A stretch of DNA of 64,000 nt from Acidimicrobiia bacterium (lineage in GTDB: Bacteria; Actinomycetota; Acidimicrobiia; IMCC26256; JAMXLJ01), in assembly GCA_024281095.1 (NCBI GenBank), contig JAMXLJ010000011.1:62001-126000 (forward strand), read 5' to 3'. The position numbers and the translations under genes are program-made. Within the stretch, counting starts at the first letter, position 1. Each line of letters opens with the position of its first letter. The notes below the pieces were generated by a model that saw only the letters and a program-made list of their open reading frames with translations, was not told the origin of the DNA and did no database searches. Shown piece by piece: positions 1 through 64,000 of the stretch.

Positions 1-1625
1 CCACCGAGGCCGGCGATCCCGGCCGAGAGCGAGAACGCGATGATGCGGGCCCGGGTCGGGTTGACGCCGATGGCCTGGGCTGCGGTCTCGCTGCCCCGCA
101 ACGCGTCCAGATACCGGCCGATCGTGCCGCCGCGCACGAAGATCACCAGCACGCTCACGACGGCGAGGATCGCAATGCAGAGGAAGAAGAACGACTTGTT
201 GTTGGCGAAGTCGATCCCGGCGAACTTGGGGCGAGGCACCTTGATCGGGTTCGCGCCGCCGCCGACCCAGTCGAGCGGCACGAGCACGCTCTCGAACATC
301 AACGCGAACGCGAACGTCGCGAGCGCGAGGTAGATGCCCCCGAGGCGCAGCACCGGGATCGCCAACAACGCGCCGACCACCGCGGCCATCGCCGCGCCGG
401 CGAGGATCGTGATCATGACCGAGACGTGGTAGTTGCTCACGAGCTGCGCGGTGGTGAACGCGCCGATCGCGGCGAAGGTCGCCTGGCACAGCGAGATCTG
501 CCCGGCCATCCCCGTGATCACGACGATGGAGAGGAAGATCGTGCTGAGGATCACGGCTTCCGTTCCGAGCAGGAGCCAGTAGTTCGAGCTCAGCACGAAG
601 GGGATCGCGATCGCGAGGACGATCAAGGCGAAGATCCGCGTGGCCCACGTGAGCCCGCGGGAACGCTCGAGCGCCGCGAGTCCGGGCGGCGGGGGGTCCA
701 CGCCGGCGAGTGGGTCGGTGACCTCGCGGCGGTTGCGCAGCGACGGCCAGAAGATCAACAGCAGGAACAGCGCGACGAACGGCAGCGAGGGCCGCAGACC
801 CTGTGCCAGCACGCTCGCCGGCGGCAGATACCCACCCAGCAAGCCCTGCGCGACGCCGAGCAGGATCCCACCGAGGAGCGTCAGTGGGATGCTCGTCAGG
901 CCGCCGAACGCGGCGGCCGCGATCGCGGCGACGATGAGCACGGTGAAGTTGGTCGCGCTCACCTGCGCGAACAACGGCGCGAGCAGCACACCGGCCAGAC
1001 CCGCCACGAGGCTCGACAGCATCCACGCGATCGTCCCGACCCGCCCTGCGTTGATGCCGCTCAGCTCGGTCATGCGCGCGCTCTCGACGACCGCCCGCAT
1101 GCGCAGGCCGATGTCGGAGAACCGGAACAACGCGGTCAGACCGATGACGACGACCGCGGTGGCGATCAGCGTCGCGACCTGATCGCCGTTCAGCGCGTAA
1201 TCGCCGAAGTGGTACACCGCGAAGTTGCTGCCCTGTGACGAGGGCCAGATGCCCTCGACGCCGAAGCTCGGGCTCTGTCCGAACCACAGGTTCACCAACT
1301 GCGGTATCGCGACGAGAAGGCCGAGCGCGGCGACCAGCCGCGCCACGTGTGGCGCAGTGCGCATGAACCGGAAGATCAACCGGTCGAGCACCAGGCCGAC
1401 GAGCGGGCCGAACACGAGGACCGCGAGTACGAAGGCCGGGATGATGGGCCACTTGTGGCGCACGTGCGTGTCGTAATAGACGGCCGCGGACACGTATGCC
1501 TGAGCGCCGAACGCCAGGTTGAACACGCCCGATGTCTTGTACGTGAGCACGAGGCCGATAGCGACCAGCGCGAACACGCAGCCGAACGGGATACCCCGGA
1601 GGACGTAGGTGATGAGATCGGTCAC
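1..1625 (-). CDS. Fused LivH-LivM branched-chain amino acid ABC permease (3' end outside window)
   Basis: At least 541 codons are read from a GTG at 1625 to the left edge without a stop. The first ~300 residues match the LivH type (early segment FALVAIGLVLTYKTSGVFNL). After a short hydrophilic linker (residues ~310-340), a LivM-type half follows, with GQISLCQATFAAIGA and LRGSETAAQAIGVNPTRAR. Both halves are strongly hydrophobic. The two permeases are usually separate proteins; here one inner-membrane polypeptide carries both. It lies 31 nt downstream of the matching substrate-binding lipoprotein, and a purine-rich GGGGCGG precedes the start. The ATPases (LivG/LivF) are presumably beyond the left edge. 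Substrate specificity cannot be read; relatives import branched-chain amino acids, amides, urea or aromatic acids. Confidence 0.88.
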   Translation of the reverse strand, partial: MTDLITYVLRGIPFGCVFALVAIGLVLTYKTSGVFNLAFGAQAYVSAAVYYDTHVRHKWPIIPAFVLAVLVFGPLVGLVLDRLIFRFMRTAPHVARLVAALGLLVAIPQLVNLWFGQSPSFGVEGIWPSSQGSNFAVYHFGDYALNGDQVATLIATAVVVIGLTALFRFSDIGLRMRAVVESARMTELSGINAGRVGTIAWMLSSLVAGLAGVLLAPLFAQVSATNFTVLIVAAIAAAAFGGLTSIPLTLLGGILLGVAQGLLGGYLPPASVLAQGLRPSLPFVALFLLLIFWPSLRNRREVTDPLAGVDPPPPGLAALERSRGLTWATRIFALIVLAIAIPFVLSSNYWLLLGTEAVILSTIFLSIVVITGMAGQISLCQATFAAIGAFTTAQLVSNYHVSVMITILAGAAMAAVVGALLAIPVLRLGGIYLALATFAFALMFESVLVPLDWVGGGANPIKVPRPKFAGIDFANNKSFFFLCIAILAVVSVLVIFVRGGTIGRYLDALRGSETAAQAIGVNPTRARIIAFSLSAGIAGLG

Positions 1626-1656
1626 TCGCCGCCCCTACTTCTGTCGGGTTCGGTCG

Positions 1657-2970
1657 TCACTGCCTCGCGTACGGTTTGGAGCCCTCGACGGTCGCCGGTG
1701 TGCCGTCCCAGCAGACGAACGGCTTGCCCGGTGCCGCCCATTGCACGACGAACTTGCCGGCCTTGACCATCGTGAAGACGCCGCACGACCGGGGGTAGTG
1801 CAGGTCTGTGTGCTGCTTGGTCCAGTCGATCGGAGCCAGCATGCCGCCGGCGTCGTACGACGTTTCCCGGTTGAGGCCGTCGATCACCTTCTGACGGGTG
1901 AAGTTGGGCCCGGCGGCCCGCAGGCCGGTCACGAACATGTCGGCGTTCGTCCATCCGATCGAGGCGTTCTCGGTCTTCGTGTACCCCGCCTTGTCCATCC
2001 AGGTGACGTAGTTCTGCAGCGCCGGGAACTTCGGCGTCGTCTCGAGGGGCGATTCCTGCACGAGGACGATCGAGCCCTCGAAGAAGCCGCCGTTCTTCGC
2101 CATGAAGTCGTGGTCGTAGGCATTGGGGAGGTACTGGGGCACGTTGAGGCCCTGCTGGCGCATTTCCCGGGCCAGCGTCAGCACGCCGTTGTTGTCCATG
2201 CACGTCGTGACGAAGTCGACGTTCGCTTCGCTCATCTTCTTCACGTCGGCGCTCATGTCGGTGACGCCGAATGACAGGGCCTTCGTCGAGTACACGACCT
2301 TGGCCACGGGGTACTTGTCGAAGCTCGTCTTGATGCCGTCGACACAGGCCGCCGAGTTCGCCACGTTGTACGCCAACACGCCGATCCGCTGCTTGTGCAG
2401 CTTCCACGCCACGTAGGGCAGCAGGATCGAGGGGCAGTTCGCTCCGTTGCACAGCGCACCGAGGTGGCCGAAGAGGTTGGGCGGACCCGTCCACTCGTCG
2501 TTGATCCCCCAACCGTAGGTTGGAATGTTGTTCTGGGCCAGGAGCGACGCGCCACTGAACGAGAAGATCGTCGCCACCGGGAGCACGGCGAACACGTTGT
2601 CCTGGTCGATGATCGCCTGCACTTCGCGCTTGTTGTTCGACAGCTGGTCGTCGTGGCGGCCGACGAGGACGAGCTTGCGCCCGTAGATCCCACCCTGGCT
2701 GTTGATCATGTTGAAGTACGCCTGCACGCCGTCGAACGCGGTGCCGTACTGGCCGCCGATCGGGTTCGTCGTGGACGCGACGCCGCTGACCCGGATCTCC
2801 GTGGCGGTCACGCCGGGTTCGTTCACCGGGGGGAAGGTGCCGGCCGCGGCCGTGGTCGCCGTGCCGCCCGAGCTCGTCGTGGTGGTCTTCGTCTTGCCCG
2901 AGCTCGAGTTGGCGCATGCCGCGGCCAGGAGCAAGAGCACGGTCGAGGCCGCGAGCCAACGAGCGCGCAT
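1657..2970 (-). CDS. Branched-chain amino acid-type ABC transporter substrate-binding lipoprotein (LivK-like)
   Basis: 437 aa. The N-terminus is a lipoprotein signal with lipobox LAAAC (Cys19), followed by a Thr/Ser/Gly-rich linker. The mature part is a type I periplasmic binding fold (Peripla_BP_6), with EIRVSGVASTTNPIGGQYG and QAYFNMINSQGGIYGRKLVL. The protein would be anchored outside the membrane and deliver substrate to the fused permease encoded 31 nt downstream. A GGGGGGATC purine run lies ~6 nt before the ATG. An imperfect TGAC-type palindrome (3024-3041) lies about 60 nt upstream, which suggests control together with the catabolic genes further right. The ligand is unknown. Confidence 0.88.
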   Translation of the reverse strand: MRARWLAASTVLLLLAAACANSSSGKTKTTTTSSGGTATTAAAGTFPPVNEPGVTATEIRVSGVASTTNPIGGQYGTAFDGVQAYFNMINSQGGIYGRKLVLVGRHDDQLSNNKREVQAIIDQDNVFAVLPVATIFSFSGASLLAQNNIPTYGWGINDEWTGPPNLFGHLGALCNGANCPSILLPYVAWKLHKQRIGVLAYNVANSAACVDGIKTSFDKYPVAKVVYSTKALSFGVTDMSADVKKMSEANVDFVTTCMDNNGVLTLAREMRQQGLNVPQYLPNAYDHDFMAKNGGFFEGSIVLVQESPLETTPKFPALQNYVTWMDKAGYTKTENASIGWTNADMFVTGLRAAGPNFTRQKVIDGLNRETSYDAGGMLAPIDWTKQHTDLHYPRSCGVFTMVKAGKFVVQWAAPGKPFVCWDGTPATVEGSKPYARQ

Positions 2971-3023
2971 TCAGAGATCCCCCCATCGGTAACAGCCGTA
3001 CCCAGTACGGAATCGGCGTGTTC

Positions 3024-3041
3024 CCTAACACTAACGTCAGG
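3024..3041. promoter_or_regulatory. Imperfect copy of the TGAC-N6-GTCA operator upstream of livK-like gene
   Basis: CCTAACACTAACGTCAGG matches the 18-bp palindrome found at 18924, 42201 and 46288 except for A in place of G in the left arm and an AT-rich spacer. It is centred about 62 bp upstream of the lipoprotein start. Assignment to the same regulator is inference. Confidence 0.4.
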
Positions 3042-3131
3042 TTTTTCCCGCGGCCAGGTCGCCGCCCGCACGGCACGAATGGGCTGGGAAATGCGCCGGG
3101 CCCGCCGCAGCACGCGGCTTAGGGTGGCGCC

Positions 3132-4730
3132 GTGCTCACGGCGCGCGGGATCACGCGCATCCTCGGCGGCAACGTCGTGCTCGACGACGTCTCGTGCACC
3201 GTCGGTCCGCACACGCGCCTCGGGGTCGTCGGTCGCAACGGCGTCGGGAAGTCGACCCTGTTGCGGGTCCTCGCCGGCGTCGAGCCGCCCGACGGCGGCG
3301 AAGTGGTGCGCAACCCTCCCGCGCTCACCGTCGGGTACCTCCCGCAGGAGCCCGACGCCGTCGCGGGCGAGACGCTGCGGGCATACCTCGCCCGGCGCAC
3401 AGGGGTGGCGGGCGCCGCGACCGAGCTCGACGAGCTCACCGACGCGCTCGCGGTCGACCCGGACGCGCTCGACCGCTACACCGAGGCCCTCGAGCGGTTC
3501 CTCGCGCTCGGCGGCGACGACTTCGAGGCCCGCGTCGGTGTCGCGTGCGCGGACGTCGGCCTGCCGGCCGATCGTCTCGACGTCGAGATGACCGCGCTGT
3601 CGGGCGGGCAGGCGGCCCGGGCGGCGCTCGGAGCGATTCTGCTGTCCCGAGTCGACGTGCTGCTGCTCGACGAGCCGACGAACAACCTCGACTTCGCGGG
3701 CCTCGAACGTCTCGAGGCGTTTCTCGGCGACCGCGCCGGTGGGCTGGTCGTGGTCTCTCACGACCGCGCGTTCCTCGACCACGCGGTGGACCGGATGCTC
3801 GAGCTGCACGAGGAGACTCACCGCGCGTCCGAATTCGCCGGCGGGTGGAGCGACTTCGTGGCGGCCCGCGCCCTCGCCCGTGGCCAGCAGATCAGCGCCC
3901 ACGAGAAATACCGAGCGCAGCGCGACGAGCTCGCCGAGCGGGCCCGGCGCCAACGGCAGTGGTCGGAGGCAGGGGTGCGCGCCGTGAAGCGTTCGGGCGA
4001 GAGCGACAAGCATCTGCGCCACCGCAAGACCCAGCGCAGCGAGAAGCAGGCCTCGAAGATCCGCACCACCGAGCGGCGCCTCGAACGACTCACGGTCGTC
4101 GACAAGCCGTGGGAGGGCTGGCAGCTGCGGATGCAGCTGGCGTCGAAGAACCGCAGCGGCGACATGGTGGTGCGAATGACGGACGCGGTCGTCGAGCGCG
4201 GCGCATTCCGCCTCGGCCCGATCGACGTCGAGATCGCGTGGCGCGACCGCGTCGCGCTGCTGGGCCCGAACGGCTCGGGGAAGAGCACGCTGCTCGCCGC
4301 GATGTTGGGACGCCTTCCGCTCGCGTCGGGCGAGCGCAGGATGGGTCCCGGCGTGGTGGTCGGCGAGATGGACCAGACCCGCGCTGCGTACTCCTCGTCG
4401 GCAACCGTGCTCGACGCGCTCATCGCCGACACGGGCATGCGCATCGACGAGGCTCGCTCGCTCCTCGCGAAGTTCGGCATCGGGGCGGCTGCGGTGAACC
4501 GTCGTGGCGACCAGCTCTCACCAGGCGAGCGCACCCGGGCCGTGCTCGCCTCGCTCATGGCGCGCGGCGTGAATTTCCTCGTCCTCGACGAGCCCACGAA
4601 CCATCTCGACGTCGAGGCGATCGAGCAGTTGGAGGCCGCGCTCAACGACTACGACGGCACGCTGTTGGTCGTCACGCACGACCGCTGGCTTCTCGACACG
4701 GTGAAGCTCACGCACGAGATCGCGCTGTGA
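3132..4730 (+). CDS. ABC-F family ATP-binding cassette protein (ribosome-associated type)
   Basis: 532 aa with two ABC domains and no membrane segments. Domain 1 has Walker A GRNGVGKST, signature LSGGQAARAAL and Walker B LLLDEPTNNLD. Domain 2 has GPNGSGKST, LSPGERTRAVL and LVLDEPTNHLD. A charged linker rich in Arg/Lys (residues ~240-330, HLRHRKTQRSEKQASK) joins them. This is the ABC-F layout (Uup/EttA/antibiotic-protection types), which acts on the ribosome rather than in transport. The GTG start at 3132 sits 6 nt after TAGGGT (3120-3125), so the mRNA may be leaderless; AGGGTGG could also serve as a ribosome site. It converges on the peptide-transporter operon with a 10-nt gap. The particular ABC-F subtype cannot be assigned. 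Confidence 0.9.
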   Translation: MLTARGITRILGGNVVLDDVSCTVGPHTRLGVVGRNGVGKSTLLRVLAGVEPPDGGEVVRNPPALTVGYLPQEPDAVAGETLRAYLARRTGVAGAATELDELTDALAVDPDALDRYTEALERFLALGGDDFEARVGVACADVGLPADRLDVEMTALSGGQAARAALGAILLSRVDVLLLDEPTNNLDFAGLERLEAFLGDRAGGLVVVSHDRAFLDHAVDRMLELHEETHRASEFAGGWSDFVAARALARGQQISAHEKYRAQRDELAERARRQRQWSEAGVRAVKRSGESDKHLRHRKTQRSEKQASKIRTTERRLERLTVVDKPWEGWQLRMQLASKNRSGDMVVRMTDAVVERGAFRLGPIDVEIAWRDRVALLGPNGSGKSTLLAAMLGRLPLASGERRMGPGVVVGEMDQTRAAYSSSATVLDALIADTGMRIDEARSLLAKFGIGAAAVNRRGDQLSPGERTRAVLASLMARGVNFLVLDEPTNHLDVEAIEQLEAALNDYDGTLLVVTHDRWLLDTVKLTHEIAL

Positions 4731-4740
4731 CCGGTCGCTG

Positions 4741-5784
4741 CTAGCCGGCGCTCTCGCCGTTCGGGCTCGGCTCGACGAGCAGCGGTTCGCCCGGCTCCAA
4801 CGGGTAGTGGCACGCGACGTAGTGGCCGGTGCGGATCTCGCGGATCTGCGGCTCCTCTTGCGCGCATTTCTCGGTCGCACGGGGGCAACGGGTGCGGAAG
4901 CGGCAGCCACTCGGCGGCGCGACCGGCGACGGGATCTCGCCGCCGACGATCGGACGCTCGCCGGGCCGCACCGTCGGGTCGGGCACGGGGATCGCAAGCA
5001 GGAGCGCGGCGGTATACGGGTGCGCAGGCGCCGCGTACAACGCGTCGGGCTGCGCGACCTCGCACAGCTTCCCCAGGTACATCACCGCGACGCGGTCGCT
5101 GATGTTCTTCACCACCGCCAGGTCGTGTGCGATGAAGATCATCGTCAGGCCGTAGCGGGCCTTCATGTCCTCGAGCAGGTTCAGGATCTGCGCCTGCACG
5201 GACACGTCGAGCGCCGAGACAGGCTCGTCGCAGATGATCAGCTTCGGGTCCGTGATGACCGCGCGCGCGATCGAGATGCGCTGGCACTGCCCGCCCGAGA
5301 ACTCGTGGGGCCTGCGGTGACCGGTGGCCTCGGGATCGAGGCCGACGGCCTCGAGCACCTCGTTGGTCTTGCGCTCGCGGCTGCGGTCATTGCCGATCTT
5401 CCAGATCTCGAGCCCCTCGCCGACGATGTCGCGCACGCGCCGCCGCGGGTTCAGCGAGGAGATCGGGTCCTGGAAGATCATCTGCAGACGCGGGCGAATG
5501 CGGCGCAGGGCCTCACCCTTGAGCTCCGTCAGCTCCGTGCCGTCGAAGCGGATGCTCCCCGAAGTCGGCCGGGGGAGCTGCACGACCGCGCGGCCCGTCG
5601 TCGACTTGCCGCAACCCGACTCGCCGACGAGGCCGAGCGTCTCGCCCTCGGCGATGTCGAGGCTGACGTCGGAGACCGCGTGCACCTTCTTGCCGTGCCC
5701 GGCCGGGAACTCGACGACGAGGTTCTCGATGCGCAGGAGCGTCTCGCCCGGTGAGCGCAGGTGCGCGGTCCCGCTGCCCGCCAT
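4741..5784 (-). CDS. Oligopeptide/dipeptide ABC transporter ATP-binding protein (OppF/DppF type)
   Basis: 347 aa. Walker A GESGCGKST, signature FSGGQCQRISIARA, Walker B LIICDEPVSALD and switch His (FIAHDLAVV). The C-terminal oligopeptide-transporter domain has the Cys-rich CRFRTRCPRATEKC motif, which in this family often binds an iron-sulfur cluster. The ATG at 5784 shares one base with the stop of the preceding ATPase gene (TGATG), so translation is coupled. It is the last gene of a five-gene peptide importer operon. The open frame continues far upstream of this start, but that part lies over the neighbouring gene and is not real. Confidence 0.92.
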   Translation of the reverse strand: MAGSGTAHLRSPGETLLRIENLVVEFPAGHGKKVHAVSDVSLDIAEGETLGLVGESGCGKSTTGRAVVQLPRPTSGSIRFDGTELTELKGEALRRIRPRLQMIFQDPISSLNPRRRVRDIVGEGLEIWKIGNDRSRERKTNEVLEAVGLDPEATGHRRPHEFSGGQCQRISIARAVITDPKLIICDEPVSALDVSVQAQILNLLEDMKARYGLTMIFIAHDLAVVKNISDRVAVMYLGKLCEVAQPDALYAAPAHPYTAALLLAIPVPDPTVRPGERPIVGGEIPSPVAPPSGCRFRTRCPRATEKCAQEEPQIREIRTGHYVACHYPLEPGEPLLVEPSPNGESAG

Positions 5785-6965
5785 CACACGCTCCCGGGTG
5801 CGGATGCCGTCCCGCCCATGAGGGTGGCGGTCGCGTCGGCTTCGGGGACCGCTTCCTCGGCCGCCGCGACGGGGAGCCGTCCTTCGGCGCGGTTGCGCTC
5901 CAAGGCGGCCCGACCTTCGGGCGTCCCGACGGGGAACCAGCAGCGGTAGGCGTGTCCCGGCGTGTCGGCGTCGATCAGCGGAGGCTCCTCGGTGCGGCAC
6001 TTCTCCTGCACGTACGGGCAGCGCGGGCTGAACTTGCAGCCGGCGGGCGGGTGCACGAGGTCGGGCGGCCGGCCGAAGATCACCTCGAGCCGGGTATGGC
6101 TCGGGTTGTTGATCTTCGGGATCGAGCGCACGAGCGCCTCGCTGTAGGGGTGGCGCATCTCGCGGAAGAGCACGTTGGTGGGCGCTTTCTCGACGATCCG
6201 CCCGGCGTACATCACGGCGATCTCGTCGGCCCGGCCCGCGACGACGCCGAGATCGTGCGTGACGAGGATCATCGCCATGAAGCGCTCGCGCTGCTGCGAT
6301 TGCAGCAGGTCGAGGATCTGGGCCTGCACGGTGACGTCGAGCGCGGTGGTCGGCTCGTCGGCGAAGAGCAGCTTCGGGCCGCAGGCGATCGCGATGGCGA
6401 TCATCACCCGCTGGCGCATGCCTCCCGACAGCTGGTGCGGATACTCGGCGAGACGCCGCTCCGGCTCCGGGATCCCGACCGACGCGAGCAGCGCGAGCGC
6501 GAGCTCGTTGGCGTAGCTCCGCGAGATGTCGAGGTGGTACAGCAGCGACTCGGTGATCTGGCGACCCACCTTGATGACGGGGTTGAGCGACGTCATCGGG
6601 TCCTGGAACACCATGGCCATCTGGGTGCCCCACAGCCCGCGCATGTCCTCGGCCGAGGCGCGGCCGATCTCCTTGCCCTCGAACTTGATGCTGCCCTCGC
6701 GCACCACGTTCTTCTTCGGCAGCAGCCCCATGATCGAACGGCTGAGCACCGTCTTGCCCGAGCCCGACTCGCCGACGATGCCGAGCGTCCGGCCCCGTTC
6801 GAGCGAGAACGAGACGCCGTCGACCGCGCGCACGAGGCCCCGGTCGGTGCGGAACAGCGTGCGGATGCCGTCGACGTCGAGCAGCGGGCCGTCGAGGGGC
6901 GCCGACGGGAAGCGTTCGTCCGTGTTCATCGACCGACGGTGCCGTCGCCGCAGGGTTGGGCTCAC
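5784..6965 (-). CDS. Oligopeptide/dipeptide ABC transporter ATP-binding protein (OppD/DppD type)
   Basis: 393 aa. Walker A GESGSGKTV, signature LSGGMRQRVMIAIA, Walker B LLFADEPTTALD, then the C-terminal domain with CKFSPRCPYVQEKC. It forms the heterodimeric cytoplasmic motor with the OppF-type protein. The GTG at 6965 overlaps the upstream permease stop (GTGA) and has GGGAGAG 6 nt before it; an internal ATG at 6929 is less supported. The C-terminus after residue ~345 is Ala/Glu/Arg-rich and is not part of the conserved domain. Confidence 0.92.
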   Translation of the reverse strand: MSPTLRRRHRRSMNTDERFPSAPLDGPLLDVDGIRTLFRTDRGLVRAVDGVSFSLERGRTLGIVGESGSGKTVLSRSIMGLLPKKNVVREGSIKFEGKEIGRASAEDMRGLWGTQMAMVFQDPMTSLNPVIKVGRQITESLLYHLDISRSYANELALALLASVGIPEPERRLAEYPHQLSGGMRQRVMIAIAIACGPKLLFADEPTTALDVTVQAQILDLLQSQQRERFMAMILVTHDLGVVAGRADEIAVMYAGRIVEKAPTNVLFREMRHPYSEALVRSIPKINNPSHTRLEVIFGRPPDLVHPPAGCKFSPRCPYVQEKCRTEEPPLIDADTPGHAYRCWFPVGTPEGRAALERNRAEGRLPVAAAEEAVPEADATATLMGGTASAPGSV

Positions 6966-7957
6966 AGCGCGCTCTCCCGCACGTCGAAGCGCTGGCGCAG
7001 CGCGTCACCGAGGAAGTTGAGTGCCATCACGGTGAAGAAGATCGCCGCGGACGCACAGAACACGATGTGCGGCGCCTCACCCGTGGTGAGGTCGCCTCGT
7101 CCGTCGTTGATGATGTTCCCCCATGTCGCTTTGTCGGCGCCGATGCCGGCGCCGATGATGCTCAACGCCGCCTCGGCGACGATCACGACTGCGACCGCGA
7201 GGAAGGCGAGCGAGACCATCGCGGGCACGACGTTCGGCAGGATCTCCCGGAAGATGAGGCGACGGTTCTTCGCGCCCTGAGCGCGAGCCGCGAGCACGAA
7301 GTCGCGCTGGGCCCACGTGAGCGTCGCCGCACGCGCGATGCGGGCGAGCGCCGGGATGGCGATGATCCCGAGGGCGAGCACGACGGTCGCGAGGCCCGTC
7401 ATCTGCACGCCGAGGATCGTGCGGCCTCGCAGGAAGATCGACAGTGACAGCGCGAGCACGAGCGCGGGGAACGAGAGGAGGATGTCGAGGATCGCGACGA
7501 TGACCGCCTCGAGCCGGCCGCGGTAGAAGCCGGCGAACAGGCCGAGCAGACCCCCGATCAGGAACCCGATCGCGACCGCGGAGACGCCGACGGTCAAGGA
7601 GTTGCGTGCACCCCAGATGAGCCGCGCGAGCAGGTCGTGGCCGATGCTGTCGCCGCCGAGAAGGTGACCGTTCGTGCCGGGGCCCTGACGGGCGAGGCCC
7701 GAGAAGCGGTCGTTGGCCGCCGGGATCGGAAGGATCGGTGCGAGGACCGCCGCGCCCACGACGAGGACGAGCCACGCGGTCGCGATCCATGCACCGACGC
7801 CGAACTTCTTCTTCCTGCGCCGGCCGGGCTCCGCCTCGACGGCGACGATGTGTCCGACACCGGGCGTGGGCTCCAGGCCGGTGGGGCCGTGTGGCGCCGT
7901 GCCGGTCTCGACGCTCTCGTCGAGCGGTGCGATGGGGCTACGCGGCTGCTCGGGCAT
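6962..7957 (-). CDS. Oligopeptide/dipeptide ABC transporter permease (OppC/DppC type)
   Basis: 331 aa. A ~60-residue cytosolic N-terminus ends in a basic RRRKKK patch. It is followed by six predicted membrane segments and the binding-protein-dependent transport signature around EILPNVVPAMVSLAFLAVAV. The motif HLLGGDSIGHDLLARLIWGARNSL is typical of OppC/DppC proteins (shortened here: GGDSIGHDLLARLIWGAR). The ATG at 7957 has GAGG about 8 nt upstream and overlaps the end of the OppB-type gene by 20 nt. It pairs with that permease to form the membrane channel. Confidence 0.92.
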   Translation of the reverse strand: MPEQPRSPIAPLDESVETGTAPHGPTGLEPTPGVGHIVAVEAEPGRRRKKKFGVGAWIATAWLVLVVGAAVLAPILPIPAANDRFSGLARQGPGTNGHLLGGDSIGHDLLARLIWGARNSLTVGVSAVAIGFLIGGLLGLFAGFYRGRLEAVIVAILDILLSFPALVLALSLSIFLRGRTILGVQMTGLATVVLALGIIAIPALARIARAATLTWAQRDFVLAARAQGAKNRRLIFREILPNVVPAMVSLAFLAVAVVIVAEAALSIIGAGIGADKATWGNIINDGRGDLTTGEAPHIVFCASAAIFFTVMALNFLGDALRQRFDVRESAL

Positions 7958-8885
7958 GGCGGATCCTCGGATCGAGCACCGTATACAGCAGGTCGACGAC
8001 GAAGTTGATGAGGACGTATCCCACGGCAACGACGAGCACACATGCCTGGAGCAGCACGTACTGGCGTTGCGAGATCGCGTTGAAGATCGTCAGGCCCATC
8101 CCCGGAATCGAGTAGATGACCTCGATGATCAACGTGCCGCCGATGAGCGCGCCCACACTGAGACCTGCGGCGGTGAGCAACGAGAAGCTCGAGGGCCGGA
8201 GCGCGTGACGGAAGAGGATCCGTAGGTTCGTCAGCCCCTTCGACTTCGCCATCGTGATGTAGTCCTCTTGGAGCGTGGCGATCATGTCGGTGCGCAGGAG
8301 CCGCATGAACACCGCCAGCTGACCGGCCGCGAGGCTCGCCGCGGGAAGGAACCACGCCTTGAACCATCCCGAGAGGCCATGGGTCGCGTTCGGGAAGATC
8401 ACCGGAAACGTGTGGTTCTTGACGCCGAGGTAATAGGTCAGCAGGAACAGCAGGACGAAGTCGGGAACCGACAACAACCCGAAGACCGTGAGGTTGGCGA
8501 TCTTGTCCGCGGCGGAGCCCGCCTTGTAGGCGGCGAAGACGCCGAGTGGGATGGCGATGGCGAGCGCCAGCACCTCCGCGTAGAGCATCAGCTGCAAGGA
8601 CTTCGGCAGCGCCTGGCGGATGATCGTCGTGGCCTTCTGGTGGGTCTGGTAGTCCTGGCCGAGGTCGCCGTGGACCACGCCGTTCAGCCACTTGCCGTAC
8701 TGCGTGAAGAAGGGCTCTTTGAGCCCGATGTCCTTGCGCAACTGCTCCCGCTGCTGGTTCGTGCCGAACGGGATGATGACCTCGGCCGGGTCGCCGGGGA
8801 GGAGGCGGATCAACAGGAACGCAAAGAAGCTGACCACGAGCAGCACGACCACGAGCTGCACCAGCTTCGTCACCAGCAATCGCAT
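7938..8885 (-). CDS. Oligopeptide/dipeptide ABC transporter permease (OppB/DppB type)
   Basis: 315 aa. A hydrophobic N-terminal anchor is followed by FAFLLIRLLPGDPAEVII, the standard OppB/DppB opening, then the periplasmic loop with LGLKEPFF-like spacing (DIGLKEPFFTQYGKWLNG). The C-terminal signature lies around LPKSLQLMLYAEVLALAIAI and LRHALRPSSFSLL. It has six membrane segments. It sits 37 nt after the substrate-binding lipoprotein and overlaps the OppC-type gene by 20 nt, so the complex is encoded in order SBP-B-C-D-F. Confidence 0.92.
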   Translation of the reverse strand: MRLLVTKLVQLVVVLLVVSFFAFLLIRLLPGDPAEVIIPFGTNQQREQLRKDIGLKEPFFTQYGKWLNGVVHGDLGQDYQTHQKATTIIRQALPKSLQLMLYAEVLALAIAIPLGVFAAYKAGSAADKIANLTVFGLLSVPDFVLLFLLTYYLGVKNHTFPVIFPNATHGLSGWFKAWFLPAASLAAGQLAVFMRLLRTDMIATLQEDYITMAKSKGLTNLRILFRHALRPSSFSLLTAAGLSVGALIGGTLIIEVIYSIPGMGLTIFNAISQRQYVLLQACVLVVAVGYVLINFVVDLLYTVLDPRIRHARAAA

Positions 8886-8922
8886 GCGTACTCCTGCTTC
8901 AACTCCCCGGCGTCCGACTCGC

Positions 8923-10569
8923 CTACTTGCTCAGGTACATGCCGAGCATCGGATGGATGCTCCCCATGAACATCGGTGTGCTGCCATCGGGCAGCGGCGG
9001 CCCCTGGATCCCGTGCAGGTTCGGCTTGGAGTAGTACGCCCACAGCGCGTACCAACCCCACAGGTTGTACAGCTGCCGGCCGAAGACCCGCTGCACGTCC
9101 TCGTACGCCGCCCTGCGCACGTTGACGTCGGGTGAGGACCGCGCGGTGTCGAAGTCCCGGTCGATCTGCGGGTCGCTGAAGTTGCCGAAGTTGACCGGCG
9201 ACTTGCTGTGCCACCAGACGTACTGGGTGTCGGGGTCGGCGCCCTGGTGGTTGCGCCACGTCACGGCCTGGAAGTCGCCGCCGAGGGCCTGGTTGATGAG
9301 CGTCGCCTGGTCGGCGGTGCGCAGGTGCACGCTCATCCCGGCGCGTTGCCATTGGGACTGGATGAGCTGCGCGAGCTTCACCGTGCTCGGGTCGTTGGTG
9401 CTGCTCAACGTGAAGTCGAAGCTGCCGCCGTGCGCGGCCTTGTACTGCGAGACGAGCTGCTTCGCCTTGTTGAGGTCGAACTTGATCGGAGGCTGCACGG
9501 GCTCCTTGATGTACCCGAAGACGTCCGGTGCGAACGGCGTGTCCGACAACGTGTTCACGTTGTGGTTGATGATGTTGTTGATCTCGTCGCGATCGCTCGC
9601 GTACGCCGCCGCCTGCCTGGCCGTGAGGTCGTTGAACGGCGCCTTGTCGTCGCGCAGCATCGTGTAGCTGATCTCGGCCGCCTTCTGGTTCTCGACGCCT
9701 GCGAGCCGCCCGGCCGAGACGTCCTGGCGGGCGAAGAAGATCGACTCGCTGTTGTCGGTCTGGATCAGGTCGACTGCGCCCGTGCGCAAGGCGTTCAAAC
9801 GCTGCTGCGGGTCGATGATGATCCGGAACGTGATCGAGTCGAGGTACGGCAGCGGGCGGCCCTGGGCGTCCTTGCGCCAGTAGTTCGGGTTCTTCACGAC
9901 GGTGAGATGGTCGTTGACGACCCACTCCTTGAACATGAACGGGCCCGTGCCGACCGGGTGGTTGGAGCAGGTGGTCTTGTCCTTCAGGGAGTTGGGGGCG
10001 ACGATGCCGAGACGACCCGTGGAGTACAGGTACCACGGGAACGCGATCCACGGCACCTTCATGTCGATGGCCACGGTGAGCGGGTCGATGACGCGCTCGT
10101 CGGCGATGTTGGTGAACACGAAGCTGAAGAGCGCGCCCTTGCGGAACTCCTCGAAGTTCGCCTTGACGGCATCGGCGTTGAGGTCCTCGCCGTCGTGGAA
10201 CTTGATGCCGGGACGCAGCTTGATCGTCCAGGTCTTGTAGTCGGGGCTTGGCGTCACCGACTCCGCGAGGTACGGCACCATCTGGCCCTTGTCGTTGGGC
10301 ACCATGAGGGTGTCGTAGAACGTCAAATTCTCCTCGATGCCTTCGGGCGCGAGCTGCGCGATCGGCGTGCAGAAACCGCCCTGGTGCTCGGCACCGAGGG
10401 CCTCGATGATGCTTCCGCCCGCGACTGGTGTGGAGCTGCCGCTCTGGCCGTTCGACGACGTCTTGTTGCTGCTGCCGCCGCCGCCGCAGGAAGCAGCGAG
10501 AACGGCCGCCACAGCCAACAGGGCGACGATTCGTCCTGGCCGGCCAATTGCGCGAAGCGAGTGATGCAC
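8923..10569 (-). CDS. Peptide ABC transporter substrate-binding lipoprotein (SBP_bac_5, DppA/OppA type)
   Basis: 548 aa from a GTG at 10569, preceded by GGGGGGACAC. Signal LAVAAVLAASC gives a lipobox with Cys28, followed by Gly/Ser/Asn linker residues. The mature part shows the family signature region (MVPYLAESVTPSPDYKTWTI and LRPGIKFHDGEDLNADAVK). It should be a membrane-anchored receptor for peptides or other amide/glycoside compounds, since this family also binds nickel, sugars and opines. An upstream extension of the frame to 10755 crosses the promoter and operator and is rejected. First gene of the importer operon. Confidence 0.92.
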   Translation of the reverse strand: MHHSLRAIGRPGRIVALLAVAAVLAASCGGGGSSNKTSSNGQSGSSTPVAGGSIIEALGAEHQGGFCTPIAQLAPEGIEENLTFYDTLMVPNDKGQMVPYLAESVTPSPDYKTWTIKLRPGIKFHDGEDLNADAVKANFEEFRKGALFSFVFTNIADERVIDPLTVAIDMKVPWIAFPWYLYSTGRLGIVAPNSLKDKTTCSNHPVGTGPFMFKEWVVNDHLTVVKNPNYWRKDAQGRPLPYLDSITFRIIIDPQQRLNALRTGAVDLIQTDNSESIFFARQDVSAGRLAGVENQKAAEISYTMLRDDKAPFNDLTARQAAAYASDRDEINNIINHNVNTLSDTPFAPDVFGYIKEPVQPPIKFDLNKAKQLVSQYKAAHGGSFDFTLSSTNDPSTVKLAQLIQSQWQRAGMSVHLRTADQATLINQALGGDFQAVTWRNHQGADPDTQYVWWHSKSPVNFGNFSDPQIDRDFDTARSSPDVNVRRAAYEDVQRVFGRQLYNLWGWYALWAYYSKPNLHGIQGPPLPDGSTPMFMGSIHPMLGMYLSK

Positions 10570-10690
10570 GTGTCCCCCCGTGGTTGCATCCGTCCATGGA
10601 CGATGCCGTTGGCCGCTCACCGTGTTGACCGGTCGTCTCCCTGAGCCGCACGGCGCGGCTCGTCTCCCGGAGCCCACACCCCCCGTGACC

Positions 10691-10710
10691 ACTTGACCGA
10701 GCGGTCGAGT
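10691..10710. promoter_or_regulatory. Palindromic operator for the peptide importer operon
   Basis: ACTTGACCGAGCGGTCGAGT is an imperfect dyad (ACT.GACCG..CGGTC.AGT). It lies just downstream of the -10 box of the minus-strand promoter at 10721-10749, covering about +4 to +23, the usual place for a blocking repressor. It is flanked by a second, wider pair GTGACC/GGTCAC (10685-10690 and 10713-10718). TetR-family regulators commonly bind sites of this build; the regulator is not identified. Confidence 0.55.
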
Positions 10711-10720
10711 CAGGTCACGC

Positions 10721-10749
10721 AACGTATGAACCGAACCCGTCGTTGTCAA
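10721..10749 (-). promoter_or_regulatory. Sigma-70-type promoter of the peptide importer operon
   Basis: On the minus strand a perfect -35 TTGACA (10749-10744) is separated by exactly 17 nt from TACGTT (10726-10721). The predicted start near 10714 would give a leader of about 145 nt before the lipoprotein GTG at 10569. The intergenic region (10570-10833) holds this promoter and its operator and no gene. Confidence 0.65.
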
Positions 10750-10833
10750 CCTCACCTTGTACCCGCTCCTCGGAGCGCGCGCAGGTCACGGGCGCGGAAA
10801 TCTCCCGAGGTCGTCGTGTCTGCCGACGGAACA

Positions 10834-11313
10834 TCACGCCCCGTGGCGCCGCCGGGCGTCCTCCACGGCGCGCCCCGCCGCCTCCGCCCCCTCCCACCCG
10901 CGCGTTTCGGTGCTCTTGCCGGGCTCGAGCGCCTTGTAGACGTCGAAGAAGTGGCCGATCTCGTCGAGGAGGAAGGGCGGGAGGTCCGCGATGTCCTCCA
11001 CCTCGGCCCAACGGGGATCCGTAGCGGGCACACACAGCACCTTGGCATCGGGCCCCTTTTCGTCGTACATCCAGAAGACGCCCACTGGGCGGGCCTCGAT
11101 GTGACAGCCGGGGAACGTCGGCTCTTCGAGCAGCACGAGCGCGTCGAGCGGATCGCCGTCCTCGGCGAGCGTGTCCGGGAAGAACCCGTAGTCGGTCGGG
11201 TACTGCGTCGCGGTGAACAACATGCGGTCGAGCCAGATCTCGCCGGTCTCGTGGTTCGCCTCGTACTTGTTGCGTGATCCCTTCGGGATCTCCACCACGA
11301 CGTGTACGTTCAC
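10834..11313 (-). CDS. ppa: Inorganic pyrophosphatase (family I)
   Basis: 159 aa, the usual length for bacterial soluble family I pyrophosphatase. It hydrolyses PPi to two phosphates and pulls biosynthetic reactions forward in the cytosol. The signature DGDPLDALV carries the three metal-binding aspartates. [20 protein letters not shown] and [10 protein letters not shown] are also typical. The gene stands alone, divergent from the arfB-like gene, and is separated by 264 nt from the peptide importer. The C-terminal tail is Ala/Arg-rich. Confidence 0.96.
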
Positions 11314-11416
11314 TCGAGTCCCTCAGATTCCGTCCGGCAGATTCGGTCCGGCAGATTCGGCTGCATCGGGTTGCGCCCGTCGGTGCCGGCGCCGGTCGAT
11401 CGGTAGCGTTCCCCCC

Positions 11417-11830
11417 GTGGAGGATCGGCTCCGCGTGAGCGGCTCCTGCAGCATCGCGCTCGACGAGCTGGATTGGAGGTTCTCCGCGTCCGGCGGCCCC
11501 GGGGGCCAGCACGCCAACACGGCGAACACACGCGTCGAGCTGCGCTTCGATGCGGCGTCGTCCCCGTCGCTCGGTCCACGCCAACGTGAACGCATCGTCG
11601 AGCGCCTCGGCCCGGTGGTGCGGGTGGTCGCCTCCGACCGCCGGTCGCAGGCTCGCAACCGCGAGCTCGCGCTCGAGCGGCTGCGCACCCGCCTCGCGGC
11701 CGCGTTGCGCCGCGACGCCCCCCGGGTGCCGACCCGGCCCACCGCCCGCGCCCGTGCGGAGCGCGTCGAGTCGAAGCGGCGACGCGGCGACGTGAAGCGC
11801 GGTCGCCGCCGTCCCGGCCCGGAGGACTGA
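11417..11830 (+). CDS. arfB: ArfB/YaeJ-type alternative ribosome-rescue factor (GGQ domain)
   Basis: 137 aa. It has the class I release-factor catalytic domain with GGQ in SGGPGGQHANTANTRVEL, but no codon-recognition domains, and ends in a basic Arg/Lys-rich tail (ARAERVESKRRRGDVKRGRR). That is the ArfB layout: peptidyl-tRNA hydrolysis on stalled ribosomes, with the tail entering the empty mRNA channel. The GTG at 11417 lies 7 nt after TAGCGT (leaderless pattern). A second GTG at 11435 has GGAGG 11 nt upstream and is an alternative, but the LRV stretch before it looks conserved. Confidence 0.85.
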   Translation: MEDRLRVSGSCSIALDELDWRFSASGGPGGQHANTANTRVELRFDAASSPSLGPRQRERIVERLGPVVRVVASDRRSQARNRELALERLRTRLAAALRRDAPRVPTRPTARARAERVESKRRRGDVKRGRRRPGPED

Positions 11831-11837
11831 ACAAGCC

Positions 11838-12935
11838 ATGAGCTTCGCGCTCGACGTCCTGGTCGTGTCGGCCGGCGCGCTTCTGGTCGTCGTCGTCCTC
11901 GATTCGGCGGTTCGCACGTTCGTGCTGCCGCGCGGCGTGCCGGTGCTGTATTCGCGGCTCGTCTTCACGCTGGTGCGCCGCGTCTTCAACATGGTCGCGA
12001 GCCGCATGGGCACGTACGAGGCGCGAGACCGGGTGATGGCGCTGTACGCGCCGTTCACGCTCGTGCTCCTCCCGTTCACCTGGCTCGTCCTCGTGGTGGG
12101 TGGGTACATGCTCATGTCTCGCGGCCTCGGTGTGAGCAGTTGGCGGACTGCGTTCGACGAGAGCGGCTCGTCGGTTCTCACGTTGGGTTTCGTGCACCCC
12201 GGTGACGTCCCCGGCATGGCGCTGGCCTTCAGCGAGGCTGCGATCGGGTTGTTCCTCCTCACGTTGCTCATCGCGTACCTGCCGACGATCTATTCGGCGT
12301 TCTCCCGCCGCGAGCTGCTCGTCGCGCACCTGGAGGCCCGGGCCGGCTCACCCCCTTCGGCCTTCGACCTGTTACGGCGTGCGCACCTCATCGAGAAGCT
12401 GCACGACCTCGACGACCTGTGGGTCTCGTGGCAGTTGTGGTTCGCGGAGCTCGAGGAGACCCACACGTCGCTCGGCGCGCTCGCGTTCTTCCGCTCGCCG
12501 AAGCCGGACCGGTCCTGGGTGACGGCGGCGGGAGCCGTGCTCGACGCGGCCGCTCTCGTCAACTCGACCATCGAGGGGCCGTGGCAGCCGATGGCCGCGT
12601 TGTGCGTGCGCTCGGGATTCACGGCGCTGCGATCGATCGCCGACTTCTTCGACATCGACAACGATCACGATCCCGCGCCGACCGACCGGATCTCGATCGC
12701 CCGCGACGAATGGGAGGACGTGTGCCGGCAGCTGACCGCGGTCGGTGTGCCGTTGAAAGAGGACCGCGATCAGGCGTGGCGCGACTTCGCGGGTTGGCGG
12801 GTGAACTACGACGTGGTCCTCATCAGGCTGGCCGGGCTCACGATGGCGCCGTACGCGATGTGGTCGTCGGACCGTTCGATCTACAGGGCAACGCCACTCA
12901 TCCCGAGGGGGAGCCGTCGTTGGAGGCGCGACTGA
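11838..12935 (+). CDS. Two-TM channel-like membrane protein with degenerate selectivity filter
   Basis: 365 aa. Hydrophobic segments lie at about 5-25, 68-93 and 126-150. Between the last two sits a pore-loop-like stretch (residues ~105-123) ending in TLGFVHPGD, which resembles the K+ channel filter region TxGYGD but has three extra residues and lacks the second filter glycine in place. The following helix (GLFLLTLLIAYLPTIYSAFS) is inner-helix-like. A soluble C-terminal half of ~200 residues begins at RRELLVAHLEARAG. The function is unknown; relation to the ion-channel superfamily is inference. GGAGG lies ~12 nt before the ATG. The 3' end overlaps the convergent deacetylase gene by 38 nt. Confidence 0.75.
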   Translation: MSFALDVLVVSAGALLVVVVLDSAVRTFVLPRGVPVLYSRLVFTLVRRVFNMVASRMGTYEARDRVMALYAPFTLVLLPFTWLVLVVGGYMLMSRGLGVSSWRTAFDESGSSVLTLGFVHPGDVPGMALAFSEAAIGLFLLTLLIAYLPTIYSAFSRRELLVAHLEARAGSPPSAFDLLRRAHLIEKLHDLDDLWVSWQLWFAELEETHTSLGALAFFRSPKPDRSWVTAAGAVLDAAALVNSTIEGPWQPMAALCVRSGFTALRSIADFFDIDNDHDPAPTDRISIARDEWEDVCRQLTAVGVPLKEDRDQAWRDFAGWRVNYDVVLIRLAGLTMAPYAMWSSDRSIYRATPLIPRGSRRWRRD

Positions 12936-13722
12936 GCGCCTCGAACAACGAGTGCTCGCGCGTCGCCGGCCGCGCGCCGTATCTGATGAACCATTCCTGG
13001 CCGAACGCGAGATCGAACGCGTCGTCGGGCAGCGAGAGGAAGAACGAGTTCTCCGGGATCTGGCTCGCGTGCGCCGCCATCGCGGCGCGCTTCTGCGTCG
13101 TGTGGGCCCGTACGTCGACGACCGTGGTGATCATCTCGGACGGCACGCCGATGTCGAACTCGTCCGGGTCGGGGGCGCCGTCGCCGACCGCGAGGTCCGT
13201 GGGACGGTTGCGCATCAGGTCGCGCAGATAGTCGCGGTCGACCGTCGCCTGGTAGATGAGCGGCGTCCCGGCGAGCCGCCCGGCCTGCACGCCGACGCGA
13301 TGGACCTGGACGTGGTCGGGATGACCGTATGTGCCCCGCTCGTCGTAGACGGTCAGCACGTCGGCCGCTTCCTCTTCGAGGATGCGCGCGAGTCTCGCCG
13401 CAGCCTCGTCGAGATCGGCGCCCCAGAACGAGCCCGGGCTGTCGTTCTCCGGTGTGCCCGCCATCCCGGAGTCGATGTATCCGAGGAACTCGACCCGCGC
13501 GACACCGAGAACCTGCGCGGCACGCCGGGTCTCCTCGACGCGACGCTCGGCGAGCGACTCGCCGTGGCCGAGGAACTCCGGCGCCACCTCGCCGTGCTCG
13601 CCGCGTGTCGCGACCACGAGCACGACCCGATGGCCGTCCGCCGCGGCCTGCGCCATCGTGCCGGCGGTGGCGATTGCTTCGTCGTCGGGATGAGCGTGGA
13701 AGGTGACGAGTGTGTACGGCAT
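12898..13722 (-). CDS. PIG-L/LmbE-family N-acetylglucosamine deacetylase (MshB/Mca-like)
   Basis: 274 aa. The N-terminal zinc motif HAHPDDEAIATAG (AHPDDE) and the later GHPDHVQVHRVG supply the metal ligands of the PIG-L fold. In actinomycetes this family includes MshB and Mca, which act in mycothiol synthesis and detoxification, and several deacetylases of natural-product sugars. Length and the opening fit MshB/Mca, but the exact substrate is not determined. It follows the TetR gene by 3 nt, so the two are probably cotranscribed. The C-terminal coding region overlaps the convergent channel-like gene. Confidence 0.85.
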   Translation of the reverse strand: MPYTLVTFHAHPDDEAIATAGTMAQAAADGHRVVLVVATRGEHGEVAPEFLGHGESLAERRVEETRRAAQVLGVARVEFLGYIDSGMAGTPENDSPGSFWGADLDEAAARLARILEEEAADVLTVYDERGTYGHPDHVQVHRVGVQAGRLAGTPLIYQATVDRDYLRDLMRNRPTDLAVGDGAPDPDEFDIGVPSEMITTVVDVRAHTTQKRAAMAAHASQIPENSFFLSLPDDAFDLAFGQEWFIRYGARPATREHSLFEALSRASNDGSPSG

Positions 13723-13725
13723 CGG

Positions 13726-14493
13726 TCAACGCCGCCTCGACGACACCGCCGTTCGCGCCGCGGTCGAGGCGGGGCGCGCGCCCGACCCCTCGCCGTTGAA
13801 GACGCCGCGGTGGATCGCCGACGCGAGCGTGTCGAGCATGTCGTCGCGGTCGACCTTCACCTGGCGCGACAGCACGTAGTAGTTGAATCGCTCCACCATC
13901 GCGACGACCGCGATCGCGGCGACGCCGGAGTTGATGCCGTCGGGCGGCGCGGTGCGGATGCGATCGGCGAGCACACGCGTGAACTCTCCGAGCAGGTCGT
14001 CGCCGAGCCGTCCGAATTCACTCGCGCCGGTCTCGGCCTCGGTCCACGCTCTGATCACCGGCCCGTAGTGGTCGTAGAGCTCCCTGAAGCGGTCGAGCCA
14101 CGCGCGCAGCGCCGCGTACCCGGCGCGGTCGGGCGCGATCTCGGGAAGATCCTCGGCGAGGTGCATCATCTGCTCGGCGACGTCGACCGCGAGCGCACGG
14201 AACAGGTCCTCCTTGTTGGAGAAGTACAGGTAGAACGTTCCGTGCGACGTGTCCGCGACCTTCACGATGTCGTCGACGCGGGCCGCGTGATAGCCGCGCT
14301 GGGCGAAGACCTGCGCGCCCGCGTCGAGCAGCTTTCGCATCGTGCGCTTGCCCCGGGCCCGCAGCTCGCGGTTCTGCGCCGGCCGCCCCGCCGGCGCGGC
14401 GGCGTTGTCGGCGGGCGGCGCTTCCCGGGGACGTCGGGAGCGCCCTCGGCCGCGCCGGCTCGGCTCGGGGCCGCGGGAGCTCGACCGGGCCAT
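13726..14493 (-). CDS. TetR-family transcriptional regulator
   Basis: 255 aa. A long Arg/Pro/Ala-rich N-terminal tail (~50 residues) precedes the HTH: LLDAGAQVFAQRGYHAARVD then DIVKVADTSHGTFYLYFSNK, a typical TetR recognition helix. The C-terminal ligand domain is not diagnostic. The ATG at 14493 lies 6 nt after TACCCT (14505-14500), with GTGACA 18 nt further upstream. A degenerate TGAC-type palindrome overlaps that -35 box, so the protein may repress itself and the divergent MaoC gene. It is a candidate, not proven, regulator of the TGAC-N6-GTCA sites in this window. Confidence 0.9.
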   Translation of the reverse strand: MARSSSRGPEPSRRGRGRSRRPREAPPADNAAAPAGRPAQNRELRARGKRTMRKLLDAGAQVFAQRGYHAARVDDIVKVADTSHGTFYLYFSNKEDLFRALAVDVAEQMMHLAEDLPEIAPDRAGYAALRAWLDRFRELYDHYGPVIRAWTEAETGASEFGRLGDDLLGEFTRVLADRIRTAPPDGINSGVAAIAVVAMVERFNYYVLSRQVKVDRDDMLDTLASAIHRGVFNGEGSGARPASTAARTAVSSRRR

Positions 14494-14499
14494 CGCTGC

Positions 14500-14529
14500 A
14501 GGGTAGAGCTTCTCCGACGCTCATGTCAC
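14500..14529 (-). promoter_or_regulatory. Promoter of the TetR gene with overlapping degenerate operator
   Basis: Minus strand: -35 GTGACA (14529-14524), 18-nt spacer, -10 TACCCT (14505-14500), then the ATG 6 nt later. The -35 forms one arm of TGAC-ATGAGC-GTCG, three quarters of the TGAC-N6-GTCA palindrome. At 18924 and 42201 the left arm likewise forms the -35 box. Confidence 0.45.
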
Positions 14530-14594
14530 CTTTTTCGATACGCTCACGATCCGCTCCAGAACGACGTGACGACCAGATCCGGGGGACTTCCGAC

Positions 14595-15038
14595 GTGACC
14601 ACGACTCCTGTGACCGCGCCGACGTTCGAGGGCCTGCAGGTGGGCGACGAGGCCCCGGCGCTCGTCGTCGAGAACCTCACGCGCACCAACTTCGTCCGGT
14701 ACGCGGGCGCGTCGGGTGACTTCAACCCGATGCATCACGACGACACGATCGCCGCGAAGGCGGGCAACCCGTCGGTGTTCGGCCACGGCATGCTCACCGC
14801 CGGGCTGATGGCGCGCGTCCTGAAGGACTGGTTCGGTCCCGAGGCGCTCACGCGGTACCAGGTGCGGTTCTCGAAACAGGTATGGCCCGGCGACACCCTC
14901 ACGTGTCGCGCGACGGTCACGGAGTTGCACGATGCCGGTGATCACGGGATCGTCGACTGCTCCATCTCGGTCACGAACCAGAACGGCGACACCTGCCTCA
15001 CCGGATCGGCCTCGGCGCGAGTGGAGAAGCAGAGCTGA
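14595..15038 (+). CDS. MaoC-like (R)-specific enoyl-CoA hydratase
   Basis: 147 aa hot-dog-fold protein. The hydratase motif FVRYAGASGDFNPMHHDD contains the catalytic Asp and His, followed by FGHGMLTAGLMARVL. These enzymes hydrate 2-enoyl-CoA to (3R)-hydroxyacyl-CoA. The next gene, overlapping by one base (TGATG), encodes a multifunctional-enzyme-2-type SDR, so the pair would carry out the hydration and oxidation steps of (R)-specific beta-oxidation. The GTG at 14595 follows GGGGGAC (14580-14586). It is divergent from the TetR gene. Confidence 0.88.
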   Translation: MTTTPVTAPTFEGLQVGDEAPALVVENLTRTNFVRYAGASGDFNPMHHDDTIAAKAGNPSVFGHGMLTAGLMARVLKDWFGPEALTRYQVRFSKQVWPGDTLTCRATVTELHDAGDHGIVDCSISVTNQNGDTCLTGSASARVEKQS

Positions 15039-15949
15039 TGCTGCTCGACAATCGGGTCGCGATCGTCACCGGGTCGGGCCGCGGCATCGGCCGCGAGTTC
15101 GCGTTGTGTCTCGCCCGCGAGGGTGCCGCGGTCGTCGTCAACGACGTCGGCGTGTCGCTCGACGGGCGCGGCACCGACGAGGATCCCGCGGTGCAGGTGT
15201 GCAAGGAGATCGAGGCGTCCGGCGGCAAGGCCGTGCCCAACTACGACTCGGTCACGGACTTCGAGGGCGCGGCGCGCATCGTGCAGACCGCGGTCGAGTC
15301 GTTCGGAAAGCTCGACATCCTCGTGAACAACGCCGGCATCGTGCGCGACCGCACGCTCGTGAAGATGACCGAGGAAGACTTCGACGCCGTCGTCGCGGTG
15401 CACCTCAAGGGCACGTTCAACTGCGCACGCCACGCCGCGCCGGTCATGCGCGACGCGGGGTACGGCCGCATCGTCAACATCACGTCGTCGGCGGGCCTGC
15501 GCGGCAACTTCGGCCAGACGAACTACGGCGCGGCGAAAGCCGGGATCATGGGCATGACGTTCATCTGGGCCATGGAGCTCGGTCGCTACGGCATCACCGT
15601 GAATGCGGTTGCCCCCGCGGGCGCGACGCGCATGACGGCGTCGCTCTTCGAGCGCAGCGGTACCGAGCCGCCGCCGGAGCAGAACCCGGCGCTCAACGCG
15701 CCGCTCGTCGCGTACCTGGCGTCCGAGCAGGCGGGCCACGTGAACGGACAGATCCTCGGCCGCAGCGACTACGCGTACACGATCTTCCAGACGCCCCGGC
15801 AGATCGCGTCCATGTGGCGCGACGGCGGCTGGGACGCCGCAGGTGTCGCGGCGAACTTCGACACCGTGCTCGGTCAGCACCTGCAGCACGTCGGCATGGT
15901 GATGCCGAAGGGCATGGAGCACGCGGGCGGGCCCGAGAACAAGAGCTGA
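15038..15949 (+). CDS. SDR oxidoreductase, (3R)-hydroxyacyl-CoA dehydrogenase (MFE-2/HSD17B4) type
   Basis: 303 aa. The Rossmann motif TGSGRGIGREFA, the NNAG motif (ILVNNAGIVRDRTL) and the catalytic YGAAKAG (YxxxK) are present. The insertion after NDVGVSLDGRGTDED, with GGKAVPNYDSV, is typical of the dehydrogenase domain of peroxisomal multifunctional enzyme 2 and its bacterial relatives. It probably oxidises (3R)-hydroxyacyl-CoA with NAD. The start shares a base with the MaoC stop. A close paralogue lies at 45341-46258. Confidence 0.88.
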   Translation: MLLDNRVAIVTGSGRGIGREFALCLAREGAAVVVNDVGVSLDGRGTDEDPAVQVCKEIEASGGKAVPNYDSVTDFEGAARIVQTAVESFGKLDILVNNAGIVRDRTLVKMTEEDFDAVVAVHLKGTFNCARHAAPVMRDAGYGRIVNITSSAGLRGNFGQTNYGAAKAGIMGMTFIWAMELGRYGITVNAVAPAGATRMTASLFERSGTEPPPEQNPALNAPLVAYLASEQAGHVNGQILGRSDYAYTIFQTPRQIASMWRDGGWDAAGVAANFDTVLGQHLQHVGMVMPKGMEHAGGPENKS

Positions 15950-15967
15950 GCGGGCTTCGCGCCTGTC

Positions 15968-16606
15968 ATGCGCGCATATCCGCTCGGCGTCGTCGACGTC
16001 GTCTTCTGGCCCGATCCCCCCGAAGTCTGCGCGCGCCGGGCGCGTGATCTGGGCTTCGAGCACATCGACGTGCTCGTCGACGTCGATGCGGCGTCGCTCG
16101 TGTTGCCGGTCGGCTGCCCCACGGCGTTCCCGAAACCGGTGCCGGGATGGTGTGCGACACCGGCACCACGCGATCGTGAGGGGATGTGGGACCGGACGGT
16201 TGCGTGGTTCCGGGCCGCTCCGGGCGCGCTGCTCGAGCCGTGGGCCGGCGCGACCGTCAACTCCCTCGACAAGGCCCGGGCGATGATGGACGCGGTGCCG
16301 GGCCTGCGCCTGCTCGTCGACACCGGCCACGTCGCCGACTGGGGTGGCGACCCGCTCGAGCTGCTCCCGTACGCCGGCCACGTGCAGTTGCGGCAGGGCA
16401 AACCCGGCTCGGCGCAGGTCCATCCCGACGACCCTTCGGGCGTCGTCGACTTCGCCGCGGTCCTGCGCCGGCTCGACGACCTCGGATACGACGGCCGGTT
16501 GAGCGTCGAGTACTTCGACCTGCCCGACGAGGGATGGCCTCTCGACGACCCCGTGGGCTTCGCCCTGGCCCTGGCAGAGCAGGTCCGGCCGCTGCTCCGG
16601 GCGTGA
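15968..16606 (+). CDS. Xylose isomerase-like TIM-barrel protein
   Basis: 212 aa, short for the AP-endonuclease-2/sugar isomerase superfamily (usually ~270). Visible blocks are CARRARDLGFEHIDVLVDVD, LLVDTGHVADWGGDPLELLP and LGYDGRLSVEYFD; the Asp-Thr-Gly-His and C-terminal Glu are the typical metal ligands. It may act as an isomerase or epimerase on a sugar-like or hydroxy acid substrate; no specific reaction can be assigned. The gene follows the SDR by 18 nt and precedes the P450. Confidence 0.7.
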   Translation: MRAYPLGVVDVVFWPDPPEVCARRARDLGFEHIDVLVDVDAASLVLPVGCPTAFPKPVPGWCATPAPRDREGMWDRTVAWFRAAPGALLEPWAGATVNSLDKARAMMDAVPGLRLLVDTGHVADWGGDPLELLPYAGHVQLRQGKPGSAQVHPDDPSGVVDFAAVLRRLDDLGYDGRLSVEYFDLPDEGWPLDDPVGFALALAEQVRPLLRA

Positions 16607-16618
16607 CCCCGCCAAATC

Positions 16619-16636
16619 GTTGACGTCCGCGTCAGG
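16619..16636. promoter_or_regulatory. TGAC-N6-GTCA operator upstream of the P450 gene
   Basis: GTTGACGTCCGCGTCAGG has the exact core TGAC-N6-GTCA and a full right arm GTCAGG. Its centre is 52 nt before the P450 ATG, the same distance as for the copy before the selenoprotein operon. TTGACG within it could serve as a -35 box. Confidence 0.55.
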
Positions 16637-16679
16637 TACGTTCGAAGCTTGAGAGAACACCGGCGCGAAGGGAGCCGTC

Positions 16680-17936
16680 ATGAGTGACCCGGGCATCGTC
16701 GGCGAGGTCGACCACGACGACTACGACCCGTTCGAGGCCTTTGATCGGGCCCAGGGGGCGGAGACGGTCGCCGATCCGTACACGGGTTTCGGCGAGCTGC
16801 TGTCGGCGTGCCCGGTGCAGCGCGGCGCGGCCGGCGCGCTGATGGGCATCGAGAACACGGTGACGCTCGACATGCCGGGCGCGGGCCCGATGTACACGGT
16901 GTTCTCGTACCGCGGCGTCGAGCAGGTGCTGCGCGATCACGAGACGTTCTCGTCCGCGGGCTACGCGAACAGCATGGGTCTCGTGATGGGCCACACCATC
17001 CTCGAGATGGACGAGCCCGAGCACGGCCGGTACCGCCGGCTCATCCAGCAGGCGTTCACGCGCAAGGAGATGGACCGTTGGGAGCACGAGTTCGTGCGGC
17101 CCACGGTGAACGGCGCGATCGACGCGTTCGTCGACCGCGGACGGGCCGACCTCGTGAAGGAGCTGACGTTCAGCTTCCCGAACCAGGTCATCGCGCAGGC
17201 GATGGGCCTGCCCGAGGAGGACCGTCCGCAGTTCTACCGGTGGGGTGTCGAGATCACGAACATGGCCTCGGAGCCGGAGCACGGCTTCGCGGCGTCGGTC
17301 GCGCTCGGCGAGTACTTCGGCCGGCTCGCGGCCGAGCGCCGCAAGGATCCCGGGCCCGATCTCATCAGTTTGCTGACCCAGGCCGAGCTCGAGGGTCAGC
17401 GTCTCACCGACGAGGAGATCTTCGCGTTTCTCCGCCTGCTCCTCCCGGCAGGCTCGGAGACGACGTACCGCTCGTCGAGCAACCTGCTGTTCGGTTTGCT
17501 CACCCACCCCGAACAACTCGAGGCGTTGCGCGGGGACCGGTCACTCATGGCCGCGGCGATCGAAGAGGGGCTGCGGTGGGAGCCGCCGCTCACCGGCATC
17601 GCGCGCACCGCGGTGGTCGACACGGAGATCGAGGGTGTGAAGGTGCCCGCCGGCGCGTCGATCGGCGTCTGCCTCGGCGCGGCCAACCACGACCCCGCCC
17701 GGTTCGATCGGCCTCACGAGTTCGACATCTTTCGCCGACAGACGAATCACGTCGCGTTCGCGAGCGGCCCGCACATGTGCCTCGGGATGCATCTCGCGCG
17801 CATGGAGACCGCGGTGATGCTCGAGCTCGTGCTCGATCGTCTGCCGAACCTTCGTCTCGACGGCGACGCCGGCGACGTACGGATCATGGGGTTCACGTTC
17901 CGCGCCCCGCACTCGTTGCCCGTCGTCTTCGGCTGA
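16680..17936 (+). CDS. Cytochrome P450
   Basis: 418 aa soluble bacterial P450. The heme-ligand motif FASGPHMCLGMHLARME places the axial Cys at residue 367. The I-helix has LLPAGSETTYRSSSN (AGSETT, acid-Thr pair shifted from the common AGxDT), and the K-helix has EEGLRWEPP with ExxR. It resembles the actinobacterial CYP families acting on terpenoids, steroids or fatty acids; the substrate is unknown. It needs a ferredoxin and reductase, none of which lies nearby. GGGAG lies 8 nt before the ATG. A TGAC-type palindrome upstream suggests co-regulation with the UGSC selenoprotein and the acyl-CoA genes. Confidence 0.93.
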   Translation: MSDPGIVGEVDHDDYDPFEAFDRAQGAETVADPYTGFGELLSACPVQRGAAGALMGIENTVTLDMPGAGPMYTVFSYRGVEQVLRDHETFSSAGYANSMGLVMGHTILEMDEPEHGRYRRLIQQAFTRKEMDRWEHEFVRPTVNGAIDAFVDRGRADLVKELTFSFPNQVIAQAMGLPEEDRPQFYRWGVEITNMASEPEHGFAASVALGEYFGRLAAERRKDPGPDLISLLTQAELEGQRLTDEEIFAFLRLLLPAGSETTYRSSSNLLFGLLTHPEQLEALRGDRSLMAAAIEEGLRWEPPLTGIARTAVVDTEIEGVKVPAGASIGVCLGAANHDPARFDRPHEFDIFRRQTNHVAFASGPHMCLGMHLARMETAVMLELVLDRLPNLRLDGDAGDVRIMGFTFRAPHSLPVVFG

Positions 17937-17953
17937 CCGTCGTCTTCGGCTGA
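17920..17953 (+). repeat. 17-nt tandem duplication across the P450 stop codon
   Basis: CCGTCGTCTTCGGCTGA occurs twice back to back (17920-17936 and 17937-17953). The first copy encodes the last residues and stop of the P450; the second is untranslated and carries a second stop in another frame. This looks like a recent replication-slippage duplication. Confidence 0.9.
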
Positions 17954-17973
17954 CCCCGGCCCGTAGCAACTGA

Positions 17974-18846
17974 TCAAGGGGTGGGGGCGGGCCAGGGATG
18001 CAGCGGCAGGCCCGGTGCGGGCATGCCTTCCCACGCGACGATGTTTCCCGGCACCGCGTCGGTCGCGAACAAGGTGCAGCCGTCGGTGCCGCCGAAGCAG
18101 CAGTTGGTCGTGAGCCCGTCGCCGTCGATCGGCAGGAATTCGACCTCGCGGCCGTCGGGCTCGACCACCCGGACGCCGTGCTCGGTGGTGGACGCGACGT
18201 AGAACCGCCCGTCAACATCGACGCAGAACCCATCGCCGCCACCCGGCCCGAGTTGCTCGACGATCCATTCGCGGGAGCCGTCGGGCAGCAGGCGCATCAG
18301 GCCGCGTCCTTCGACGACGACCAACGTGCCGGCCGGTTCGCGCGCGATGCCGTTGCAGTACACGAATCCGTCGGCGACGAGCTGCAGCGCGCCGTCGGCG
18401 TGCAGCGCCCACACCCGGCCGGTCTTCCGCTCGGAGAGGAAGTTGTACGGATCCGTGAAGAAGACGGTCCCGGCCTCGTCACACACGAGATCGTTCGGCG
18501 CCTGAAAGCCGTCGGCCACGAGGTAGTCCACGTCGCCCGCGGGTGACACGCGTTGCAGGCCCGGTGCGGCGGGCCGGTACGGCGCGTCCGCGAACTCGCC
18601 GACACGCGCACCCATCTTCGAGAAGTCGAGGCCGCCGTTCTGCGTGACGACGAATCCGCCGTCGGACGCGGGATACGCCGCGTTCGGGCCGCCTCCCGTG
18701 TCGGCGATGCGTTCCACCCGGCCCGTGGCCGGCGTGACGCGGAACAGCGCGCCGTCGCACACGCTGGTCGCGACGACCGTGCCGTCGTCGCACCAGACCG
18801 GGCCCTCGCCGAACCGCACACCGCTCGCGATCACTTCAGGGATCAC
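17974..18846 (-). CDS. SMP-30/gluconolactonase-family beta-propeller hydrolase
   Basis: 290 aa. The six-bladed SMP-30/LRE fold is indicated by FGEGPVWCDDG, GGPNAAYPASDGGFVVTQNG, FQAPNDLVCDEAGTVFFTDP and YCNGIAREP; the Glu, Asn and Asp residues in these blocks are the usual divalent-metal ligands. Members hydrolyse sugar lactones or other lactones. The GTG at 18846 follows GAGGGAG. The gene converges with the P450 and diverges from the selenoprotein operon. The lactone substrate is unknown. Confidence 0.85.
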   Translation of the reverse strand: MIPEVIASGVRFGEGPVWCDDGTVVATSVCDGALFRVTPATGRVERIADTGGGPNAAYPASDGGFVVTQNGGLDFSKMGARVGEFADAPYRPAAPGLQRVSPAGDVDYLVADGFQAPNDLVCDEAGTVFFTDPYNFLSERKTGRVWALHADGALQLVADGFVYCNGIAREPAGTLVVVEGRGLMRLLPDGSREWIVEQLGPGGGDGFCVDVDGRFYVASTTEHGVRVVEPDGREVEFLPIDGDGLTTNCCFGGTDGCTLFATDAVPGNIVAWEGMPAPGLPLHPWPAPTP

Positions 18847-18923
18847 ATGGCTCCCTCGGGCCGCGCCCTCCCGGGCATCCGCCCAGGGCGCGGCTTCGTC
18901 CGCACTCGAACCCGCGGAGGGTA

Positions 18924-18941
18924 CCTGACACGCGAGTCAGG
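18924..18941. promoter_or_regulatory. TGAC-N6-GTCA operator of the UGSC selenoprotein operon
   Basis: CCTGACACGCGAGTCAGG has perfect 6-bp arms and a 6-nt spacer. It lies between the divergent SMP-30 gene and the selenoprotein gene, centred 52 nt before the latter's ATG. Its left arm overlaps a -35-like CTGACA. Confidence 0.65.
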
Positions 18942-18955
18942 CTCGGGCCTACGAT
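18925..18955 (+). promoter_or_regulatory. Putative promoter of the UGSC selenoprotein operon
   Basis: -35 CTGACA (18925-18930), a 19-nt spacer and -10 TACGAT (18950-18955). The same -35 hexamer and 19-nt spacing occur at 42202-42232. The start would fall near 18962, leaving a short leader with AGAGGAG (18971-18977) ahead of the ATG at 18985. Confidence 0.5.
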
Positions 18956-18984
18956 ACGAGCACCCGCGACAGAGGAGACCGTGT

Positions 18985-19536
18985 ATGGCGCGCATCAAGG
19001 TGCTCGATCCCACCGCGCCGCCGCCCGACGTCGACGACGACCCCGGACCCGACGCCGGCCCGCTGCGGGGTCGTCTCGTCGGTATCCGTTTCGACAGCGC
19101 GTGGAAGAGCTTCGAGTGGGTGATCGACGAATGGGTGCCCCGGCTCGAGGCCTCGGGCGCGCGTGTGCGGCTCTGGGAAGCCGGGAACCGCATCGGCGAC
19201 GAGGGCGAGCGCACCTTCAAGGAGCTCGACGACTTCGCGACCGACGTCGACATCGCGCTCGTCGGCCTCGGCAACTGAGGCAGCTGCACCTCTTGGAGCG
19301 TCCACGACACGGTCGAGGTCGCGAACAAGGGGAAGACGGCGGTCGTCGTCGTGACTGCGGAGTTCGAGAGTTTGGCCCACACCATGGCCGCGAACGCGGG
19401 CCGTGCGGGACTGCGCGTCCACGTCCTTCCGTACCCGCTCGAGTCGCGTCCGGAGTCCGAGGTCCGCGGCATCGCGCGCGAGCACTGGCCCCGGCTCGTC
19501 GCCACACTGGGAGCAACCGGTGACGCAACCGAGTGA
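18985..19536 (+). CDS. UGSC-motif selenoprotein (selenocysteine at in-frame TGA 19276-19278)
   Basis: 183 residues if TGA 19276-19278 is read as selenocysteine (Sec98). The upstream part (MARIKVLDPTAPPPDVDDD to VDIALVGLGN) and the downstream part (GSCTSWSVHDTVEVANKGK to the TGA at 19534-19536) are in the same frame with no other stop, giving Sec98-Gly-Ser-Cys101. This matches the UGSC family, whose Cys and Sec members carry (C/U)GSC, presumably a redox-active pair. A hairpin with a G-led apical loop starts about 10 nt after the TGA, as bacterial SECIS elements do. AGAGGAG lies 8 nt before the ATG. Downstream genes overlap or abut. The biochemical role is unknown. A truncated pseudogene is the alternative, but the intact motif and downstream codons argue against it. 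Confidence 0.85.
19288..19313 (+). promoter_or_regulatory. Putative bacterial SECIS hairpin
   Basis: Stem: ACC (19288-19290) with GGT (19311-19313), TC (19291-19292) with GA (19306-19307), and TGGA (19294-19297) with TCCA (19301-19304). A T/C mismatch and a three-base bulge (CAC) interrupt it. The apical loop is GCG (19298-19300), beginning with G, 19 nt after the TGA. Position and loop fit the bacterial SECIS pattern; the fold was drawn by eye. Confidence 0.5.
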
Positions 19537-20620
19537 GCTCGCGAACCGGGTCGACTGCGGGCCCGAGGGATGTCAGATCGACTGGCTCGCCTCACCCCGG
19601 GTCGAGGTCGACGACGACCCGGTCGCGTTCCAGAAGCTCGCCACCGACGCCGGCTGGGGTGACGGCCTCCCGCTCATTCCGCCGCGCGAAGCGCTCGTGC
19701 GCGAATTCGTCGCCGCGTCGCGGCGGTTTCCCGACGAGCTGCTGGCAGAGCTGCCACCGCGCAACGGACGGTGCACCGTCGAGAAGGTCGCGGTCAACGC
19801 GGTGATGGCCGGCGCGCCGGCAGCCGCGATGCCGCTGCTGTGCGCGGCGATCGAAGCGATGGTCGACCCGGTGTTCAACCTGTTCGCGCTCAACACCACG
19901 ACGTCGTGCGTCGTACCCGGTGTCTTCGTCAACGGGCCCGCGCGCCACGAGCTCGGGATCCCGTTCAGTGCGGGGTGCTTCGGCGGTGAGGCCGGGCCCG
20001 GCCCCGCGATCGGACGTGCGTTACGCCTCGTGATGCGCAACGTCGGCGGTCAAGTGGTGGGTATCAGCTCGAAGAGTGTCTTCGGTCAGCCCGGTCGTGT
20101 CACGGGCATCGTCGTGGGGGAGTGGGAGGAGCGTTCGCCGTGGGCACCGCTCGCGAAGCGGCGGGGCGTGGCGTCAGGAGCCGATGCGCTCACGGTGCAC
20201 GGATGCACGGGCACGATCGACGTCGCCGATATCGTCGCCGACAACGGAGTCGACTTGCTGGCCGTCATCGGCAAGTCGCTCGCGTTCGCGGGAACGAACG
20301 CGTTCATCGGAGCACACCACGGCGCCGAGATCATGGTCGCGATCGCGCCCCCGTGGGCGACGCTCATCGCGAGCGCGTACCCCGACGTCGAGACGGTGCA
20401 GGAGATGCTGTGGGCCCACGCGGCGCTGCCCGTGGGGTGGTGGCCGGAGAAGCACCAGCGAGCCGCACACGACAACGGTCGGGTCGACGGCCAAGGGATG
20501 GTGCACCTCGTCGAGTCGCCCGAGCACATGCTCGTGATGGTCTGCGGCGGCCTCGGGAATCTCCATGCTCTCGCGCTCCACAGCTTCGGTCCGACCCGCG
20601 CGGTCACACGCGCGTTCTGA
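19520..20620 (+). CDS. Conserved protein of unknown function, partner of the UGSC selenoprotein
   Basis: 366 aa from a GTG at 19520 with GGGAG 6 nt upstream, overlapping the selenoprotein 3' end by 17 nt. I do not recognise a named domain. It is soluble and rich in Gly/Ala, with several cysteines in conserved-looking contexts: VDCGPEGCQIDW near the N-terminus, NGRCTVEKVA, FSAGCFGGEAGPG, VHGCTGTIDVADI and a C-terminal MVCGGLGNLHALALHSFGPT. The tight overlap implies translational coupling and probably a shared complex or pathway with the Sec protein. The cysteines could exchange electrons with the Sec-Cys pair; this is inference. The next gene starts directly after its stop. Confidence 0.8.
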   Translation: MTQPSELANRVDCGPEGCQIDWLASPRVEVDDDPVAFQKLATDAGWGDGLPLIPPREALVREFVAASRRFPDELLAELPPRNGRCTVEKVAVNAVMAGAPAAAMPLLCAAIEAMVDPVFNLFALNTTTSCVVPGVFVNGPARHELGIPFSAGCFGGEAGPGPAIGRALRLVMRNVGGQVVGISSKSVFGQPGRVTGIVVGEWEERSPWAPLAKRRGVASGADALTVHGCTGTIDVADIVADNGVDLLAVIGKSLAFAGTNAFIGAHHGAEIMVAIAPPWATLIASAYPDVETVQEMLWAHAALPVGWWPEKHQRAAHDNGRVDGQGMVHLVESPEHMLVMVCGGLGNLHALALHSFGPTRAVTRAF

Positions 20621-21703
20621 GTGGGCGTGGCACAACCTCCGGGCGCGGTAGTAATCGGCACGGGATTCGGCTCGCGGGTGCACGTGCCTGCCCTGCGCGC
20701 GGCCGGGTTTCGTGTCGAGGCGCTCGTCGGAACCGACCCGGACCGCACCGCGCGCCGGGCCCGACGCCTCGACGTGCCCCGCGCGCTCACGTCGCTCGAA
20801 GCCGCGCTCGACATCGCGGGGGTCGAGGCCGTCACCGTCGCCACGCCACCGCACACGCACGCCCGTCTCGCCATCCATGCGCTGCGCGCCGGACGGCACG
20901 TGGTGTGCGAGAAGCCGTTCGCCCTCGACGTGGCCGAGGCGGCCGCGATGCTCGAGGAGGCCGAGGCGGCCGGGGTGACCCATCTCGTCGGCCACGAGTT
21001 CCGTTGGGCGACCGAACGCGCCGTCCTCGGTCGCGCCATCGACGAGGGCCTCATCGGTGAGCCCCGGTACGTGTCGCTCGTGCAGTACGTGCCCCTCGTC
21101 GCCGACGCCGACGCGCCGATGCCGGCGTGGTGGTTCGAACCTGGCGCGGGCGGCGGCTGGCTCGGCGCGTCCGGTTCGCACGTCGTCGACCAGGTCCGTA
21201 CGTGGCTCGGTGAATTCCACTCGTTGAGCGCCACGTTGAATCAGGTGTCGGCGCGCGAAGCGGCGGTCGAGGATTCGTTCACGGTGCGCTTTCGACTCGT
21301 GTCGGGTGCCGACGGCGTCATGGCCCAGACCGCAGGTGCATGGGGGGAACCGGTCGGGATGACCCGCGTGTCCGGAACCAAGGGCACGTTGTGGATCGAC
21401 GGCTCCACCGTGTGGTTCGCCGACCGCCTCGGCGCCGAGCGGGTCCCGGTGCCGCCGGAGCTCGCGATGGCGGACGTCGACGTGCCGGCGGGCGATGCGC
21501 GGCACCGCTTCACGCATCTCGAGCTCGGCCCGTACACCCGCTTGTGCGAGGCCCTGCGCGCCGGCGTCGAGGGTCGACCGATCGTGTCGACGGTGCCGGT
21601 GCCGACGTTCGCCGACGGCTTCGAGTGCATGCGGGTGCTCGACGCGGTGCGCGCGTCCGCATCCGCGGGGGGCGAGCTCGTCACGATCGACCGCCCCGCC
21701 TGA
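20621..21703 (+). CDS. Gfo/Idh/MocA-family oxidoreductase
   Basis: 360 aa. An N-terminal Rossmann domain opens with VVIGTGFGSRVHVPALRAAG, followed by the family motif CEKPFALDVAEA (EKP) with the catalytic Lys, and HEFRWATERAV. The C-terminal alpha/beta domain has WFEPGAGGGWLGASGSHVVD. Members use NAD(P) to oxidise sugars, inositols or related hydroxy compounds, or to reduce carbonyls. The GTG abuts the preceding stop with no gap, so it belongs to the selenoprotein operon. The substrate is unknown. Confidence 0.88.
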   Translation: MGVAQPPGAVVIGTGFGSRVHVPALRAAGFRVEALVGTDPDRTARRARRLDVPRALTSLEAALDIAGVEAVTVATPPHTHARLAIHALRAGRHVVCEKPFALDVAEAAAMLEEAEAAGVTHLVGHEFRWATERAVLGRAIDEGLIGEPRYVSLVQYVPLVADADAPMPAWWFEPGAGGGWLGASGSHVVDQVRTWLGEFHSLSATLNQVSAREAAVEDSFTVRFRLVSGADGVMAQTAGAWGEPVGMTRVSGTKGTLWIDGSTVWFADRLGAERVPVPPELAMADVDVPAGDARHRFTHLELGPYTRLCEALRAGVEGRPIVSTVPVPTFADGFECMRVLDAVRASASAGGELVTIDRPA

Positions 21704-21721
21704 AGGGCAGCGGCCGGCCCG

Positions 21722-22327
21722 TTACCAGCCGCGGCCGAACCGGTCGCGGTGCATCTTCGTGTCGACCGGCTCCCGCCGGGGCGGCCGCAGCTCGCGCGCC
21801 GGCCAGCCGAGGGGCACGACCGCGAACGGCTGGATGTGATCGGGGAGCTGCAACATCTCGCGCAGCTCCGCGTCGAAACCCATGGTCAGGGTCGTGAGCG
21901 CGGATCCGAGCCCGAGCGCTCCCGCGGCCAGCAGCAGGTTCTGCACCGCAGGAAACACCGACGCCGCGAGCACGGCCGGGAGGCAGAACGACGAGTCGCC
22001 GCAGACGACCACGAGCACCGGGGCTGCCGCGACACCGCCAGTGGCGCCGCGGTCGACGTCGGCCAAGAGCCGGTCCGGGAGACGGCCGCGCTCGAAGTCG
22101 CGCCCGCCTGCCTCCCACGCTCGGCGGGTCAGGTCGCCGATGCGGGCCCGCAGCGCGGCGTCGCGCACGACGACGAACTGCCACGGTTGGCTGTTCTCGG
22201 CGCTCGGTGCGTACGTCGCGGCCTCGAGCACCTGCTCCACGAGCGCGTCGTCGAGCGGCTCGTCACGAAAGCTGCGGTGCGCGCGTTGGCGTCGCACCAC
22301 ATCGAAGAACGGCGTGCCGGGATTCAC
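21722..22327 (-). CDS. Nitroreductase-family flavoprotein
   Basis: 201 aa FMN-dependent fold. RRQRAHRSFRDEPLDDALVE, ATYAPSAENSQPWQFVVV and the C-terminal ALGLGSALTTLTMG and VVPLGWPA are typical of the family, which reduces nitro compounds, quinones or enoates, or carries out dehydrogenations. The GTG at 22327 overlaps the upstream gene's stop (GTGA). The frame remains open upstream, but that part lies within the neighbour. It converges with the Gfo/Idh gene, 18 nt away. Confidence 0.88.
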   Translation of the reverse strand: MNPGTPFFDVVRRQRAHRSFRDEPLDDALVEQVLEAATYAPSAENSQPWQFVVVRDAALRARIGDLTRRAWEAGGRDFERGRLPDRLLADVDRGATGGVAAAPVLVVVCGDSSFCLPAVLAASVFPAVQNLLLAAGALGLGSALTTLTMGFDAELREMLQLPDHIQPFAVVPLGWPARELRPPRREPVDTKMHRDRFGRGW

Positions 22328-22971
22328 GGTTCGCGCGAGCCGAGCAACCGGAACGTGTTGACGTAGTCGATGCGCAGCTCGGGGGTGTTGGCCCACTGTT
22401 TCCACTCGACGGTGTCGTCACCGCCGAGCAGTTTCGTGACGAGCGGCGTCATCGACTTGAACACGGCTTCGGGATCGTCCTGGTCGATCTCGTAGAAGTG
22501 CATGAACCGCGGCGTCGCGCCCGGCTGCACGTTCTCGTACGGCGTGATCATCGAGTACCCCGGCACCGATACCTCTGCGATGAAGCGGATGTGCACGAAG
22601 TCGCCCCAGTCGCGCAGCGCCTGCGCATCGCGCTCATGGCCCGGGCTGATCAACACCAACGACAGCCCGATGGTGGGACGCCCGGTGAGGCGCCCCTGCC
22701 CAGGTCGTGGGTAGTGGCGGAAATGATGCGCGCGCACGTCGCTCGGGACGTCGGGCGCACGGAACCCTTCGTCCACCTCGTACACCGCCAAGTGATCGAA
22801 CTCGGGCAGCCTCCGAGGAAGATCGGGACGGTCGCGGAAGACGTTGCGCCACCACGTGGCCCGGCTCACGCCGCTGCGGCCGAGGACCTCGGGGACGCGC
22901 GCGCCGACGTACTCCTCGACGTCGCGATCGGTCATCTCGAGGTAGAGACCCGGCGTGATGCGGTCCTCCAT
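22324..22971 (-). CDS. Conserved protein of unknown function (possible dimeric alpha/beta-barrel)
   Basis: 215 aa, no signal peptide or membrane segment. A stretch FVHIRFIAEVSVPGYSMITP and the later ATPRFMHFYEIDQDDPEAVF has the alternating pattern and 'PRFMHFYEID' type strand seen in ferredoxin-like dimeric alpha/beta-barrel proteins (EthD-like and relatives); this is a guess from pattern only. The ATG at 22971 lies 7 nt after TAAGCT (22984-22979), so the message is probably leaderless. It is translationally coupled to the nitroreductase gene, and the two may act on the same compound. Confidence 0.7.
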   Translation of the reverse strand: MEDRITPGLYLEMTDRDVEEYVGARVPEVLGRSGVSRATWWRNVFRDRPDLPRRLPEFDHLAVYEVDEGFRAPDVPSDVRAHHFRHYPRPGQGRLTGRPTIGLSLVLISPGHERDAQALRDWGDFVHIRFIAEVSVPGYSMITPYENVQPGATPRFMHFYEIDQDDPEAVFKSMTPLVTKLLGGDDTVEWKQWANTPELRIDYVNTFRLLGSREP

Positions 22972-23064
22972 CGCCCGGAGCTTACGGCCAGTCTCCGAGA
23001 GAGGGTCACGTCACCGTCGGTGATGCGCGCGGTGCGATACGTCGCGGAGTACGTTCGGCACGCA

Positions 23065-23553
23065 ATGGATCCGGGTGGTGCAACTTCGCGTGACGCGGGC
23101 TCGAGCGGCGCGGGCTCGGCGCGCGCGCACATTTCCGTCGTGGTGGTCGATGATCAGGAGATGGTCGCCAAGGCGCTCATGGACGCGCTGGCCGACGAGC
23201 CGGACGTCGAGGTCCTCGTCTGGAAGGGCAGACGGGTCGACGCGCTCGTCGACGCGATCCGCGCCGCCGGTGCGTTCCGCTCCGCCGGTGGGTTCAGGCC
23301 GGGCGGCTCGATCTCCCGCCAGGCGGTAGGGCGTGATCTCACGGGCCGGGAGCGGGAAGTACTCGGCTTGCTGGCCGAGGGCCGGTCGACGGACGAGATC
23401 GTCGAGCGGCTCGTGCTCAGCCCGCATACTGTTCGCAACCACATCCGGAGTGTCCTCGCCAAACTCGGGGCCCACTCCCGCTTGGAGGCGGTCTCCATCG
23501 CGGTCCGCGCGGGGGTCGTCCGGTTCGTGCCCCGACCCCCAGAGCGCGCATGA
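23065..23553 (+). CDS. LuxR-family regulator with internally truncated receiver domain
   Basis: 162 aa. The N-terminal receiver start HISVVVVDDQEMVAKALMDA retains the acidic pair (Asp29-Asp30). The sequence then jumps from beta-2 (VEVLVW) to what looks like the receiver's last helix (KGRRVDALVDAIRAAG); the middle, including the phospho-acceptor Asp, is missing. The LuxR HTH is intact: LTGREREVLGLLAEGRSTDE then RLVLSPHTVRNHIRSVLAKL. It should bind DNA but cannot be phosphorylated normally. TACGTT ends 9 nt before the ATG. No cognate kinase is adjacent; a GAF kinase lies at 61563. Confidence 0.85.
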   Translation: MDPGGATSRDAGSSGAGSARAHISVVVVDDQEMVAKALMDALADEPDVEVLVWKGRRVDALVDAIRAAGAFRSAGGFRPGGSISRQAVGRDLTGREREVLGLLAEGRSTDEIVERLVLSPHTVRNHIRSVLAKLGAHSRLEAVSIAVRAGVVRFVPRPPERA

Positions 23554-23621
23554 TCTTCAATCGTTTACACGTCCTCAGGCCCGGGTAGCCGGTGCCGACA
23601 CGTACCGGCAGGAGGGAGACC

Positions 23622-24839
23622 GTGACCTCGACGCTCGGCGCGACGCGGGAGGCGACGCGCGTCCCGGCGTCGGTCAAGCGGGTCTCGCTCCCTCGCCGTC
23701 GCGAGCGCGGGTTCCTCCGCCCGCTCGCCATCTTCGCCGCGTCACGAGCCCTGGTGCTCGCGACGGTGGCCGTGGTCGTGGTCACCGAACGGGCCGACCC
23801 GGGAGCCGGGCCGTGGCCCGTGTTGCCCGGCCCCCGCGTCGCGTTTCTCCGCGCCCTCGGGCGATGGGACGCGGCCTGGTACGTCGCGATCGCACGGCAT
23901 GGCTACCGGCTCGAGATGTCGCCGCCGGGTGGGCACGCGAGCGACGCGTTCTTCCCCTTGTTCCCCATGCTCGTGCGCTGGCTGTCGGCGCCGCTGCATC
24001 TCTCACCGTTGATCGTTGCGGTCCTGCTGAGCACCGCGATCGGTGCGGGCGCCGCGCTCGCGGTATGGACGCTCGCCCGCCGCCTGCTCGGGCCCACGGT
24101 CGCCGACCGCGCCGTCACCCTGTTCTGCGTGTTCCCCGGCGCCTTCGTGCTCTCGATGGCGTACGCCGAAGGGCTGCTCGTCCTGGCGTGCGCCGTGTGT
24201 CTCGTTGCGCTGTGCGACCGGCGTTGGGCCGTCGCGGGGCTCGCCGCCGCGGTCGCGACGGCAACCCGTCCGAACGCCGCGCCCATCGTGCTCGCGTGCC
24301 TCACCGCGGCGGTCCTCGCCACCCGGCGGCGGCGCGAATGGAGCGCGTGGATCGCGCCGGCCCTCGCGCCCATCGGCGCCGGAGCGTTCTTCATCTCGCT
24401 GTGGGTCCGCACCGGCAGCATCACACGCTGGTTCGACGTCGAGCGCACGCTCTGGCGCGACCACCTCGACATCGGGATCACGGCGCTGCGCCGTGTCGGT
24501 CAGGCACTCACCGGTACCGCGCCGTCGCTCGCTCCCGGCGGTCTCAACATCCAAGCCGTCGCGGTCGGCGTGCTGCTCGCGGTCGTCGGCATCGTCTGCA
24601 TGATCCGGTGGCGCCCACCACTTCCCATCGCGGTGTTCACGTTGGCCGCTGTTCTCACTGCGTGCGCGTCCGTCAACGTCGGCCCGCGTCCGCGCCTCCT
24701 GCTCGGGGCGTTCCCGGTCGCGATCGCGGTCGCGAAGTACGTGCGAGGCCGCCTCTTCGTCGCGGTGGTCACCGTGAGCGCACTCGGCATGATCGCGTTG
24801 ACCGCACTCACGGTCGGGTCGCTGGCCGTGACTCCTTGA
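23622..24839 (+). CDS. GT-C-type membrane mannosyltransferase (PIG-V-like)
   Basis: 405 aa from a GTG at 23622 with a strong GGAGGGAG (23611-23618). It has about ten hydrophobic segments. The first outer loop has RWDAAWYVAIARHGY and the next membrane region AFFPLFPMLVR, both typical of the PIG-V/GPI mannosyltransferase-2-like family found in actinobacteria, which use polyprenyl-phosphate sugar donors. It probably glycosylates a cell-envelope lipid or protein. It is followed after 3 nt by another GT-C protein, likely in the same operon. The acceptor is unknown. Confidence 0.8.
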   Translation: MTSTLGATREATRVPASVKRVSLPRRRERGFLRPLAIFAASRALVLATVAVVVVTERADPGAGPWPVLPGPRVAFLRALGRWDAAWYVAIARHGYRLEMSPPGGHASDAFFPLFPMLVRWLSAPLHLSPLIVAVLLSTAIGAGAALAVWTLARRLLGPTVADRAVTLFCVFPGAFVLSMAYAEGLLVLACAVCLVALCDRRWAVAGLAAAVATATRPNAAPIVLACLTAAVLATRRRREWSAWIAPALAPIGAGAFFISLWVRTGSITRWFDVERTLWRDHLDIGITALRRVGQALTGTAPSLAPGGLNIQAVAVGVLLAVVGIVCMIRWRPPLPIAVFTLAAVLTACASVNVGPRPRLLLGAFPVAIAVAKYVRGRLFVAVVTVSALGMIALTALTVGSLAVTP

Positions 24840-24842
24840 CCT

Positions 24843-26501
24843 GTGACGGGCCTCACTCCCGTCGCGACGCCATCGGGCTCGCCACGAGCTGACAAATCCG
24901 TCGCGCACGCGCGCGACAGTGCTCTCGACGAGGCCGGCGGGTCCGCAGGTCTGCACCGGGCCTTGCGCGTCGTGCTCGTCGCGGTCGCCGGCGCGTTCCT
25001 TGCGACGTACGTCGCCATTGCGATCGCGCGCATGCGGTACCCGTACGAGATCGAGTGGATCGAGGGTGGCGTCGTCGACGAGATCCGTCGCGCATTCACC
25101 GGGCACTCGCTGTACGGCCGTCCCTCGCTGCACTACACCCCCAACATCTACACGCCGCTCTACTACTACGTCTCCGGCGTCGCGCTGAAGATCTTCGGCG
25201 GCGGGTTCTTCGCACCCCGACTCGTGTCGTTCCTGGCCTCGCTCGCCGCGTTCGCATGCGTGGCCGCGCTCGTCCGTATCGAAACTCGCGACAACCTCGT
25301 CGCGTTCGTGTCGGCGTGCCTGTTCGCCGCGTGCTTCCGGCGCGGCGGCGCCTGGTTCGACGTCGCGCGCGTCGACTCGCTGTTCGTCGCCCTGCTCTTC
25401 GGTGGTCTGCTCATCGTCCGCCGGGCACGCACGTCGGGTGCCGCGGTCGCGGCGGGCGCGGTCATGACACTCGCGTTCCTCTCGAAGCAGGCGGCGCTCA
25501 TCCCGGCGGCCGTGGTCGTGTTGTTCCTGTGGCGACGGCGGTGGTCCCTCGCGGTCTGGTACTCCGCGACGTTCGGCGTGGGCCTGATTGGCAGCACAGT
25601 GGCTCTCGATCTCTGGTCACACGGTTGGTACCGCTTCTACGTGTTCGAGATGCCGGCCGTGCACGAGATCGTCGGCGAGGAGTACCACGCGTTCTGGACC
25701 GACGACCTCTTGGCGCCACTCGGACTCGCGCTGATCCTCTGCATCGCCGGCCTCTGGTGGACCGCCAAGGTGCGCACCGACGACGGTGTCGCCGCTGCGT
25801 GGTTCCACGTCCCGGTGTTCGCCGGGCTGCTGGCGTCGGCGTACCAGGGCCGCCTGCACAGCGGCGGCTACGACAACGTGCTGTTCCCGGCGTTCGGCGC
25901 GGTCGCGCTCGCGACGGGCTTGGGCCTGCACGCGGCCGCCGTCTTCGCGCGATCCGCCGTGCGGCCGCGCGGCGCGGCCGTGGCGTGGTTGGCACCGCTC
26001 GCAGTCGTCGTCGCGATCGTGCAGTTCGCCACGCTCACGTACGACCCGGGGGCCCAGATCCCCGACGCCGCGCGTCACCGCGCCGGGGCGCGGACACTCG
26101 CGGCACTGCGCAGCCTGCCGGGCACGGTGTACCTGCCCGGTCACGGCGAATACCTGCACCGGATCGGCAAGGAGAGCAACGTGCAGGGCTCCGCGCTCGA
26201 GGACGTCATCCGGGCCGACGTACGGGGCAACGGCAAGGCGCTGCGGCGCGCGCTCGACGACGCGATCGCTGCGGGTCGCTGGGACTGGATCGTGGTGGAC
26301 TCCGCTCCCACCTTCTCGTATCTGCCGCGTTCCCTCAAACGCACCTACGTCGCCGTCGGCACGCTCGTACCCCGCCGCCATCCGCTCCTTCCGCTGACGG
26401 GCACGATGACCGGACCGCTCACCGTGTGGGCACGGCGCGATCCGCCACCACCGGGCGGTGTGCCCGACACGCTGGTGCCGCTCGTGCCGGGCACGCGCTG
26501 A
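24843..26501 (+). CDS. GT-C-type integral membrane glycosyltransferase (ArnT/PMT-like)
   Basis: 552 aa with a ~45-residue cytosolic N-terminus, then about ten membrane segments. The first loop EIEWIEGGVVDEIRRAFTG holds acidic residues (EIEW..E) in the place where GT-C enzymes keep catalytic acids. HYTPNIYTPLYYYVSG and FARSAVRP-type loops fit ArnT/dolichyl-phosphate sugar transferase relatives. After residue ~410 a soluble C-terminal domain follows (GTVYLPGHGEYLHRIGKESN). It would transfer a sugar from a polyprenyl carrier on the outer face. The GTG lies 3 nt after the preceding stop. Confidence 0.75.
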   Translation: MTGLTPVATPSGSPRADKSVAHARDSALDEAGGSAGLHRALRVVLVAVAGAFLATYVAIAIARMRYPYEIEWIEGGVVDEIRRAFTGHSLYGRPSLHYTPNIYTPLYYYVSGVALKIFGGGFFAPRLVSFLASLAAFACVAALVRIETRDNLVAFVSACLFAACFRRGGAWFDVARVDSLFVALLFGGLLIVRRARTSGAAVAAGAVMTLAFLSKQAALIPAAVVVLFLWRRRWSLAVWYSATFGVGLIGSTVALDLWSHGWYRFYVFEMPAVHEIVGEEYHAFWTDDLLAPLGLALILCIAGLWWTAKVRTDDGVAAAWFHVPVFAGLLASAYQGRLHSGGYDNVLFPAFGAVALATGLGLHAAAVFARSAVRPRGAAVAWLAPLAVVVAIVQFATLTYDPGAQIPDAARHRAGARTLAALRSLPGTVYLPGHGEYLHRIGKESNVQGSALEDVIRADVRGNGKALRRALDDAIAAGRWDWIVVDSAPTFSYLPRSLKRTYVAVGTLVPRRHPLLPLTGTMTGPLTVWARRDPPPPGGVPDTLVPLVPGTR

Positions 26502-26506
26502 GGCCG

Positions 26507-27277
26507 GTGCCACGCCGGCACGACGCCGACGCGGGCGGCGCGCCCGACGTGCTCGCGGCAAAGGCCGCGTTGCGCGAAGACGTGTGGGACGCGATGTCGC
26601 GACCCGGTGTGACCCGGTTTCCCGGGCCGCGCAACCGCATTCCCAACTTCGTCGGAGCGGAAGAGGCGGCCGAACGTCTGCGCACCGCTGTGAGCTGGCA
26701 ACGATCTCGGACGGTGAAGGCGAACCCCGACTCACCGCAGTGGCCCGTGCGTCAGCGCGCGTTGGAGGACGGCAAGCTCCTCTTCATGGCGGTTCCGCGG
26801 CTCGCGGACCCGAAACCCTTCTTCCTTCTCGACCCGTCGCGGCTCACGGGCACGCCGCGCGCCGCGAGCTCGATCAAGGGCGCGGCGCGCTCGGCGCGCA
26901 AGGTCGGGGTCGACGAGCTGCAACCCGTCGATCTCGTGGTCGCCGGGTCGGTCGCGGTGGGCGAGGACGGCGCGCGTCTCGGCAAGGGCGGGGGCTTCAG
27001 CGACCTGGAGCTCGCGCTGGCCGCGGAGGCGGGCCTCGTCGACGCGCACACGGTCATCGCCACGACCGTCCACGACGTGCAGGTGCGCGCGGCAGGGGAG
27101 ATCCCCGTCACCGCGCACGACTTCACGATCGACCTCGTCGTGACGCCGACGCGGACCATCGAGATCACGCGGCGAGGCCGGCGGCGGGCCCCGCGAGTGC
27201 GATGGGACGAGCTCACCGACGAGAAGATCGCCGCGATCCCGCTCCTCCAACGGCTCCGCCCCGCGGCTCGACGCTGA
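26507..27277 (+). CDS. 5-formyltetrahydrofolate cyclo-ligase-like protein
   Basis: 256 aa. AAKAALREDVWDAMSRPGVT and NRIPNFVGAEEAAERLRT open a region like the MTHFS-domain proteins; the conserved GARLGKGGGFSDLELAL (GxGxGFYD equivalent, here GKGGGFSD) marks the substrate/ATP-binding loop. Canonical cyclo-ligases have YYD in this loop, so the tyrosines are replaced here. This suggests the MTHFSD-like branch rather than the folate salvage enzyme itself. The GTG lies 5 nt after the glycosyltransferase stop. Confidence 0.75.
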   Translation: MPRRHDADAGGAPDVLAAKAALREDVWDAMSRPGVTRFPGPRNRIPNFVGAEEAAERLRTAVSWQRSRTVKANPDSPQWPVRQRALEDGKLLFMAVPRLADPKPFFLLDPSRLTGTPRAASSIKGAARSARKVGVDELQPVDLVVAGSVAVGEDGARLGKGGGFSDLELALAAEAGLVDAHTVIATTVHDVQVRAAGEIPVTAHDFTIDLVVTPTRTIEITRRGRRRAPRVRWDELTDEKIAAIPLLQRLRPAARR

Positions 27278-27282
27278 CCTAG

Positions 27283-27300
27283 AGTGACGCCGATGTCAGG
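27283..27300. promoter_or_regulatory. TGAC-N6-GTCA palindrome overlapping the FadD17-like gene start
   Basis: AGTGACGCCGATGTCAGG has the exact core and a full right arm. It overlaps the -10-like TAGAGT (27280-27285) and the ATG at 27293, so it may be an operator at the transcription start, or a chance match formed by the leaderless start sequence. Confidence 0.35.
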
Positions 27301-29074
27301 TACCGGCGAAACCTCGCTGAAGCGGCGCGCCGTCCCCAGACCCGGCGAAGCACCGATGCCGGCAGCCAATGCGGCGGAGCTGCTGCGGCGCAACGGCACC
27401 GATCCGGCGATCGCGAGCCGCCCGGCGCTGCGGTTCGGCGACCGGGTGTGGACCCACGCCGAGTTCTTCGCGGAGTCGTGCCGCTACGCCAACCTCTTTC
27501 TGGCTCGGAAGCCGGCCGACCGGCCGCTGCTGCATGTCGGCGTGCTGCTCGACAACCTCCCGGAGTACCTGTTCGCCTTCGGAGGCGCGGCGCTCTCGGG
27601 CTCGTGCATCGTCGGCCTCAACCACACCCGACGTGACGAGCACCTGCTGCGCGACGCGCAGCACACGCACTGCGGCCTGCTCATCACCGAGCCCCGCCAT
27701 CAGGGGCTGCTCTCGCCGATCATCGACCGTCTCGACCTCGGACCGGGCGGCGTGCTCGTCGCGACGCGCAATGCGTCGCCCGACGATCCGGCGCCGGCGC
27801 TCGGCGCACTGCTCGACGATGCGCTCGGCGGCGTCGCCGATGGCGATCCGGGTCTCGAGCCGCCGGCCGACACGCTGTGGACGCTCATCTTCACGTCGGG
27901 CACGTCGGATGCGCCCAAGGCCGTGATCACGACGCAGCGGCGCATCCTCGTCACCGGTGCGCGCATGGGCATCATCATGGATCTCGGGCCCGACGACGTC
28001 GGCTACATCTGCATGCCGCTGTTCCACTCGAACGCGGTGATGGTCGGATGGGCGCCGTCGATCGTGCTCGGCGCGTCGGTGGGTCTCGCGCGCAAGTTCA
28101 GCGCGTCGCGCTGGCTCGGCGACATCCGCCACTACGGCTCCACGTACTTCAACTACACGGGCAAGCCGCTCGCGTACATCCTGTCGACGCCGGAGCAGCC
28201 CGACGACGCGGACAACCCCCTGCGGGTCGCGTTCGGCAACGAAGGTTCGCCCGACGTGGTGGAGCGGTTCAGCCGGCGGTTCGCAGTCGACGTCATCGAC
28301 GCGTACGGCGCGACCGAGGGCGGGGTCGCGGTCAACCGCGACGCCGAAGAACGCATGGGTGCCTTGGGCCAGGCCGGCGCCGAGGTCGCGGTCGTCGACG
28401 AAGACGGCAACCCGAAGCCGCCCGCACGCTTCGACGAGACGGGCCGGCTCGTCAACGCCGACGACTGCGTCGGCGAGATCGTGAACACGGCCGGAGTGGG
28501 GCCGTTCGAGGGCTATTACAACAATGCCGAGGCGAACGACCGCACCATGCGCTTCGGCTGGTACTGGACCGGTGATCTCGGATACCTCGACGACGACCGC
28601 TACCTGTACTTCGCCGGGCGCAACGCGGACTGGATCCGAGTCGACGGCGAGAACTTCCCCGCGGGCCCGATCGAGGCCGCGATCGGCCACCATCCCGATG
28701 TCGTCCTCGCCGTCGCGTACGGCGTGCCCGACGACCAGGCCGGGGATCAGGTGATGGCCGGCCTCGTGCTGCGCGATGGCGCCGTGTTCGACCCCGAAGC
28801 CTTTGCCGGCTGGCTCGACGGACAAGAGGCGGTCGGGCCGAAGTGGCGACCACGATACGTGCGCGTCCTGCGCGACCCGCCGACCACGGGCACCAACAAG
28901 ATCGTCAAGCGCACGCTGGTGCACCAGAAGTTCCGCTCCGACCGCGTCGAGGGCGACGAGATCTACGTGCGCAACCGCGGTGACGACCACTACCGCCGGT
29001 TCACCGCCGACGACGAGGCCGCACTCGCGGCTTCGTTCGAGAAGTACGGGCGCGAGCGGTTCTGGGACTTGTGA
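27293..29074 (+). CDS. Acyl-CoA synthetase (AMP-binding, FadD17-like)
   Basis: 593 aa from ATG 27293, which lies 7 nt after TAGAGT (leaderless pattern). An internal ATG at 27357 would remove a poorly conserved 21-residue leader and is also plausible. P-loop TLIFTSGTSDAPKAVITT, YICMPLFHSNAVMVGWA, the adenylate motif DAYGATEGGVAV, hinge YWTGDLGYLDDDRYLYFAGR and C-terminal TNKIVKR with the catalytic Lys. It activates a carboxylic acid to its CoA ester for beta-oxidation. The wording around FHSNAVMVGWA is close to mycobacterial FadD17. It overlaps the next acyl-CoA dehydrogenase gene by 4 nt (GTGA). Confidence 0.9.
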   Translation: MSGTGETSLKRRAVPRPGEAPMPAANAAELLRRNGTDPAIASRPALRFGDRVWTHAEFFAESCRYANLFLARKPADRPLLHVGVLLDNLPEYLFAFGGAALSGSCIVGLNHTRRDEHLLRDAQHTHCGLLITEPRHQGLLSPIIDRLDLGPGGVLVATRNASPDDPAPALGALLDDALGGVADGDPGLEPPADTLWTLIFTSGTSDAPKAVITTQRRILVTGARMGIIMDLGPDDVGYICMPLFHSNAVMVGWAPSIVLGASVGLARKFSASRWLGDIRHYGSTYFNYTGKPLAYILSTPEQPDDADNPLRVAFGNEGSPDVVERFSRRFAVDVIDAYGATEGGVAVNRDAEERMGALGQAGAEVAVVDEDGNPKPPARFDETGRLVNADDCVGEIVNTAGVGPFEGYYNNAEANDRTMRFGWYWTGDLGYLDDDRYLYFAGRNADWIRVDGENFPAGPIEAAIGHHPDVVLAVAYGVPDDQAGDQVMAGLVLRDGAVFDPEAFAGWLDGQEAVGPKWRPRYVRVLRDPPTTGTNKIVKRTLVHQKFRSDRVEGDEIYVRNRGDDHYRRFTADDEAALAASFEKYGRERFWDL

Positions 29075-30231
29075 ACCTTTCGTTCACACCCGAGGAGGAG
29101 GCGTTCGCGCTCGAGGTCCGCGCGTGGCTGCGTGACCACCTCGACCTGCCGCCGCGCTTTCCGACGCTCGCAGAGGAGATCGAATGGGGCCAACGGTGGC
29201 AGGCGAAGCTCGCGGCCGACCGGTGGGTGGGCATCCACTGGCCCAAGGAGTACGGCGGTCGCAGCGCGTCGCCGGTGCAGGTCGCCATCTTCAACATGGA
29301 GTACGCGCGTTCGCGCGCGCTGCAGCCGGTGAACCGGGTCGGCATCAACCTGGCCGGGCCGACGCTGCTCGCGCACGGCACCGAGGAGCAGAAACGTCGC
29401 TGGCTTCCGGCCATCCTCACGGCTGAAGAGATCTGGTGCCAGCTGTTCAGCGAGCCCGGCGCCGGCTCCGACCTCGCGTCGCTCAGCACCCGCGCCACGC
29501 GCGTCGACGACGGATGGCTGCTGTCCGGCCAGAAGGTGTGGACGAGCTACGCGCAGTTCGCGCGGTGGGGCATCTGCCTGGCCCGCACCGATCCCGAGGC
29601 CCCGAAGCACCGCGGCATCTCGTACCTGGTGGTGGACATGGAGGCCGACGGCATCGACGTGCGGCCGCTGGTGCAGATCACGGGTGACGCGGAGTTCAAC
29701 GAGGTGTTCTTCGACGACGTCTTCGTACCCGACGACCATCTCGTCGGCGGTCTGAACCAGGGTTGGGCAGTCGCGAACACGACGCTCGCACACGAGCGCG
29801 GCACCGCCTTCCCGTTCAAGGAGCAGGTGGTGCACGAGGTCTACCTCGACGAGCTGTACGACCTCGCCGCGGGCAACGGCTCGCTCGACTACGTGGAGCT
29901 CGCCGACGGTCTCGCGCAGGCGTTCGTCGAGCTGCGCGTGTTGCGTCTGCACAACTGGCGCACGCTGTCCCGCCTGGTGCGCGGGCACGAGCCCGGCCCG
30001 GAGTCGAGCGTCGTGAAGCTCGCGTGGACCGACATGACCCAGCACCTCTCCGACCTCGCGCTGGGCCTGCTCGGCGGCGCGTCACCGCTGTGGGCCGACG
30101 CAAGCGACAACCCGGCCGGCGGTCGCTGGCAGAAGCAATGGCTGTGGAGCAAGGCCGCGTCGATCGCCGGCGGCACGTCGGAGGTGCAGCGCACCATCAT
30201 CGGCGATCGCATCCTCGGCCTCCCGCGCTGA
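29071..30231 (+). CDS. Acyl-CoA dehydrogenase (FadE type)
   Basis: 386 aa. The flavin-binding motif CQLFSEPGAGSDLASLSTRA and GQKVWTSYAQFARWGICLAR are typical, as are FFDDVFVPDDHLVGG and the C-terminal SIAGGTSEVQRTIIGDRILG. FAD-dependent alpha,beta-dehydrogenation of an acyl-CoA, electrons passing to ETF. It is coupled by a GTGA overlap to the FadD17-like ligase, so the pair likely activates and desaturates the same acid. The chain or ring substrate is not determined. Confidence 0.92.
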   Translation: MNLSFTPEEEAFALEVRAWLRDHLDLPPRFPTLAEEIEWGQRWQAKLAADRWVGIHWPKEYGGRSASPVQVAIFNMEYARSRALQPVNRVGINLAGPTLLAHGTEEQKRRWLPAILTAEEIWCQLFSEPGAGSDLASLSTRATRVDDGWLLSGQKVWTSYAQFARWGICLARTDPEAPKHRGISYLVVDMEADGIDVRPLVQITGDAEFNEVFFDDVFVPDDHLVGGLNQGWAVANTTLAHERGTAFPFKEQVVHEVYLDELYDLAAGNGSLDYVELADGLAQAFVELRVLRLHNWRTLSRLVRGHEPGPESSVVKLAWTDMTQHLSDLALGLLGGASPLWADASDNPAGGRWQKQWLWSKAASIAGGTSEVQRTIIGDRILGLPR

Positions 30232-30261
30232 TCCCAACTGCAGTGGATAAGGTGCAGCGCG

Positions 30262-30639
30262 ATGAAGGTGATTGGGCTCGATCACGTGGTGTTGCGTGTT
30301 GCCGACGTCGAGCGTTCGCTGGCGTGGTACCACGACGAACTCGGTCTCGAGTTGGAACGCGTCGACGAATGGCGTCGCGGTGAGGTGTTCTTCCCGTCGG
30401 TGCGTGTCGACGCGACGACGGTGATCGACCTGCTGCAAGCGGAACGCACGGGGGAGAACGTCGACCACGTCTGCCTCGTCATCGCGCCCGAAGATCTCGA
30501 CGCGCTGAAGGCATCGGGACGCTTCGACGTTGCCAGCGGTCCGTCGCGCGTGTGGGGCGCGCAGGGTGACGGCCTCGGCCTGTATGTACGCGACCCCGAC
30601 GGCAACCTTGTCGAGCTGCGTCACTACGAAAACGGGTAG
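30262..30639 (+). CDS. VOC-superfamily (glyoxalase-like) protein
   Basis: 125 aa, one complete two-module VOC domain. GLDHVVLRVADVERSLAWYH opens module 1 and VDHVCLVIAPEDL module 2; GLYVRDPDGNLVELRHY is the usual C-terminal strand with the metal Glu. His8, the second-module His and the C-terminal Glu are likely metal ligands. It could be a lyase, isomerase or dioxygenase-like protein; no reaction can be named. TAAGGT (30248-30253) ends 8 nt before the ATG, a leaderless pattern. Confidence 0.85.
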   Translation: MKVIGLDHVVLRVADVERSLAWYHDELGLELERVDEWRRGEVFFPSVRVDATTVIDLLQAERTGENVDHVCLVIAPEDLDALKASGRFDVASGPSRVWGAQGDGLGLYVRDPDGNLVELRHYENG

Positions 30640-30719
30640 GTGTTTCGCGCGTTCGAGACTGGTATTTTTCGGTCCTCCGCGACGGCATGGGCCGCCGCAG
30701 GTACGGGGAGACCAGGTAG

Positions 30720-30920
30720 TTGGCAACAGGCACCGTCAAGTGGTTCAACTCCGAGAAGGGGTACGGATTCATCGCGCGTGAAGACGGCCCGGACGTATTC
30801 GTGCACTTCTCGAACATCCAGATGCAGGGCTACAAGACACTCGAAGAAGGGCAGCGCGTCGAGTTCGAGATCGCCCAGGGCAGGAAGGGCGAAGAAGCGC
30901 AAAACGTCCGGTCGGCGTAG
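30720..30920 (+). CDS. Cold-shock domain protein (CspA family)
   Basis: 66 aa, the usual length. [19 protein letters not shown] contains RNP1 (KGYGFIA), and DVFVHFS is RNP2. It is an OB-fold RNA chaperone that binds single-stranded nucleic acid. The start is TTG at 30720, with GGGGAG (30705-30710) 9 nt upstream; no ATG or GTG fits. The stop is followed within 6 nt by a strong GC hairpin (30926-30959). Confidence 0.95.
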
Positions 30921-30925
30921 TTCCC

Positions 30926-30959
30926 CACGTGTGGCCGGGCGCGGGTCCGGCCACACGTG
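30926..30959 (+). terminator. Strong hairpin downstream of the cold-shock gene
   Basis: CACGTGTGGCCGG (30926-30938) and CCGGCCACACGTG (30947-30959) form a perfect 13-bp stem with an 8-nt loop. There is no T-run. It lies between convergent genes and could end transcription from both sides. Confidence 0.65.
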
Positions 30960-30993
30960 CAACACGCAACGCGACGCGGTGCGGTCGCGTCGG

Positions 30994-32187
30994 TCAGATT
31001 GCGTACAGCCGGCGACAGCTGTCGCCCGCGATCTCGGTCTGCAGCTCGGGGGGCAGGCCTTCCATCGCCTCGCCGAGCTCCTCGGTCACGCCGGGGAACT
31101 TCGCGTCGGGGTGCGGGTAGTCGCTCGCCCAGACGATGCGGTCCGCGCCGACGAGCGGTGAGCGCGCGGTGAAGGCGAGCGTCGACTCGTCGGGATCGAA
31201 GCTGATCCAGCACTGACGCCGGAAGTACTCCGATGGCTCGAGCCTCAGGTTGGGCACGTCCCAGGCGAAGATCTTGGCGTGGTGGTCGAGGCGCTCGAGC
31301 CACGGAACGACCCAGCCGCCGTTCGCTTCGAGGAACACGATCTTCAGGTCTGGGAACCGTTCGCACACGCCGCCCGCGAGCACGAACGCCATCGTGTACA
31401 TCATGTCGAACGGGTTCGAGATCGCCTGCGTGAAGTACACGTTGTCGATCGGCGTGTCGTCTCCGGTGTTGATCGGCATGGCCGAGCTGCCGAGCCAGTT
31501 GATCCGCAGTCCCTTGCACGTGCCCGGCAGGTCGGCGAGCAGGAACGGGTGCAGGCCGATCGGCAGGCCCGCGTCGCACGCCGCCCGCCACAGCGGGTCG
31601 TAGACCGGGTCGGAGAACGGCTTCCACGCAACCGTCGGGTTCGGCCGCAACATCACGCCGACGATGCCGGGCTTTCCCGCGACGCGCCGGATCTCGGCGG
31701 TGGCGCGCTCGATGTCCTGCTGCGGCACGATCGCGACACCGAACAATCGCCCCTCGCCCTGGCTCGCGTGGTCCGACAACCAGTCGTTGTACGCGCGGCA
31801 TTGTGCCGCCGCGAAGTCGACGTCTTTCAGGCCGGCGATGCCGAGGAGCATCGTCGGATAGAGGACAGACTGCTGGATGCCGTCGGTATCGAGATCGGCG
31901 AGGCGGGCCTTCACGTCGTACGCCGCCGGACGTATCTCGGTGTAGCGAAGCTCACCGCGCTGCGCCTTCTCGCGCTCCTCGAGCGTCATTCCCGCGGTGC
32001 CCGCGAGCGCGAGCGAATTCGCGGGAAGACGCTGGTCGCCGTACACGCACCATTCGTTGCCCGATGCATCGGTTTCGATGTGCCAGATCCGGTCGGCATA
32101 CTCCTTCGGGGCGTACTCGAGCATCCCGCTCGGATGCTCGAGGATGTGCCCGTCGGAGTCGATGAAGCGCAGCTTCGTCGCGGCCAT
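30994..32187 (-). CDS. Amidohydrolase_2-family metal-dependent hydrolase
   Basis: 397 aa from an ATG at 32187 preceded by AGGAGGGA (strong). The opening RFIDSDGHILEHPSG is the DxDxH-type first metal site variant of the family. GLPIGLHPFLLADLPG holds a likely metal His, and RIVWASDYPHPDAKFPGV carries the catalytic Asp (SDYPH). The family includes ACMSD-like decarboxylases and aromatic or lactone hydrolases. A second member lies at the right edge of the window. It converges with the cold-shock gene. Confidence 0.88.
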   Translation of the reverse strand: MAATKLRFIDSDGHILEHPSGMLEYAPKEYADRIWHIETDASGNEWCVYGDQRLPANSLALAGTAGMTLEEREKAQRGELRYTEIRPAAYDVKARLADLDTDGIQQSVLYPTMLLGIAGLKDVDFAAAQCRAYNDWLSDHASQGEGRLFGVAIVPQQDIERATAEIRRVAGKPGIVGVMLRPNPTVAWKPFSDPVYDPLWRAACDAGLPIGLHPFLLADLPGTCKGLRINWLGSSAMPINTGDDTPIDNVYFTQAISNPFDMMYTMAFVLAGGVCERFPDLKIVFLEANGGWVVPWLERLDHHAKIFAWDVPNLRLEPSEYFRRQCWISFDPDESTLAFTARSPLVGADRIVWASDYPHPDAKFPGVTEELGEAMEGLPPELQTEIAGDSCRRLYAI

Positions 32188-32271
32188 GCGTCCCTCCTGT
32201 GCGCGGGTCTTCCCGTGCGCGAGCCTCACTCTGACGCGCTCGCCCTCCGGCGACAAGCGCCGCCGCGGCGG

Positions 32272-33666
<1,395 letters not shown>

Positions 33667-33695
33667 GACCCCACGCTAGCCACGATGCCACGTGA

Positions 33696-34400
33696 TCAGA
33701 CCAGGTCCACCACGCCTTCGACGTCGGGAAGCACGGCCAGCACGTCCGTGCCCTGGGGAGCCTTCGGTGCACCCGGGTCGTCCCAATGGCCGTCGCGTCG
33801 CAGGTACACCGCGGGGATGCCGACCGCCCGCGGACCCTCCACGTCGGGGCCCCAGCTGTCGCCGACGAAGAGGCACTCGCCGGCGACGACGCCGAGCTCT
33901 CCGAGCGTGCGGCGGAAGATCCGGGGATGCGGTTTGCGGGCGCCGGCCCAGGCCGACGACACCTGCACGTCGAAGAACTCCGTCAGCTTCGCGTCTTCGA
34001 CCGCTTCGGCGAGGTCCCAGTCCCAGTTGGAACAGATGGCGAGGCGCAGGCCTTGCGACCGCAGCCGGCTCAACACCGGGGGGACTTCGCTGTAGGCCTC
34101 GAGCACCCGCTGCGTCGCTCCCTCGCGCAGCTTCCGCACGATCACCTCGTACTCGTCGGGGTGCACGTCGGTCTCCGCGAGCATCGCGAGGGTGCGCTCG
34201 CGCTGCCACGCCATGTAGTGCTCGCGGCTGCGGGACTGCTCGAGGTGCTCGACACCGTCGATCCCGTCGTTGAACCAGCGGTCGCGGGCCTCGGCGGGGA
34301 GCGTGTAACCGTGCTCGGCCAGCACGTCGTCGGCCGAGCGCCAATTCGTCGCCCGGGCGAGCGTTCCGTAGAAGTCGAATACCACCGCGCGTACTGCCAT
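33696..34400 (-). CDS. HAD-superfamily hydrolase (HAD-IA)
   Basis: 234 aa. Motif I AVVFDFYGTLARAT (nucleophile Asp and acid/base position occupied by Tyr, DFYGT), motif II AICSNWDWDLA, motif III Lys (AGARKPHPRIF) and motif IV FVGDSWGPDVEG. The Tyr at the DxD second position, where phosphatases keep Asp, is also seen in haloacid-dehalogenase-type enzymes, so a dehalogenase or altered phosphatase activity is possible. The frame continues upstream over the PEBP gene, but conservation begins at this ATG. Confidence 0.88.
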   Translation of the reverse strand: MAVRAVVFDFYGTLARATNWRSADDVLAEHGYTLPAEARDRWFNDGIDGVEHLEQSRSREHYMAWQRERTLAMLAETDVHPDEYEVIVRKLREGATQRVLEAYSEVPPVLSRLRSQGLRLAICSNWDWDLAEAVEDAKLTEFFDVQVSSAWAGARKPHPRIFRRTLGELGVVAGECLFVGDSWGPDVEGPRAVGIPAVYLRRDGHWDDPGAPKAPQGTDVLAVLPDVEGVVDLV

Positions 34401-34484
34401 GACCCCGATCTTCGCATCTCCGGTGGACGCGGCGGCCGTTGGGGAAGGAACCTGCATCGGATCGACGACGCCTCGGAGGCCACG

Positions 34485-34934
34485 ATGAGTCTGCTGCTCA
34501 CCAGCGCGCTGTTCGCCGACGGCGAGATGCTGCCCACTCGCTCGTCGTGCGACGGCGAGGACATGTCGTCCCACCTCACGTGGACGGGCATCCCCGACGG
34601 CACACGCGAGTTCGCGCTCACGATGCTCGATCCCGATGCACCCGGGGGCACCTTCGTGCACTGGCTGGTGTGGGGGCTCACGCCCGATGTCCACGAGCTC
34701 GAGGAGGGCGTGCTGCCCAGCTGCGCGATCGAAGGCACGAACGGATTCGGTCGGGTGGCGTACGGCGGCCCGTGCCCGCCGCGGGGCGACCGCCCGCACC
34801 GGTACGTGTTCACGCTCTCCGCGCTGTCGTCGAATCTCGGGCTGCCCGAAGGCGTCTCGCACGACGAGCTGGAGGCCGCGATGCGCGGCAATGTCATCGA
34901 GCAGGCCCAACTGATCGGGCGGTACGCGCGTTAG
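34485..34934 (+). CDS. YbhB/YbcL-type PEBP (Raf kinase inhibitor-like) protein
   Basis: 149 aa from an ATG with GGAGG (34475-34479) 5 nt upstream. LTWTGIPDGTREFALTMLDP, then DPDAPGGTFVHWLVWGL (DPDAP and HW ligand-site residues), and YGGPCPPRGDRPHRYVFTLS are the conserved PEBP anion-site motifs. The bacterial function is unsettled. The last 4 nt overlap the convergent crotonase gene. It is divergent from the HAD gene. Confidence 0.92.
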   Translation: MSLLLTSALFADGEMLPTRSSCDGEDMSSHLTWTGIPDGTREFALTMLDPDAPGGTFVHWLVWGLTPDVHELEEGVLPSCAIEGTNGFGRVAYGGPCPPRGDRPHRYVFTLSALSSNLGLPEGVSHDELEAAMRGNVIEQAQLIGRYAR

Positions 34935-35767
34935 TCGCCCGGTCGGGTGAGCTCGTCGAGCACCGCGTCGAGGTCGAGCTCCACCTGCCGTGTCTGGACG
35001 CCGCGTGCGAGCGCGGCGTCAAAACGAGCGTCGAGCTCGGGGTCGGTCATGCATTCGCCAAACGCGGCCCGTTCGGCCGCGAGGCCCGCGTCGAAGTCGA
35101 CCGCGGCTGCGTCGACGGCGCGTTTGGCCTGTCGCACCGCGCGCGCGGGCATGGCCGCGATGCGGTAGGCGAGTCGCTCCACGAACGGAGCCAGCTCGTC
35201 GGCGGGCAACGCGCGGTTGACCCAGCCGTACTGCTGTGCGAGTTGCGCGTCGACGTCGTCGCAACCCACCACCACCTCGAGTGCCCGGGCCCGGCCGAGC
35301 AGGCGGGCGAGGCGCTGGGTGCCGCCGCCACCGGGAATGATGCCGAGCGCGACTTCGGGCTGGCCCAGGGTGGCCCGACCGATCGCGGCGAAGCGCAGGT
35401 CGAGCGCGAGTGCGAACTCGCTGCCACCGCCGCGGGCCCGGCCCTCGAGTTGGGCGATCGTGATCTGGTCGGCGGTCCGCCAGCGCTCGAGGAAGCCGTG
35501 GAAACCGGCGAGCGCGGCGGCGGCGCCATCGGCGTCGCGGGGCAGGTTCCGGATCATCGCGAGGTCGGCATGGGCGATGAAGAACTCCGGATCTGCGCTG
35601 CGGAACACGACGACGCGCGTGGTGTCATCGGTCGCGAGATCACCCTGCAGTCGCGCGAGCTCACCCGTGAGTGCGGTGTCGAGCAGGTTGATCGGCGGAT
35701 GGTCGATGGTGACGAACGCGACGCCCCGCTGCCGCTCCACCTTCAGCGTGTCGTACGACTCCGTCAC
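34931..35767 (-). CDS. Enoyl-CoA hydratase/isomerase (crotonase) with both catalytic glutamates
   Basis: 278 aa. Oxyanion-hole segments EFFIAHADLAMI and GRARGGGSEFALALDLRFA. The two catalytic glutamates of classical hydratases are present (GGGSEFA and GQPEVALGIIPGGGGTQRL). It should hydrate enoyl-CoA in the cytosol. It is the last gene of the minus-strand block that includes the hydantoinase-like and GMC genes, but a 55-nt gap with a hairpin repeat (35804-35848) separates it from the GMC gene, so it may be transcribed apart. Confidence 0.9.
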   Translation of the reverse strand: MTESYDTLKVERQRGVAFVTIDHPPINLLDTALTGELARLQGDLATDDTTRVVVFRSADPEFFIAHADLAMIRNLPRDADGAAAALAGFHGFLERWRTADQITIAQLEGRARGGGSEFALALDLRFAAIGRATLGQPEVALGIIPGGGGTQRLARLLGRARALEVVVGCDDVDAQLAQQYGWVNRALPADELAPFVERLAYRIAAMPARAVRQAKRAVDAAAVDFDAGLAAERAAFGECMTDPELDARFDAALARGVQTRQVELDLDAVLDELTRPGD

Positions 35768-35803
35768 GCGGGCCAGGGTGCCACACCAACGTTCAGCTTC
35801 CTC

Positions 35804-35848
35804 AGTTGGGACGATCTTGCGGTCATACGGCGGAAAATCGTCCCAACT
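35804..35848. repeat. Dispersed palindromic element, copy 1 (12-bp stem, loop with TCATACG)
   Basis: AGTTGGGACGAT (35804-35815) pairs with ATCGTCCCAACT (35837-35848). The loop contains TCATACG, which is also present in the copy at 60565-60606. This copy supplies the stop codon and last residues of the GMC oxidoreductase gene. It may act as a terminator between the GMC and crotonase genes. Confidence 0.7.
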
Positions 35849-37565
35849 CGGTGTCGGGAGCAGGGCGTTGGGAGCGGAGAGGTTCCAAGCCGGCGAGGGC
35901 CCGTGCGGCGCGCACCGCGAGGGCGACGATCGTCAACGTCGGGCCGTAGCCGGCGGAGGTGGGGAACACCGACGAATCGGCCACCATCACGTTCTCGACG
36001 TCGTGGAGCCGTTGCCACGGATCGCACACCGTGGTGCGGGGGTCGCTACCCATGCGCGTCGTCCCCATGATGTGACGCGACACCGACGCCATGAACGGAG
36101 TGTCGGCCCCGGGCTCGCCGGCCAGCGGCGGTGAGGTGACGCTGAACGTGTGCGTCGCCCCGGCGTCCTTCATCACCGTCTCGAGCAGGGGCGCCCAATG
36201 ACGTGACGCGGCGATCTCATGACGGTGCGGTTGATACGTGACCCGCCCGGCCGGGAAGCCCCACACGTCGCGTATCGCGGGGTCGAGGTCGATGCGGTTG
36301 GTGCGCTGGGGCAGATCCTCACCCTGCATGGTGAACGCCGCCATCCGGTCGCGCATGGGCGACTGCAGCATCGTGCGGCTGTGGTGGGCTCCCGCCGGGG
36401 TGTGCACGGCCTCCATCATCGGGTGGGCCGCGCCGCCGTGCTCTACGATCCCGCCACGGAAGTACGGGAGCCCGGCATCGCGCGCTGCGGCCAGCGCGGC
36501 CGCGTCGGGCGCGAGAAAGTCGTCGTGCAGGTGCGTGACCGCGCGTCCGCGGTACGCGTGCAGCCGGAACGGGAACAGGCCGAGCGTGTACGTCTGGAAG
36601 TGGTACATCAGGTACCGGCCCACGTTGCCCGAGGAGTTCCCCACCTCGCTGCGAAGCAGGAGTCGCGGGGTCTCGAACGCGCCCGCGGCGATCACGACGT
36701 TGCGGGCGCGCACGACGTGCTCCATGCCGTCGACGTCGAGATACGTGACGCCCTGTGCCGTTCGGCTCGTGCCGTCGAGATCGACCCGTACGACGTACGA
36801 CTCGGGCCGCACCTCACAGCGGCCGGTGCGCAATGCGTTGCGAAGGGGCGCGATGGGGTCGCCCTTGGCTTCGATCGGGCAACCGAAGTACGCGCAGAAT
36901 CCGCAGTTGTTGCACGCGGGGCGTCCGTCGTACTCGACGCTGTTCACACCGGTCGGCGCACGGTAGGGGTGCAGCCCGCGTTCGACCGCGGCCTCGCTCG
37001 TGACGATCGCGCAGTACATGTCGGGCCCGGGCGGCATGGGGTACGGGCCGGAGCGCCATGCTGCGAACGGGTTGCCCGTGTGATCACCGGCCACGCCGAT
37101 GATCCGTTCGGCCGCCGCGTAGTACGGCTCCATCTCGTCGTAGTCGACGGGCCAGTCGACGACGTCGGCTCCGTCGATGGGCCCGAGCTCGCTCGCGGCC
37201 TTGAAGTCGACGTCGCGGAAACGGGGGAGCTTGCCGTCGGCGTGGAAGCCGCCGCCGCCAACCGTCGACGGGAGGTTGTTGACCTCACCGGTGAGGAGAC
37301 GCTCGCCGTCGGCATCACTGCGCCGGAACGTGCGGGGCTCGAGGAACGGGTCGGGCCCGAGGAACCAGCGCCGCATGAACTTGATCTCGTCGTTGGTGAT
37401 GCGGCCGAGACCCTCGTACGGCGATTCGAGCGCGAGGAGGTGGTTCGCGCCCTTCTCGAGCATGATCACCGACCATCCCGCCGCGGTCAGCACGTCGGCC
37501 ACTGTCGAGCCGCCCGGCCCCGTGCCGACGATCACTGCGTCGCAGTCGGTCGTCATCATCGGCAT
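35823..37565 (-). CDS. GMC-family FAD-dependent oxidoreductase
   Basis: 580 aa. N-terminal ADP-binding motif DAVIVGTGPGGSTVADVLTA and LEKG; C-terminal GMC_oxred_C with SRHIMGTTRMGSDPRTTVCD, and SAGYGPTLTIVALAVRAA in place of the usual Asn-Pro-Thr helix start. A ferredoxin-like Cys cluster appears midway (PACNNCGFCAYFGCPIEAKG), as in membrane-associated sorbitol/gluconate-type dehydrogenases. It is 54 nt downstream of a gluconate-2-dehydrogenase subunit 3-like gene, so the two probably form one dehydrogenase. The start codon lies within a 14-bp stem-loop (37565-37611); another ATG follows at 37556. Confidence 0.9.
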   Translation of the reverse strand: MPMMTTDCDAVIVGTGPGGSTVADVLTAAGWSVIMLEKGANHLLALESPYEGLGRITNDEIKFMRRWFLGPDPFLEPRTFRRSDADGERLLTGEVNNLPSTVGGGGFHADGKLPRFRDVDFKAASELGPIDGADVVDWPVDYDEMEPYYAAAERIIGVAGDHTGNPFAAWRSGPYPMPPGPDMYCAIVTSEAAVERGLHPYRAPTGVNSVEYDGRPACNNCGFCAYFGCPIEAKGDPIAPLRNALRTGRCEVRPESYVVRVDLDGTSRTAQGVTYLDVDGMEHVVRARNVVIAAGAFETPRLLLRSEVGNSSGNVGRYLMYHFQTYTLGLFPFRLHAYRGRAVTHLHDDFLAPDAAALAAARDAGLPYFRGGIVEHGGAAHPMMEAVHTPAGAHHSRTMLQSPMRDRMAAFTMQGEDLPQRTNRIDLDPAIRDVWGFPAGRVTYQPHRHEIAASRHWAPLLETVMKDAGATHTFSVTSPPLAGEPGADTPFMASVSRHIMGTTRMGSDPRTTVCDPWQRLHDVENVMVADSSVFPTSAGYGPTLTIVALAVRAARALAGLEPLRSQRPAPDTELGRFSAV

Positions 37566-37611
37566 TCCGGCGTCACTTGGCGCGCACTGTCCGCGTGAAG
37601 TGACGCCGGAA
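37565..37611 (-). promoter_or_regulatory. Long stem-loop covering the GMC gene start
   Basis: TTCCGGCGTCACTT (37565-37578) and AAGTGACGCCGGAA (37598-37611) are perfect 14-bp inverted repeats around a 19-nt loop. In the minus-strand transcript the 3' arm ends in the first base of the GMC ATG, so the fold could hide the start or end transcription between the two subunit genes. There is no T-tract. Confidence 0.6.
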
Positions 37612-37619
37612 CGGGAGAG

Positions 37620-38186
37620 TCACACACGGCCGCTCACCTCTTCGTCGGTGTAGCCGCGGGGCTGCACGTCGCCGGGGAACTTGATCGCCACCCACGCGAG
37701 GCAGTCGCGGTTGCCGCCGTATTCCGGCGCGCCGTAGGTGCCCTCGCACGCATGCTCGTACAGCAGGTGCTTGAACGCGGGGAGTGCGTCGAGGCGGCGG
37801 TCCTGCTCGTCGCCGTCGACGTCGCAGAAGTCGGCACCGAGCTTCGCGAGGCCCTCCCGGTACACCTCTTGCAGGCCCACGACGGGCCCGTTGAACTCGC
37901 GTTCGGCGCGACCCTGTGACCCCTCGATGCGCGTACGCCATGCGAGCTCCTGGTGACGCGTGAGCGGCGTGAACCGCTCGAAGCCCGGGTCGCCGCCGTA
38001 ACGGCCCGAGAACGGACCGCCGGCGAAGATCCGCGGCGGGTCCACGAGGAAGGCGCCGAGCAGGCCGTCGATGTAGTCGGCCGCGCCGGCGTCGGCCGCG
38101 CCCGGATGGTCCTCGCACGCGGGGATCAACCGGTGCACCGCGGCGCGCACGACGGCGTGCTCACGCTCCTCGAACCAGATCGGCAC
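37620..38186 (-). CDS. Gluconate 2-dehydrogenase subunit 3-like protein
   Basis: 188 aa from a GTG at 38186, 11 nt after the HyuA-type stop. EREHAVVRAAVHRLIPACED is the typical opening of the subunit 3 family, which lacks the Tat signal some relatives carry. Further blocks are PRIFAGGPFSGRYGGDPGFE and FKHLLYEHACEGTYGAPEYG. In known enzymes subunit 3 associates with a GMC flavoprotein, which is the next gene. The open frame continues far upstream over the HyuA gene and is a shadow there. Confidence 0.85.
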   Translation of the reverse strand: MPIWFEEREHAVVRAAVHRLIPACEDHPGAADAGAADYIDGLLGAFLVDPPRIFAGGPFSGRYGGDPGFERFTPLTRHQELAWRTRIEGSQGRAEREFNGPVVGLQEVYREGLAKLGADFCDVDGDEQDRRLDALPAFKHLLYEHACEGTYGAPEYGGNRDCLAWVAIKFPGDVQPRGYTDEEVSGRV

Positions 38187-38197
38187 GGCGGGCGGCG

Positions 38198-40261
38198 CTA
38201 CCCGGCGCTCAACTCGTAGTTGCCCAGATCGTCGAGCAACGCGGTCCAGTTGGGCGGCACCACGACGACCGTGAACGGCTCCTCGATCAGCGCAGGCCCG
38301 TGCACCTCGGCACCGGGCCCGAGTCGCGGCCCGGCGTACACCGGGGTGTCGACGAACTCGACGCCGAAATAGGCGGGCCGGGACCCGACCCGCGCATCTT
38401 GCGCGTCGACCGCCGTGCCCGTTTCCGCGAGGTGCGACGGCTTCGGGGTCTCGCCGCGAGCGACGAGCCGCACGCCCCGCAACAGCGGCTGCTGGTTGCG
38501 GAAGCAGAATCCCCGGTCGGTCTCGTGCTGATCGTGAAAGCGCTCCATCAGGTCCAGCAAGCCGGGCTCGTCGAGCGCGCTGCCTTCGGGGACGGGCACG
38601 CTCATGTCGAAGTTCTGCCCGGGGTAGCACATCTGCGCGTAGAGGCGGACGTCGGTCTGTGCCTCGGGAAGGCCGGTCGGCTCGAGCTCCTTGCGCGCCT
38701 CGTCGGCGAGCTCGGTCATGAGCGACCGAAGCCGCGTCAGGTCGACCTGCGAGAGCGGCACGACGTACGCGCGCACCATGTCGACGACGTAGTCGGCTAC
38801 GAGCACGCCGAGCGCCGAGAAGGCCGGCGCGGCCTTCGGCACGTAGATGCGGTCGACGCCGAGCTCGGACGCGATCGCCCATGCGTGCACCGCGCCGTTG
38901 CCCCCGTAGGCGATCAGCGAAAGCTCGCGCGGGTCGGCGCCGTGTCCCGCGAGCACCTTGCGTGTCGCGTTCGCCATGTTCGCGTTCACGATGCGCTCGA
39001 TGCCCCACGCCGCCTCGACCACGTCGATGTCGAGCGGCCGGGCCACGTCGCGTTCGATCGCGTCGTACGCGGCGTCGACGTCGAGTCGCATGCGGCCGCC
39101 GGCGAATCCCTCAACGGGCAGATACCCGAGCACCGCGTCCGCGTCGGTGACCGTCGGACGCGTGCCGCCTCGCCCGTAGCACACCGGCCCCGGTTGGGAG
39201 CCGGCGCTCTCGGGCCCGACGAGCAGCGCACCCTGACGAACGCGGGCGATGGAACCGCCGCCGGCGCCGACGCTCTGCACGTCGACCATCGGCATGCCGA
39301 TGTAATAGCGGTACCGCCAGTTCCAGTCGGTCTTGATCTCGGGCGTGCCGTGGCGCACGAGGCACAGATCGAAGCTCGTGCCGCCCATGTCGACTGCCAC
39401 GAACTGCTCGATCCCGGCCTTGCTCGCGGCGAGGGTCGCGCCCATGACGCCGCCGGTGGGCCCGGATGCGAGCAGCGACACCGCGCGCCGGGCGACGTAG
39501 TCGGGCGGCATGACGCCGCCGGTCGACTGCATGATCAACAGCTGACCGCCATAACCGGCGCCGCGCAGCTTCTCGGTGAGGCGCTGCACGTACGACTGGA
39601 TGCGGGGCGCCACGTACGCGTTCACGAGCGTCGTCGACGTCCGTTCGAACTCGGGACCGCGCGGCATCACCTCGTGCGACAACGAGATGTGGTCGACGTC
39701 GGGGAACTCCTCGCGGATGATCTCCGCGGCGCGGCGCTCGTGCGCGGGATTCACGAAGCTGAACAGGAACATCACCGCGATGGACCGAACGCCGAGCTGC
39801 TTCAGGCGCTGCACGCCACGGCGGACCGCCTCCTCGTCGAGCGGCTTCACCGCCTCACCCTGGAAGTTCATCCGCTCCGGGATCGGGATGCGCGCACGGC
39901 GGCGGGCGATCGGCTCCGGCGCCGGGTACGTCGGGTCCCAGATCTCTTCCTTGTGGACCCGTCGCATCTCGATCTCGTCGCGGTGGCCCTCGGTGACGAG
40001 CAGTCCGGTCGGCGCGCCGTTCATCTCGATCATCGTGTTGTCGGCCGTCGTGGTGCCGTGCACGAGGATGTCGAGCTCGTGGCAGAACGCCTCGAGCGGC
40101 GTGCCGAACCGCTCCGCGAGCTCGGCCAGGCCGTTCATCACGCCGATCGACTGGTCCTCGGGCGTGGTCGGCGTCTTGTCGAGCACGACCTCGCCCTCGG
40201 GGGTCACGCAGATCAGGTCGGTGAACGTGCCGCCGACGTCGATGCCAACCCGGTATCCCAC
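38198..40261 (-). CDS. Hydantoinase/oxoprolinase A-type ATPase subunit (HyuA)
   Basis: 687 aa. The ASKHA ATPase fold is shown by VGIDVGGTFTDLICVTPEGE (phosphate 1), VAVDMGGTSFDLCLVRHG (phosphate 2) and LSLIAYGGNGAVHAWAIASE. Members include N-methylhydantoinase, 5-oxoprolinase and the acetone/acetophenone carboxylases, which all couple ATP use to activation of an amide or ketone. It lies 10 nt downstream of the B subunit. The specific substrate cannot be told from sequence alone. GTG start. Confidence 0.92.
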   Translation of the reverse strand: MGYRVGIDVGGTFTDLICVTPEGEVVLDKTPTTPEDQSIGVMNGLAELAERFGTPLEAFCHELDILVHGTTTADNTMIEMNGAPTGLLVTEGHRDEIEMRRVHKEEIWDPTYPAPEPIARRRARIPIPERMNFQGEAVKPLDEEAVRRGVQRLKQLGVRSIAVMFLFSFVNPAHERRAAEIIREEFPDVDHISLSHEVMPRGPEFERTSTTLVNAYVAPRIQSYVQRLTEKLRGAGYGGQLLIMQSTGGVMPPDYVARRAVSLLASGPTGGVMGATLAASKAGIEQFVAVDMGGTSFDLCLVRHGTPEIKTDWNWRYRYYIGMPMVDVQSVGAGGGSIARVRQGALLVGPESAGSQPGPVCYGRGGTRPTVTDADAVLGYLPVEGFAGGRMRLDVDAAYDAIERDVARPLDIDVVEAAWGIERIVNANMANATRKVLAGHGADPRELSLIAYGGNGAVHAWAIASELGVDRIYVPKAAPAFSALGVLVADYVVDMVRAYVVPLSQVDLTRLRSLMTELADEARKELEPTGLPEAQTDVRLYAQMCYPGQNFDMSVPVPEGSALDEPGLLDLMERFHDQHETDRGFCFRNQQPLLRGVRLVARGETPKPSHLAETGTAVDAQDARVGSRPAYFGVEFVDTPVYAGPRLGPGAEVHGPALIEEPFTVVVVPPNWTALLDDLGNYELSAG

Positions 40262-40271
40262 GGTGCGCCGC

Positions 40272-42095
40272 CTAGCGGGAGCCGCGCCGGCGGGTGCGCA
40301 GCGCTTCCGTTGCGCCTTCGTCGACCGCGAGTGTGAGGTTGTCGAGTGAGCCGGTGAGCACGACGCCGTAGTCGCGTTCCGCGCCTTCGACGCTCACGTA
40401 CTCGTCGAGCACGTCGTCGAGCACGGCCCGCGGGTCGCGATCGAGAGGGTTGCCCCAACCGCCGCCGCCGCCGTAGTCGTACATGATGCGCTGGCCCGCG
40501 CCGATCGGCACCCAGTTCGCTGTGTGCTGCACGACGAACGGATCGTCGGACCCGTACCGGATCACCATCTTGTTGGGATCGCCCGGCTCACCGCCGCAGA
40601 TGCCCGGCATCGGGTACTTCATACCGACGACGTACGTGTAGACCTTCGCGTCGACGAGGACTTCCTTCTCGTAGTGGCTGCCGCACAGGCCCCGCCACTG
40701 GCCCGCGCCACCGGAGTCGGTGCGGTAGTCGCGGCTCCACTGGATGTGCGGGTAGAGGCTCTCGTTGATCTCGGCGGTCGCCTTCCAGAGGTTGCCGAAG
40801 CTCGCGTTCTGCGCGCCCCACGCGTCCATGCCCTTCGCCGCGTTGCACCACCCGGCGTACACCTCGGCAGAGTGGTCGGTGAACTGCGCGCCCGTGCGCG
40901 GGTCCTGGCCGACGATGATCGTGGGGATCCCGGTCTTGTAGGTCTGCGGCACCGCCTTGTCGGGCAGCACGTGCTGCATCGCGACCGCGATCACCTCGCC
41001 GACGTCCGCGCCGGGGTGGTGCGTTCCCGCGCTCACGGGCTTGTTCGGGTGCGGGTTCAGCACGCATCCCTTGGGCACGACGAGCTTGATCTGGTCGAAG
41101 AAGCCCTCGTTCTTCGGGATCTCCGGGTCCATCATCGAGGCGATCTGGCCGATCGTGTACCCGCGGGTGTTGCCGAACGTCGACCAGGCCTGGATCTCCT
41201 GACGGGTGTCGCTGCCGGTGTAGTCGATCGTCAGGTTCTCGCCGTCGACGGTGATCTTCACGTGCAGCTTGATGTCGGGGTTGCCGAGCGGGTCGTGGTC
41301 GACATAGGCGTCGGCCTCGTACACGCCGTCGGGCCACGCGGCCACCTCTTCGCGGAAGCGCTTCGCGGCGTAGTCGATCATGAAGTCGACCGACTCCTCG
41401 ACGGCCTGCTTGCCGTAGCGGTCGAGAATCTCGCCGAGCCGGCGTGCACCGAGCTGCGCCGCACCGATCTGCGCGCGCAGGTCGCCGATGTAGTCGGGGA
41501 GGCGGTTGTTGGCCTGCAGCGCGTAGAGCACGTCGCGGCGTTCGACGCCGCGGTCGATCACCTTCACGGCCGGCCAGCGCACACCCTCGCCCCAGATGTC
41601 ACCCGCGGTGACGTTGTAGCCGCCGGGCACACCACCGCCCGTGTCGCCGTGGTGGCATTGGATCGAGCAGATGAGCACCATGTGCCGGTTGCCCTGCGCG
41701 TCGTCGGCGAAGACGGGCGCGAACACGTTGTAGTCGGGCAGGTGGCCGCCGCCGTGGTACGGGTCGTTGCCGACGAAGACGTCGCCCTCGCGGAACTCGT
41801 CGGTGCCGAAGAACTCGAGCGCGAAGCGCACGGGGAGCGTCGACGTCAGCATGAACTGCGGGATCCCGACCGACAGCGCGGCGAGGCGGCCCTTGGCGTC
41901 GAGGATCGTGGCGTTGCGCTCGTTGCTCTGGTTGAGGATGGGCGTCGTCGCGGTGCGGCTGACGTAGGTCGCCATCTCGAAGCAGATGGTCTCCATCGCG
42001 CCGCGGATGACCTCGGCGGTCACCTGGTCGACGGTGGGGCTGTCGCTCAGCCGACCCCGGTGACCAGCCAGTTGGACCAGATCGACATGGGTCAT
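40272..42095 (-). CDS. Hydantoinase/oxoprolinase B-type subunit (HyuB)
   Basis: 607 aa. The family opening VDQVTAEVIRGAMETICFEM with NQSNERNATILDAKGRLAAL, EGDVFVGNDPYHGGGHLPDY and FCSIQCHHGD-like ICSIQCHHGDTGGGVPGG is diagnostic of the HyuB fold. It partners the ATPase encoded next. GGAGGC lies 6 nt before the ATG at 42095. A TGAC-type operator (42144-42161) sits ~57 nt upstream. The absence of a third small subunit argues against a typical acetone carboxylase. Confidence 0.92.
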   Translation of the reverse strand: MTHVDLVQLAGHRGRLSDSPTVDQVTAEVIRGAMETICFEMATYVSRTATTPILNQSNERNATILDAKGRLAALSVGIPQFMLTSTLPVRFALEFFGTDEFREGDVFVGNDPYHGGGHLPDYNVFAPVFADDAQGNRHMVLICSIQCHHGDTGGGVPGGYNVTAGDIWGEGVRWPAVKVIDRGVERRDVLYALQANNRLPDYIGDLRAQIGAAQLGARRLGEILDRYGKQAVEESVDFMIDYAAKRFREEVAAWPDGVYEADAYVDHDPLGNPDIKLHVKITVDGENLTIDYTGSDTRQEIQAWSTFGNTRGYTIGQIASMMDPEIPKNEGFFDQIKLVVPKGCVLNPHPNKPVSAGTHHPGADVGEVIAVAMQHVLPDKAVPQTYKTGIPTIIVGQDPRTGAQFTDHSAEVYAGWCNAAKGMDAWGAQNASFGNLWKATAEINESLYPHIQWSRDYRTDSGGAGQWRGLCGSHYEKEVLVDAKVYTYVVGMKYPMPGICGGEPGDPNKMVIRYGSDDPFVVQHTANWVPIGAGQRIMYDYGGGGGWGNPLDRDPRAVLDDVLDEYVSVEGAERDYGVVLTGSLDNLTLAVDEGATEALRTRRRGSR

Positions 42096-42143
42096 CGGTT
42101 GCCTCCGGCTGCGGGCGGGGTACCACGTGCACCTGAACGTGTA

Positions 42144-42161
42144 CCTGACACGTGCGTCACG
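42144..42161. promoter_or_regulatory. TGAC-N6-GTCA operator upstream of the hydantoinase operon
   Basis: CCTGACACGTGCGTCACG has the exact core and a full left arm. Centred ~57 nt before the hyuB ATG. Together with the copy at 42201 it lies in the divergent region shared with the TenA/PqqC-like gene. Confidence 0.6.
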
Positions 42162-42200
42162 GAATGCTACCCCGCCGCGGGCGCGGAAGCTCGGGTTCAA

Positions 42201-42218
42201 CCTGACACCGGCGTCAGG
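42201..42218. promoter_or_regulatory. TGAC-N6-GTCA operator upstream of the TenA/PqqC-like gene
   Basis: CCTGACACCGGCGTCAGG has perfect 6-bp arms and is the best match to the window consensus. Its core is identical (inverted) to the copy at 46288. Confidence 0.65.
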
Positions 42219-42232
42219 CTGATCGCTACACT
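42202..42232 (+). promoter_or_regulatory. Putative promoter of the TenA/PqqC-like gene
   Basis: -35 CTGACA (42202-42207), 19-nt spacer, -10 TACACT (42227-42232). Spacing and -35 match the selenoprotein operon promoter. The leader would be ~95 nt. The operator covers the -35 box. Confidence 0.5.
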
Positions 42233-42332
42233 TGCGGGGACCGCAGCGACGGAGGAGCGTAGGGAGCTCGCCGGCGAACGACCGACGCGGGCGTTCCAAA
42301 GTCCGGTGCCGTGCAGCCAGGGAGTGAGCGAG

Positions 42333-43103
42333 ATGACAAGGGAATTCCGTGACATTCGCGGGTCCGGCGCCGAGAACGCCCCCGCGCTGCCGGTCGACGA
42401 ATTCATGGCCGGTCTCGAAGCGTTGCAAGCCGAGGTCGCGACCGAGAAGAACATGGTGTGGGAGCGCGTCGCCGACGGCACGCTGTCGATGGACCTGCTG
42501 AAGCGGCTGGCCAAGGAGTACTACTTCCTCGGCAAGTGGTACACGACCGAGTTCGGCTCGCTCGTGTCGAACGCTCCCGACGTCGACGCGCTCGACCTCG
42601 GCTCCAGCGAGCACTTCCTGCACTGGCTCCAGAACCTCGCCGACGAGACGGGCTTCGCGGGCGACCGCAACCACGTCGACATGAAGATCGACTGGGCCCG
42701 CATGCTCGGCATCACCGACGAAGAGCTGCTGTCGTATCGCGCCATGCCGGAGTCCATCGGCTCCGTCTTCACGACGCTGTTCTACATGCGCCGTTCGTAC
42801 GAGGAGGGCCTCGCCGCATTCGGCTGGGCGGGGGAGCGCTTCGCCGCGTCGACCGACTACGCGAAGAAGATGTTCGAGGGCATGCGCGACCACTACGGCA
42901 TCGAGGTCGAGAACTTCCGGGTGCACGCGTACGCCGAGGAAGACCACGGGGACAAGGCCGACTACCTCCTTCGCCAGGTTGCGCAGACCTCAGGCCAGCA
43001 GCGGCGCATCCGGCGTGCGGTCGAGCACGTGCTGATCTGTCGCAACGCCCGCACGGTCGCGCTCAACCGCTGGCTGGACGAGCCCGGCGCGCTGCGGTCG
43101 TAG
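42333..43103 (+). CDS. TenA/PqqC-like (heme-oxygenase-fold) iron-binding redox protein
   Basis: 256 aa, all-helical by composition. EVATEKNMVWERVADGTLSM, LAKEYYFLGKWYTTEF and HAYAEEDHGDKADYLLRQVA resemble the TENA/THI-4/PqqC and iron-containing redox enzyme superfamily; the scattered Glu/His residues (for example E..H in YAEEDHGDKAD) are plausible metal ligands. Exact activity unknown; relatives cleave thiamin, oxidise PQQ precursors or degrade fatty acids by di-iron chemistry. GGAG plus GCGAG precede the ATG. Divergent from the hydantoinase operon. Confidence 0.7.
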   Translation: MTREFRDIRGSGAENAPALPVDEFMAGLEALQAEVATEKNMVWERVADGTLSMDLLKRLAKEYYFLGKWYTTEFGSLVSNAPDVDALDLGSSEHFLHWLQNLADETGFAGDRNHVDMKIDWARMLGITDEELLSYRAMPESIGSVFTTLFYMRRSYEEGLAAFGWAGERFAASTDYAKKMFEGMRDHYGIEVENFRVHAYAEEDHGDKADYLLRQVAQTSGQQRRIRRAVEHVLICRNARTVALNRWLDEPGALRS

Positions 43104-43148
43104 CCGCGGCCACGTCCCGACTCGGCGGGGGTGTTCGCCGCGTCCGGG

Positions 43149-44138
43149 TCAGACGATCAGGTCCGCCAGGCGGTCGTGGTGCCAGTCGGTGTTGCCGAGC
43201 CACGCCTCCGACGCGAAGGCCCGCCGCAGGAACAGGTGCAGATCGTGTTCCCAGGTGTAGCCGATGCCTCCGTGGATCTGGGCCGCGTCCTTCCCGATGC
43301 GACGGGCTGCTTCGCCCGCGGTGGCCTTCGCGACATGCGTCGCGCGAGCTCGTTCGTCGTCGCCGGCGTCGAGGGCCATCGCGGCGTAGTAGACCGCGGC
43401 CCACGCCCGTTCGAGGTCGAGGGCCATGTCGGCGAGCTTGTGCTGGATCGCCTGGAACGACCCGATCGGCCGGTCGAACTGCACCCGCTCCTTCGCGTAC
43501 GACAGCGACATGTCGAACAACCGGCGGCATGTGCCCACGAGCTCCGCGGAGAGAGCGATCGTCGCTCGCTGCACCGCGCGGTCCAGCGCGTCGGGCGCGA
43601 TCGCTTGGGCGTCGGCGACGGCCGCGGCCGTCTCGACGTCGAAGAGGCGGCGTGAGTGGTCCACCGTGCGCACGAGGCGGGCCGGCAGGCGCTCGGCGAC
43701 GGTGACGGTGGGGCCGCTGTTCACGACGACGACCCGATCGACGCGGTCGGCCTCGGGCACGAAGGTCTTCCTGGGTTCCCGGTTGGCAGCCCACAGCCCG
43801 TCGAGACCGGCCATCGCCACCGTGCCACTGACCTCACCGGCGAGCACCTTCTCGAGCAGATCCGACTCCGCCGCCTCGAGTATCGGTGCGAACAGCGCGA
43901 CGGTCGCGAAGAAGGGCCCGGGTGCGGCGACGTAGCCGGTCGCCTCGACGAACAGGCACAGGTCGACCGCGGGCCCGGAACCGAGGCCGCAGTACTCGCG
44001 AAGGCGGCTCCACAACGGCTCGGCAACGGTGGGGTCGTCGATGTGCGCGCGCACGAGCGAAGCCGGGCACTCGCGAGCGAGGATGTTGCGCGCCGTGTCG
44101 CGCAACAACTCCTGATCGTCAGTGAGCGAGAAGTCCAT
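43149..44138 (-). CDS. Acyl-CoA dehydrogenase, small subunit type (FadE28-like)
   Basis: 329 aa, shorter than standard (~380). It opens FSLTDDQELLRDTARNILAR and ends with HGGIGYTWEHDLHLFLRRAF, but lacks the full CxxxTEPxAGSD flavin segment of the neighbouring subunit; the middle (FAKVAL-type region) is reduced. GGACC-type ribosome site GAGGA precedes the ATG. It is 9 nt downstream of a 394-aa acyl-CoA dehydrogenase, the arrangement of the heterotetrameric alpha2beta2 enzymes used in actinobacterial steroid side-chain and ring degradation. Pairing is inference. Confidence 0.88.
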   Translation of the reverse strand: MDFSLTDDQELLRDTARNILARECPASLVRAHIDDPTVAEPLWSRLREYCGLGSGPAVDLCLFVEATGYVAAPGPFFATVALFAPILEAAESDLLEKVLAGEVSGTVAMAGLDGLWAANREPRKTFVPEADRVDRVVVVNSGPTVTVAERLPARLVRTVDHSRRLFDVETAAAVADAQAIAPDALDRAVQRATIALSAELVGTCRRLFDMSLSYAKERVQFDRPIGSFQAIQHKLADMALDLERAWAAVYYAAMALDAGDDERARATHVAKATAGEAARRIGKDAAQIHGGIGYTWEHDLHLFLRRAFASEAWLGNTDWHHDRLADLIV

Positions 44139-44147
44139 AGCCGGTCC

Positions 44148-45332
44148 TCATGAGCGGGGGAGTCCGAGCACGCGCTGGGCGATGATGTTGCGCTGGATCT
44201 CGGAGCTCCCACCGGCGATCGTGTTCGCGAAGCTCGTGAAAAAGCTGCGGATCCAGCGGCCGTCCTCGTATCCCCGTTCGTCGTCGACCACTGGGCCGTA
44301 CGCGCCTTGCATCTCCATGCCGAGCTCGTACAACCGCTTGCCGGTCTCCGACGTCGCGAGCTTCATGTAGGAGTGCTCGGGAGCGGAGCTGCCCTGAGCG
44401 AAGCTCGTGAACCCCTTGTAGCCGAGGGCGCGCAGGCTCGCGGCACGGCTGTACATCTGCGCGATCTCGCGGCGCACGACAGGGTCACCGTCGCGGCCGA
44501 AATGGCGAGCGAGGGTGATCAGGCCCTCGACGCCGTGCTCCAGTCGCGCCACGCCTTCCACCCACAGGCCGCCTCGTTCGTGCGCGAGCGAGCCCTGGGT
44601 GATGCGCCAGCCGTCGTTGAGCGCGCCGACGAGGTTCTCGCGGGGCACGACGACGTCGGTGAAGAACACCTCTGCAAACCCCGCCATCCCGTTGATGTGC
44701 CGTAGCGGACGGACGTCGATGCCCGGCGTGTCGACGTCGATGAGCAGCACGCTGATGCCGCGGTGCTTCGGCGCGTCGGGGTCGGTGCGCACGTAACAGA
44801 AGCACTTCTGGGCGATGGTCGCGTAACTCGTCCAGACCTTCTGGCCGTTGACGACGAAATGGTCGTCGCGCAGGTCGGCCCGCGTCTGGAGACCCGCGAG
44901 GTCGGAGCCGGCGTTCGGTTCGCTCATTCCGATGCACCAGATGGTGTCGCCCCGGATCGCGGCCGGAGCGAGCTTCTTCTGTTCCTCGTTGCCGAACTCG
45001 AGCAGACTCGGAGCGACGATCGCGTAGCCGGGGAAGTGCAGCGATCGCAGGATGCCGCGCGACGCGAGCTCTTCGAGAAAGACGAGCGTCTGGATGGGAG
45101 TGGCGTTCCGCCCGCCGAGCTCGGGCGGATACGCGGGAATCATCCACCCGTGGTCGAACAGGATCGCCTGCCACCGCCGGGCCCACTCGGGAACGATCTC
45201 GGTGCCTTCCCCGGGCTCGCCCATGCCGGCGAAGTCACGTTGCACGAGCGCCTCGGGGGGCGCGTACTCCGCGATGAAGGCGACGAGCTCGGCCCGGAAG
45301 GCCTCCTCTTCGGGGCCCCACGCGAGGTGCAT
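44148..45332 (-). CDS. Acyl-CoA dehydrogenase, large subunit type (FadE29-like)
   Basis: 394 aa from an ATG at 45332. IWCIGMSEPNAGSDLAGLQT is the flavin/substrate motif, followed by GQKVWTSYATIAQKCFCYVR and FFTDVVVPRENLVGALNDGW; the C-terminus has TIAGGSSEIQRNIIAQRVLG. It follows the SDR gene by 8 nt and precedes the small acyl-CoA dehydrogenase by 9 nt, so SDR, large and small subunits form an operon. The likely reaction is alpha,beta-desaturation of a bulky acyl-CoA. The frame stays open upstream over the SDR, which is not coding in this frame. Confidence 0.9.
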   Translation of the reverse strand: MHLAWGPEEEAFRAELVAFIAEYAPPEALVQRDFAGMGEPGEGTEIVPEWARRWQAILFDHGWMIPAYPPELGGRNATPIQTLVFLEELASRGILRSLHFPGYAIVAPSLLEFGNEEQKKLAPAAIRGDTIWCIGMSEPNAGSDLAGLQTRADLRDDHFVVNGQKVWTSYATIAQKCFCYVRTDPDAPKHRGISVLLIDVDTPGIDVRPLRHINGMAGFAEVFFTDVVVPRENLVGALNDGWRITQGSLAHERGGLWVEGVARLEHGVEGLITLARHFGRDGDPVVRREIAQMYSRAASLRALGYKGFTSFAQGSSAPEHSYMKLATSETGKRLYELGMEMQGAYGPVVDDERGYEDGRWIRSFFTSFANTIAGGSSEIQRNIIAQRVLGLPRS

Positions 45333-45340
45333 GTGGAGCG

Positions 45341-46258
45341 TTACTCCTCGAGGCCGAACATGAACGGCGGTACGGCGGGATCCGACTTCGCGAAGAGCGC
45401 GTCCTTCGCGGCCTCGATGCTCTCGATCGTCCATGGCTTGTCCGCGTCGACCTGCGTGATCGGCCGCCAGCCCTGCACGATCTGCGCGAGCCCGCCCTGG
45501 ATCTTCAACACCTGCCCTGACACGCCCGCGGCGAGATCCGACGCGAGCCAGGCCACCCCGGCGGCCACGTTCTCGGGAGCGAACCGGTCGAACTCGCCCT
45601 CCTTGGCATCCATGTAGCCGCTGGCCACCGTCTCGGTGAGCCGTGTGCGGGCCACCGGTGCGATCGCGTTCACGCGCACGCCGATGCGCTCGAGCTCGCG
45701 CGCCATGACGATCGTCAGCGCCGCAATGCCCGCTTTGGCGGCGGCGTAATTCGCCTGGCCCGCGTTGCCATAGAGCCCCGATTCACTCGCGGTGTTGACG
45801 ATCGCCGCGTTGACCGGGCCGCCGGACGACTTGCTCTGCGCACGCCAGTACGCGGCGGCGAACTTGCTCGGCGCGAAGTGACCTTTCAGATGGACCTTGA
45901 TGACCGCGTCCCAGTCGGCCTCGTCCATGTTGAAGCTCATCTTGTCGCGCAGGATCCCGGCATTGTTCACGAGCACGTGCAGGCCGCCGAACGTGTCGAC
46001 CGCCTGTTGCACGACCCGCTCGCCGCCCTGCCACGACGCGATGTCGTCGTAGTTCGCGACCGCCTTGCCGCCCGCGCCCTCGATCTCGTCGACGACGAGC
46101 TGGGCCGGCCGGTCGTCCTTGCCCTCCCCGCTGAAGTCGCCGCCGAGGTCGTTGACGACGACGGCCGCGCCCTCGGACGCGAGCAGCAGCGCCTCGGCCC
46201 GGCCGATGCCGCGCCCCGCGCCCGTGACGATCGCGACTTTCCCGTCGAAAAGGCCCAT
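45341..46258 (-). CDS. SDR oxidoreductase, (3R)-hydroxyacyl-CoA dehydrogenase (MFE-2/HSD17B4) type
   Basis: 305 aa. TGAGRGIGRAEALLLASEGA, VNDLGGDFSGEGKDDRPAQL, NNAGILRDKMSFNMDEADW and the catalytic YAAAKAG. Paralogue of the SDR at 15038-15949, sharing the NDxGxxxxGxGxDxxP insertion. It probably oxidises (3R)-hydroxyacyl-CoA. A TGAC-type operator (46288-46305) lies ~38 nt upstream. First gene of the SDR/acyl-CoA dehydrogenase operon. Confidence 0.88.
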   Translation of the reverse strand: MGLFDGKVAIVTGAGRGIGRAEALLLASEGAAVVVNDLGGDFSGEGKDDRPAQLVVDEIEGAGGKAVANYDDIASWQGGERVVQQAVDTFGGLHVLVNNAGILRDKMSFNMDEADWDAVIKVHLKGHFAPSKFAAAYWRAQSKSSGGPVNAAIVNTASESGLYGNAGQANYAAAKAGIAALTIVMARELERIGVRVNAIAPVARTRLTETVASGYMDAKEGEFDRFAPENVAAGVAWLASDLAAGVSGQVLKIQGGLAQIVQGWRPITQVDADKPWTIESIEAAKDALFAKSDPAVPPFMFGLEE

Positions 46259-46287
46259 TGCAACCCCATCATCTCGGGTTTCCGGTT

Positions 46288-46305
46288 CCTGACGCCGGTG
46301 TCAGA
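46288..46305. promoter_or_regulatory. TGAC-N6-GTCA operator upstream of the SDR/acyl-CoA dehydrogenase operon
   Basis: CCTGACGCCGGTGTCAGA, read from the minus strand TCTGACACCGGCGTCAGG, is identical over 16 bases to the copy at 42201. TACTCT just upstream on the minus strand could be a -10 box, placing the site at the transcription start. Confidence 0.6.
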
Positions 46306-46420
46306 GTAGTGGGCACCGACGCGTCACGGCCAACGTCGTGCTGGACTCCATCGTCGTGGGGGACGCGCGGCGTCGGGAGGCGCTCGAACGGGATGCGCCG
46401 GCGCTCGCGGCCGCGGGCCA

Positions 46421-47656
46421 TCAGCTCCTGTACTGCTCGACGCCCAGTGTTTCGCCCAGTGTTTCGCCCAGTGCCTCGCGCCGCAGGACGGCGGCGCTCG
46501 CACGGATGCGGCGGTCGCGGTCGACGATGCCGAACCGCACGTCGTAGCCGTGCAGCCATTCGTAGTTGTCGACACCGGTCCAGTGGAAGAAGCCGCGCAC
46601 GTCGACACCTCGGGCGATCGCGTCGTTGATCACCTGCAGGCCGCGCCCGAGATAGGCCGCGCGAACGGCATCGTCGTCCGTGCCGATGCCGTACTCGGCG
46701 ACCAGCAGCGGTGTGTCCGGGAGCTCGGCGTGGAGCCGGTCGAGCACGAGGCCAACGCCGTCGGCCCAGATGCCGTACCCGAGCGGCGATACCGGCGCGC
46801 CGGGCGGATGCGTCGCGAGCCGCCCTTCGGCGACTCCCATCGCCGTGTAGTACGAGAAGCCGAAGAGATCGAACACGCCGGCGAGGTCGGGCCGTTCGAC
46901 CGGTTCACGGCCACTGACGCGCAACACGCCGTCGCGGAACAGCTCGATCCCCGGCGACCACAGATGCTCGTACAGCAGCTTCGCGAACGACGTCGTGGCG
47001 GCGGTGTCGTCGTGCCGGACGACCGGCGACAGTCCGAAGATCGACGCGACGGGCACGCCCGTCTGCCGCAGGCGTGCTGCGGCTTCGGATGTCGCGAGGT
47101 GGATCGCCTCGTGCACGATCGCGGCCTCGGCCGGGTCGTCGTGGCCGGGCGGCCAACCCCGTCCCCCGTACGCGGCGACCGCGTAGTAGTTCGTCTCGTT
47201 GACCGGCTTCCACCCGCCCACGAGATCGCCGAAGGTCTCGGCGACGAACTCGACATGACGGGCCCACGCGCCGGTGCGGTTCTTCTCGACGAGGAATCCG
47301 CCCCGGCCGGCGAACCAACGCGGCAGCGTGAAGTGGTGCAGGCAGACCCACGGCACGACGCCCGCGTCGCGGGCCGCCTCCAGCACGGCCCGGTAGTGAG
47401 CGACCGCGGCGGCGTCGTGCTCACCTTCCGCGGGCTCGACGCGGGCCCACTCGATCGAGAGGCGGTGATGAAGCAACCCCAAGGAGGCGTAGACGCGGAA
47501 GTCCTCGGCGTAGCGCTCGGCGAAGCCGTTGCCGGGACCGGACACGGGCGCGTGCCCGTCGCGTTCCCATTCCATCCAGTCCGATGCGGGCGCCGCGCCT
47601 TCACTCTGCGTCGAGCTTGCGCCCGTCCCCCACAGGAATCCGTCCGGCCATCGCAC
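46421..47656 (-). CDS. Glycoside hydrolase family 1 (beta-glucosidase-like)
   Basis: 411 aa. FLWGTGASSTQSEGA is the N-terminal GH1 signature, HRLSIEWARVEP follows, the acid/base Glu is Glu154 in KPVNETNYYAV (usual TFNEP) and the nucleophile Glu321 in LLVAEYGIG (usual TENG, here AEYG). FFHWTGVDNYEWLHGYDVRF is the aglycone-site segment. It should cleave a beta-glucoside or similar; the modified catalytic contexts leave the sugar uncertain. The last residues repeat LGET because of a 12-nt tandem repeat. It follows the phosphotriesterase-like gene by 22 nt. Confidence 0.9.
   Translation of the reverse strand: MRWPDGFLWGTGASSTQSEGAAPASDWMEWERDGHAPVSGPGNGFAERYAEDFRVYASLGLLHHRLSIEWARVEPAEGEHDAAAVAHYRAVLEAARDAGVVPWVCLHHFTLPRWFAGRGGFLVEKNRTGAWARHVEFVAETFGDLVGGWKPVNETNYYAVAAYGGRGWPPGHDDPAEAAIVHEAIHLATSEAAARLRQTGVPVASIFGLSPVVRHDDTAATTSFAKLLYEHLWSPGIELFRDGVLRVSGREPVERPDLAGVFDLFGFSYYTAMGVAEGRLATHPPGAPVSPLGYGIWADGVGLVLDRLHAELPDTPLLVAEYGIGTDDDAVRAAYLGRGLQVINDAIARGVDVRGFFHWTGVDNYEWLHGYDVRFGIVDRDRRIRASAAVLRREALGETLGETLGVEQYRS
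46441..46476 (-). repeat. 12-nt tandem repeat (three copies) at the GH1 3' end
   Basis: CGCCCAGTGTTT occurs at 46441-46452 and 46453-46464, and with two changes (CGCCCAGTGCCT) at 46465-46476. It encodes repeated Gly-Glu-Thr-Leu near the C-terminus, in frame. Probably recent slippage. Confidence 0.9.
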
Positions 47657-47678
47657 GGGCGTGTGGCCCTCCGAGGTG

Positions 47679-48659
47679 TCAGTAGGCGTCGACGGTCTCG
47701 AAGATCCGCCGGGGGTTCTCCACCAGCATCGTGTCGATCTGCTCCGCGGTGACGCCCCGGTCCTGCAACGCCGGCAGCACCTCGTCGGAGATGTGGGTGA
47801 AGTGCCAGTTGGGCGCGCCGATACGGAGCATGTCCTCGTCGAACCAATCGATGTAGCAGGACGCGTCGTGTGACAGCACCATCCGCTCGGCGTAACCCTG
47901 CTCGCACAACGTGGCGACCGTGTTGACGCGATCGTCGAACGGCAAGAGCGCGTCGATCCCGAAGCGGTCCATGCCGATGTAGGAGCCGTTGTCCATCAGC
48001 TCGCGCAGGTAGTCGAGATCAGTGCTGTCGCCCGAGTGCCCGATGATGACGCGTTCCAGGTCGACGCCTTCCTCCTTGAAGACGCGTTGTTGATCACGGC
48101 CGCGGTAAGTGTGCACGTGCGTGTGCGTCGTGATCGGCGCGCCCGTCTCGCGGTGTGCACGCGCGGTTGCGCGCAACACCCGCTCGACCCCCGGGGTGAG
48201 CCCGCTCTCCTCGGTGACGCATTTCAGGATCGCGGCCTTCACGCCCGTGTCGCCGATACCTTCGGTGATGTCGCGCACGAACATCCCGATCATCGGGTCG
48301 ACGCCGTCGCCGCTCAGCTCGGGAGTGCGGTAGTGGAAGTAGAACGGCACGTCGCGGTACGTGTAGATGCCGGTCGCGGCGATGATGTTGAGGTCCGTTT
48401 GGGCGGCGACGCGCTGCACTCTCGGGATGTAACGGCCCAGGCCGATCACCGTCGGGTCGACGACGGTGTCGATGCCACGGCCCTTGAGCTCGTTCAGCTT
48501 CGCGATCGCGTCATTGACGCGGGCTTCTTCGTCCCAGTTGCCCGGCGGCAGATTCTGCTCGACGTCGGAGTTGAGAACGAAGACGTGCTCGTGCATCAGC
48601 GTCGGCCCCAACGCGCTCGTCTCGACCGGGCCTCGCACCGTTTCCACCGTGGTCGCCAA
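47679..48659 (-). CDS. Phosphotriesterase-like metal-dependent hydrolase/lactonase
   Basis: 326 aa from a TTG at 48659 with GGGGGAG about 5 nt upstream; GTG codons at 48674 and 48692 are alternatives. The first metal pair is in LMHEHVF (His23, His25), the bridging Lys in KAAILKC (Lys146), then ITTHTHVHT and IIGHSGD supply His ligands, and MVLSHDASC the catalytic Asp. In this family bacterial members mostly hydrolyse lactones; some cleave organophosphates. It probably forms an operon with the GH1 gene. Confidence 0.88.
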   Translation of the reverse strand: MATTVETVRGPVETSALGPTLMHEHVFVLNSDVEQNLPPGNWDEEARVNDAIAKLNELKGRGIDTVVDPTVIGLGRYIPRVQRVAAQTDLNIIAATGIYTYRDVPFYFHYRTPELSGDGVDPMIGMFVRDITEGIGDTGVKAAILKCVTEESGLTPGVERVLRATARAHRETGAPITTHTHVHTYRGRDQQRVFKEEGVDLERVIIGHSGDSTDLDYLRELMDNGSYIGMDRFGIDALLPFDDRVNTVATLCEQGYAERMVLSHDASCYIDWFDEDMLRIGAPNWHFTHISDEVLPALQDRGVTAEQIDTMLVENPRRIFETVDAY

Positions 48660-48692
48660 CGATCTCCCCCTCACGAGCGGCCCGTGCGGCAA

Positions 48693-49250
48693 CGGGCGCG
48701 ACGCAGACTATGCGTGCGCCGGCGCGGCGGTTCGAGGAGTGACCGAACGCATCCTGACGTCGACTGTCGCGGCGACGGTCGCAACACCCGGACAACGGAT
48801 CGGGAACTTCCTGCGGTCGCCGGTCTGTCCCCGAGATGCCGGGTAGGAGACCATCGCGCCGAGTCGGAGGCGCGGGACTCGCTGCCCACGACCCGCTTCC
48901 GATCGGTGGCCGGGAGCGCCGCGGGGGCGTGAAGTGTCCGCCCCGCGGCGCTCGATCTTCCCCGCCCGTCACGCGTGCGCGTCGTTCACCGGGGACGGTT
49001 GTGCGCGCAGCGTGGTTGGAGTAATACTGATAGTGGCGACGGTTGCGCTCCCAGTCCCTACCGAGCGCGGCGGTCGCGTCCGGGTGGGAGTGCGCCCGGG
49101 GCCGGCCCGCCGCCGCCCCGGGCCGCTCCCTCCATCCTGCTCCCTCCGTCCTGGCCGGAGGCCCGGATCGGGTGCGCGCGCCGGGTGCGACGTGCGCCGG
49201 CCCGGCGGTAGGTTCGGCCGCCGATGTCCGAGCCCGTGAACGGAGCACCG
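48693..49250. other. Gene-free stretch, ~560 nt
   Basis: No open frame here resembles a protein. It separates a minus-strand operon from a plus-strand gene, so it should hold two divergent promoters. An unusually AT-rich island around TAATACTGATAG (49022-49033) sits 17 nt downstream of TTGTGC (48999-49004), a weak promoter match. TAGGTT (49209-49214) is a better -10 candidate for the gene at 49251. Nothing else was seen. Confidence 0.5.
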
Positions 49251-50075
49251 ATGACCTACCCGCTCGAAGCCGCCGGCGTCGAGGACTATCCGATCAAGGT
49301 CGGCAGCATGCTGCTGACGCTCGTGGACCCCAACCGCGGGTACGAGCGGGCGTACAACCGGTGGTACGAACGCGATCACTTCTATGCCGGCTGCATGATC
49401 GGGCCGTACCTCTTCGCCGGCAGCCGCTGGGTCGCGACGCGTGAACTGAAGGACCTGCGCTGGCCGCACGACGAGACGGTCGCGAAGCCGTGGGACGCGG
49501 GGTCGTACGTCGCGATCTACTGGGTCGAGAAGGGCCACCACAAGGACCACTTCGACGAGTGGGCCCGGCCGCAGGTCCGCGATCTGTACGGCGCGGGACG
49601 GGGTTTCGCCGAGCGCAAGCACGTGCACACCGTCCTGTTCGACCACGTCGGCGCGGTGTACCGCGACGACGACCCGGTGCCGGTCGAGCTCGCACTCGAC
49701 CACGGCTACGACGGGCTCGTCGCGGTCTGGCTCGATGCGCGAGGCATGGACGCGCCCGCGTTCCACGAACAGGTCGCGAAGGACCTGCTGCCCGAGATGC
49801 TCGCCGGGTCGGGCATCGAGATCGCGAGCTCGTGGACGCCCTCGGGCGGGGAGAACGACGAGAAGGACGTGCCGATGGACCTCGGCAGCCGCGCCGGCGG
49901 CCCGGAGCGGGTGTGCCAGCTCCTGTTCGTGACGGGCGACGTTCGCACGAGTCTGGGAGCGGTCCGCCGCTACACGGATGCCGTCGAACGGTCCGGCCTC
50001 GGCGACACCCGTCTCGTCGCGCCGTTCTTCCGGACCGTCGTCGGCACCGACCGCTACGTCGACGAGCTCTGGTGA
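49251..50075 (+). CDS. Conserved protein of unknown function (possible dimeric alpha/beta-barrel repeat)
   Basis: 274 aa from ATG 49251, with GGAG 5 nt upstream; ATG 49224, 9 nt after TAGGTT, is an alternative start. No membrane or signal segment. The N-terminal half has KVGSMLLTLVDPNRGYERAY NRWYERDHFYAGCMIGPYLF-type features (broken here at 20): strand-helix spacing and the 'NRWYERDHFYAG' helix recall EthD/dimeric alpha/beta-barrel proteins, as does VCQLLFVTGDVRTSLGAVRR in the second half. No function can be assigned. It converges with the crotonase gene 6 nt away. Confidence 0.7.
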   Translation: MTYPLEAAGVEDYPIKVGSMLLTLVDPNRGYERAYNRWYERDHFYAGCMIGPYLFAGSRWVATRELKDLRWPHDETVAKPWDAGSYVAIYWVEKGHHKDHFDEWARPQVRDLYGAGRGFAERKHVHTVLFDHVGAVYRDDDPVPVELALDHGYDGLVAVWLDARGMDAPAFHEQVAKDLLPEMLAGSGIEIASSWTPSGGENDEKDVPMDLGSRAGGPERVCQLLFVTGDVRTSLGAVRRYTDAVERSGLGDTRLVAPFFRTVVGTDRYVDELW

Positions 50076-50081
50076 CGCGCG

Positions 50082-50894
50082 TCAGCGGCCGGTGAAGCGG
50101 GGGTCGCGCCGCTCCTTGAACGCGGCCATCCCCTCGGCGAGGTCGGCCGAGCTCGTCGCGAGGGCCTGGAACGCGCCCTCCAGCTCGAGCGACCGGGTCA
50201 GGTCGGTCTCGAAGCTCTCGTTCAGGAGCCGCTTCGACAAGCCGAGCGATCGCGTGGGGCCGGCCGCGAGACGGGCCGCGAGCGCGGACGCCTCGCCGTC
50301 GAGCTCGTCGGGGGCGACGCAGCGGTACGCGAGCCCGAGCTCGACAGCCTCCGCGCCCTTGCACCCCTCGCCGAGCAGGACCATCGCCTTCGCGCGGGGA
50401 AGGCCCACGAGGCGGGGGAGCAGGTACGCGCCGCCGGCATCCACGACGAGACCCCACTTGGCGAACGACCAGAGGAAGCGCGTGTCGTGGTGCGCGAGCA
50501 CGAAATCGCACGCGAGGGCAAGATGCGCGCCCGGCCCGACCGCGACGCCGTTCACCGCGGCGACGGTGGGCTTGTCGAGCTCCCACAGCTCACGGATGAA
50601 CGCCTGCACACCTGCGCGCAACGCCTCGGACGTCGAGCGGTTGTCGAAGTCGCCGCCTCCGGCGCGGGCGACCGTGGAGGCGCCCAGGTCCATCCCCGCG
50701 CAGAACGCGTCACCGACACCGGTGACCAGGAGCGCGCGCACGTTCGCGTCGGTCCGGGCCGCGCGCACCGCGTCGAGGATCGTGTCCCGCATCTCGATCG
50801 ACAGGGCGTTCTTCGCCTCGGGCCGATCGAGCGTGATCCGGCAGACGTGGTCGTCGCCGGTCTCGACACGTACGTGTGACGTGGGAGACGTCAC
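50082..50894 (-). CDS. Crotonase-family protein lacking both hydratase glutamates
   Basis: 270 aa from a GTG overlapping the thiolase stop (GTGA). RITLDRPEAKNALSIEMRDT and GDAFCAGMDLGA give the first oxyanion segment, GVAVGPGAHLALACDFVLA the second. Where classical enoyl-CoA hydratases have Glu in GGGxEL and QPE, this protein has His (GPGAHLA) and no Glu; an Asp in GLVVDAGGAYLLPRL occupies a nearby position, as in PaaG-type isomerases. It is more likely an isomerase, retro-Claisen enzyme or hydrolase than a hydratase. Confidence 0.88.
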   Translation of the reverse strand: MTSPTSHVRVETGDDHVCRITLDRPEAKNALSIEMRDTILDAVRAARTDANVRALLVTGVGDAFCAGMDLGASTVARAGGGDFDNRSTSEALRAGVQAFIRELWELDKPTVAAVNGVAVGPGAHLALACDFVLAHHDTRFLWSFAKWGLVVDAGGAYLLPRLVGLPRAKAMVLLGEGCKGAEAVELGLAYRCVAPDELDGEASALAARLAAGPTRSLGLSKRLLNESFETDLTRSLELEGAFQALATSSADLAEGMAAFKERRDPRFTGR

Positions 50895-52066
50895 TGCTTG
50901 TTCGTGAGGATGTTCACGACCGACACGCCCGAGCCGCGCCCACCGACGTTGTGCTGCAACGCGTAGCCGTTGCGAATCTCGACCTGCCGTTCGCCGGCGT
51001 CGCCCCGCAACTGCCACCAGCACTCCGTGAGCTGCGCCACGCCGGTCGCGCCGATCGGGTGGCCCTTGGCGAGCAGACCGCCCGAGGTATTGACCGGGAT
51101 CCGCCCGGTGAGCGACGTCTCGCCGTCGAGCGACGCGACTCCGCCCTTGCCCTTCTCGACGAAGCCGAGGTCCTCGATGTCGAGGATCTCCGTGATCGTG
51201 AAGCAGTCGTGCACCTCGGCCATGTCGACCTGCGACGGCCCGATGCCCGCCATCTGGTACGCGCGGTCCGACGCCAGCGTCGTGGCCTTCAGGCCGACGA
51301 ACGTCGACTTCTCATGCAGGTACGGGTGGTCGGTGGCCACGCCGAACCCGGCGACGAAGACCGGCCGGTCGGTGAATTCATGGGCGCGTTCGGCGTTCAC
51401 CAGGATCGTCGCCGCGGCGCCGTCCGTCTGTGGGCAGCAGTCGAGCAAGTGCAACGGCGTGCACACAGCGGGCGATTTCAGTACGTCGTCGACGGTGATC
51501 TCGCTCTGGAAGTGGGCGTACGGGTCGAGCGCGCCGTTGTGGTGGTTCTTCACCGCGACCGACGCCAACATCTCGCGCGTCGTGCCGTAGTCGTGCATGT
51601 GCCGGGTCGCGAACGGCGCGAAGAGCACGGGCGCGGTCTCGCCCCGTGTGTAGATCGGATGCCCCGCCGCCGCGCGCGAGAGCAGGCCCTCCTCGGTGGA
51701 CTTGTCGCGCATCTTCTCGACGCCGATCACCAGCACGACGTCGTATACGCCGCTGGCAACGGCCATCGCTCCGACCCGGAACGCGTCGGAACCGGACGGG
51801 CACGCGTTCTCGATCCGGGTGCACGCGATCCCGGCGAGACCGATCGCGGTCGGCACCGTATTGCCGCCGATACCTTCCTGGCCCCACAGCGTGCCCCGTT
51901 GCGTGGCGACGAACGCCGCCTCGACCTGCTTCGGATCGAAGCCCTTGTCGACCGCGCGCACCGCGGCGTTGAACGCGCCCGCGGCCATCTGCTCGTAGCT
52001 CTGCTCGAACAGCTCGCCGAACTTGATCAGCCCTGCGCCGACGACCGCGACACGGTTCCACGCCAT
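50891..52066 (-). CDS. Thiolase-family protein (SCP-x/lipid-transfer type)
   Basis: 391 aa from ATG 52066 with GAGG upstream. The nucleophile Cys89 lies in RIENACPSGSDAFRVGAMAV. MAEVHDCFTITEILDIEDLG and NTSGGLLAKGHPIGATGVAQ (GHPIGATG) carry the His and the C-terminal Cys/His region of the SCP2-thiolase branch. These catalyse thiolytic or retro-aldol cleavage of branched or sterol-type acyl-CoAs. The preceding gene encodes an HMG-CoA-synthase-like protein fused to a DUF35 OB domain, a known partner type. The frame continues upstream over that gene and is not coding there. Confidence 0.9.
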   Translation of the reverse strand: MAWNRVAVVGAGLIKFGELFEQSYEQMAAGAFNAAVRAVDKGFDPKQVEAAFVATQRGTLWGQEGIGGNTVPTAIGLAGIACTRIENACPSGSDAFRVGAMAVASGVYDVVLVIGVEKMRDKSTEEGLLSRAAAGHPIYTRGETAPVLFAPFATRHMHDYGTTREMLASVAVKNHHNGALDPYAHFQSEITVDDVLKSPAVCTPLHLLDCCPQTDGAAATILVNAERAHEFTDRPVFVAGFGVATDHPYLHEKSTFVGLKATTLASDRAYQMAGIGPSQVDMAEVHDCFTITEILDIEDLGFVEKGKGGVASLDGETSLTGRIPVNTSGGLLAKGHPIGATGVAQLTECWWQLRGDAGERQVEIRNGYALQHNVGGRGSGVSVVNILTNKQ

Positions 52067-52085
52067 GCCTACCTCGCTCCCTGAC

Positions 52086-53501
52086 TCAACTGTCGCTGGG
52101 CGACCGCTCCACGACCGGGTGGGCCTTGAAGCCGTACACGGGTACACCTCGCTCGTGCGCGTAGCGGCGCAGGACCAGCTCGACCTCGCCGCCGATCTTG
52201 ATGTCGGAACCGTCACCGATCGCTTGCAGCATGACGCGGGCCCCGTCTTCGAGGTCGACCACCGCGATCGGAAGCGGCGCGACGAACGGTGCCGGCATCG
52301 TCTGGTTGACGACGAAGGTGTGCACGACGCCGCGGCGCGCCAGCGGGACGAGCTCGAGCTTGGTGCCACCGCAGTTGATGCACGTGGGGTGGATCGAGGG
52401 CGGGGTGCTGATCGTGCCGCAGTCCGCGCAGCGCGCACCGAGCAGACCCAGCATCTCGCTCATGCCGCGCACGAACATCGCGCTCTCGGGCGGCACCCCC
52501 ATCGGGACGGTCTCGCCCGATGCCAGGAGCTGGCCGCGGGCCCGCAGCACCTGGGCGTAGCTCGCGGGCGTGCCCCCGCTCAGCGCGTCGGCCACGGCGG
52601 CGGATCCCGGCACCGGCGATTCCACGGTGACGACCACCCCGGTCGCGCGGCCACCTCCGTACGCGACGACGCCGACCGTCCCGGCCGCGTCGAGTGCCTC
52701 GGCCGCGCCGAGCAGTGCCGCAGCGGCTCCGGTGTCGCCGACCGCGGTGTACACCGCGCTCGACGCGGGCGCGCCCGACCCGAGTCGCCTCGCCACGACC
52801 GATGCCAGGCGGCCGTCGGGATCGGGCAGCGACCAGGTCGTGACGTCGAGCGCGCCGAGCTGCTCTCCGACCTCGGTGACGAGCGGCATGAACACTTCTT
52901 CACGGAAGAGCCGCGCGTCGTAGACGTCGCGAGTCGCCGGTTCGCCGTCGCCTCGGTAGCGGTCGAGGTACGGGCGAGTGCGCGTGACACGCGCGCCGAT
53001 CGTCGCCGGCCCCGGCTCGGCCCGCAGCAGCAGCGCGACCGCGGCCGCGCCGGCCCTTGCCTCGAATGCGGTGCCCGGCCCGGGCAGCTGGTTGTCGGCC
53101 GCGACGACCAGCGCGAGACGAGCTGATCCCGCGGCCACCGCGTCGGCCGCGGCGAGGAGCGCGTCGACGCCCGCATGGGTGGAGCCGGAGCACAGCACGC
53201 CCGAGGAATTCGCCGGCAGGCCGATGGCGGCCGCGAGCAGGGAATGGCTCGGACCCTCGCCGAACGGGGGCCGGCTCGTTCCCCACCAGAGACCGTCGAC
53301 GACCTGCGGGTCGACGCCCGCCGCGTGCAGCGCACGGCCGGCCGCTTCGGCGGCGAGCGTCAGCACGTCTTCATCGGGCGCGCACACCGCGGCCTGGCCG
53401 CGCCCGCCCGGACGGCCCCACGCCGCGCCCGCGTCGGCCGCCGCCAGTCGGAGGCCGCCCGCGGCCGCGCCGACCGACATGATCCGCACAGGGGAGCTCA
53501 C
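52086..53501 (-). CDS. HMG-CoA synthase/thiolase-like domain fused to a zinc-ribbon OB-fold (DUF35) domain
   Basis: 471 aa. N-terminal part (residues ~5-320) has the thiolase-superfamily fold of HMG-CoA synthase type, with Cys104 in SSGVLCSGSTHAGVDALLAA as likely acyl-carrying residue. The C-terminal part (~340-471) is a DUF35 protein: zinc ribbon ARCADCGTISTPPSIHPTCI NC pattern (C-x2-C...C-x2-C) then an OB-fold with TFVVNQTMPAPFV. DUF35 proteins channel acyl-CoA between thiolase-fold partners. The GTG at 53501 lies 8 nt after TAGAGT (53515-53510) (leaderless); ATG 53480 is an alternative. It precedes the thiolase by 19 nt. Confidence 0.85.
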   Translation of the reverse strand: MSSPVRIMSVGAAAGGLRLAAADAGAAWGRPGGRGQAAVCAPDEDVLTLAAEAAGRALHAAGVDPQVVDGLWWGTSRPPFGEGPSHSLLAAAIGLPANSSGVLCSGSTHAGVDALLAAADAVAAGSARLALVVAADNQLPGPGTAFEARAGAAAVALLLRAEPGPATIGARVTRTRPYLDRYRGDGEPATRDVYDARLFREEVFMPLVTEVGEQLGALDVTTWSLPDPDGRLASVVARRLGSGAPASSAVYTAVGDTGAAAALLGAAEALDAAGTVGVVAYGGGRATGVVVTVESPVPGSAAVADALSGGTPASYAQVLRARGQLLASGETVPMGVPPESAMFVRGMSEMLGLLGARCADCGTISTPPSIHPTCINCGGTKLELVPLARRGVVHTFVVNQTMPAPFVAPLPIAVVDLEDGARVMLQAIGDGSDIKIGGEVELVLRRYAHERGVPVYGFKAHPVVERSPSDS

Positions 53502-53505
53502 GAAC

Positions 53506-53523
53506 GCTGACTCTACCGTCATC
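53506..53523. promoter_or_regulatory. TGAC-N6-GTCA palindrome at the HMGCS-DUF35 promoter
   Basis: GCTGACTCTACCGTCATC has the exact 4-bp core arms only. It overlaps the -10-like TAGAGT on the minus strand. Weaker than the other copies; could be chance. Confidence 0.35.
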
Positions 53524-53611
53524 CCGGATTCCCTCACCGAGTCGACGCAGGTCATCGGCCGCGCATGCCGGGCCGGTCAACTCGCGGCGCGAATCGGTCG
53601 ATACCGAACGC

Positions 53612-55861
53612 GTGACGGCAGGGGCGCGGCTACGCGGGTGGGTGCGCTGGGTGGCGCGCCCTACCGGCTACTGGGTCCTTCTCTGCGTTGCGCTGTTCTG
53701 GCTCGCCGGCCGCGCGGGGCTCATCGCCCACACGCCGTTCTGGGTCCTTGCCGCACTCGTCGGCGTGACGTACGCCGCGAGCAAGCTGGCGCACGCGCTC
53801 GTGCCATCGCCCGCACGCGGCGTTCGGTTGTGGGTTCGCGTCGGCGTCGAGATGACGGGGATCACCGCGATCCTCTACGCGCTCGGTTGGGGGCCGACGC
53901 TGGGCGTCGGCTACCTGTTCGGCACGGTCGACAACCTCGAAGACGACGGCTGGGCCGTGTCCGCGCCTGCCATCGTGTGGAGCCTCGCCGGCATCACGTT
54001 CGGCCAGCTCGCGATCGCGACCGGTGTCGCCCCGACGATCATCGACCCGCCCCTGGTGCACGGGTTGGCAGCCCTGTGCGCGGTCGCGGTCGCGGGCACG
54101 ATCCGATTCCTCGGATGGGAGACCCGTGAGAAGGAACGCGCGCAAGGGGAGGTGGAGCGGCGCGAGCGCTGGTTTCGGGCCCTCGTGCAGCACGCGTCCG
54201 ACATCATCCTCGTGGTGGGCGCGGACGGGCTCATCGAGTTCGCCAGTCCCGCGTTCGACGTGGTCTTCGGCGTGCCCGGGTCCTCGGTCGTCGGCGTGCC
54301 GCTGCTCGAGCTCGCGCACCATGACGATCTCGCCGCGGCTCGCGTTATCCAGGGCACCGAGGAACGACCGGGTGTCGTGAACCGCGTGCAGCTGCGGCTG
54401 TCGGTGCCCGGAGGAGCGTTCAAATGGTTCGACGCTGGTGTGACGAACCTTCGCGCCGACTCCGCCGTGCGCGGCACCGTCGTGAATCTGCGCGACATCA
54501 CGGAACGGCGCCGGTTCGAGGAGAAGCTGCGTCACCAGGCATTTCACGACGCGTTGACGCAGCTGCCGAACCGTCGCGCGTTCGTCGACCGCGTCGAGCG
54601 TTCGCTGTCGCGGGCCACGCGGGCGGGTGAGCGTATTGCGGTGATGTTCCTCGACGTCGACCGGTTCAAGCTCTTCAACGACAACCTCGGACACGATGTC
54701 GGCGACCACTTGCTGATGGAAGTGGCGCAGCGGCTGCAGACGTGCATCCGGCCCAACGACGTCGTGGCGCGTTTCGGCGGCGACGAGTTCACGCTGCTCG
54801 TCGATCAACTCGCGAGCGTCGAGGACGCGACGAACACCGCCGAGCGCATCCTCGAAGCCCTCCGGGTGCCTGTCGTCGCAGCCGGACGCGAGCTCTCCGT
54901 GACCACGAGCATCGGGATCTCCGTCTCCGGCAACGCCGGCGCGAACGCCGCCGATCTCCTCCGTGAAGCGGACCTCGCGATGTACGTCGCCAAACAAAAG
55001 GGCCGCGCGCGTTGGGAGTTGTTCGACGCGGCGCTCGCACCAAGGGTGACCCAGCGAATGGAAGCGGAAGCTGATCTGCTCCGCGCCGTGCAGCAGGGCG
55101 AGCTCACGGTGCACTACCAGCCGGAGATGTCGCTCGCGGACGGTTCGGTCGTCGCCCTCGAGGCACTCGTTCGCTGGGACGATCCGCGACGCGGCCTCGT
55201 CATGCCCAACGAGTTCCTTCCGCTCGCGGACGAGAGCAGTCTGATCGTCGCCATCGACCGCCTGGTCCTGCGCACGGCCTGCCTCGACGGACAGCGCTGG
55301 CTTCACGAGCACGGCGAAGGCGCGCCCAGGGTTGCGGTGAACCTCTCGAGCCGTTTCCTCCATCAGCCCGAGGCGGTGGACGAAATCGCGGCGGCACTCG
55401 AGGACTCGGGGCTCGAGGCGGCGTTCCTCCAGGTGGAGGTGACGGAACACTGCACGATCGCGGACGAGCGCACGATCGCGGAGACGCTCGGACGCATGCG
55501 GCAGCTCGGTGTGCGAGTCGCGATCGACGACTTCGGTACCGGCTATGCGTCGCTCGACGGTCTGAAGCGTCTCCCGGTGGACGCGGTGAAGCTGGATCAT
55601 TCGTTCGTCGAGGGCATGGAGACCGCGGCATCACATGCGGCCGTGATCCATGCCGTCATCGCCATGGCGCACGCGCTCGGATTGCGGGTGACGGCCGAAG
55701 GTGTCGAGCGCGCCGAACAGGTCGTCGTGTTGCGGTCGCTCGGTTGTGACTCGGCGCAAGGCGTGCATCTCTCGCGCACGCTTGCCCCGCCCGCGGTCGA
55801 TGCGCTCCTCCAGCCCGCGGACGTGACCGACTTGCACCCGCGGCGCGACACCGCGTCCTGA
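53612..55861 (+). CDS. Membrane PAS-GGDEF-EAL protein (cyclic di-GMP synthase/phosphodiesterase)
   Basis: 749 aa. About six membrane segments (residues ~20-170), a PAS domain (~185-300, ALVQHASDIILVVGADGLIE), GGDEF (~310-465) and EAL (~480-735). The GGDEF active site is intact (RFGGDEFTLL, residues 389-393). The EAL domain retains EAL at 517-519, VNLSSRF, EVTEH, IDDFGTGYASL, the Lys in VKLDHSF and AEGVERAEQ, so both synthesis and hydrolysis of c-di-GMP are possible. It probably senses a membrane or PAS-bound signal. GTG start. Followed by a hairpin at 55904-55921. Confidence 0.93.
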   Translation: MTAGARLRGWVRWVARPTGYWVLLCVALFWLAGRAGLIAHTPFWVLAALVGVTYAASKLAHALVPSPARGVRLWVRVGVEMTGITAILYALGWGPTLGVGYLFGTVDNLEDDGWAVSAPAIVWSLAGITFGQLAIATGVAPTIIDPPLVHGLAALCAVAVAGTIRFLGWETREKERAQGEVERRERWFRALVQHASDIILVVGADGLIEFASPAFDVVFGVPGSSVVGVPLLELAHHDDLAAARVIQGTEERPGVVNRVQLRLSVPGGAFKWFDAGVTNLRADSAVRGTVVNLRDITERRRFEEKLRHQAFHDALTQLPNRRAFVDRVERSLSRATRAGERIAVMFLDVDRFKLFNDNLGHDVGDHLLMEVAQRLQTCIRPNDVVARFGGDEFTLLVDQLASVEDATNTAERILEALRVPVVAAGRELSVTTSIGISVSGNAGANAADLLREADLAMYVAKQKGRARWELFDAALAPRVTQRMEAEADLLRAVQQGELTVHYQPEMSLADGSVVALEALVRWDDPRRGLVMPNEFLPLADESSLIVAIDRLVLRTACLDGQRWLHEHGEGAPRVAVNLSSRFLHQPEAVDEIAAALEDSGLEAAFLQVEVTEHCTIADERTIAETLGRMRQLGVRVAIDDFGTGYASLDGLKRLPVDAVKLDHSFVEGMETAASHAAVIHAVIAMAHALGLRVTAEGVERAEQVVVLRSLGCDSAQGVHLSRTLAPPAVDALLQPADVTDLHPRRDTAS

Positions 55862-55903
55862 AACACCGTGGCGCCTGGGCGCGGTGCCGTGTTCCGGGTG
55901 CCA

Positions 55904-55921
55904 CGAGGCGCGTTCGCCTCG
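55904..55921 (+). terminator. Small GC hairpin after the GGDEF-EAL gene
   Basis: CGAGGCG (55904-55910), CGTT loop, CGCCTCG (55915-55921): 7-bp perfect stem in the 125-nt gap before dsbB. No T-run follows. May be a weak terminator. Confidence 0.4.
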
Positions 55922-55986
55922 CGCGTGGCGTGACCGTTGCTGTGCGCGACCATGCAACTGCGGCCCGCCCCCAGGAGCATTCGGTA

Positions 55987-56580
55987 ATGAGCACACGAGT
56001 CGTGACGACGTTCCTCTCGGTGCTCGCGCTCGTTGCTGCCGCAGGCGCGGTGCTCTCCCTGGCACTCGTGCTGAGCGGGTGGCGCGACAGCGGCCTCGCG
56101 GTGATGCTCCGGCGCAGCGCACTCGGGCTCGCCGCGTTGGTCGCCGTGGTGGCGACGGCCGGAAGCCTGTACCTGTCGGAGGTCGCGCATTTCCAGCCGT
56201 GCCGGTTGTGCTGGTACCAACGCATCGCGATGTACCCGCTCGCGGTAGTGCTGGTAGTTGCCGCGCTCCGCCGCGACGACGCCATTCGTTGGTATGCACT
56301 GCCGCTCGCGGTCTCGGGCTTCGCGATCTCGTTGTGGCACCTGGGCGTGGAGCATCTCGGTATCGGTGAGGGCGCCTGCGAGATCGCCAATCCGTGCTCC
56401 ATCCGTTGGGTCGAGCACTTCGGTTTCGTCACGATCCCGTTCATGGCTGCGTGCGCGTTCGCCGCGATCGCCGTGCTCACGGCGGTCACGGATTCACGAG
56501 CCGGCGAGGTGTGGGAAGACAGCGGGGTGACCCACGCGTCCGGGAAGGCCCCGCCGTCCACGGAAAGGATCGCAACGTGA
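55987..56580 (+). CDS. DsbB-like disulfide bond formation membrane protein
   Basis: 197 aa with four membrane segments. First redox pair CxxC at Cys72/Cys75 (FQPCRLCWYQRI), second pair Cys131/Cys137 (GACEIANPCS). This is the DsbB/BdbC layout, which reoxidises an extracytoplasmic thiol oxidase using quinone. ATG 55987 is chosen because AGGAG (55973-55977) lies 9 nt upstream; an in-frame GTG at 55930 lacks this. The next gene, overlapping by GTGA, is a membrane-anchored thioredoxin-fold protein, the probable partner. Confidence 0.92.
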   Translation: MSTRVVTTFLSVLALVAAAGAVLSLALVLSGWRDSGLAVMLRRSALGLAALVAVVATAGSLYLSEVAHFQPCRLCWYQRIAMYPLAVVLVVAALRRDDAIRWYALPLAVSGFAISLWHLGVEHLGIGEGACEIANPCSIRWVEHFGFVTIPFMAACAFAAIAVLTAVTDSRAGEVWEDSGVTHASGKAPPSTERIAT

Positions 56581-57329
56581 GCCCCCGTCAACCGCCCGGG
56601 CGTCAACCACCGCGCCGACAGCCCGCACCGCGGCAACCGGCTCGCCGGCCCCCGGGCGGCCGCGTGCCGCCGCGCCGACCGGCACCGGCGCGTCGCCCGG
56701 GCCCGCCGCCGGGACTGCTCGTCGCGGGCGGCATCGTGCTGGTCATCGTCATCGCGCTCGTCGTGGCGCTCGTCGGCACGGGTGGAGGCGGCGGGAAGAG
56801 CAAGAAGGGCTCGGGCGTGACGTACCTCGAATACGGCAGCGTGCAGGTCTCCGGCAGTCCGTTGCCGAAGTTCGACAGCAACTCGCCTGCGAAGGGCGAC
56901 GGGCTGGCGCTGCCGACGATCAGCGGACAGTCGCCGAAGCGCGAGCCGGTCACGATCTCACCGACTGACGGGAAACAGGTCGTCGTCGTCGGCGCGCCGT
57001 GGTGTCCGCACTGCAACAGGGAGTTGCCGCAACTCGTAAACCTGCTGCAGTCGGGCCAGCTCGGACAGCTGAAGGTGACGCTCGTCGTCACCGCGCAGGA
57101 CCCGAACTATCCGAACTGGCCGCCGGGCAACTGGGTCTACGACACCCTGCACTGGCCGGCGACGTCGCCGGTGCTGCTCGACGACAAGTCGGCCACGGCG
57201 GCGAGCGTGCTGGGCACGCCGGCATACCCGTACTTCGTCTTCGTCGACTCGCACGGGCAGATCGGCTCTCGCGCTACCGGCGAGATCGGCATGGACGCGT
57301 TCCAGCAACACGTACAGGCGCTCAAATGA
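56577..57329 (+). CDS. Membrane-anchored thioredoxin-fold protein with Pro/Arg-rich cytosolic tail
   Basis: 250 aa. Residues 1-45 are almost only Pro, Arg, Gln and Gly (RQPPGRQPPRRQPAPRQP...). A single membrane segment follows (~46-67), then an extracytoplasmic thioredoxin fold with active site WCPHC (Cys143/Cys146) in GAPWCPHCNRELPQL and a cis-Pro region TPAYPYFVFVDSHG. It likely acts as the DsbA-type oxidant or isomerase served by the DsbB encoded upstream. The basic proline tail is unusual and could bind RNA, membrane lipids or a partner. Confidence 0.88.
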   Translation: MSPRQPPGRQPPRRQPAPRQPARRPPGGRVPPRRPAPARRPGPPPGLLVAGGIVLVIVIALVVALVGTGGGGGKSKKGSGVTYLEYGSVQVSGSPLPKFDSNSPAKGDGLALPTISGQSPKREPVTISPTDGKQVVVVGAPWCPHCNRELPQLVNLLQSGQLGQLKVTLVVTAQDPNYPNWPPGNWVYDTLHWPATSPVLLDDKSATAASVLGTPAYPYFVFVDSHGQIGSRATGEIGMDAFQQHVQALK

Positions 57330-57363
57330 CCGGACGCGGCCGGGCAGACCTAAATTCGTCCAC

Positions 57364-58674
57364 GTGACGTCGAGCGGCCCCCGCGCCGATCTCGGGAGCG
57401 CGCTCGGGCTCCACACCGACGCGTACGAGCTCACGATGCTCGACGCCGCGTTGCGCTCCGGTATCGCGGACGAGCGGGCCGTGTTCGAGGTGTTCTCGCG
57501 GGCGCTCCCCACGGGATACCGGTACGGGATGTTCGGCGGTCTCGGGCGACTCGTGGAGGCCGTCGAACGGTTCCGGTTCTCCGAGGATCAGCTCGAGTAC
57601 CTCGAGCGGATCGGGCTCGTGAGCGCGGCCGCACTCGAGCGTCTGTCGACCTATCGATTCTCGGGCGACGTCGACGCGTACCGCGAAGGCGAGGTCTTCT
57701 TCCCCTTCTCGCCCGTGCTCACGGTCTCGTCGACCTTCGCGGACGCGATCGTCGCGGAGACGCTCGTTCTGTCGATCCTCAACCACGACACCGCGGTCGC
57801 GTCGGCGGCCAGTCGCATGGTGGACGCTGCGCACGGCCGCCCGCTGATCGAGGGCGGAAGCCGTCGTACGCACGAGGAGGCTGCCGTCGCGGCGGCGCGT
57901 GCCGCGTACGTCGGCGGTTTTGGTTCGACCTCGAATCTGGAAGCCGGCCGCCGATACGGCATCCCCACTGCCGGCACGGCAGCCCACGCCTTCGTGCTCG
58001 CGTATCCCTCTGAGGCGGACGCGTTTGCGGCCCAGGTCGCGAGCCAGGGCTCGGGCACCACGTTGCTGGTCGACACATACGACGTCTCCGACGGCATACG
58101 GACCGCGGTCGGCGTCGCGGGGCCGCAGCTCGGCGCGATCAGGATCGACTCCGGCGATCTGATCGGCGAGGTGACGCGCGCCCGCGAGCTGCTCGACGAG
58201 CTCGGCGCGAGAGGCACGCGGATCATCGTGTCGGGCGACCTCGACGAGCACACCATCGCCCGCCTGGCCGGCAGTCCCGTCGACGCGTTCATGGTCGGCA
58301 CGAGGGTCGTGCTGGCACCGACACCGGGCTTCGTGTACAAGCTGGTGGCCATGGGGAACGGGGCGAAGGATCCGGGGACCCTGCGTCCGGTTGCGAAGCT
58401 CTCCTTCGGAAAGGCGACGACCGCCTGCCCGAAGCGCGCGTTCCGCTGTCTCGACGCCGACGGCCGCGCGTGCGCCGAGCACCTGCTGCTCGACGAGCGC
58501 GTGCAGAGCCAGGGCCGCCCGCTGCAGGTGCGGGCGTTGGAGCACGGCGAGCCGGTCCGGCTGCCCTCGCTCGCGGAGGTCCGCGCCCACGCCGACGCGG
58601 CTCGAGCGGAGCTGCGCGACGAAGTTCGCGACGTGTCGGACGGTTCGCCCGCGATGATGGCGATGCTGGCCTGA
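57364..58674 (+). CDS. pncB: Nicotinate phosphoribosyltransferase
   Basis: 436 aa. LHTDAYELTMLDAAL and RALPTGYRYGMFGGLGRLVE are the opening; FGSTSNLEAGRRYGIPTAGT and IRIDSGDLIGEVTRARELLD carry the PRPP-site region. It converts nicotinate and PRPP to nicotinate mononucleotide in NAD salvage. The GTG lies 7 nt after TAAATT (57351-57356), a leaderless pattern. The nicotinamidase gene follows by 17 nt, giving a two-step nicotinamide salvage operon. Confidence 0.95.
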   Translation: MTSSGPRADLGSALGLHTDAYELTMLDAALRSGIADERAVFEVFSRALPTGYRYGMFGGLGRLVEAVERFRFSEDQLEYLERIGLVSAAALERLSTYRFSGDVDAYREGEVFFPFSPVLTVSSTFADAIVAETLVLSILNHDTAVASAASRMVDAAHGRPLIEGGSRRTHEEAAVAAARAAYVGGFGSTSNLEAGRRYGIPTAGTAAHAFVLAYPSEADAFAAQVASQGSGTTLLVDTYDVSDGIRTAVGVAGPQLGAIRIDSGDLIGEVTRARELLDELGARGTRIIVSGDLDEHTIARLAGSPVDAFMVGTRVVLAPTPGFVYKLVAMGNGAKDPGTLRPVAKLSFGKATTACPKRAFRCLDADGRACAEHLLLDERVQSQGRPLQVRALEHGEPVRLPSLAEVRAHADAARAELRDEVRDVSDGSPAMMAMLA

Positions 58675-58691
58675 CCGACGGAGGAGTCGTG

Positions 58692-59312
58692 ATGAGCGAC
58701 ATCCGAAAGCGTGACGAACCCGTGCGTTGCGCGCTACTGATCGTCGACCTCCAACGCGACTTCTGCGAAGGGGGCGCGCTCGCGGTCGAGGGTGGCAACG
58801 ATGTCGCGCGGCGTGTCGCGGTCCTCGCGGCAGAGGGCGACTACGAATGCGTCGTTGCCACGCGCGACTGGCACGTCGCGCCGGCCGGCCATTTTGCCGA
58901 GGAAGGCGTCGCCCCCGACTACCGGGAGACGTGGCCAGTGCACTGTGTCGCGGGCACGTCCGGCGCGTCGCTGCATCCGCTGATCGACGAGTTGGAGCTC
59001 GACGCGGTGTTCGACAAAGGTCATCACCGTGCCGGGTACTCCGGCTTCGAGGCCGTCGAGCACCACACGGGCGAGACGCTCGGCGACTGGCTCGCTCGGC
59101 ACCGCATCGACGTCGTCGACGTTGCCGGGCTGGCAACGGATTTCTGTGTCGTCGCGACCGCGCTCGACGCGGTGCGCCTCGGCTTCGCGACGCGGGTCCT
59201 GGAGGCCGCGGTGGCCGGTGTGTCCCCCGACACCACCGCAGAGGCTTTGCAGAAGATGACGGCTGCGGGAATCGACGTGGTGCCCGAACCGGTTGTCCGC
59301 GGGAGCGGGTAA
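58692..59312 (+). CDS. pncA: Nicotinamidase (isochorismatase fold)
   Basis: 206 aa. Catalytic triad Asp19 (LLIVDLQRDF), Lys109 (VFDKGHHRAG) and Cys152 (GLATDFCVVATAL); metal ligands Asp59, His61 and His67 in TRDWHVAPAGHF. It deamidates nicotinamide to nicotinate, the substrate of the preceding pncB product. GAGGAG is 5 nt before the ATG. Confidence 0.95.
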   Translation: MSDIRKRDEPVRCALLIVDLQRDFCEGGALAVEGGNDVARRVAVLAAEGDYECVVATRDWHVAPAGHFAEEGVAPDYRETWPVHCVAGTSGASLHPLIDELELDAVFDKGHHRAGYSGFEAVEHHTGETLGDWLARHRIDVVDVAGLATDFCVVATALDAVRLGFATRVLEAAVAGVSPDTTAEALQKMTAAGIDVVPEPVVRGSG

Positions 59313-59396
59313 CGCGGCGCCTCGACTCCGTCAGCGCCGAGCGATACGCGGGACGTTCGCAGGGGTAGGCCCACGAGAGATGGATGCGAGGCTGCG

Positions 59397-60521
59397 ATGA
59401 AGACGAGCGTGCGGCTGGGCCGGATTGCGGGAGTCGAGGTGGGCTTCAACTGGAGCCTGCTCGTGATCGCGGTGCTCCTCGCCGTCGGTCTCGCGTCCGG
59501 CCGGTTTCCGAGCGACGCGCCGGGCTACTCGGGCGCGGAGTACGCGATCGCCGGTTTGATCACCGCCATCGCCTTCCTCGCGTGCGTGCTCGCGCACGAG
59601 GTGAGTCACGCGGTGGTCGCGCGCCACGAGGGCATCGAGGTCGACGGGATAACGCTGTGGTTGCTCGGCGGTGTCACCCGGATGCACGGCGACGCCCCCA
59701 CGCCGGAGGCGGAGCTGCGGGTGTCGGGCGCGGGCCCGCTCGCAAGCTTCGTGGTGGGCGCGGTGCTGCTCGGGATCGGCATCGGCCTCGACGCGTTGAA
59801 CGTGTCCGCGCTCGTCGTGGACGTGCTGCTCTGGCTCGGGTCGATCAACGTCGTGCTCGCCGTGTTCAACGTGTTGCCGGGTGCGCCGCTCGACGGTGGG
59901 CGCCTGTTGCACGCCTTTCTGTGGAAGCGCCACGGCGACCGTCTGCGCGCCACGCAGACGGCCAGCCGCGCGGGTCAGGCGCTCGGATGGACGCTCGTGG
60001 CGCTCGGTTTCGTCGAGTTCGCGTTCGGCACGGGCCTCGGCGGCGGACTGTGGCTCGCGCTGCTCGGCTGGTTCCTGATCACCGCCGCGCGCGCGGAAGA
60101 AGAGCGCGCGTTCGTCGAGGAGGCACTCGGCTCCCGTCGCGTCGCCGACGTGATGGCCCCCACTCCGGCGGTCGTGCCCGAGTACGTGACGGTACGCGAC
60201 TTCGTCGACCATTACCTCCTCGCGCACCGCCATTCCGCGTTCCCGGTCGTCGACGCGCAGGGACGTACGGTCGGCCTCGTGACCCTGGAGCGTGTTCGAA
60301 GTGTGCCGGCGCACCTCCGGGGTTCCACGACGGTGCGAGAGATCGCAACGCCCGCCGACCAGGTTCGTGTGGTGGCTCCGGCCGATCCGGCACGTGATCT
60401 GCTCGACCGGGTCGTCGAGGGTGACGGCGCGGTGCTCGTCGTCGACGGTGACCGCGTCGTCGGTGTCGTCACCGCGACCGATCTCGAGCAGCTGGCCCAC
60501 CGCGTCGCCGGCGTCCGCTGA
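59397..60521 (+). CDS. Site-2-type (M50) membrane metalloprotease with CBS domains
   Basis: 374 aa. Six hydrophobic segments. Zinc motif HEVSH (His67, Glu68, His71) in ACVLAHEVSHAVVARHEG, and the third ligand Asp166 in NVLPGAPLDGGRLLHAFLW. A CBS pair follows (~250-370: VADVMAPTPAVVPEYVTVRD and LLDRVVEGDGAVLVVDGDRV). This is the Rip3-like subfamily of S2P proteases, usually cutting membrane-bound anti-sigma factors or similar; CBS domains suggest nucleotide sensing. Substrate unknown. Ends near a hairpin repeat (60565-60606). Confidence 0.93.
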   Translation: MKTSVRLGRIAGVEVGFNWSLLVIAVLLAVGLASGRFPSDAPGYSGAEYAIAGLITAIAFLACVLAHEVSHAVVARHEGIEVDGITLWLLGGVTRMHGDAPTPEAELRVSGAGPLASFVVGAVLLGIGIGLDALNVSALVVDVLLWLGSINVVLAVFNVLPGAPLDGGRLLHAFLWKRHGDRLRATQTASRAGQALGWTLVALGFVEFAFGTGLGGGLWLALLGWFLITAARAEEERAFVEEALGSRRVADVMAPTPAVVPEYVTVRDFVDHYLLAHRHSAFPVVDAQGRTVGLVTLERVRSVPAHLRGSTTVREIATPADQVRVVAPADPARDLLDRVVEGDGAVLVVDGDRVVGVVTATDLEQLAHRVAGVR

Positions 60522-60564
60522 ACGAGCGACCGAACCACCCACCACGCGACCGCGCCTTGGCGCA

Positions 60565-60606
60565 GTGGGGACGATTTCGTGCTCATACGCTTGGAAATCG
60601 TCCCAC
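60565..60606. repeat. Dispersed palindromic element, copy 2 (loop with TCATACG)
   Basis: GTGGGGACGATTTC (60565-60578) pairs with GAAATCGTCCCAC (60594-60606) apart from one extra G. The loop keeps TCATACG, as at 35804-35848, and the sequence after the stem (CGAGCGTTGGGAG) resembles the flank of copy 1. It lies between two convergent genes, so it may end both transcripts. Confidence 0.7.
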
Positions 60607-60630
60607 CCGAGCGTTGGGAGGGTGCGACCG

Positions 60631-63326
<2,696 letters not shown>

Positions 63327-63413
63327 TCGACGTGTGTGCTTGACCGGCTCGGGCACGCGGCCGTACGGTCGCCCGCCGGTCGGAGCGCCCGCTCGACAAG
63401 GAAAGGGACGCGC

Positions 63414-64000
63414 ATGGCGATGCCTCGGGACGTCGGAATCGTCGATCTCATGATCGGCTTCCCGAGCGCTGATGCACGTCGCCATTACGACTTCATGCAG
63501 TCGCAGTTGCGCGACGCCGAGAGCCAGGGCATGGAGTTCCCGGCCGAGTACATGTTCAAGCAGGTACCGAACCGACTCGAGGAGGGTGCGGATCCGGTCG
63601 CGGTCACCCTGGCCGAGATGGACCGCCACGGCATCACGATCGGTCTGGTCGGTCTCGGCGGGAAACGCACCGCGCAGGCACTGAAGGAACACCCCGACCG
63701 CTTCGTGGCGAGCCTCGAGATCGACCCGAACGACATCACCGGCGCGGTGCGCAGCATTCGGCGGGCCCACGACGAGCACGGGATCAAGGCGGTCACCACC
63801 TTTCCGGCCGGATGCAATCCGCAGGTGGCGGTGAGCGACCGCCGCTACTACCCGATCTACCAGACGTGCATCGACCTCGACATCCCGATCATCGCCAACG
63901 CCGGGATCGCGGGCCCGCGCCTTCCGTCGGCCTGCCAAGACGTCATGCACTTCGACCAGGTCTGTTACGACTTCCCCGAGCTCCGCATCGTGATGCGCCA
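63414..64000 (+). CDS. Amidohydrolase_2-family metal-dependent hydrolase (3' end outside window)
   Basis: 195 codons to the right edge, no stop. MPRDVGIVDLMIGFPSADAR opens with a variant of the metal-site strand; EMDRHGITIGLVGLGG and HPDRFVASLEIDPNDITGAV follow the ACMSD-like pattern, as does FPAGCNPQVAVSDRRYYPIY. The catalytic C-terminal half is missing from the window. GGAAAGGGA lies ~7 nt before the ATG. It is the second Amidohydrolase_2 gene in the window (the other at 30994-32187). Confidence 0.85.
   Translation, partial: MAMPRDVGIVDLMIGFPSADARRHYDFMQSQLRDAESQGMEFPAEYMFKQVPNRLEEGADPVAVTLAEMDRHGITIGLVGLGGKRTAQALKEHPDRFVASLEIDPNDITGAVRSIRRAHDEHGIKAVTTFPAGCNPQVAVSDRRYYPIYQTCIDLDIPIIANAGIAGPRLPSACQDVMHFDQVCYDFPELRIVMR

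Follow-up and report, generated by a model that had tools for sequence, protein, structure and literature searches.

A UGSC-family selenoprotein gene of an Acidimicrobiia bacterium with a conserved partner gene and evidence for kinship of its selenocysteine half with GrdB/PrdB

The window analysed here, a stretch of 64,000 nucleotides from an Acidimicrobiia bacterium, carries a gene of the UGSC family whose reading frame runs through an in-frame TGA (Table 1). Our preferred reading, to which we give a probability of about 0.83, is that the TGA is decoded as selenocysteine (Sec) in a flavodoxin-like UGSC protein, which would form a two-part selenoenzyme with the product of the adjoining gene, has a Sec domain related to that of GrdB/PrdB (the Sec subunits of glycine and D-proline reductase) and serves a catabolic gene cluster. 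Comparison shows the selenoprotein identity, the partnership and the kinship of the Sec domain, each at the strength given below.

Table 1. Position of the UGSC gene, its recoding signals and its neighbours in the window.
Feature	Position	Strand	Basis or remark
TetR-family regulator	13726..14493	-	conserved neighbour
MaoC-like dehydratase	14523..15038	+	conserved neighbour
Short-chain dehydrogenase (SDR)	15038..15949	+	conserved neighbour
Xylose-isomerase-like TIM barrel protein	15968..16606	+	conserved neighbour
Cytochrome P450	16680..17936	+	
SMP-30/gluconolactonase-like protein	17974..18846	-	
AGAGGAGA, ribosome-site-like stretch	18971..18978	+	sequence; 6 nt 5' of ATG 18985
UGSC-family selenoprotein gene, 183 residues with Sec98	18985..19536	+	sequence, PF24696 match, homologues
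TGA read as selenocysteine (Sec98), first of Sec-Gly-Ser-Cys	19276..19278	+	Cys codon there in 24 homologues
Candidate bacterial SECIS upper hairpin UC-U-UGGA(GCG)UCCA-C-GA	19291..19307	+	about 12-13 nt past TGA; one U.C mismatch; -3.3 kcal/mol
Partner gene, 366 aa, start GTG 19520	19520..20620	+	no Pfam/NCBIfam family; adjoins or fused to UGSC in 94/97 loci
Gfo/Idh/MocA oxidoreductase	20621..21703	+	directly 3' of partner gene
Nitroreductase-family protein	21722..22405	-	conserved neighbour

The frame that starts at ATG 18985 is interrupted solely by the TGA and ends at the stop codon TGA 19534-19536, giving 183 codons with Sec counted as one. The sequence-only reading had proposed this frame, the Sec-Gly-Ser-Cys motif, a ribosome site and a coupling to the downstream gene, and all four are borne out: the end at 19536 includes the stop codon, the codons TGA GGC AGC TGC (19276-19287) spell the motif with Gly-Ser-Cys after the TGA, a ribosome-site-like stretch precedes the ATG, and the last 17 nt of the UGSC gene are shared with the next gene, which starts at GTG 19520. 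The read-through product matched the Pfam model PF24696 (UGSC) with 105.6 bits against a cut-off of 25, over its whole length (residues 6-176; profile positions 2-171 of 172). The NCBIfam equivalog model NF041046 gave 69.6 bits, below its cut-off of 125, so this model would not name the product, which belongs to the GLGN-Sec subfamily and differs in this respect from the family as modelled. An E-value of 5e-36, roughly equivalent to that cut-off, was reached by 34 of 89 UGSC relatives. The product is a member of the UGSC family, which had been described by 2008 at the latest (Zhang and Gladyshev 2008, PMC2398784), and has in common with the family the whole-length Pfam match, the Sec-Gly-Ser-Cys motif and the exchange of Sec and Cys.

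The proposed decoding presupposed selA, selB, tRNA-Sec and selD elsewhere in the genome. The window's own assembly (4.39 Mb, 98% complete) contains the full set: selA (contig C112, 11437-12741, 475 bits), selB starting 44 nt past it (12786-14555, 304 bits, or 332 with a C-terminal piece), selD (contig C30, 411 bits) and a tRNA-Sec (contig C44, 69 bits) with anticodon UCA according to ARAGORN. The same genome has four UGSC genes in all, and in each of the other three a single TGA is found, again at this position. In 61 genomes (this one and its relatives) we found 97 UGSC genes above the family cut-off, in 45 genomes. The codon aligned with the TGA is TGA in 73 of them, spread over 35 genomes, and a Cys codon in 24; no other codon occurs. 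The family thus has Cys and Sec members, as the sequence-only reading had stated, and its call for Cys at the aligned position of homologues is answered by a column of Sec and Cys only. Neither of the two outcomes that it had named as refuting, a genome devoid of Sec machinery and homologues lacking Cys or Sec at this position, was obtained. The presence of selA follows the TGA copies: 34 of the 35 genomes with TGA copies carry it, compared to 2 of 10 with only Cys copies and 4 of 16 devoid of UGSC, and the lone TGA-copy genome in which selA was not found is 79% complete. The difference between TGA-copy and Cys-only genomes gives a Fisher p of 1.8e-6, in which related genomes are not independent.

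In the UGSC comparisons dS exceeded dN, and dN after the TGA was lower than before it in eight of nine comparisons, the ninth being about equal (0.526 against 0.508); judged from these rates, protein-level selection persists past the TGA. With the Sec column excluded from tree building, at least four changes between Sec and Cys are required. Given the whole-length Pfam match, the three paralogues, the 97 homologues and the dN pattern, a chance origin of the Sec-Gly-Ser-Cys frame is excluded at the level of sequence comparison. A pseudogene or sequencing error, with the TGA a true stop and the 3' part a remnant, would fit a frame that a gene caller would split and the weak hairpin of the window's own gene, but it is scarcely credible in view of the same-codon TGA in the 73 homologues and in all four copies of the own genome, the Cys in the remaining homologues and a dN that does not rise past the TGA. 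Decoding of the TGA as Trp under an altered code such as table 4, or its general read-through, would leave the frame open as well; this deserves as little credence, since the members that lack TGA always have Cys and never Trp at the aligned residue, the complete Sec machinery of the genome tracks TGA-UGSC across genomes, and the Trp at motif position +6 is encoded by TGG in the window's group. From this comparison we infer that UGA 19276-19278 is almost certainly decoded as selenocysteine.

The hairpin behind the TGA is imperfect in the window gene, with 6 of 8 pairs, and local folding there is no better than that of shuffled sequence. In the Sec genes of the ALAD (29 genes), GSAD (7) and GLAK (3) subfamilies, a stem at +12 to +30 past the TGA has 8 of 8 pairs and a GUG loop in 39 of 39; a perfect 8-bp stem is thus present in 39 of the 73 Sec homologues. 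The Cys UGSC genes keep 5.3 of the 8 pairs at the same positions. In GLGN (23 genes), the subfamily of the window gene, the stem is less strict, with a mean of 6.9 pairs and a loop that is mostly GCG or GUG. For the Ser in the loop, all 43 Sec genes of ALAD, GSAD and GFGG use AGT and the four Cys genes of GSAD use AGC; elsewhere in Sec genes AGT makes up 20 of 456 Ser codons (4.4%). The pairing together with the AGT bias points to selection on the RNA as well as on the protein, with the caveat that the hairpin pairs follow partly from conserved codons. The pairs were counted at fixed positions, since in sequence so rich in GC the minimum free energy of 45-nt windows (mean -17.0 for Sec and -14.9 for Cys genes) was not informative. 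An Rfam scan of the UGSC loci for a SECIS-like family returned nothing relevant. In the sub-clade of the window the pair +15/+27 is lost (C.C, C.U or U.C) and the TGA is kept in every gene; besides the window hairpin, this mismatch is found in seven sister genes (L107, L120, L123, L129, L132, L139 and L146).

A homologue of the partner gene adjoins UGSC in the same orientation, upstream or downstream depending on the subfamily, or is fused to it, in 94 of the 97 loci, and the numbers of UGSC and partner genes per genome are nearly identical. Two of these loci are fusions (L105 and L109). Three loci lack an adjacent partner; one of these borders on a contig end, and its genome (G050) has a partner copy where another contig begins. 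The pairing also holds in 15 loci of named genomes retrieved by a scan with a single protein, whose carriers include Deltaproteobacteria, a betaproteobacterium, Chloroflexi and Myxococcales; in three of them (L192, L193 and L196) UGSC and partner occupy one frame past the TGA. We take UGSC and its partner to be, with high probability, a functional unit, as judged from this near-constant association.

The five fusions are distributed across several phyla, and one further locus (L195) has two UGSC-partner pairs in tandem. Two Cys-type UGSC genes of the related genomes G014 and G024 (L134 and L130) have no recognisable partner within 5.5 kb; at L134 a 508-aa unclustered gene comes after UGSC.

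None of the Pfam and NCBIfam models fits any of 83 partner sequences, which have no invariant Cys; their invariant residues include D48, G49, P51, T128, R166, G189, E201 and P277. A PDB sequence search with the single partner protein and with its profile gave nothing meaningful, and the Foldseek matches to fumarase and a cyclic amide hydrolase, at a TM-score of about 0.25, are uninformative. Homology of the partner to GrdB, GrdE or UGSC was rejected, the hhalign probability being 0.2% against GrdE-type genes located before grdB. A fusion of UGSC with a domain called 'Unknown_1' is mentioned in the 2008 ocean survey (PMC2398784); going by that paper's description alone, the partner may be this domain.

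AlphaFold2, run with 89 sequences, modelled UGSC with a pLDDT of 94 as five strands alternating with helices (E-H-E-H-E-H-E-H-E-H), in which Sec98 lies between the strand 90-96 and the helix 99-113. The best Foldseek matches of this model in the PDB include a flavodiiron protein, NQO1, MdaB and WrbA at TM-scores of about 0.45-0.55, together with other Rossmann-type proteins, and no thioredoxin-fold protein is among the 50 best. A PDB sequence search with the single UGSC protein and with the profile yielded nothing significant, with a weak flavodoxin match. The fold is therefore predicted to be flavodoxin-like and not thioredoxin-like, in contrast to the thioredoxin-like fold proposed for the family in the 2008 survey (PMC2398784). 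UGSC would share this fold with the flavodoxin domain of flavodiiron proteins, MdaB, NQO1 and WrbA, from which it differs by an identity of 11-18%, its Sec/Cys active site and the lack of a sign of FMN binding in this analysis.

The proposal that goes with the published fold, in PMC2398784, is a thiol oxidoreductase or antioxidant of the thioredoxin fold, whose neighbour would be merely co-transcribed. The UxxC motif is typical of thioredoxin-like selenoproteins and agrees with this published guess. We consider it improbable, given the fold of the model, which resembles several flavodoxin-like proteins instead, a partner that is near-obligate and sometimes fused, and the sequence kinship with GrdB/PrdB.

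This kinship was detected by a single hhalign comparison of UGSC with the Sec domain of GrdB/PrdB, using GrdB/PrdB-type sequences from the same phylum that had been extended beyond the Sec codon. The probability was 93% (E 3.1e-7), with Sec on Sec and Cys on Cys, and the segments in register are a strand, Sec-x-x-Cys, a helix, an E..GIPTV strand and a PxG region. In the controls, 44 other families of the same loci, Rossmann-type dehydrogenases included, gave at most 3.2%, 60 column-permuted alignments at most 3.9% and the reversed alignment 1.1%; one further control cluster was set aside, being itself UGSC. The result speaks for homology between the Sec half of UGSC and the Sec domain of GrdB/PrdB. 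The Pfam model GRDB (PF07355) does not match the window protein at E-values up to 10, is absent from the 25 families listed for 89 UGSC members and has no match in the own genome. No statement of a kinship between UGSC and GrdB/PrdB was found in the literature searched, as far as the texts were accessible.

As proposed here for UGSC, GrdB and PrdB each act with a second protein. The kinship is limited to the Sec half, the N-terminal half of UGSC being different. A motif UxxCxxC has been reported for GrdB, whereas UGSC has UxxC with no third Cys. The partner is related to neither GrdB nor GrdE and does not correspond to the pyruvoyl-type partner subunit (GrdE/PrdA), so the chemistry of UGSC may differ. 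UGSC, by contrast, occurs together with a P450 in a catabolic cluster that looks aerobic.

The Pfam GRDB model stops just short of the Sec residue. Short PrdB-like proteins with a TGA (Sec) in a U-x-x-C motif occur in many Actinomycetota (L161-L181), and one of them (L175) reads UPIU, with two TGA codons.

In the closest relatives the conserved set comprises TetR, MaoC, SDR, TIM-barrel isomerase, P450, SMP-30, UGSC, partner, Gfo/Idh/MocA (or a 2-hydroxyacid dehydrogenase) and nitroreductase genes. The TetR, MaoC, isomerase, nitroreductase, SMP-30, Gfo/Idh and hydroxyacid dehydrogenase genes are each present in 4-8 of the 16 sub-clade loci and absent from the remaining 81; many of the 16 loci are truncated, and the conservation of only about half is partly due to short contigs. 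The gene order differs among the UGSC subfamilies, and a peptide-type ABC transporter is encoded further upstream in the window. As judged from its gene content, the window's UGSC copy looks to sit in a catabolic cluster, which argues for a pathway enzyme over a general antioxidant.

Beyond this set, a LuxR-type frame (22207-23553, +) overlaps a conserved gene on the opposite strand (22324-22971, -) that has no assigned family and is present in nine relatives; the LuxR start probably lies further downstream.

For the two-part selenoenzyme we propose the following scheme, whose catalytic steps are drawn by analogy with GrdB/PrdB, where the Sec motif acts on the substrate jointly with other subunits (PMC13188914). 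SelA, SelB, SelD and tRNA-Sec of this genome would decode the UGA, probably assisted by the downstream hairpin. The product would fold as an alpha/beta domain of flavodoxin type, in which the Sec-x-x-Cys pair is placed where the third strand ends in the model, and would associate with the product of 19520-20620, the subunit that presumably holds the substrate. The selenolate of Sec98 would attack or reduce the partner-bound substrate, Cys101 would resolve the selenenyl intermediate, and a thioredoxin-like donor would recharge the Sec98/Cys101 pair. The enzyme would serve the catabolic cluster with its SMP-30, Gfo/Idh, SDR, MaoC, P450 and nitroreductase genes and the transporter upstream.

The reductive, GrdB/PrdB-like chemistry is a tentative part of this scheme. 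Its main rival keeps the same pair of proteins and gives Sec98 a non-reductive role, the selenolate serving as the nucleophile of a lyase, hydrolase or group-transfer reaction with a partner-bound substrate of a catabolic pathway. A partner with no invariant Cys but with invariant D48, T128, R166 and E201, its weak structural resemblance to hydro-lyases and cyclic amide hydrolases, and the catabolic neighbour genes would agree with such a role, which we nevertheless regard as unlikely: Cys101 is invariant and suggests a redox pair, and the TM-scores of the partner matches are low.

UGSC ranks with the most common selenoprotein families of aquatic metagenomes: the ocean survey of 2008 counted 255 Sec forms (PMC2398784), and in a 2021 survey the family made up 8.2% of the selenoprotein genes (PMC9402790). 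No function is given for it in the accessible parts of the literature searched. The cut-off of NF041046 misses whole Sec subfamilies, and such genes would consequently be split or called pseudogenes. This annotation gap, the partner, the GrdB/PrdB kinship and the corrected fold are what the present analysis adds to the known family; the four paralogues, the partner, the kinship and an own hairpin weaker than that of most relatives all go beyond the sequence-only reading of the window. A concrete hypothesis, a two-subunit selenoenzyme acting on a specific small-molecule substrate, follows from the almost one-to-one occurrence of the partner, the GrdB/PrdB kinship and the conservation of the catabolic neighbours, and the partner and the kinship make the function of UGSC testable. 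Possibly, and we put it forward with reserve, UGSC and its partner make up a third, widespread branch among the selenium reductases of the GrdB/PrdB class, built of two subunits with a new, non-pyruvoyl substrate subunit, which would be put to a (probably aerobic) catabolic use and whose several paralogues per genome would act on different substrates.
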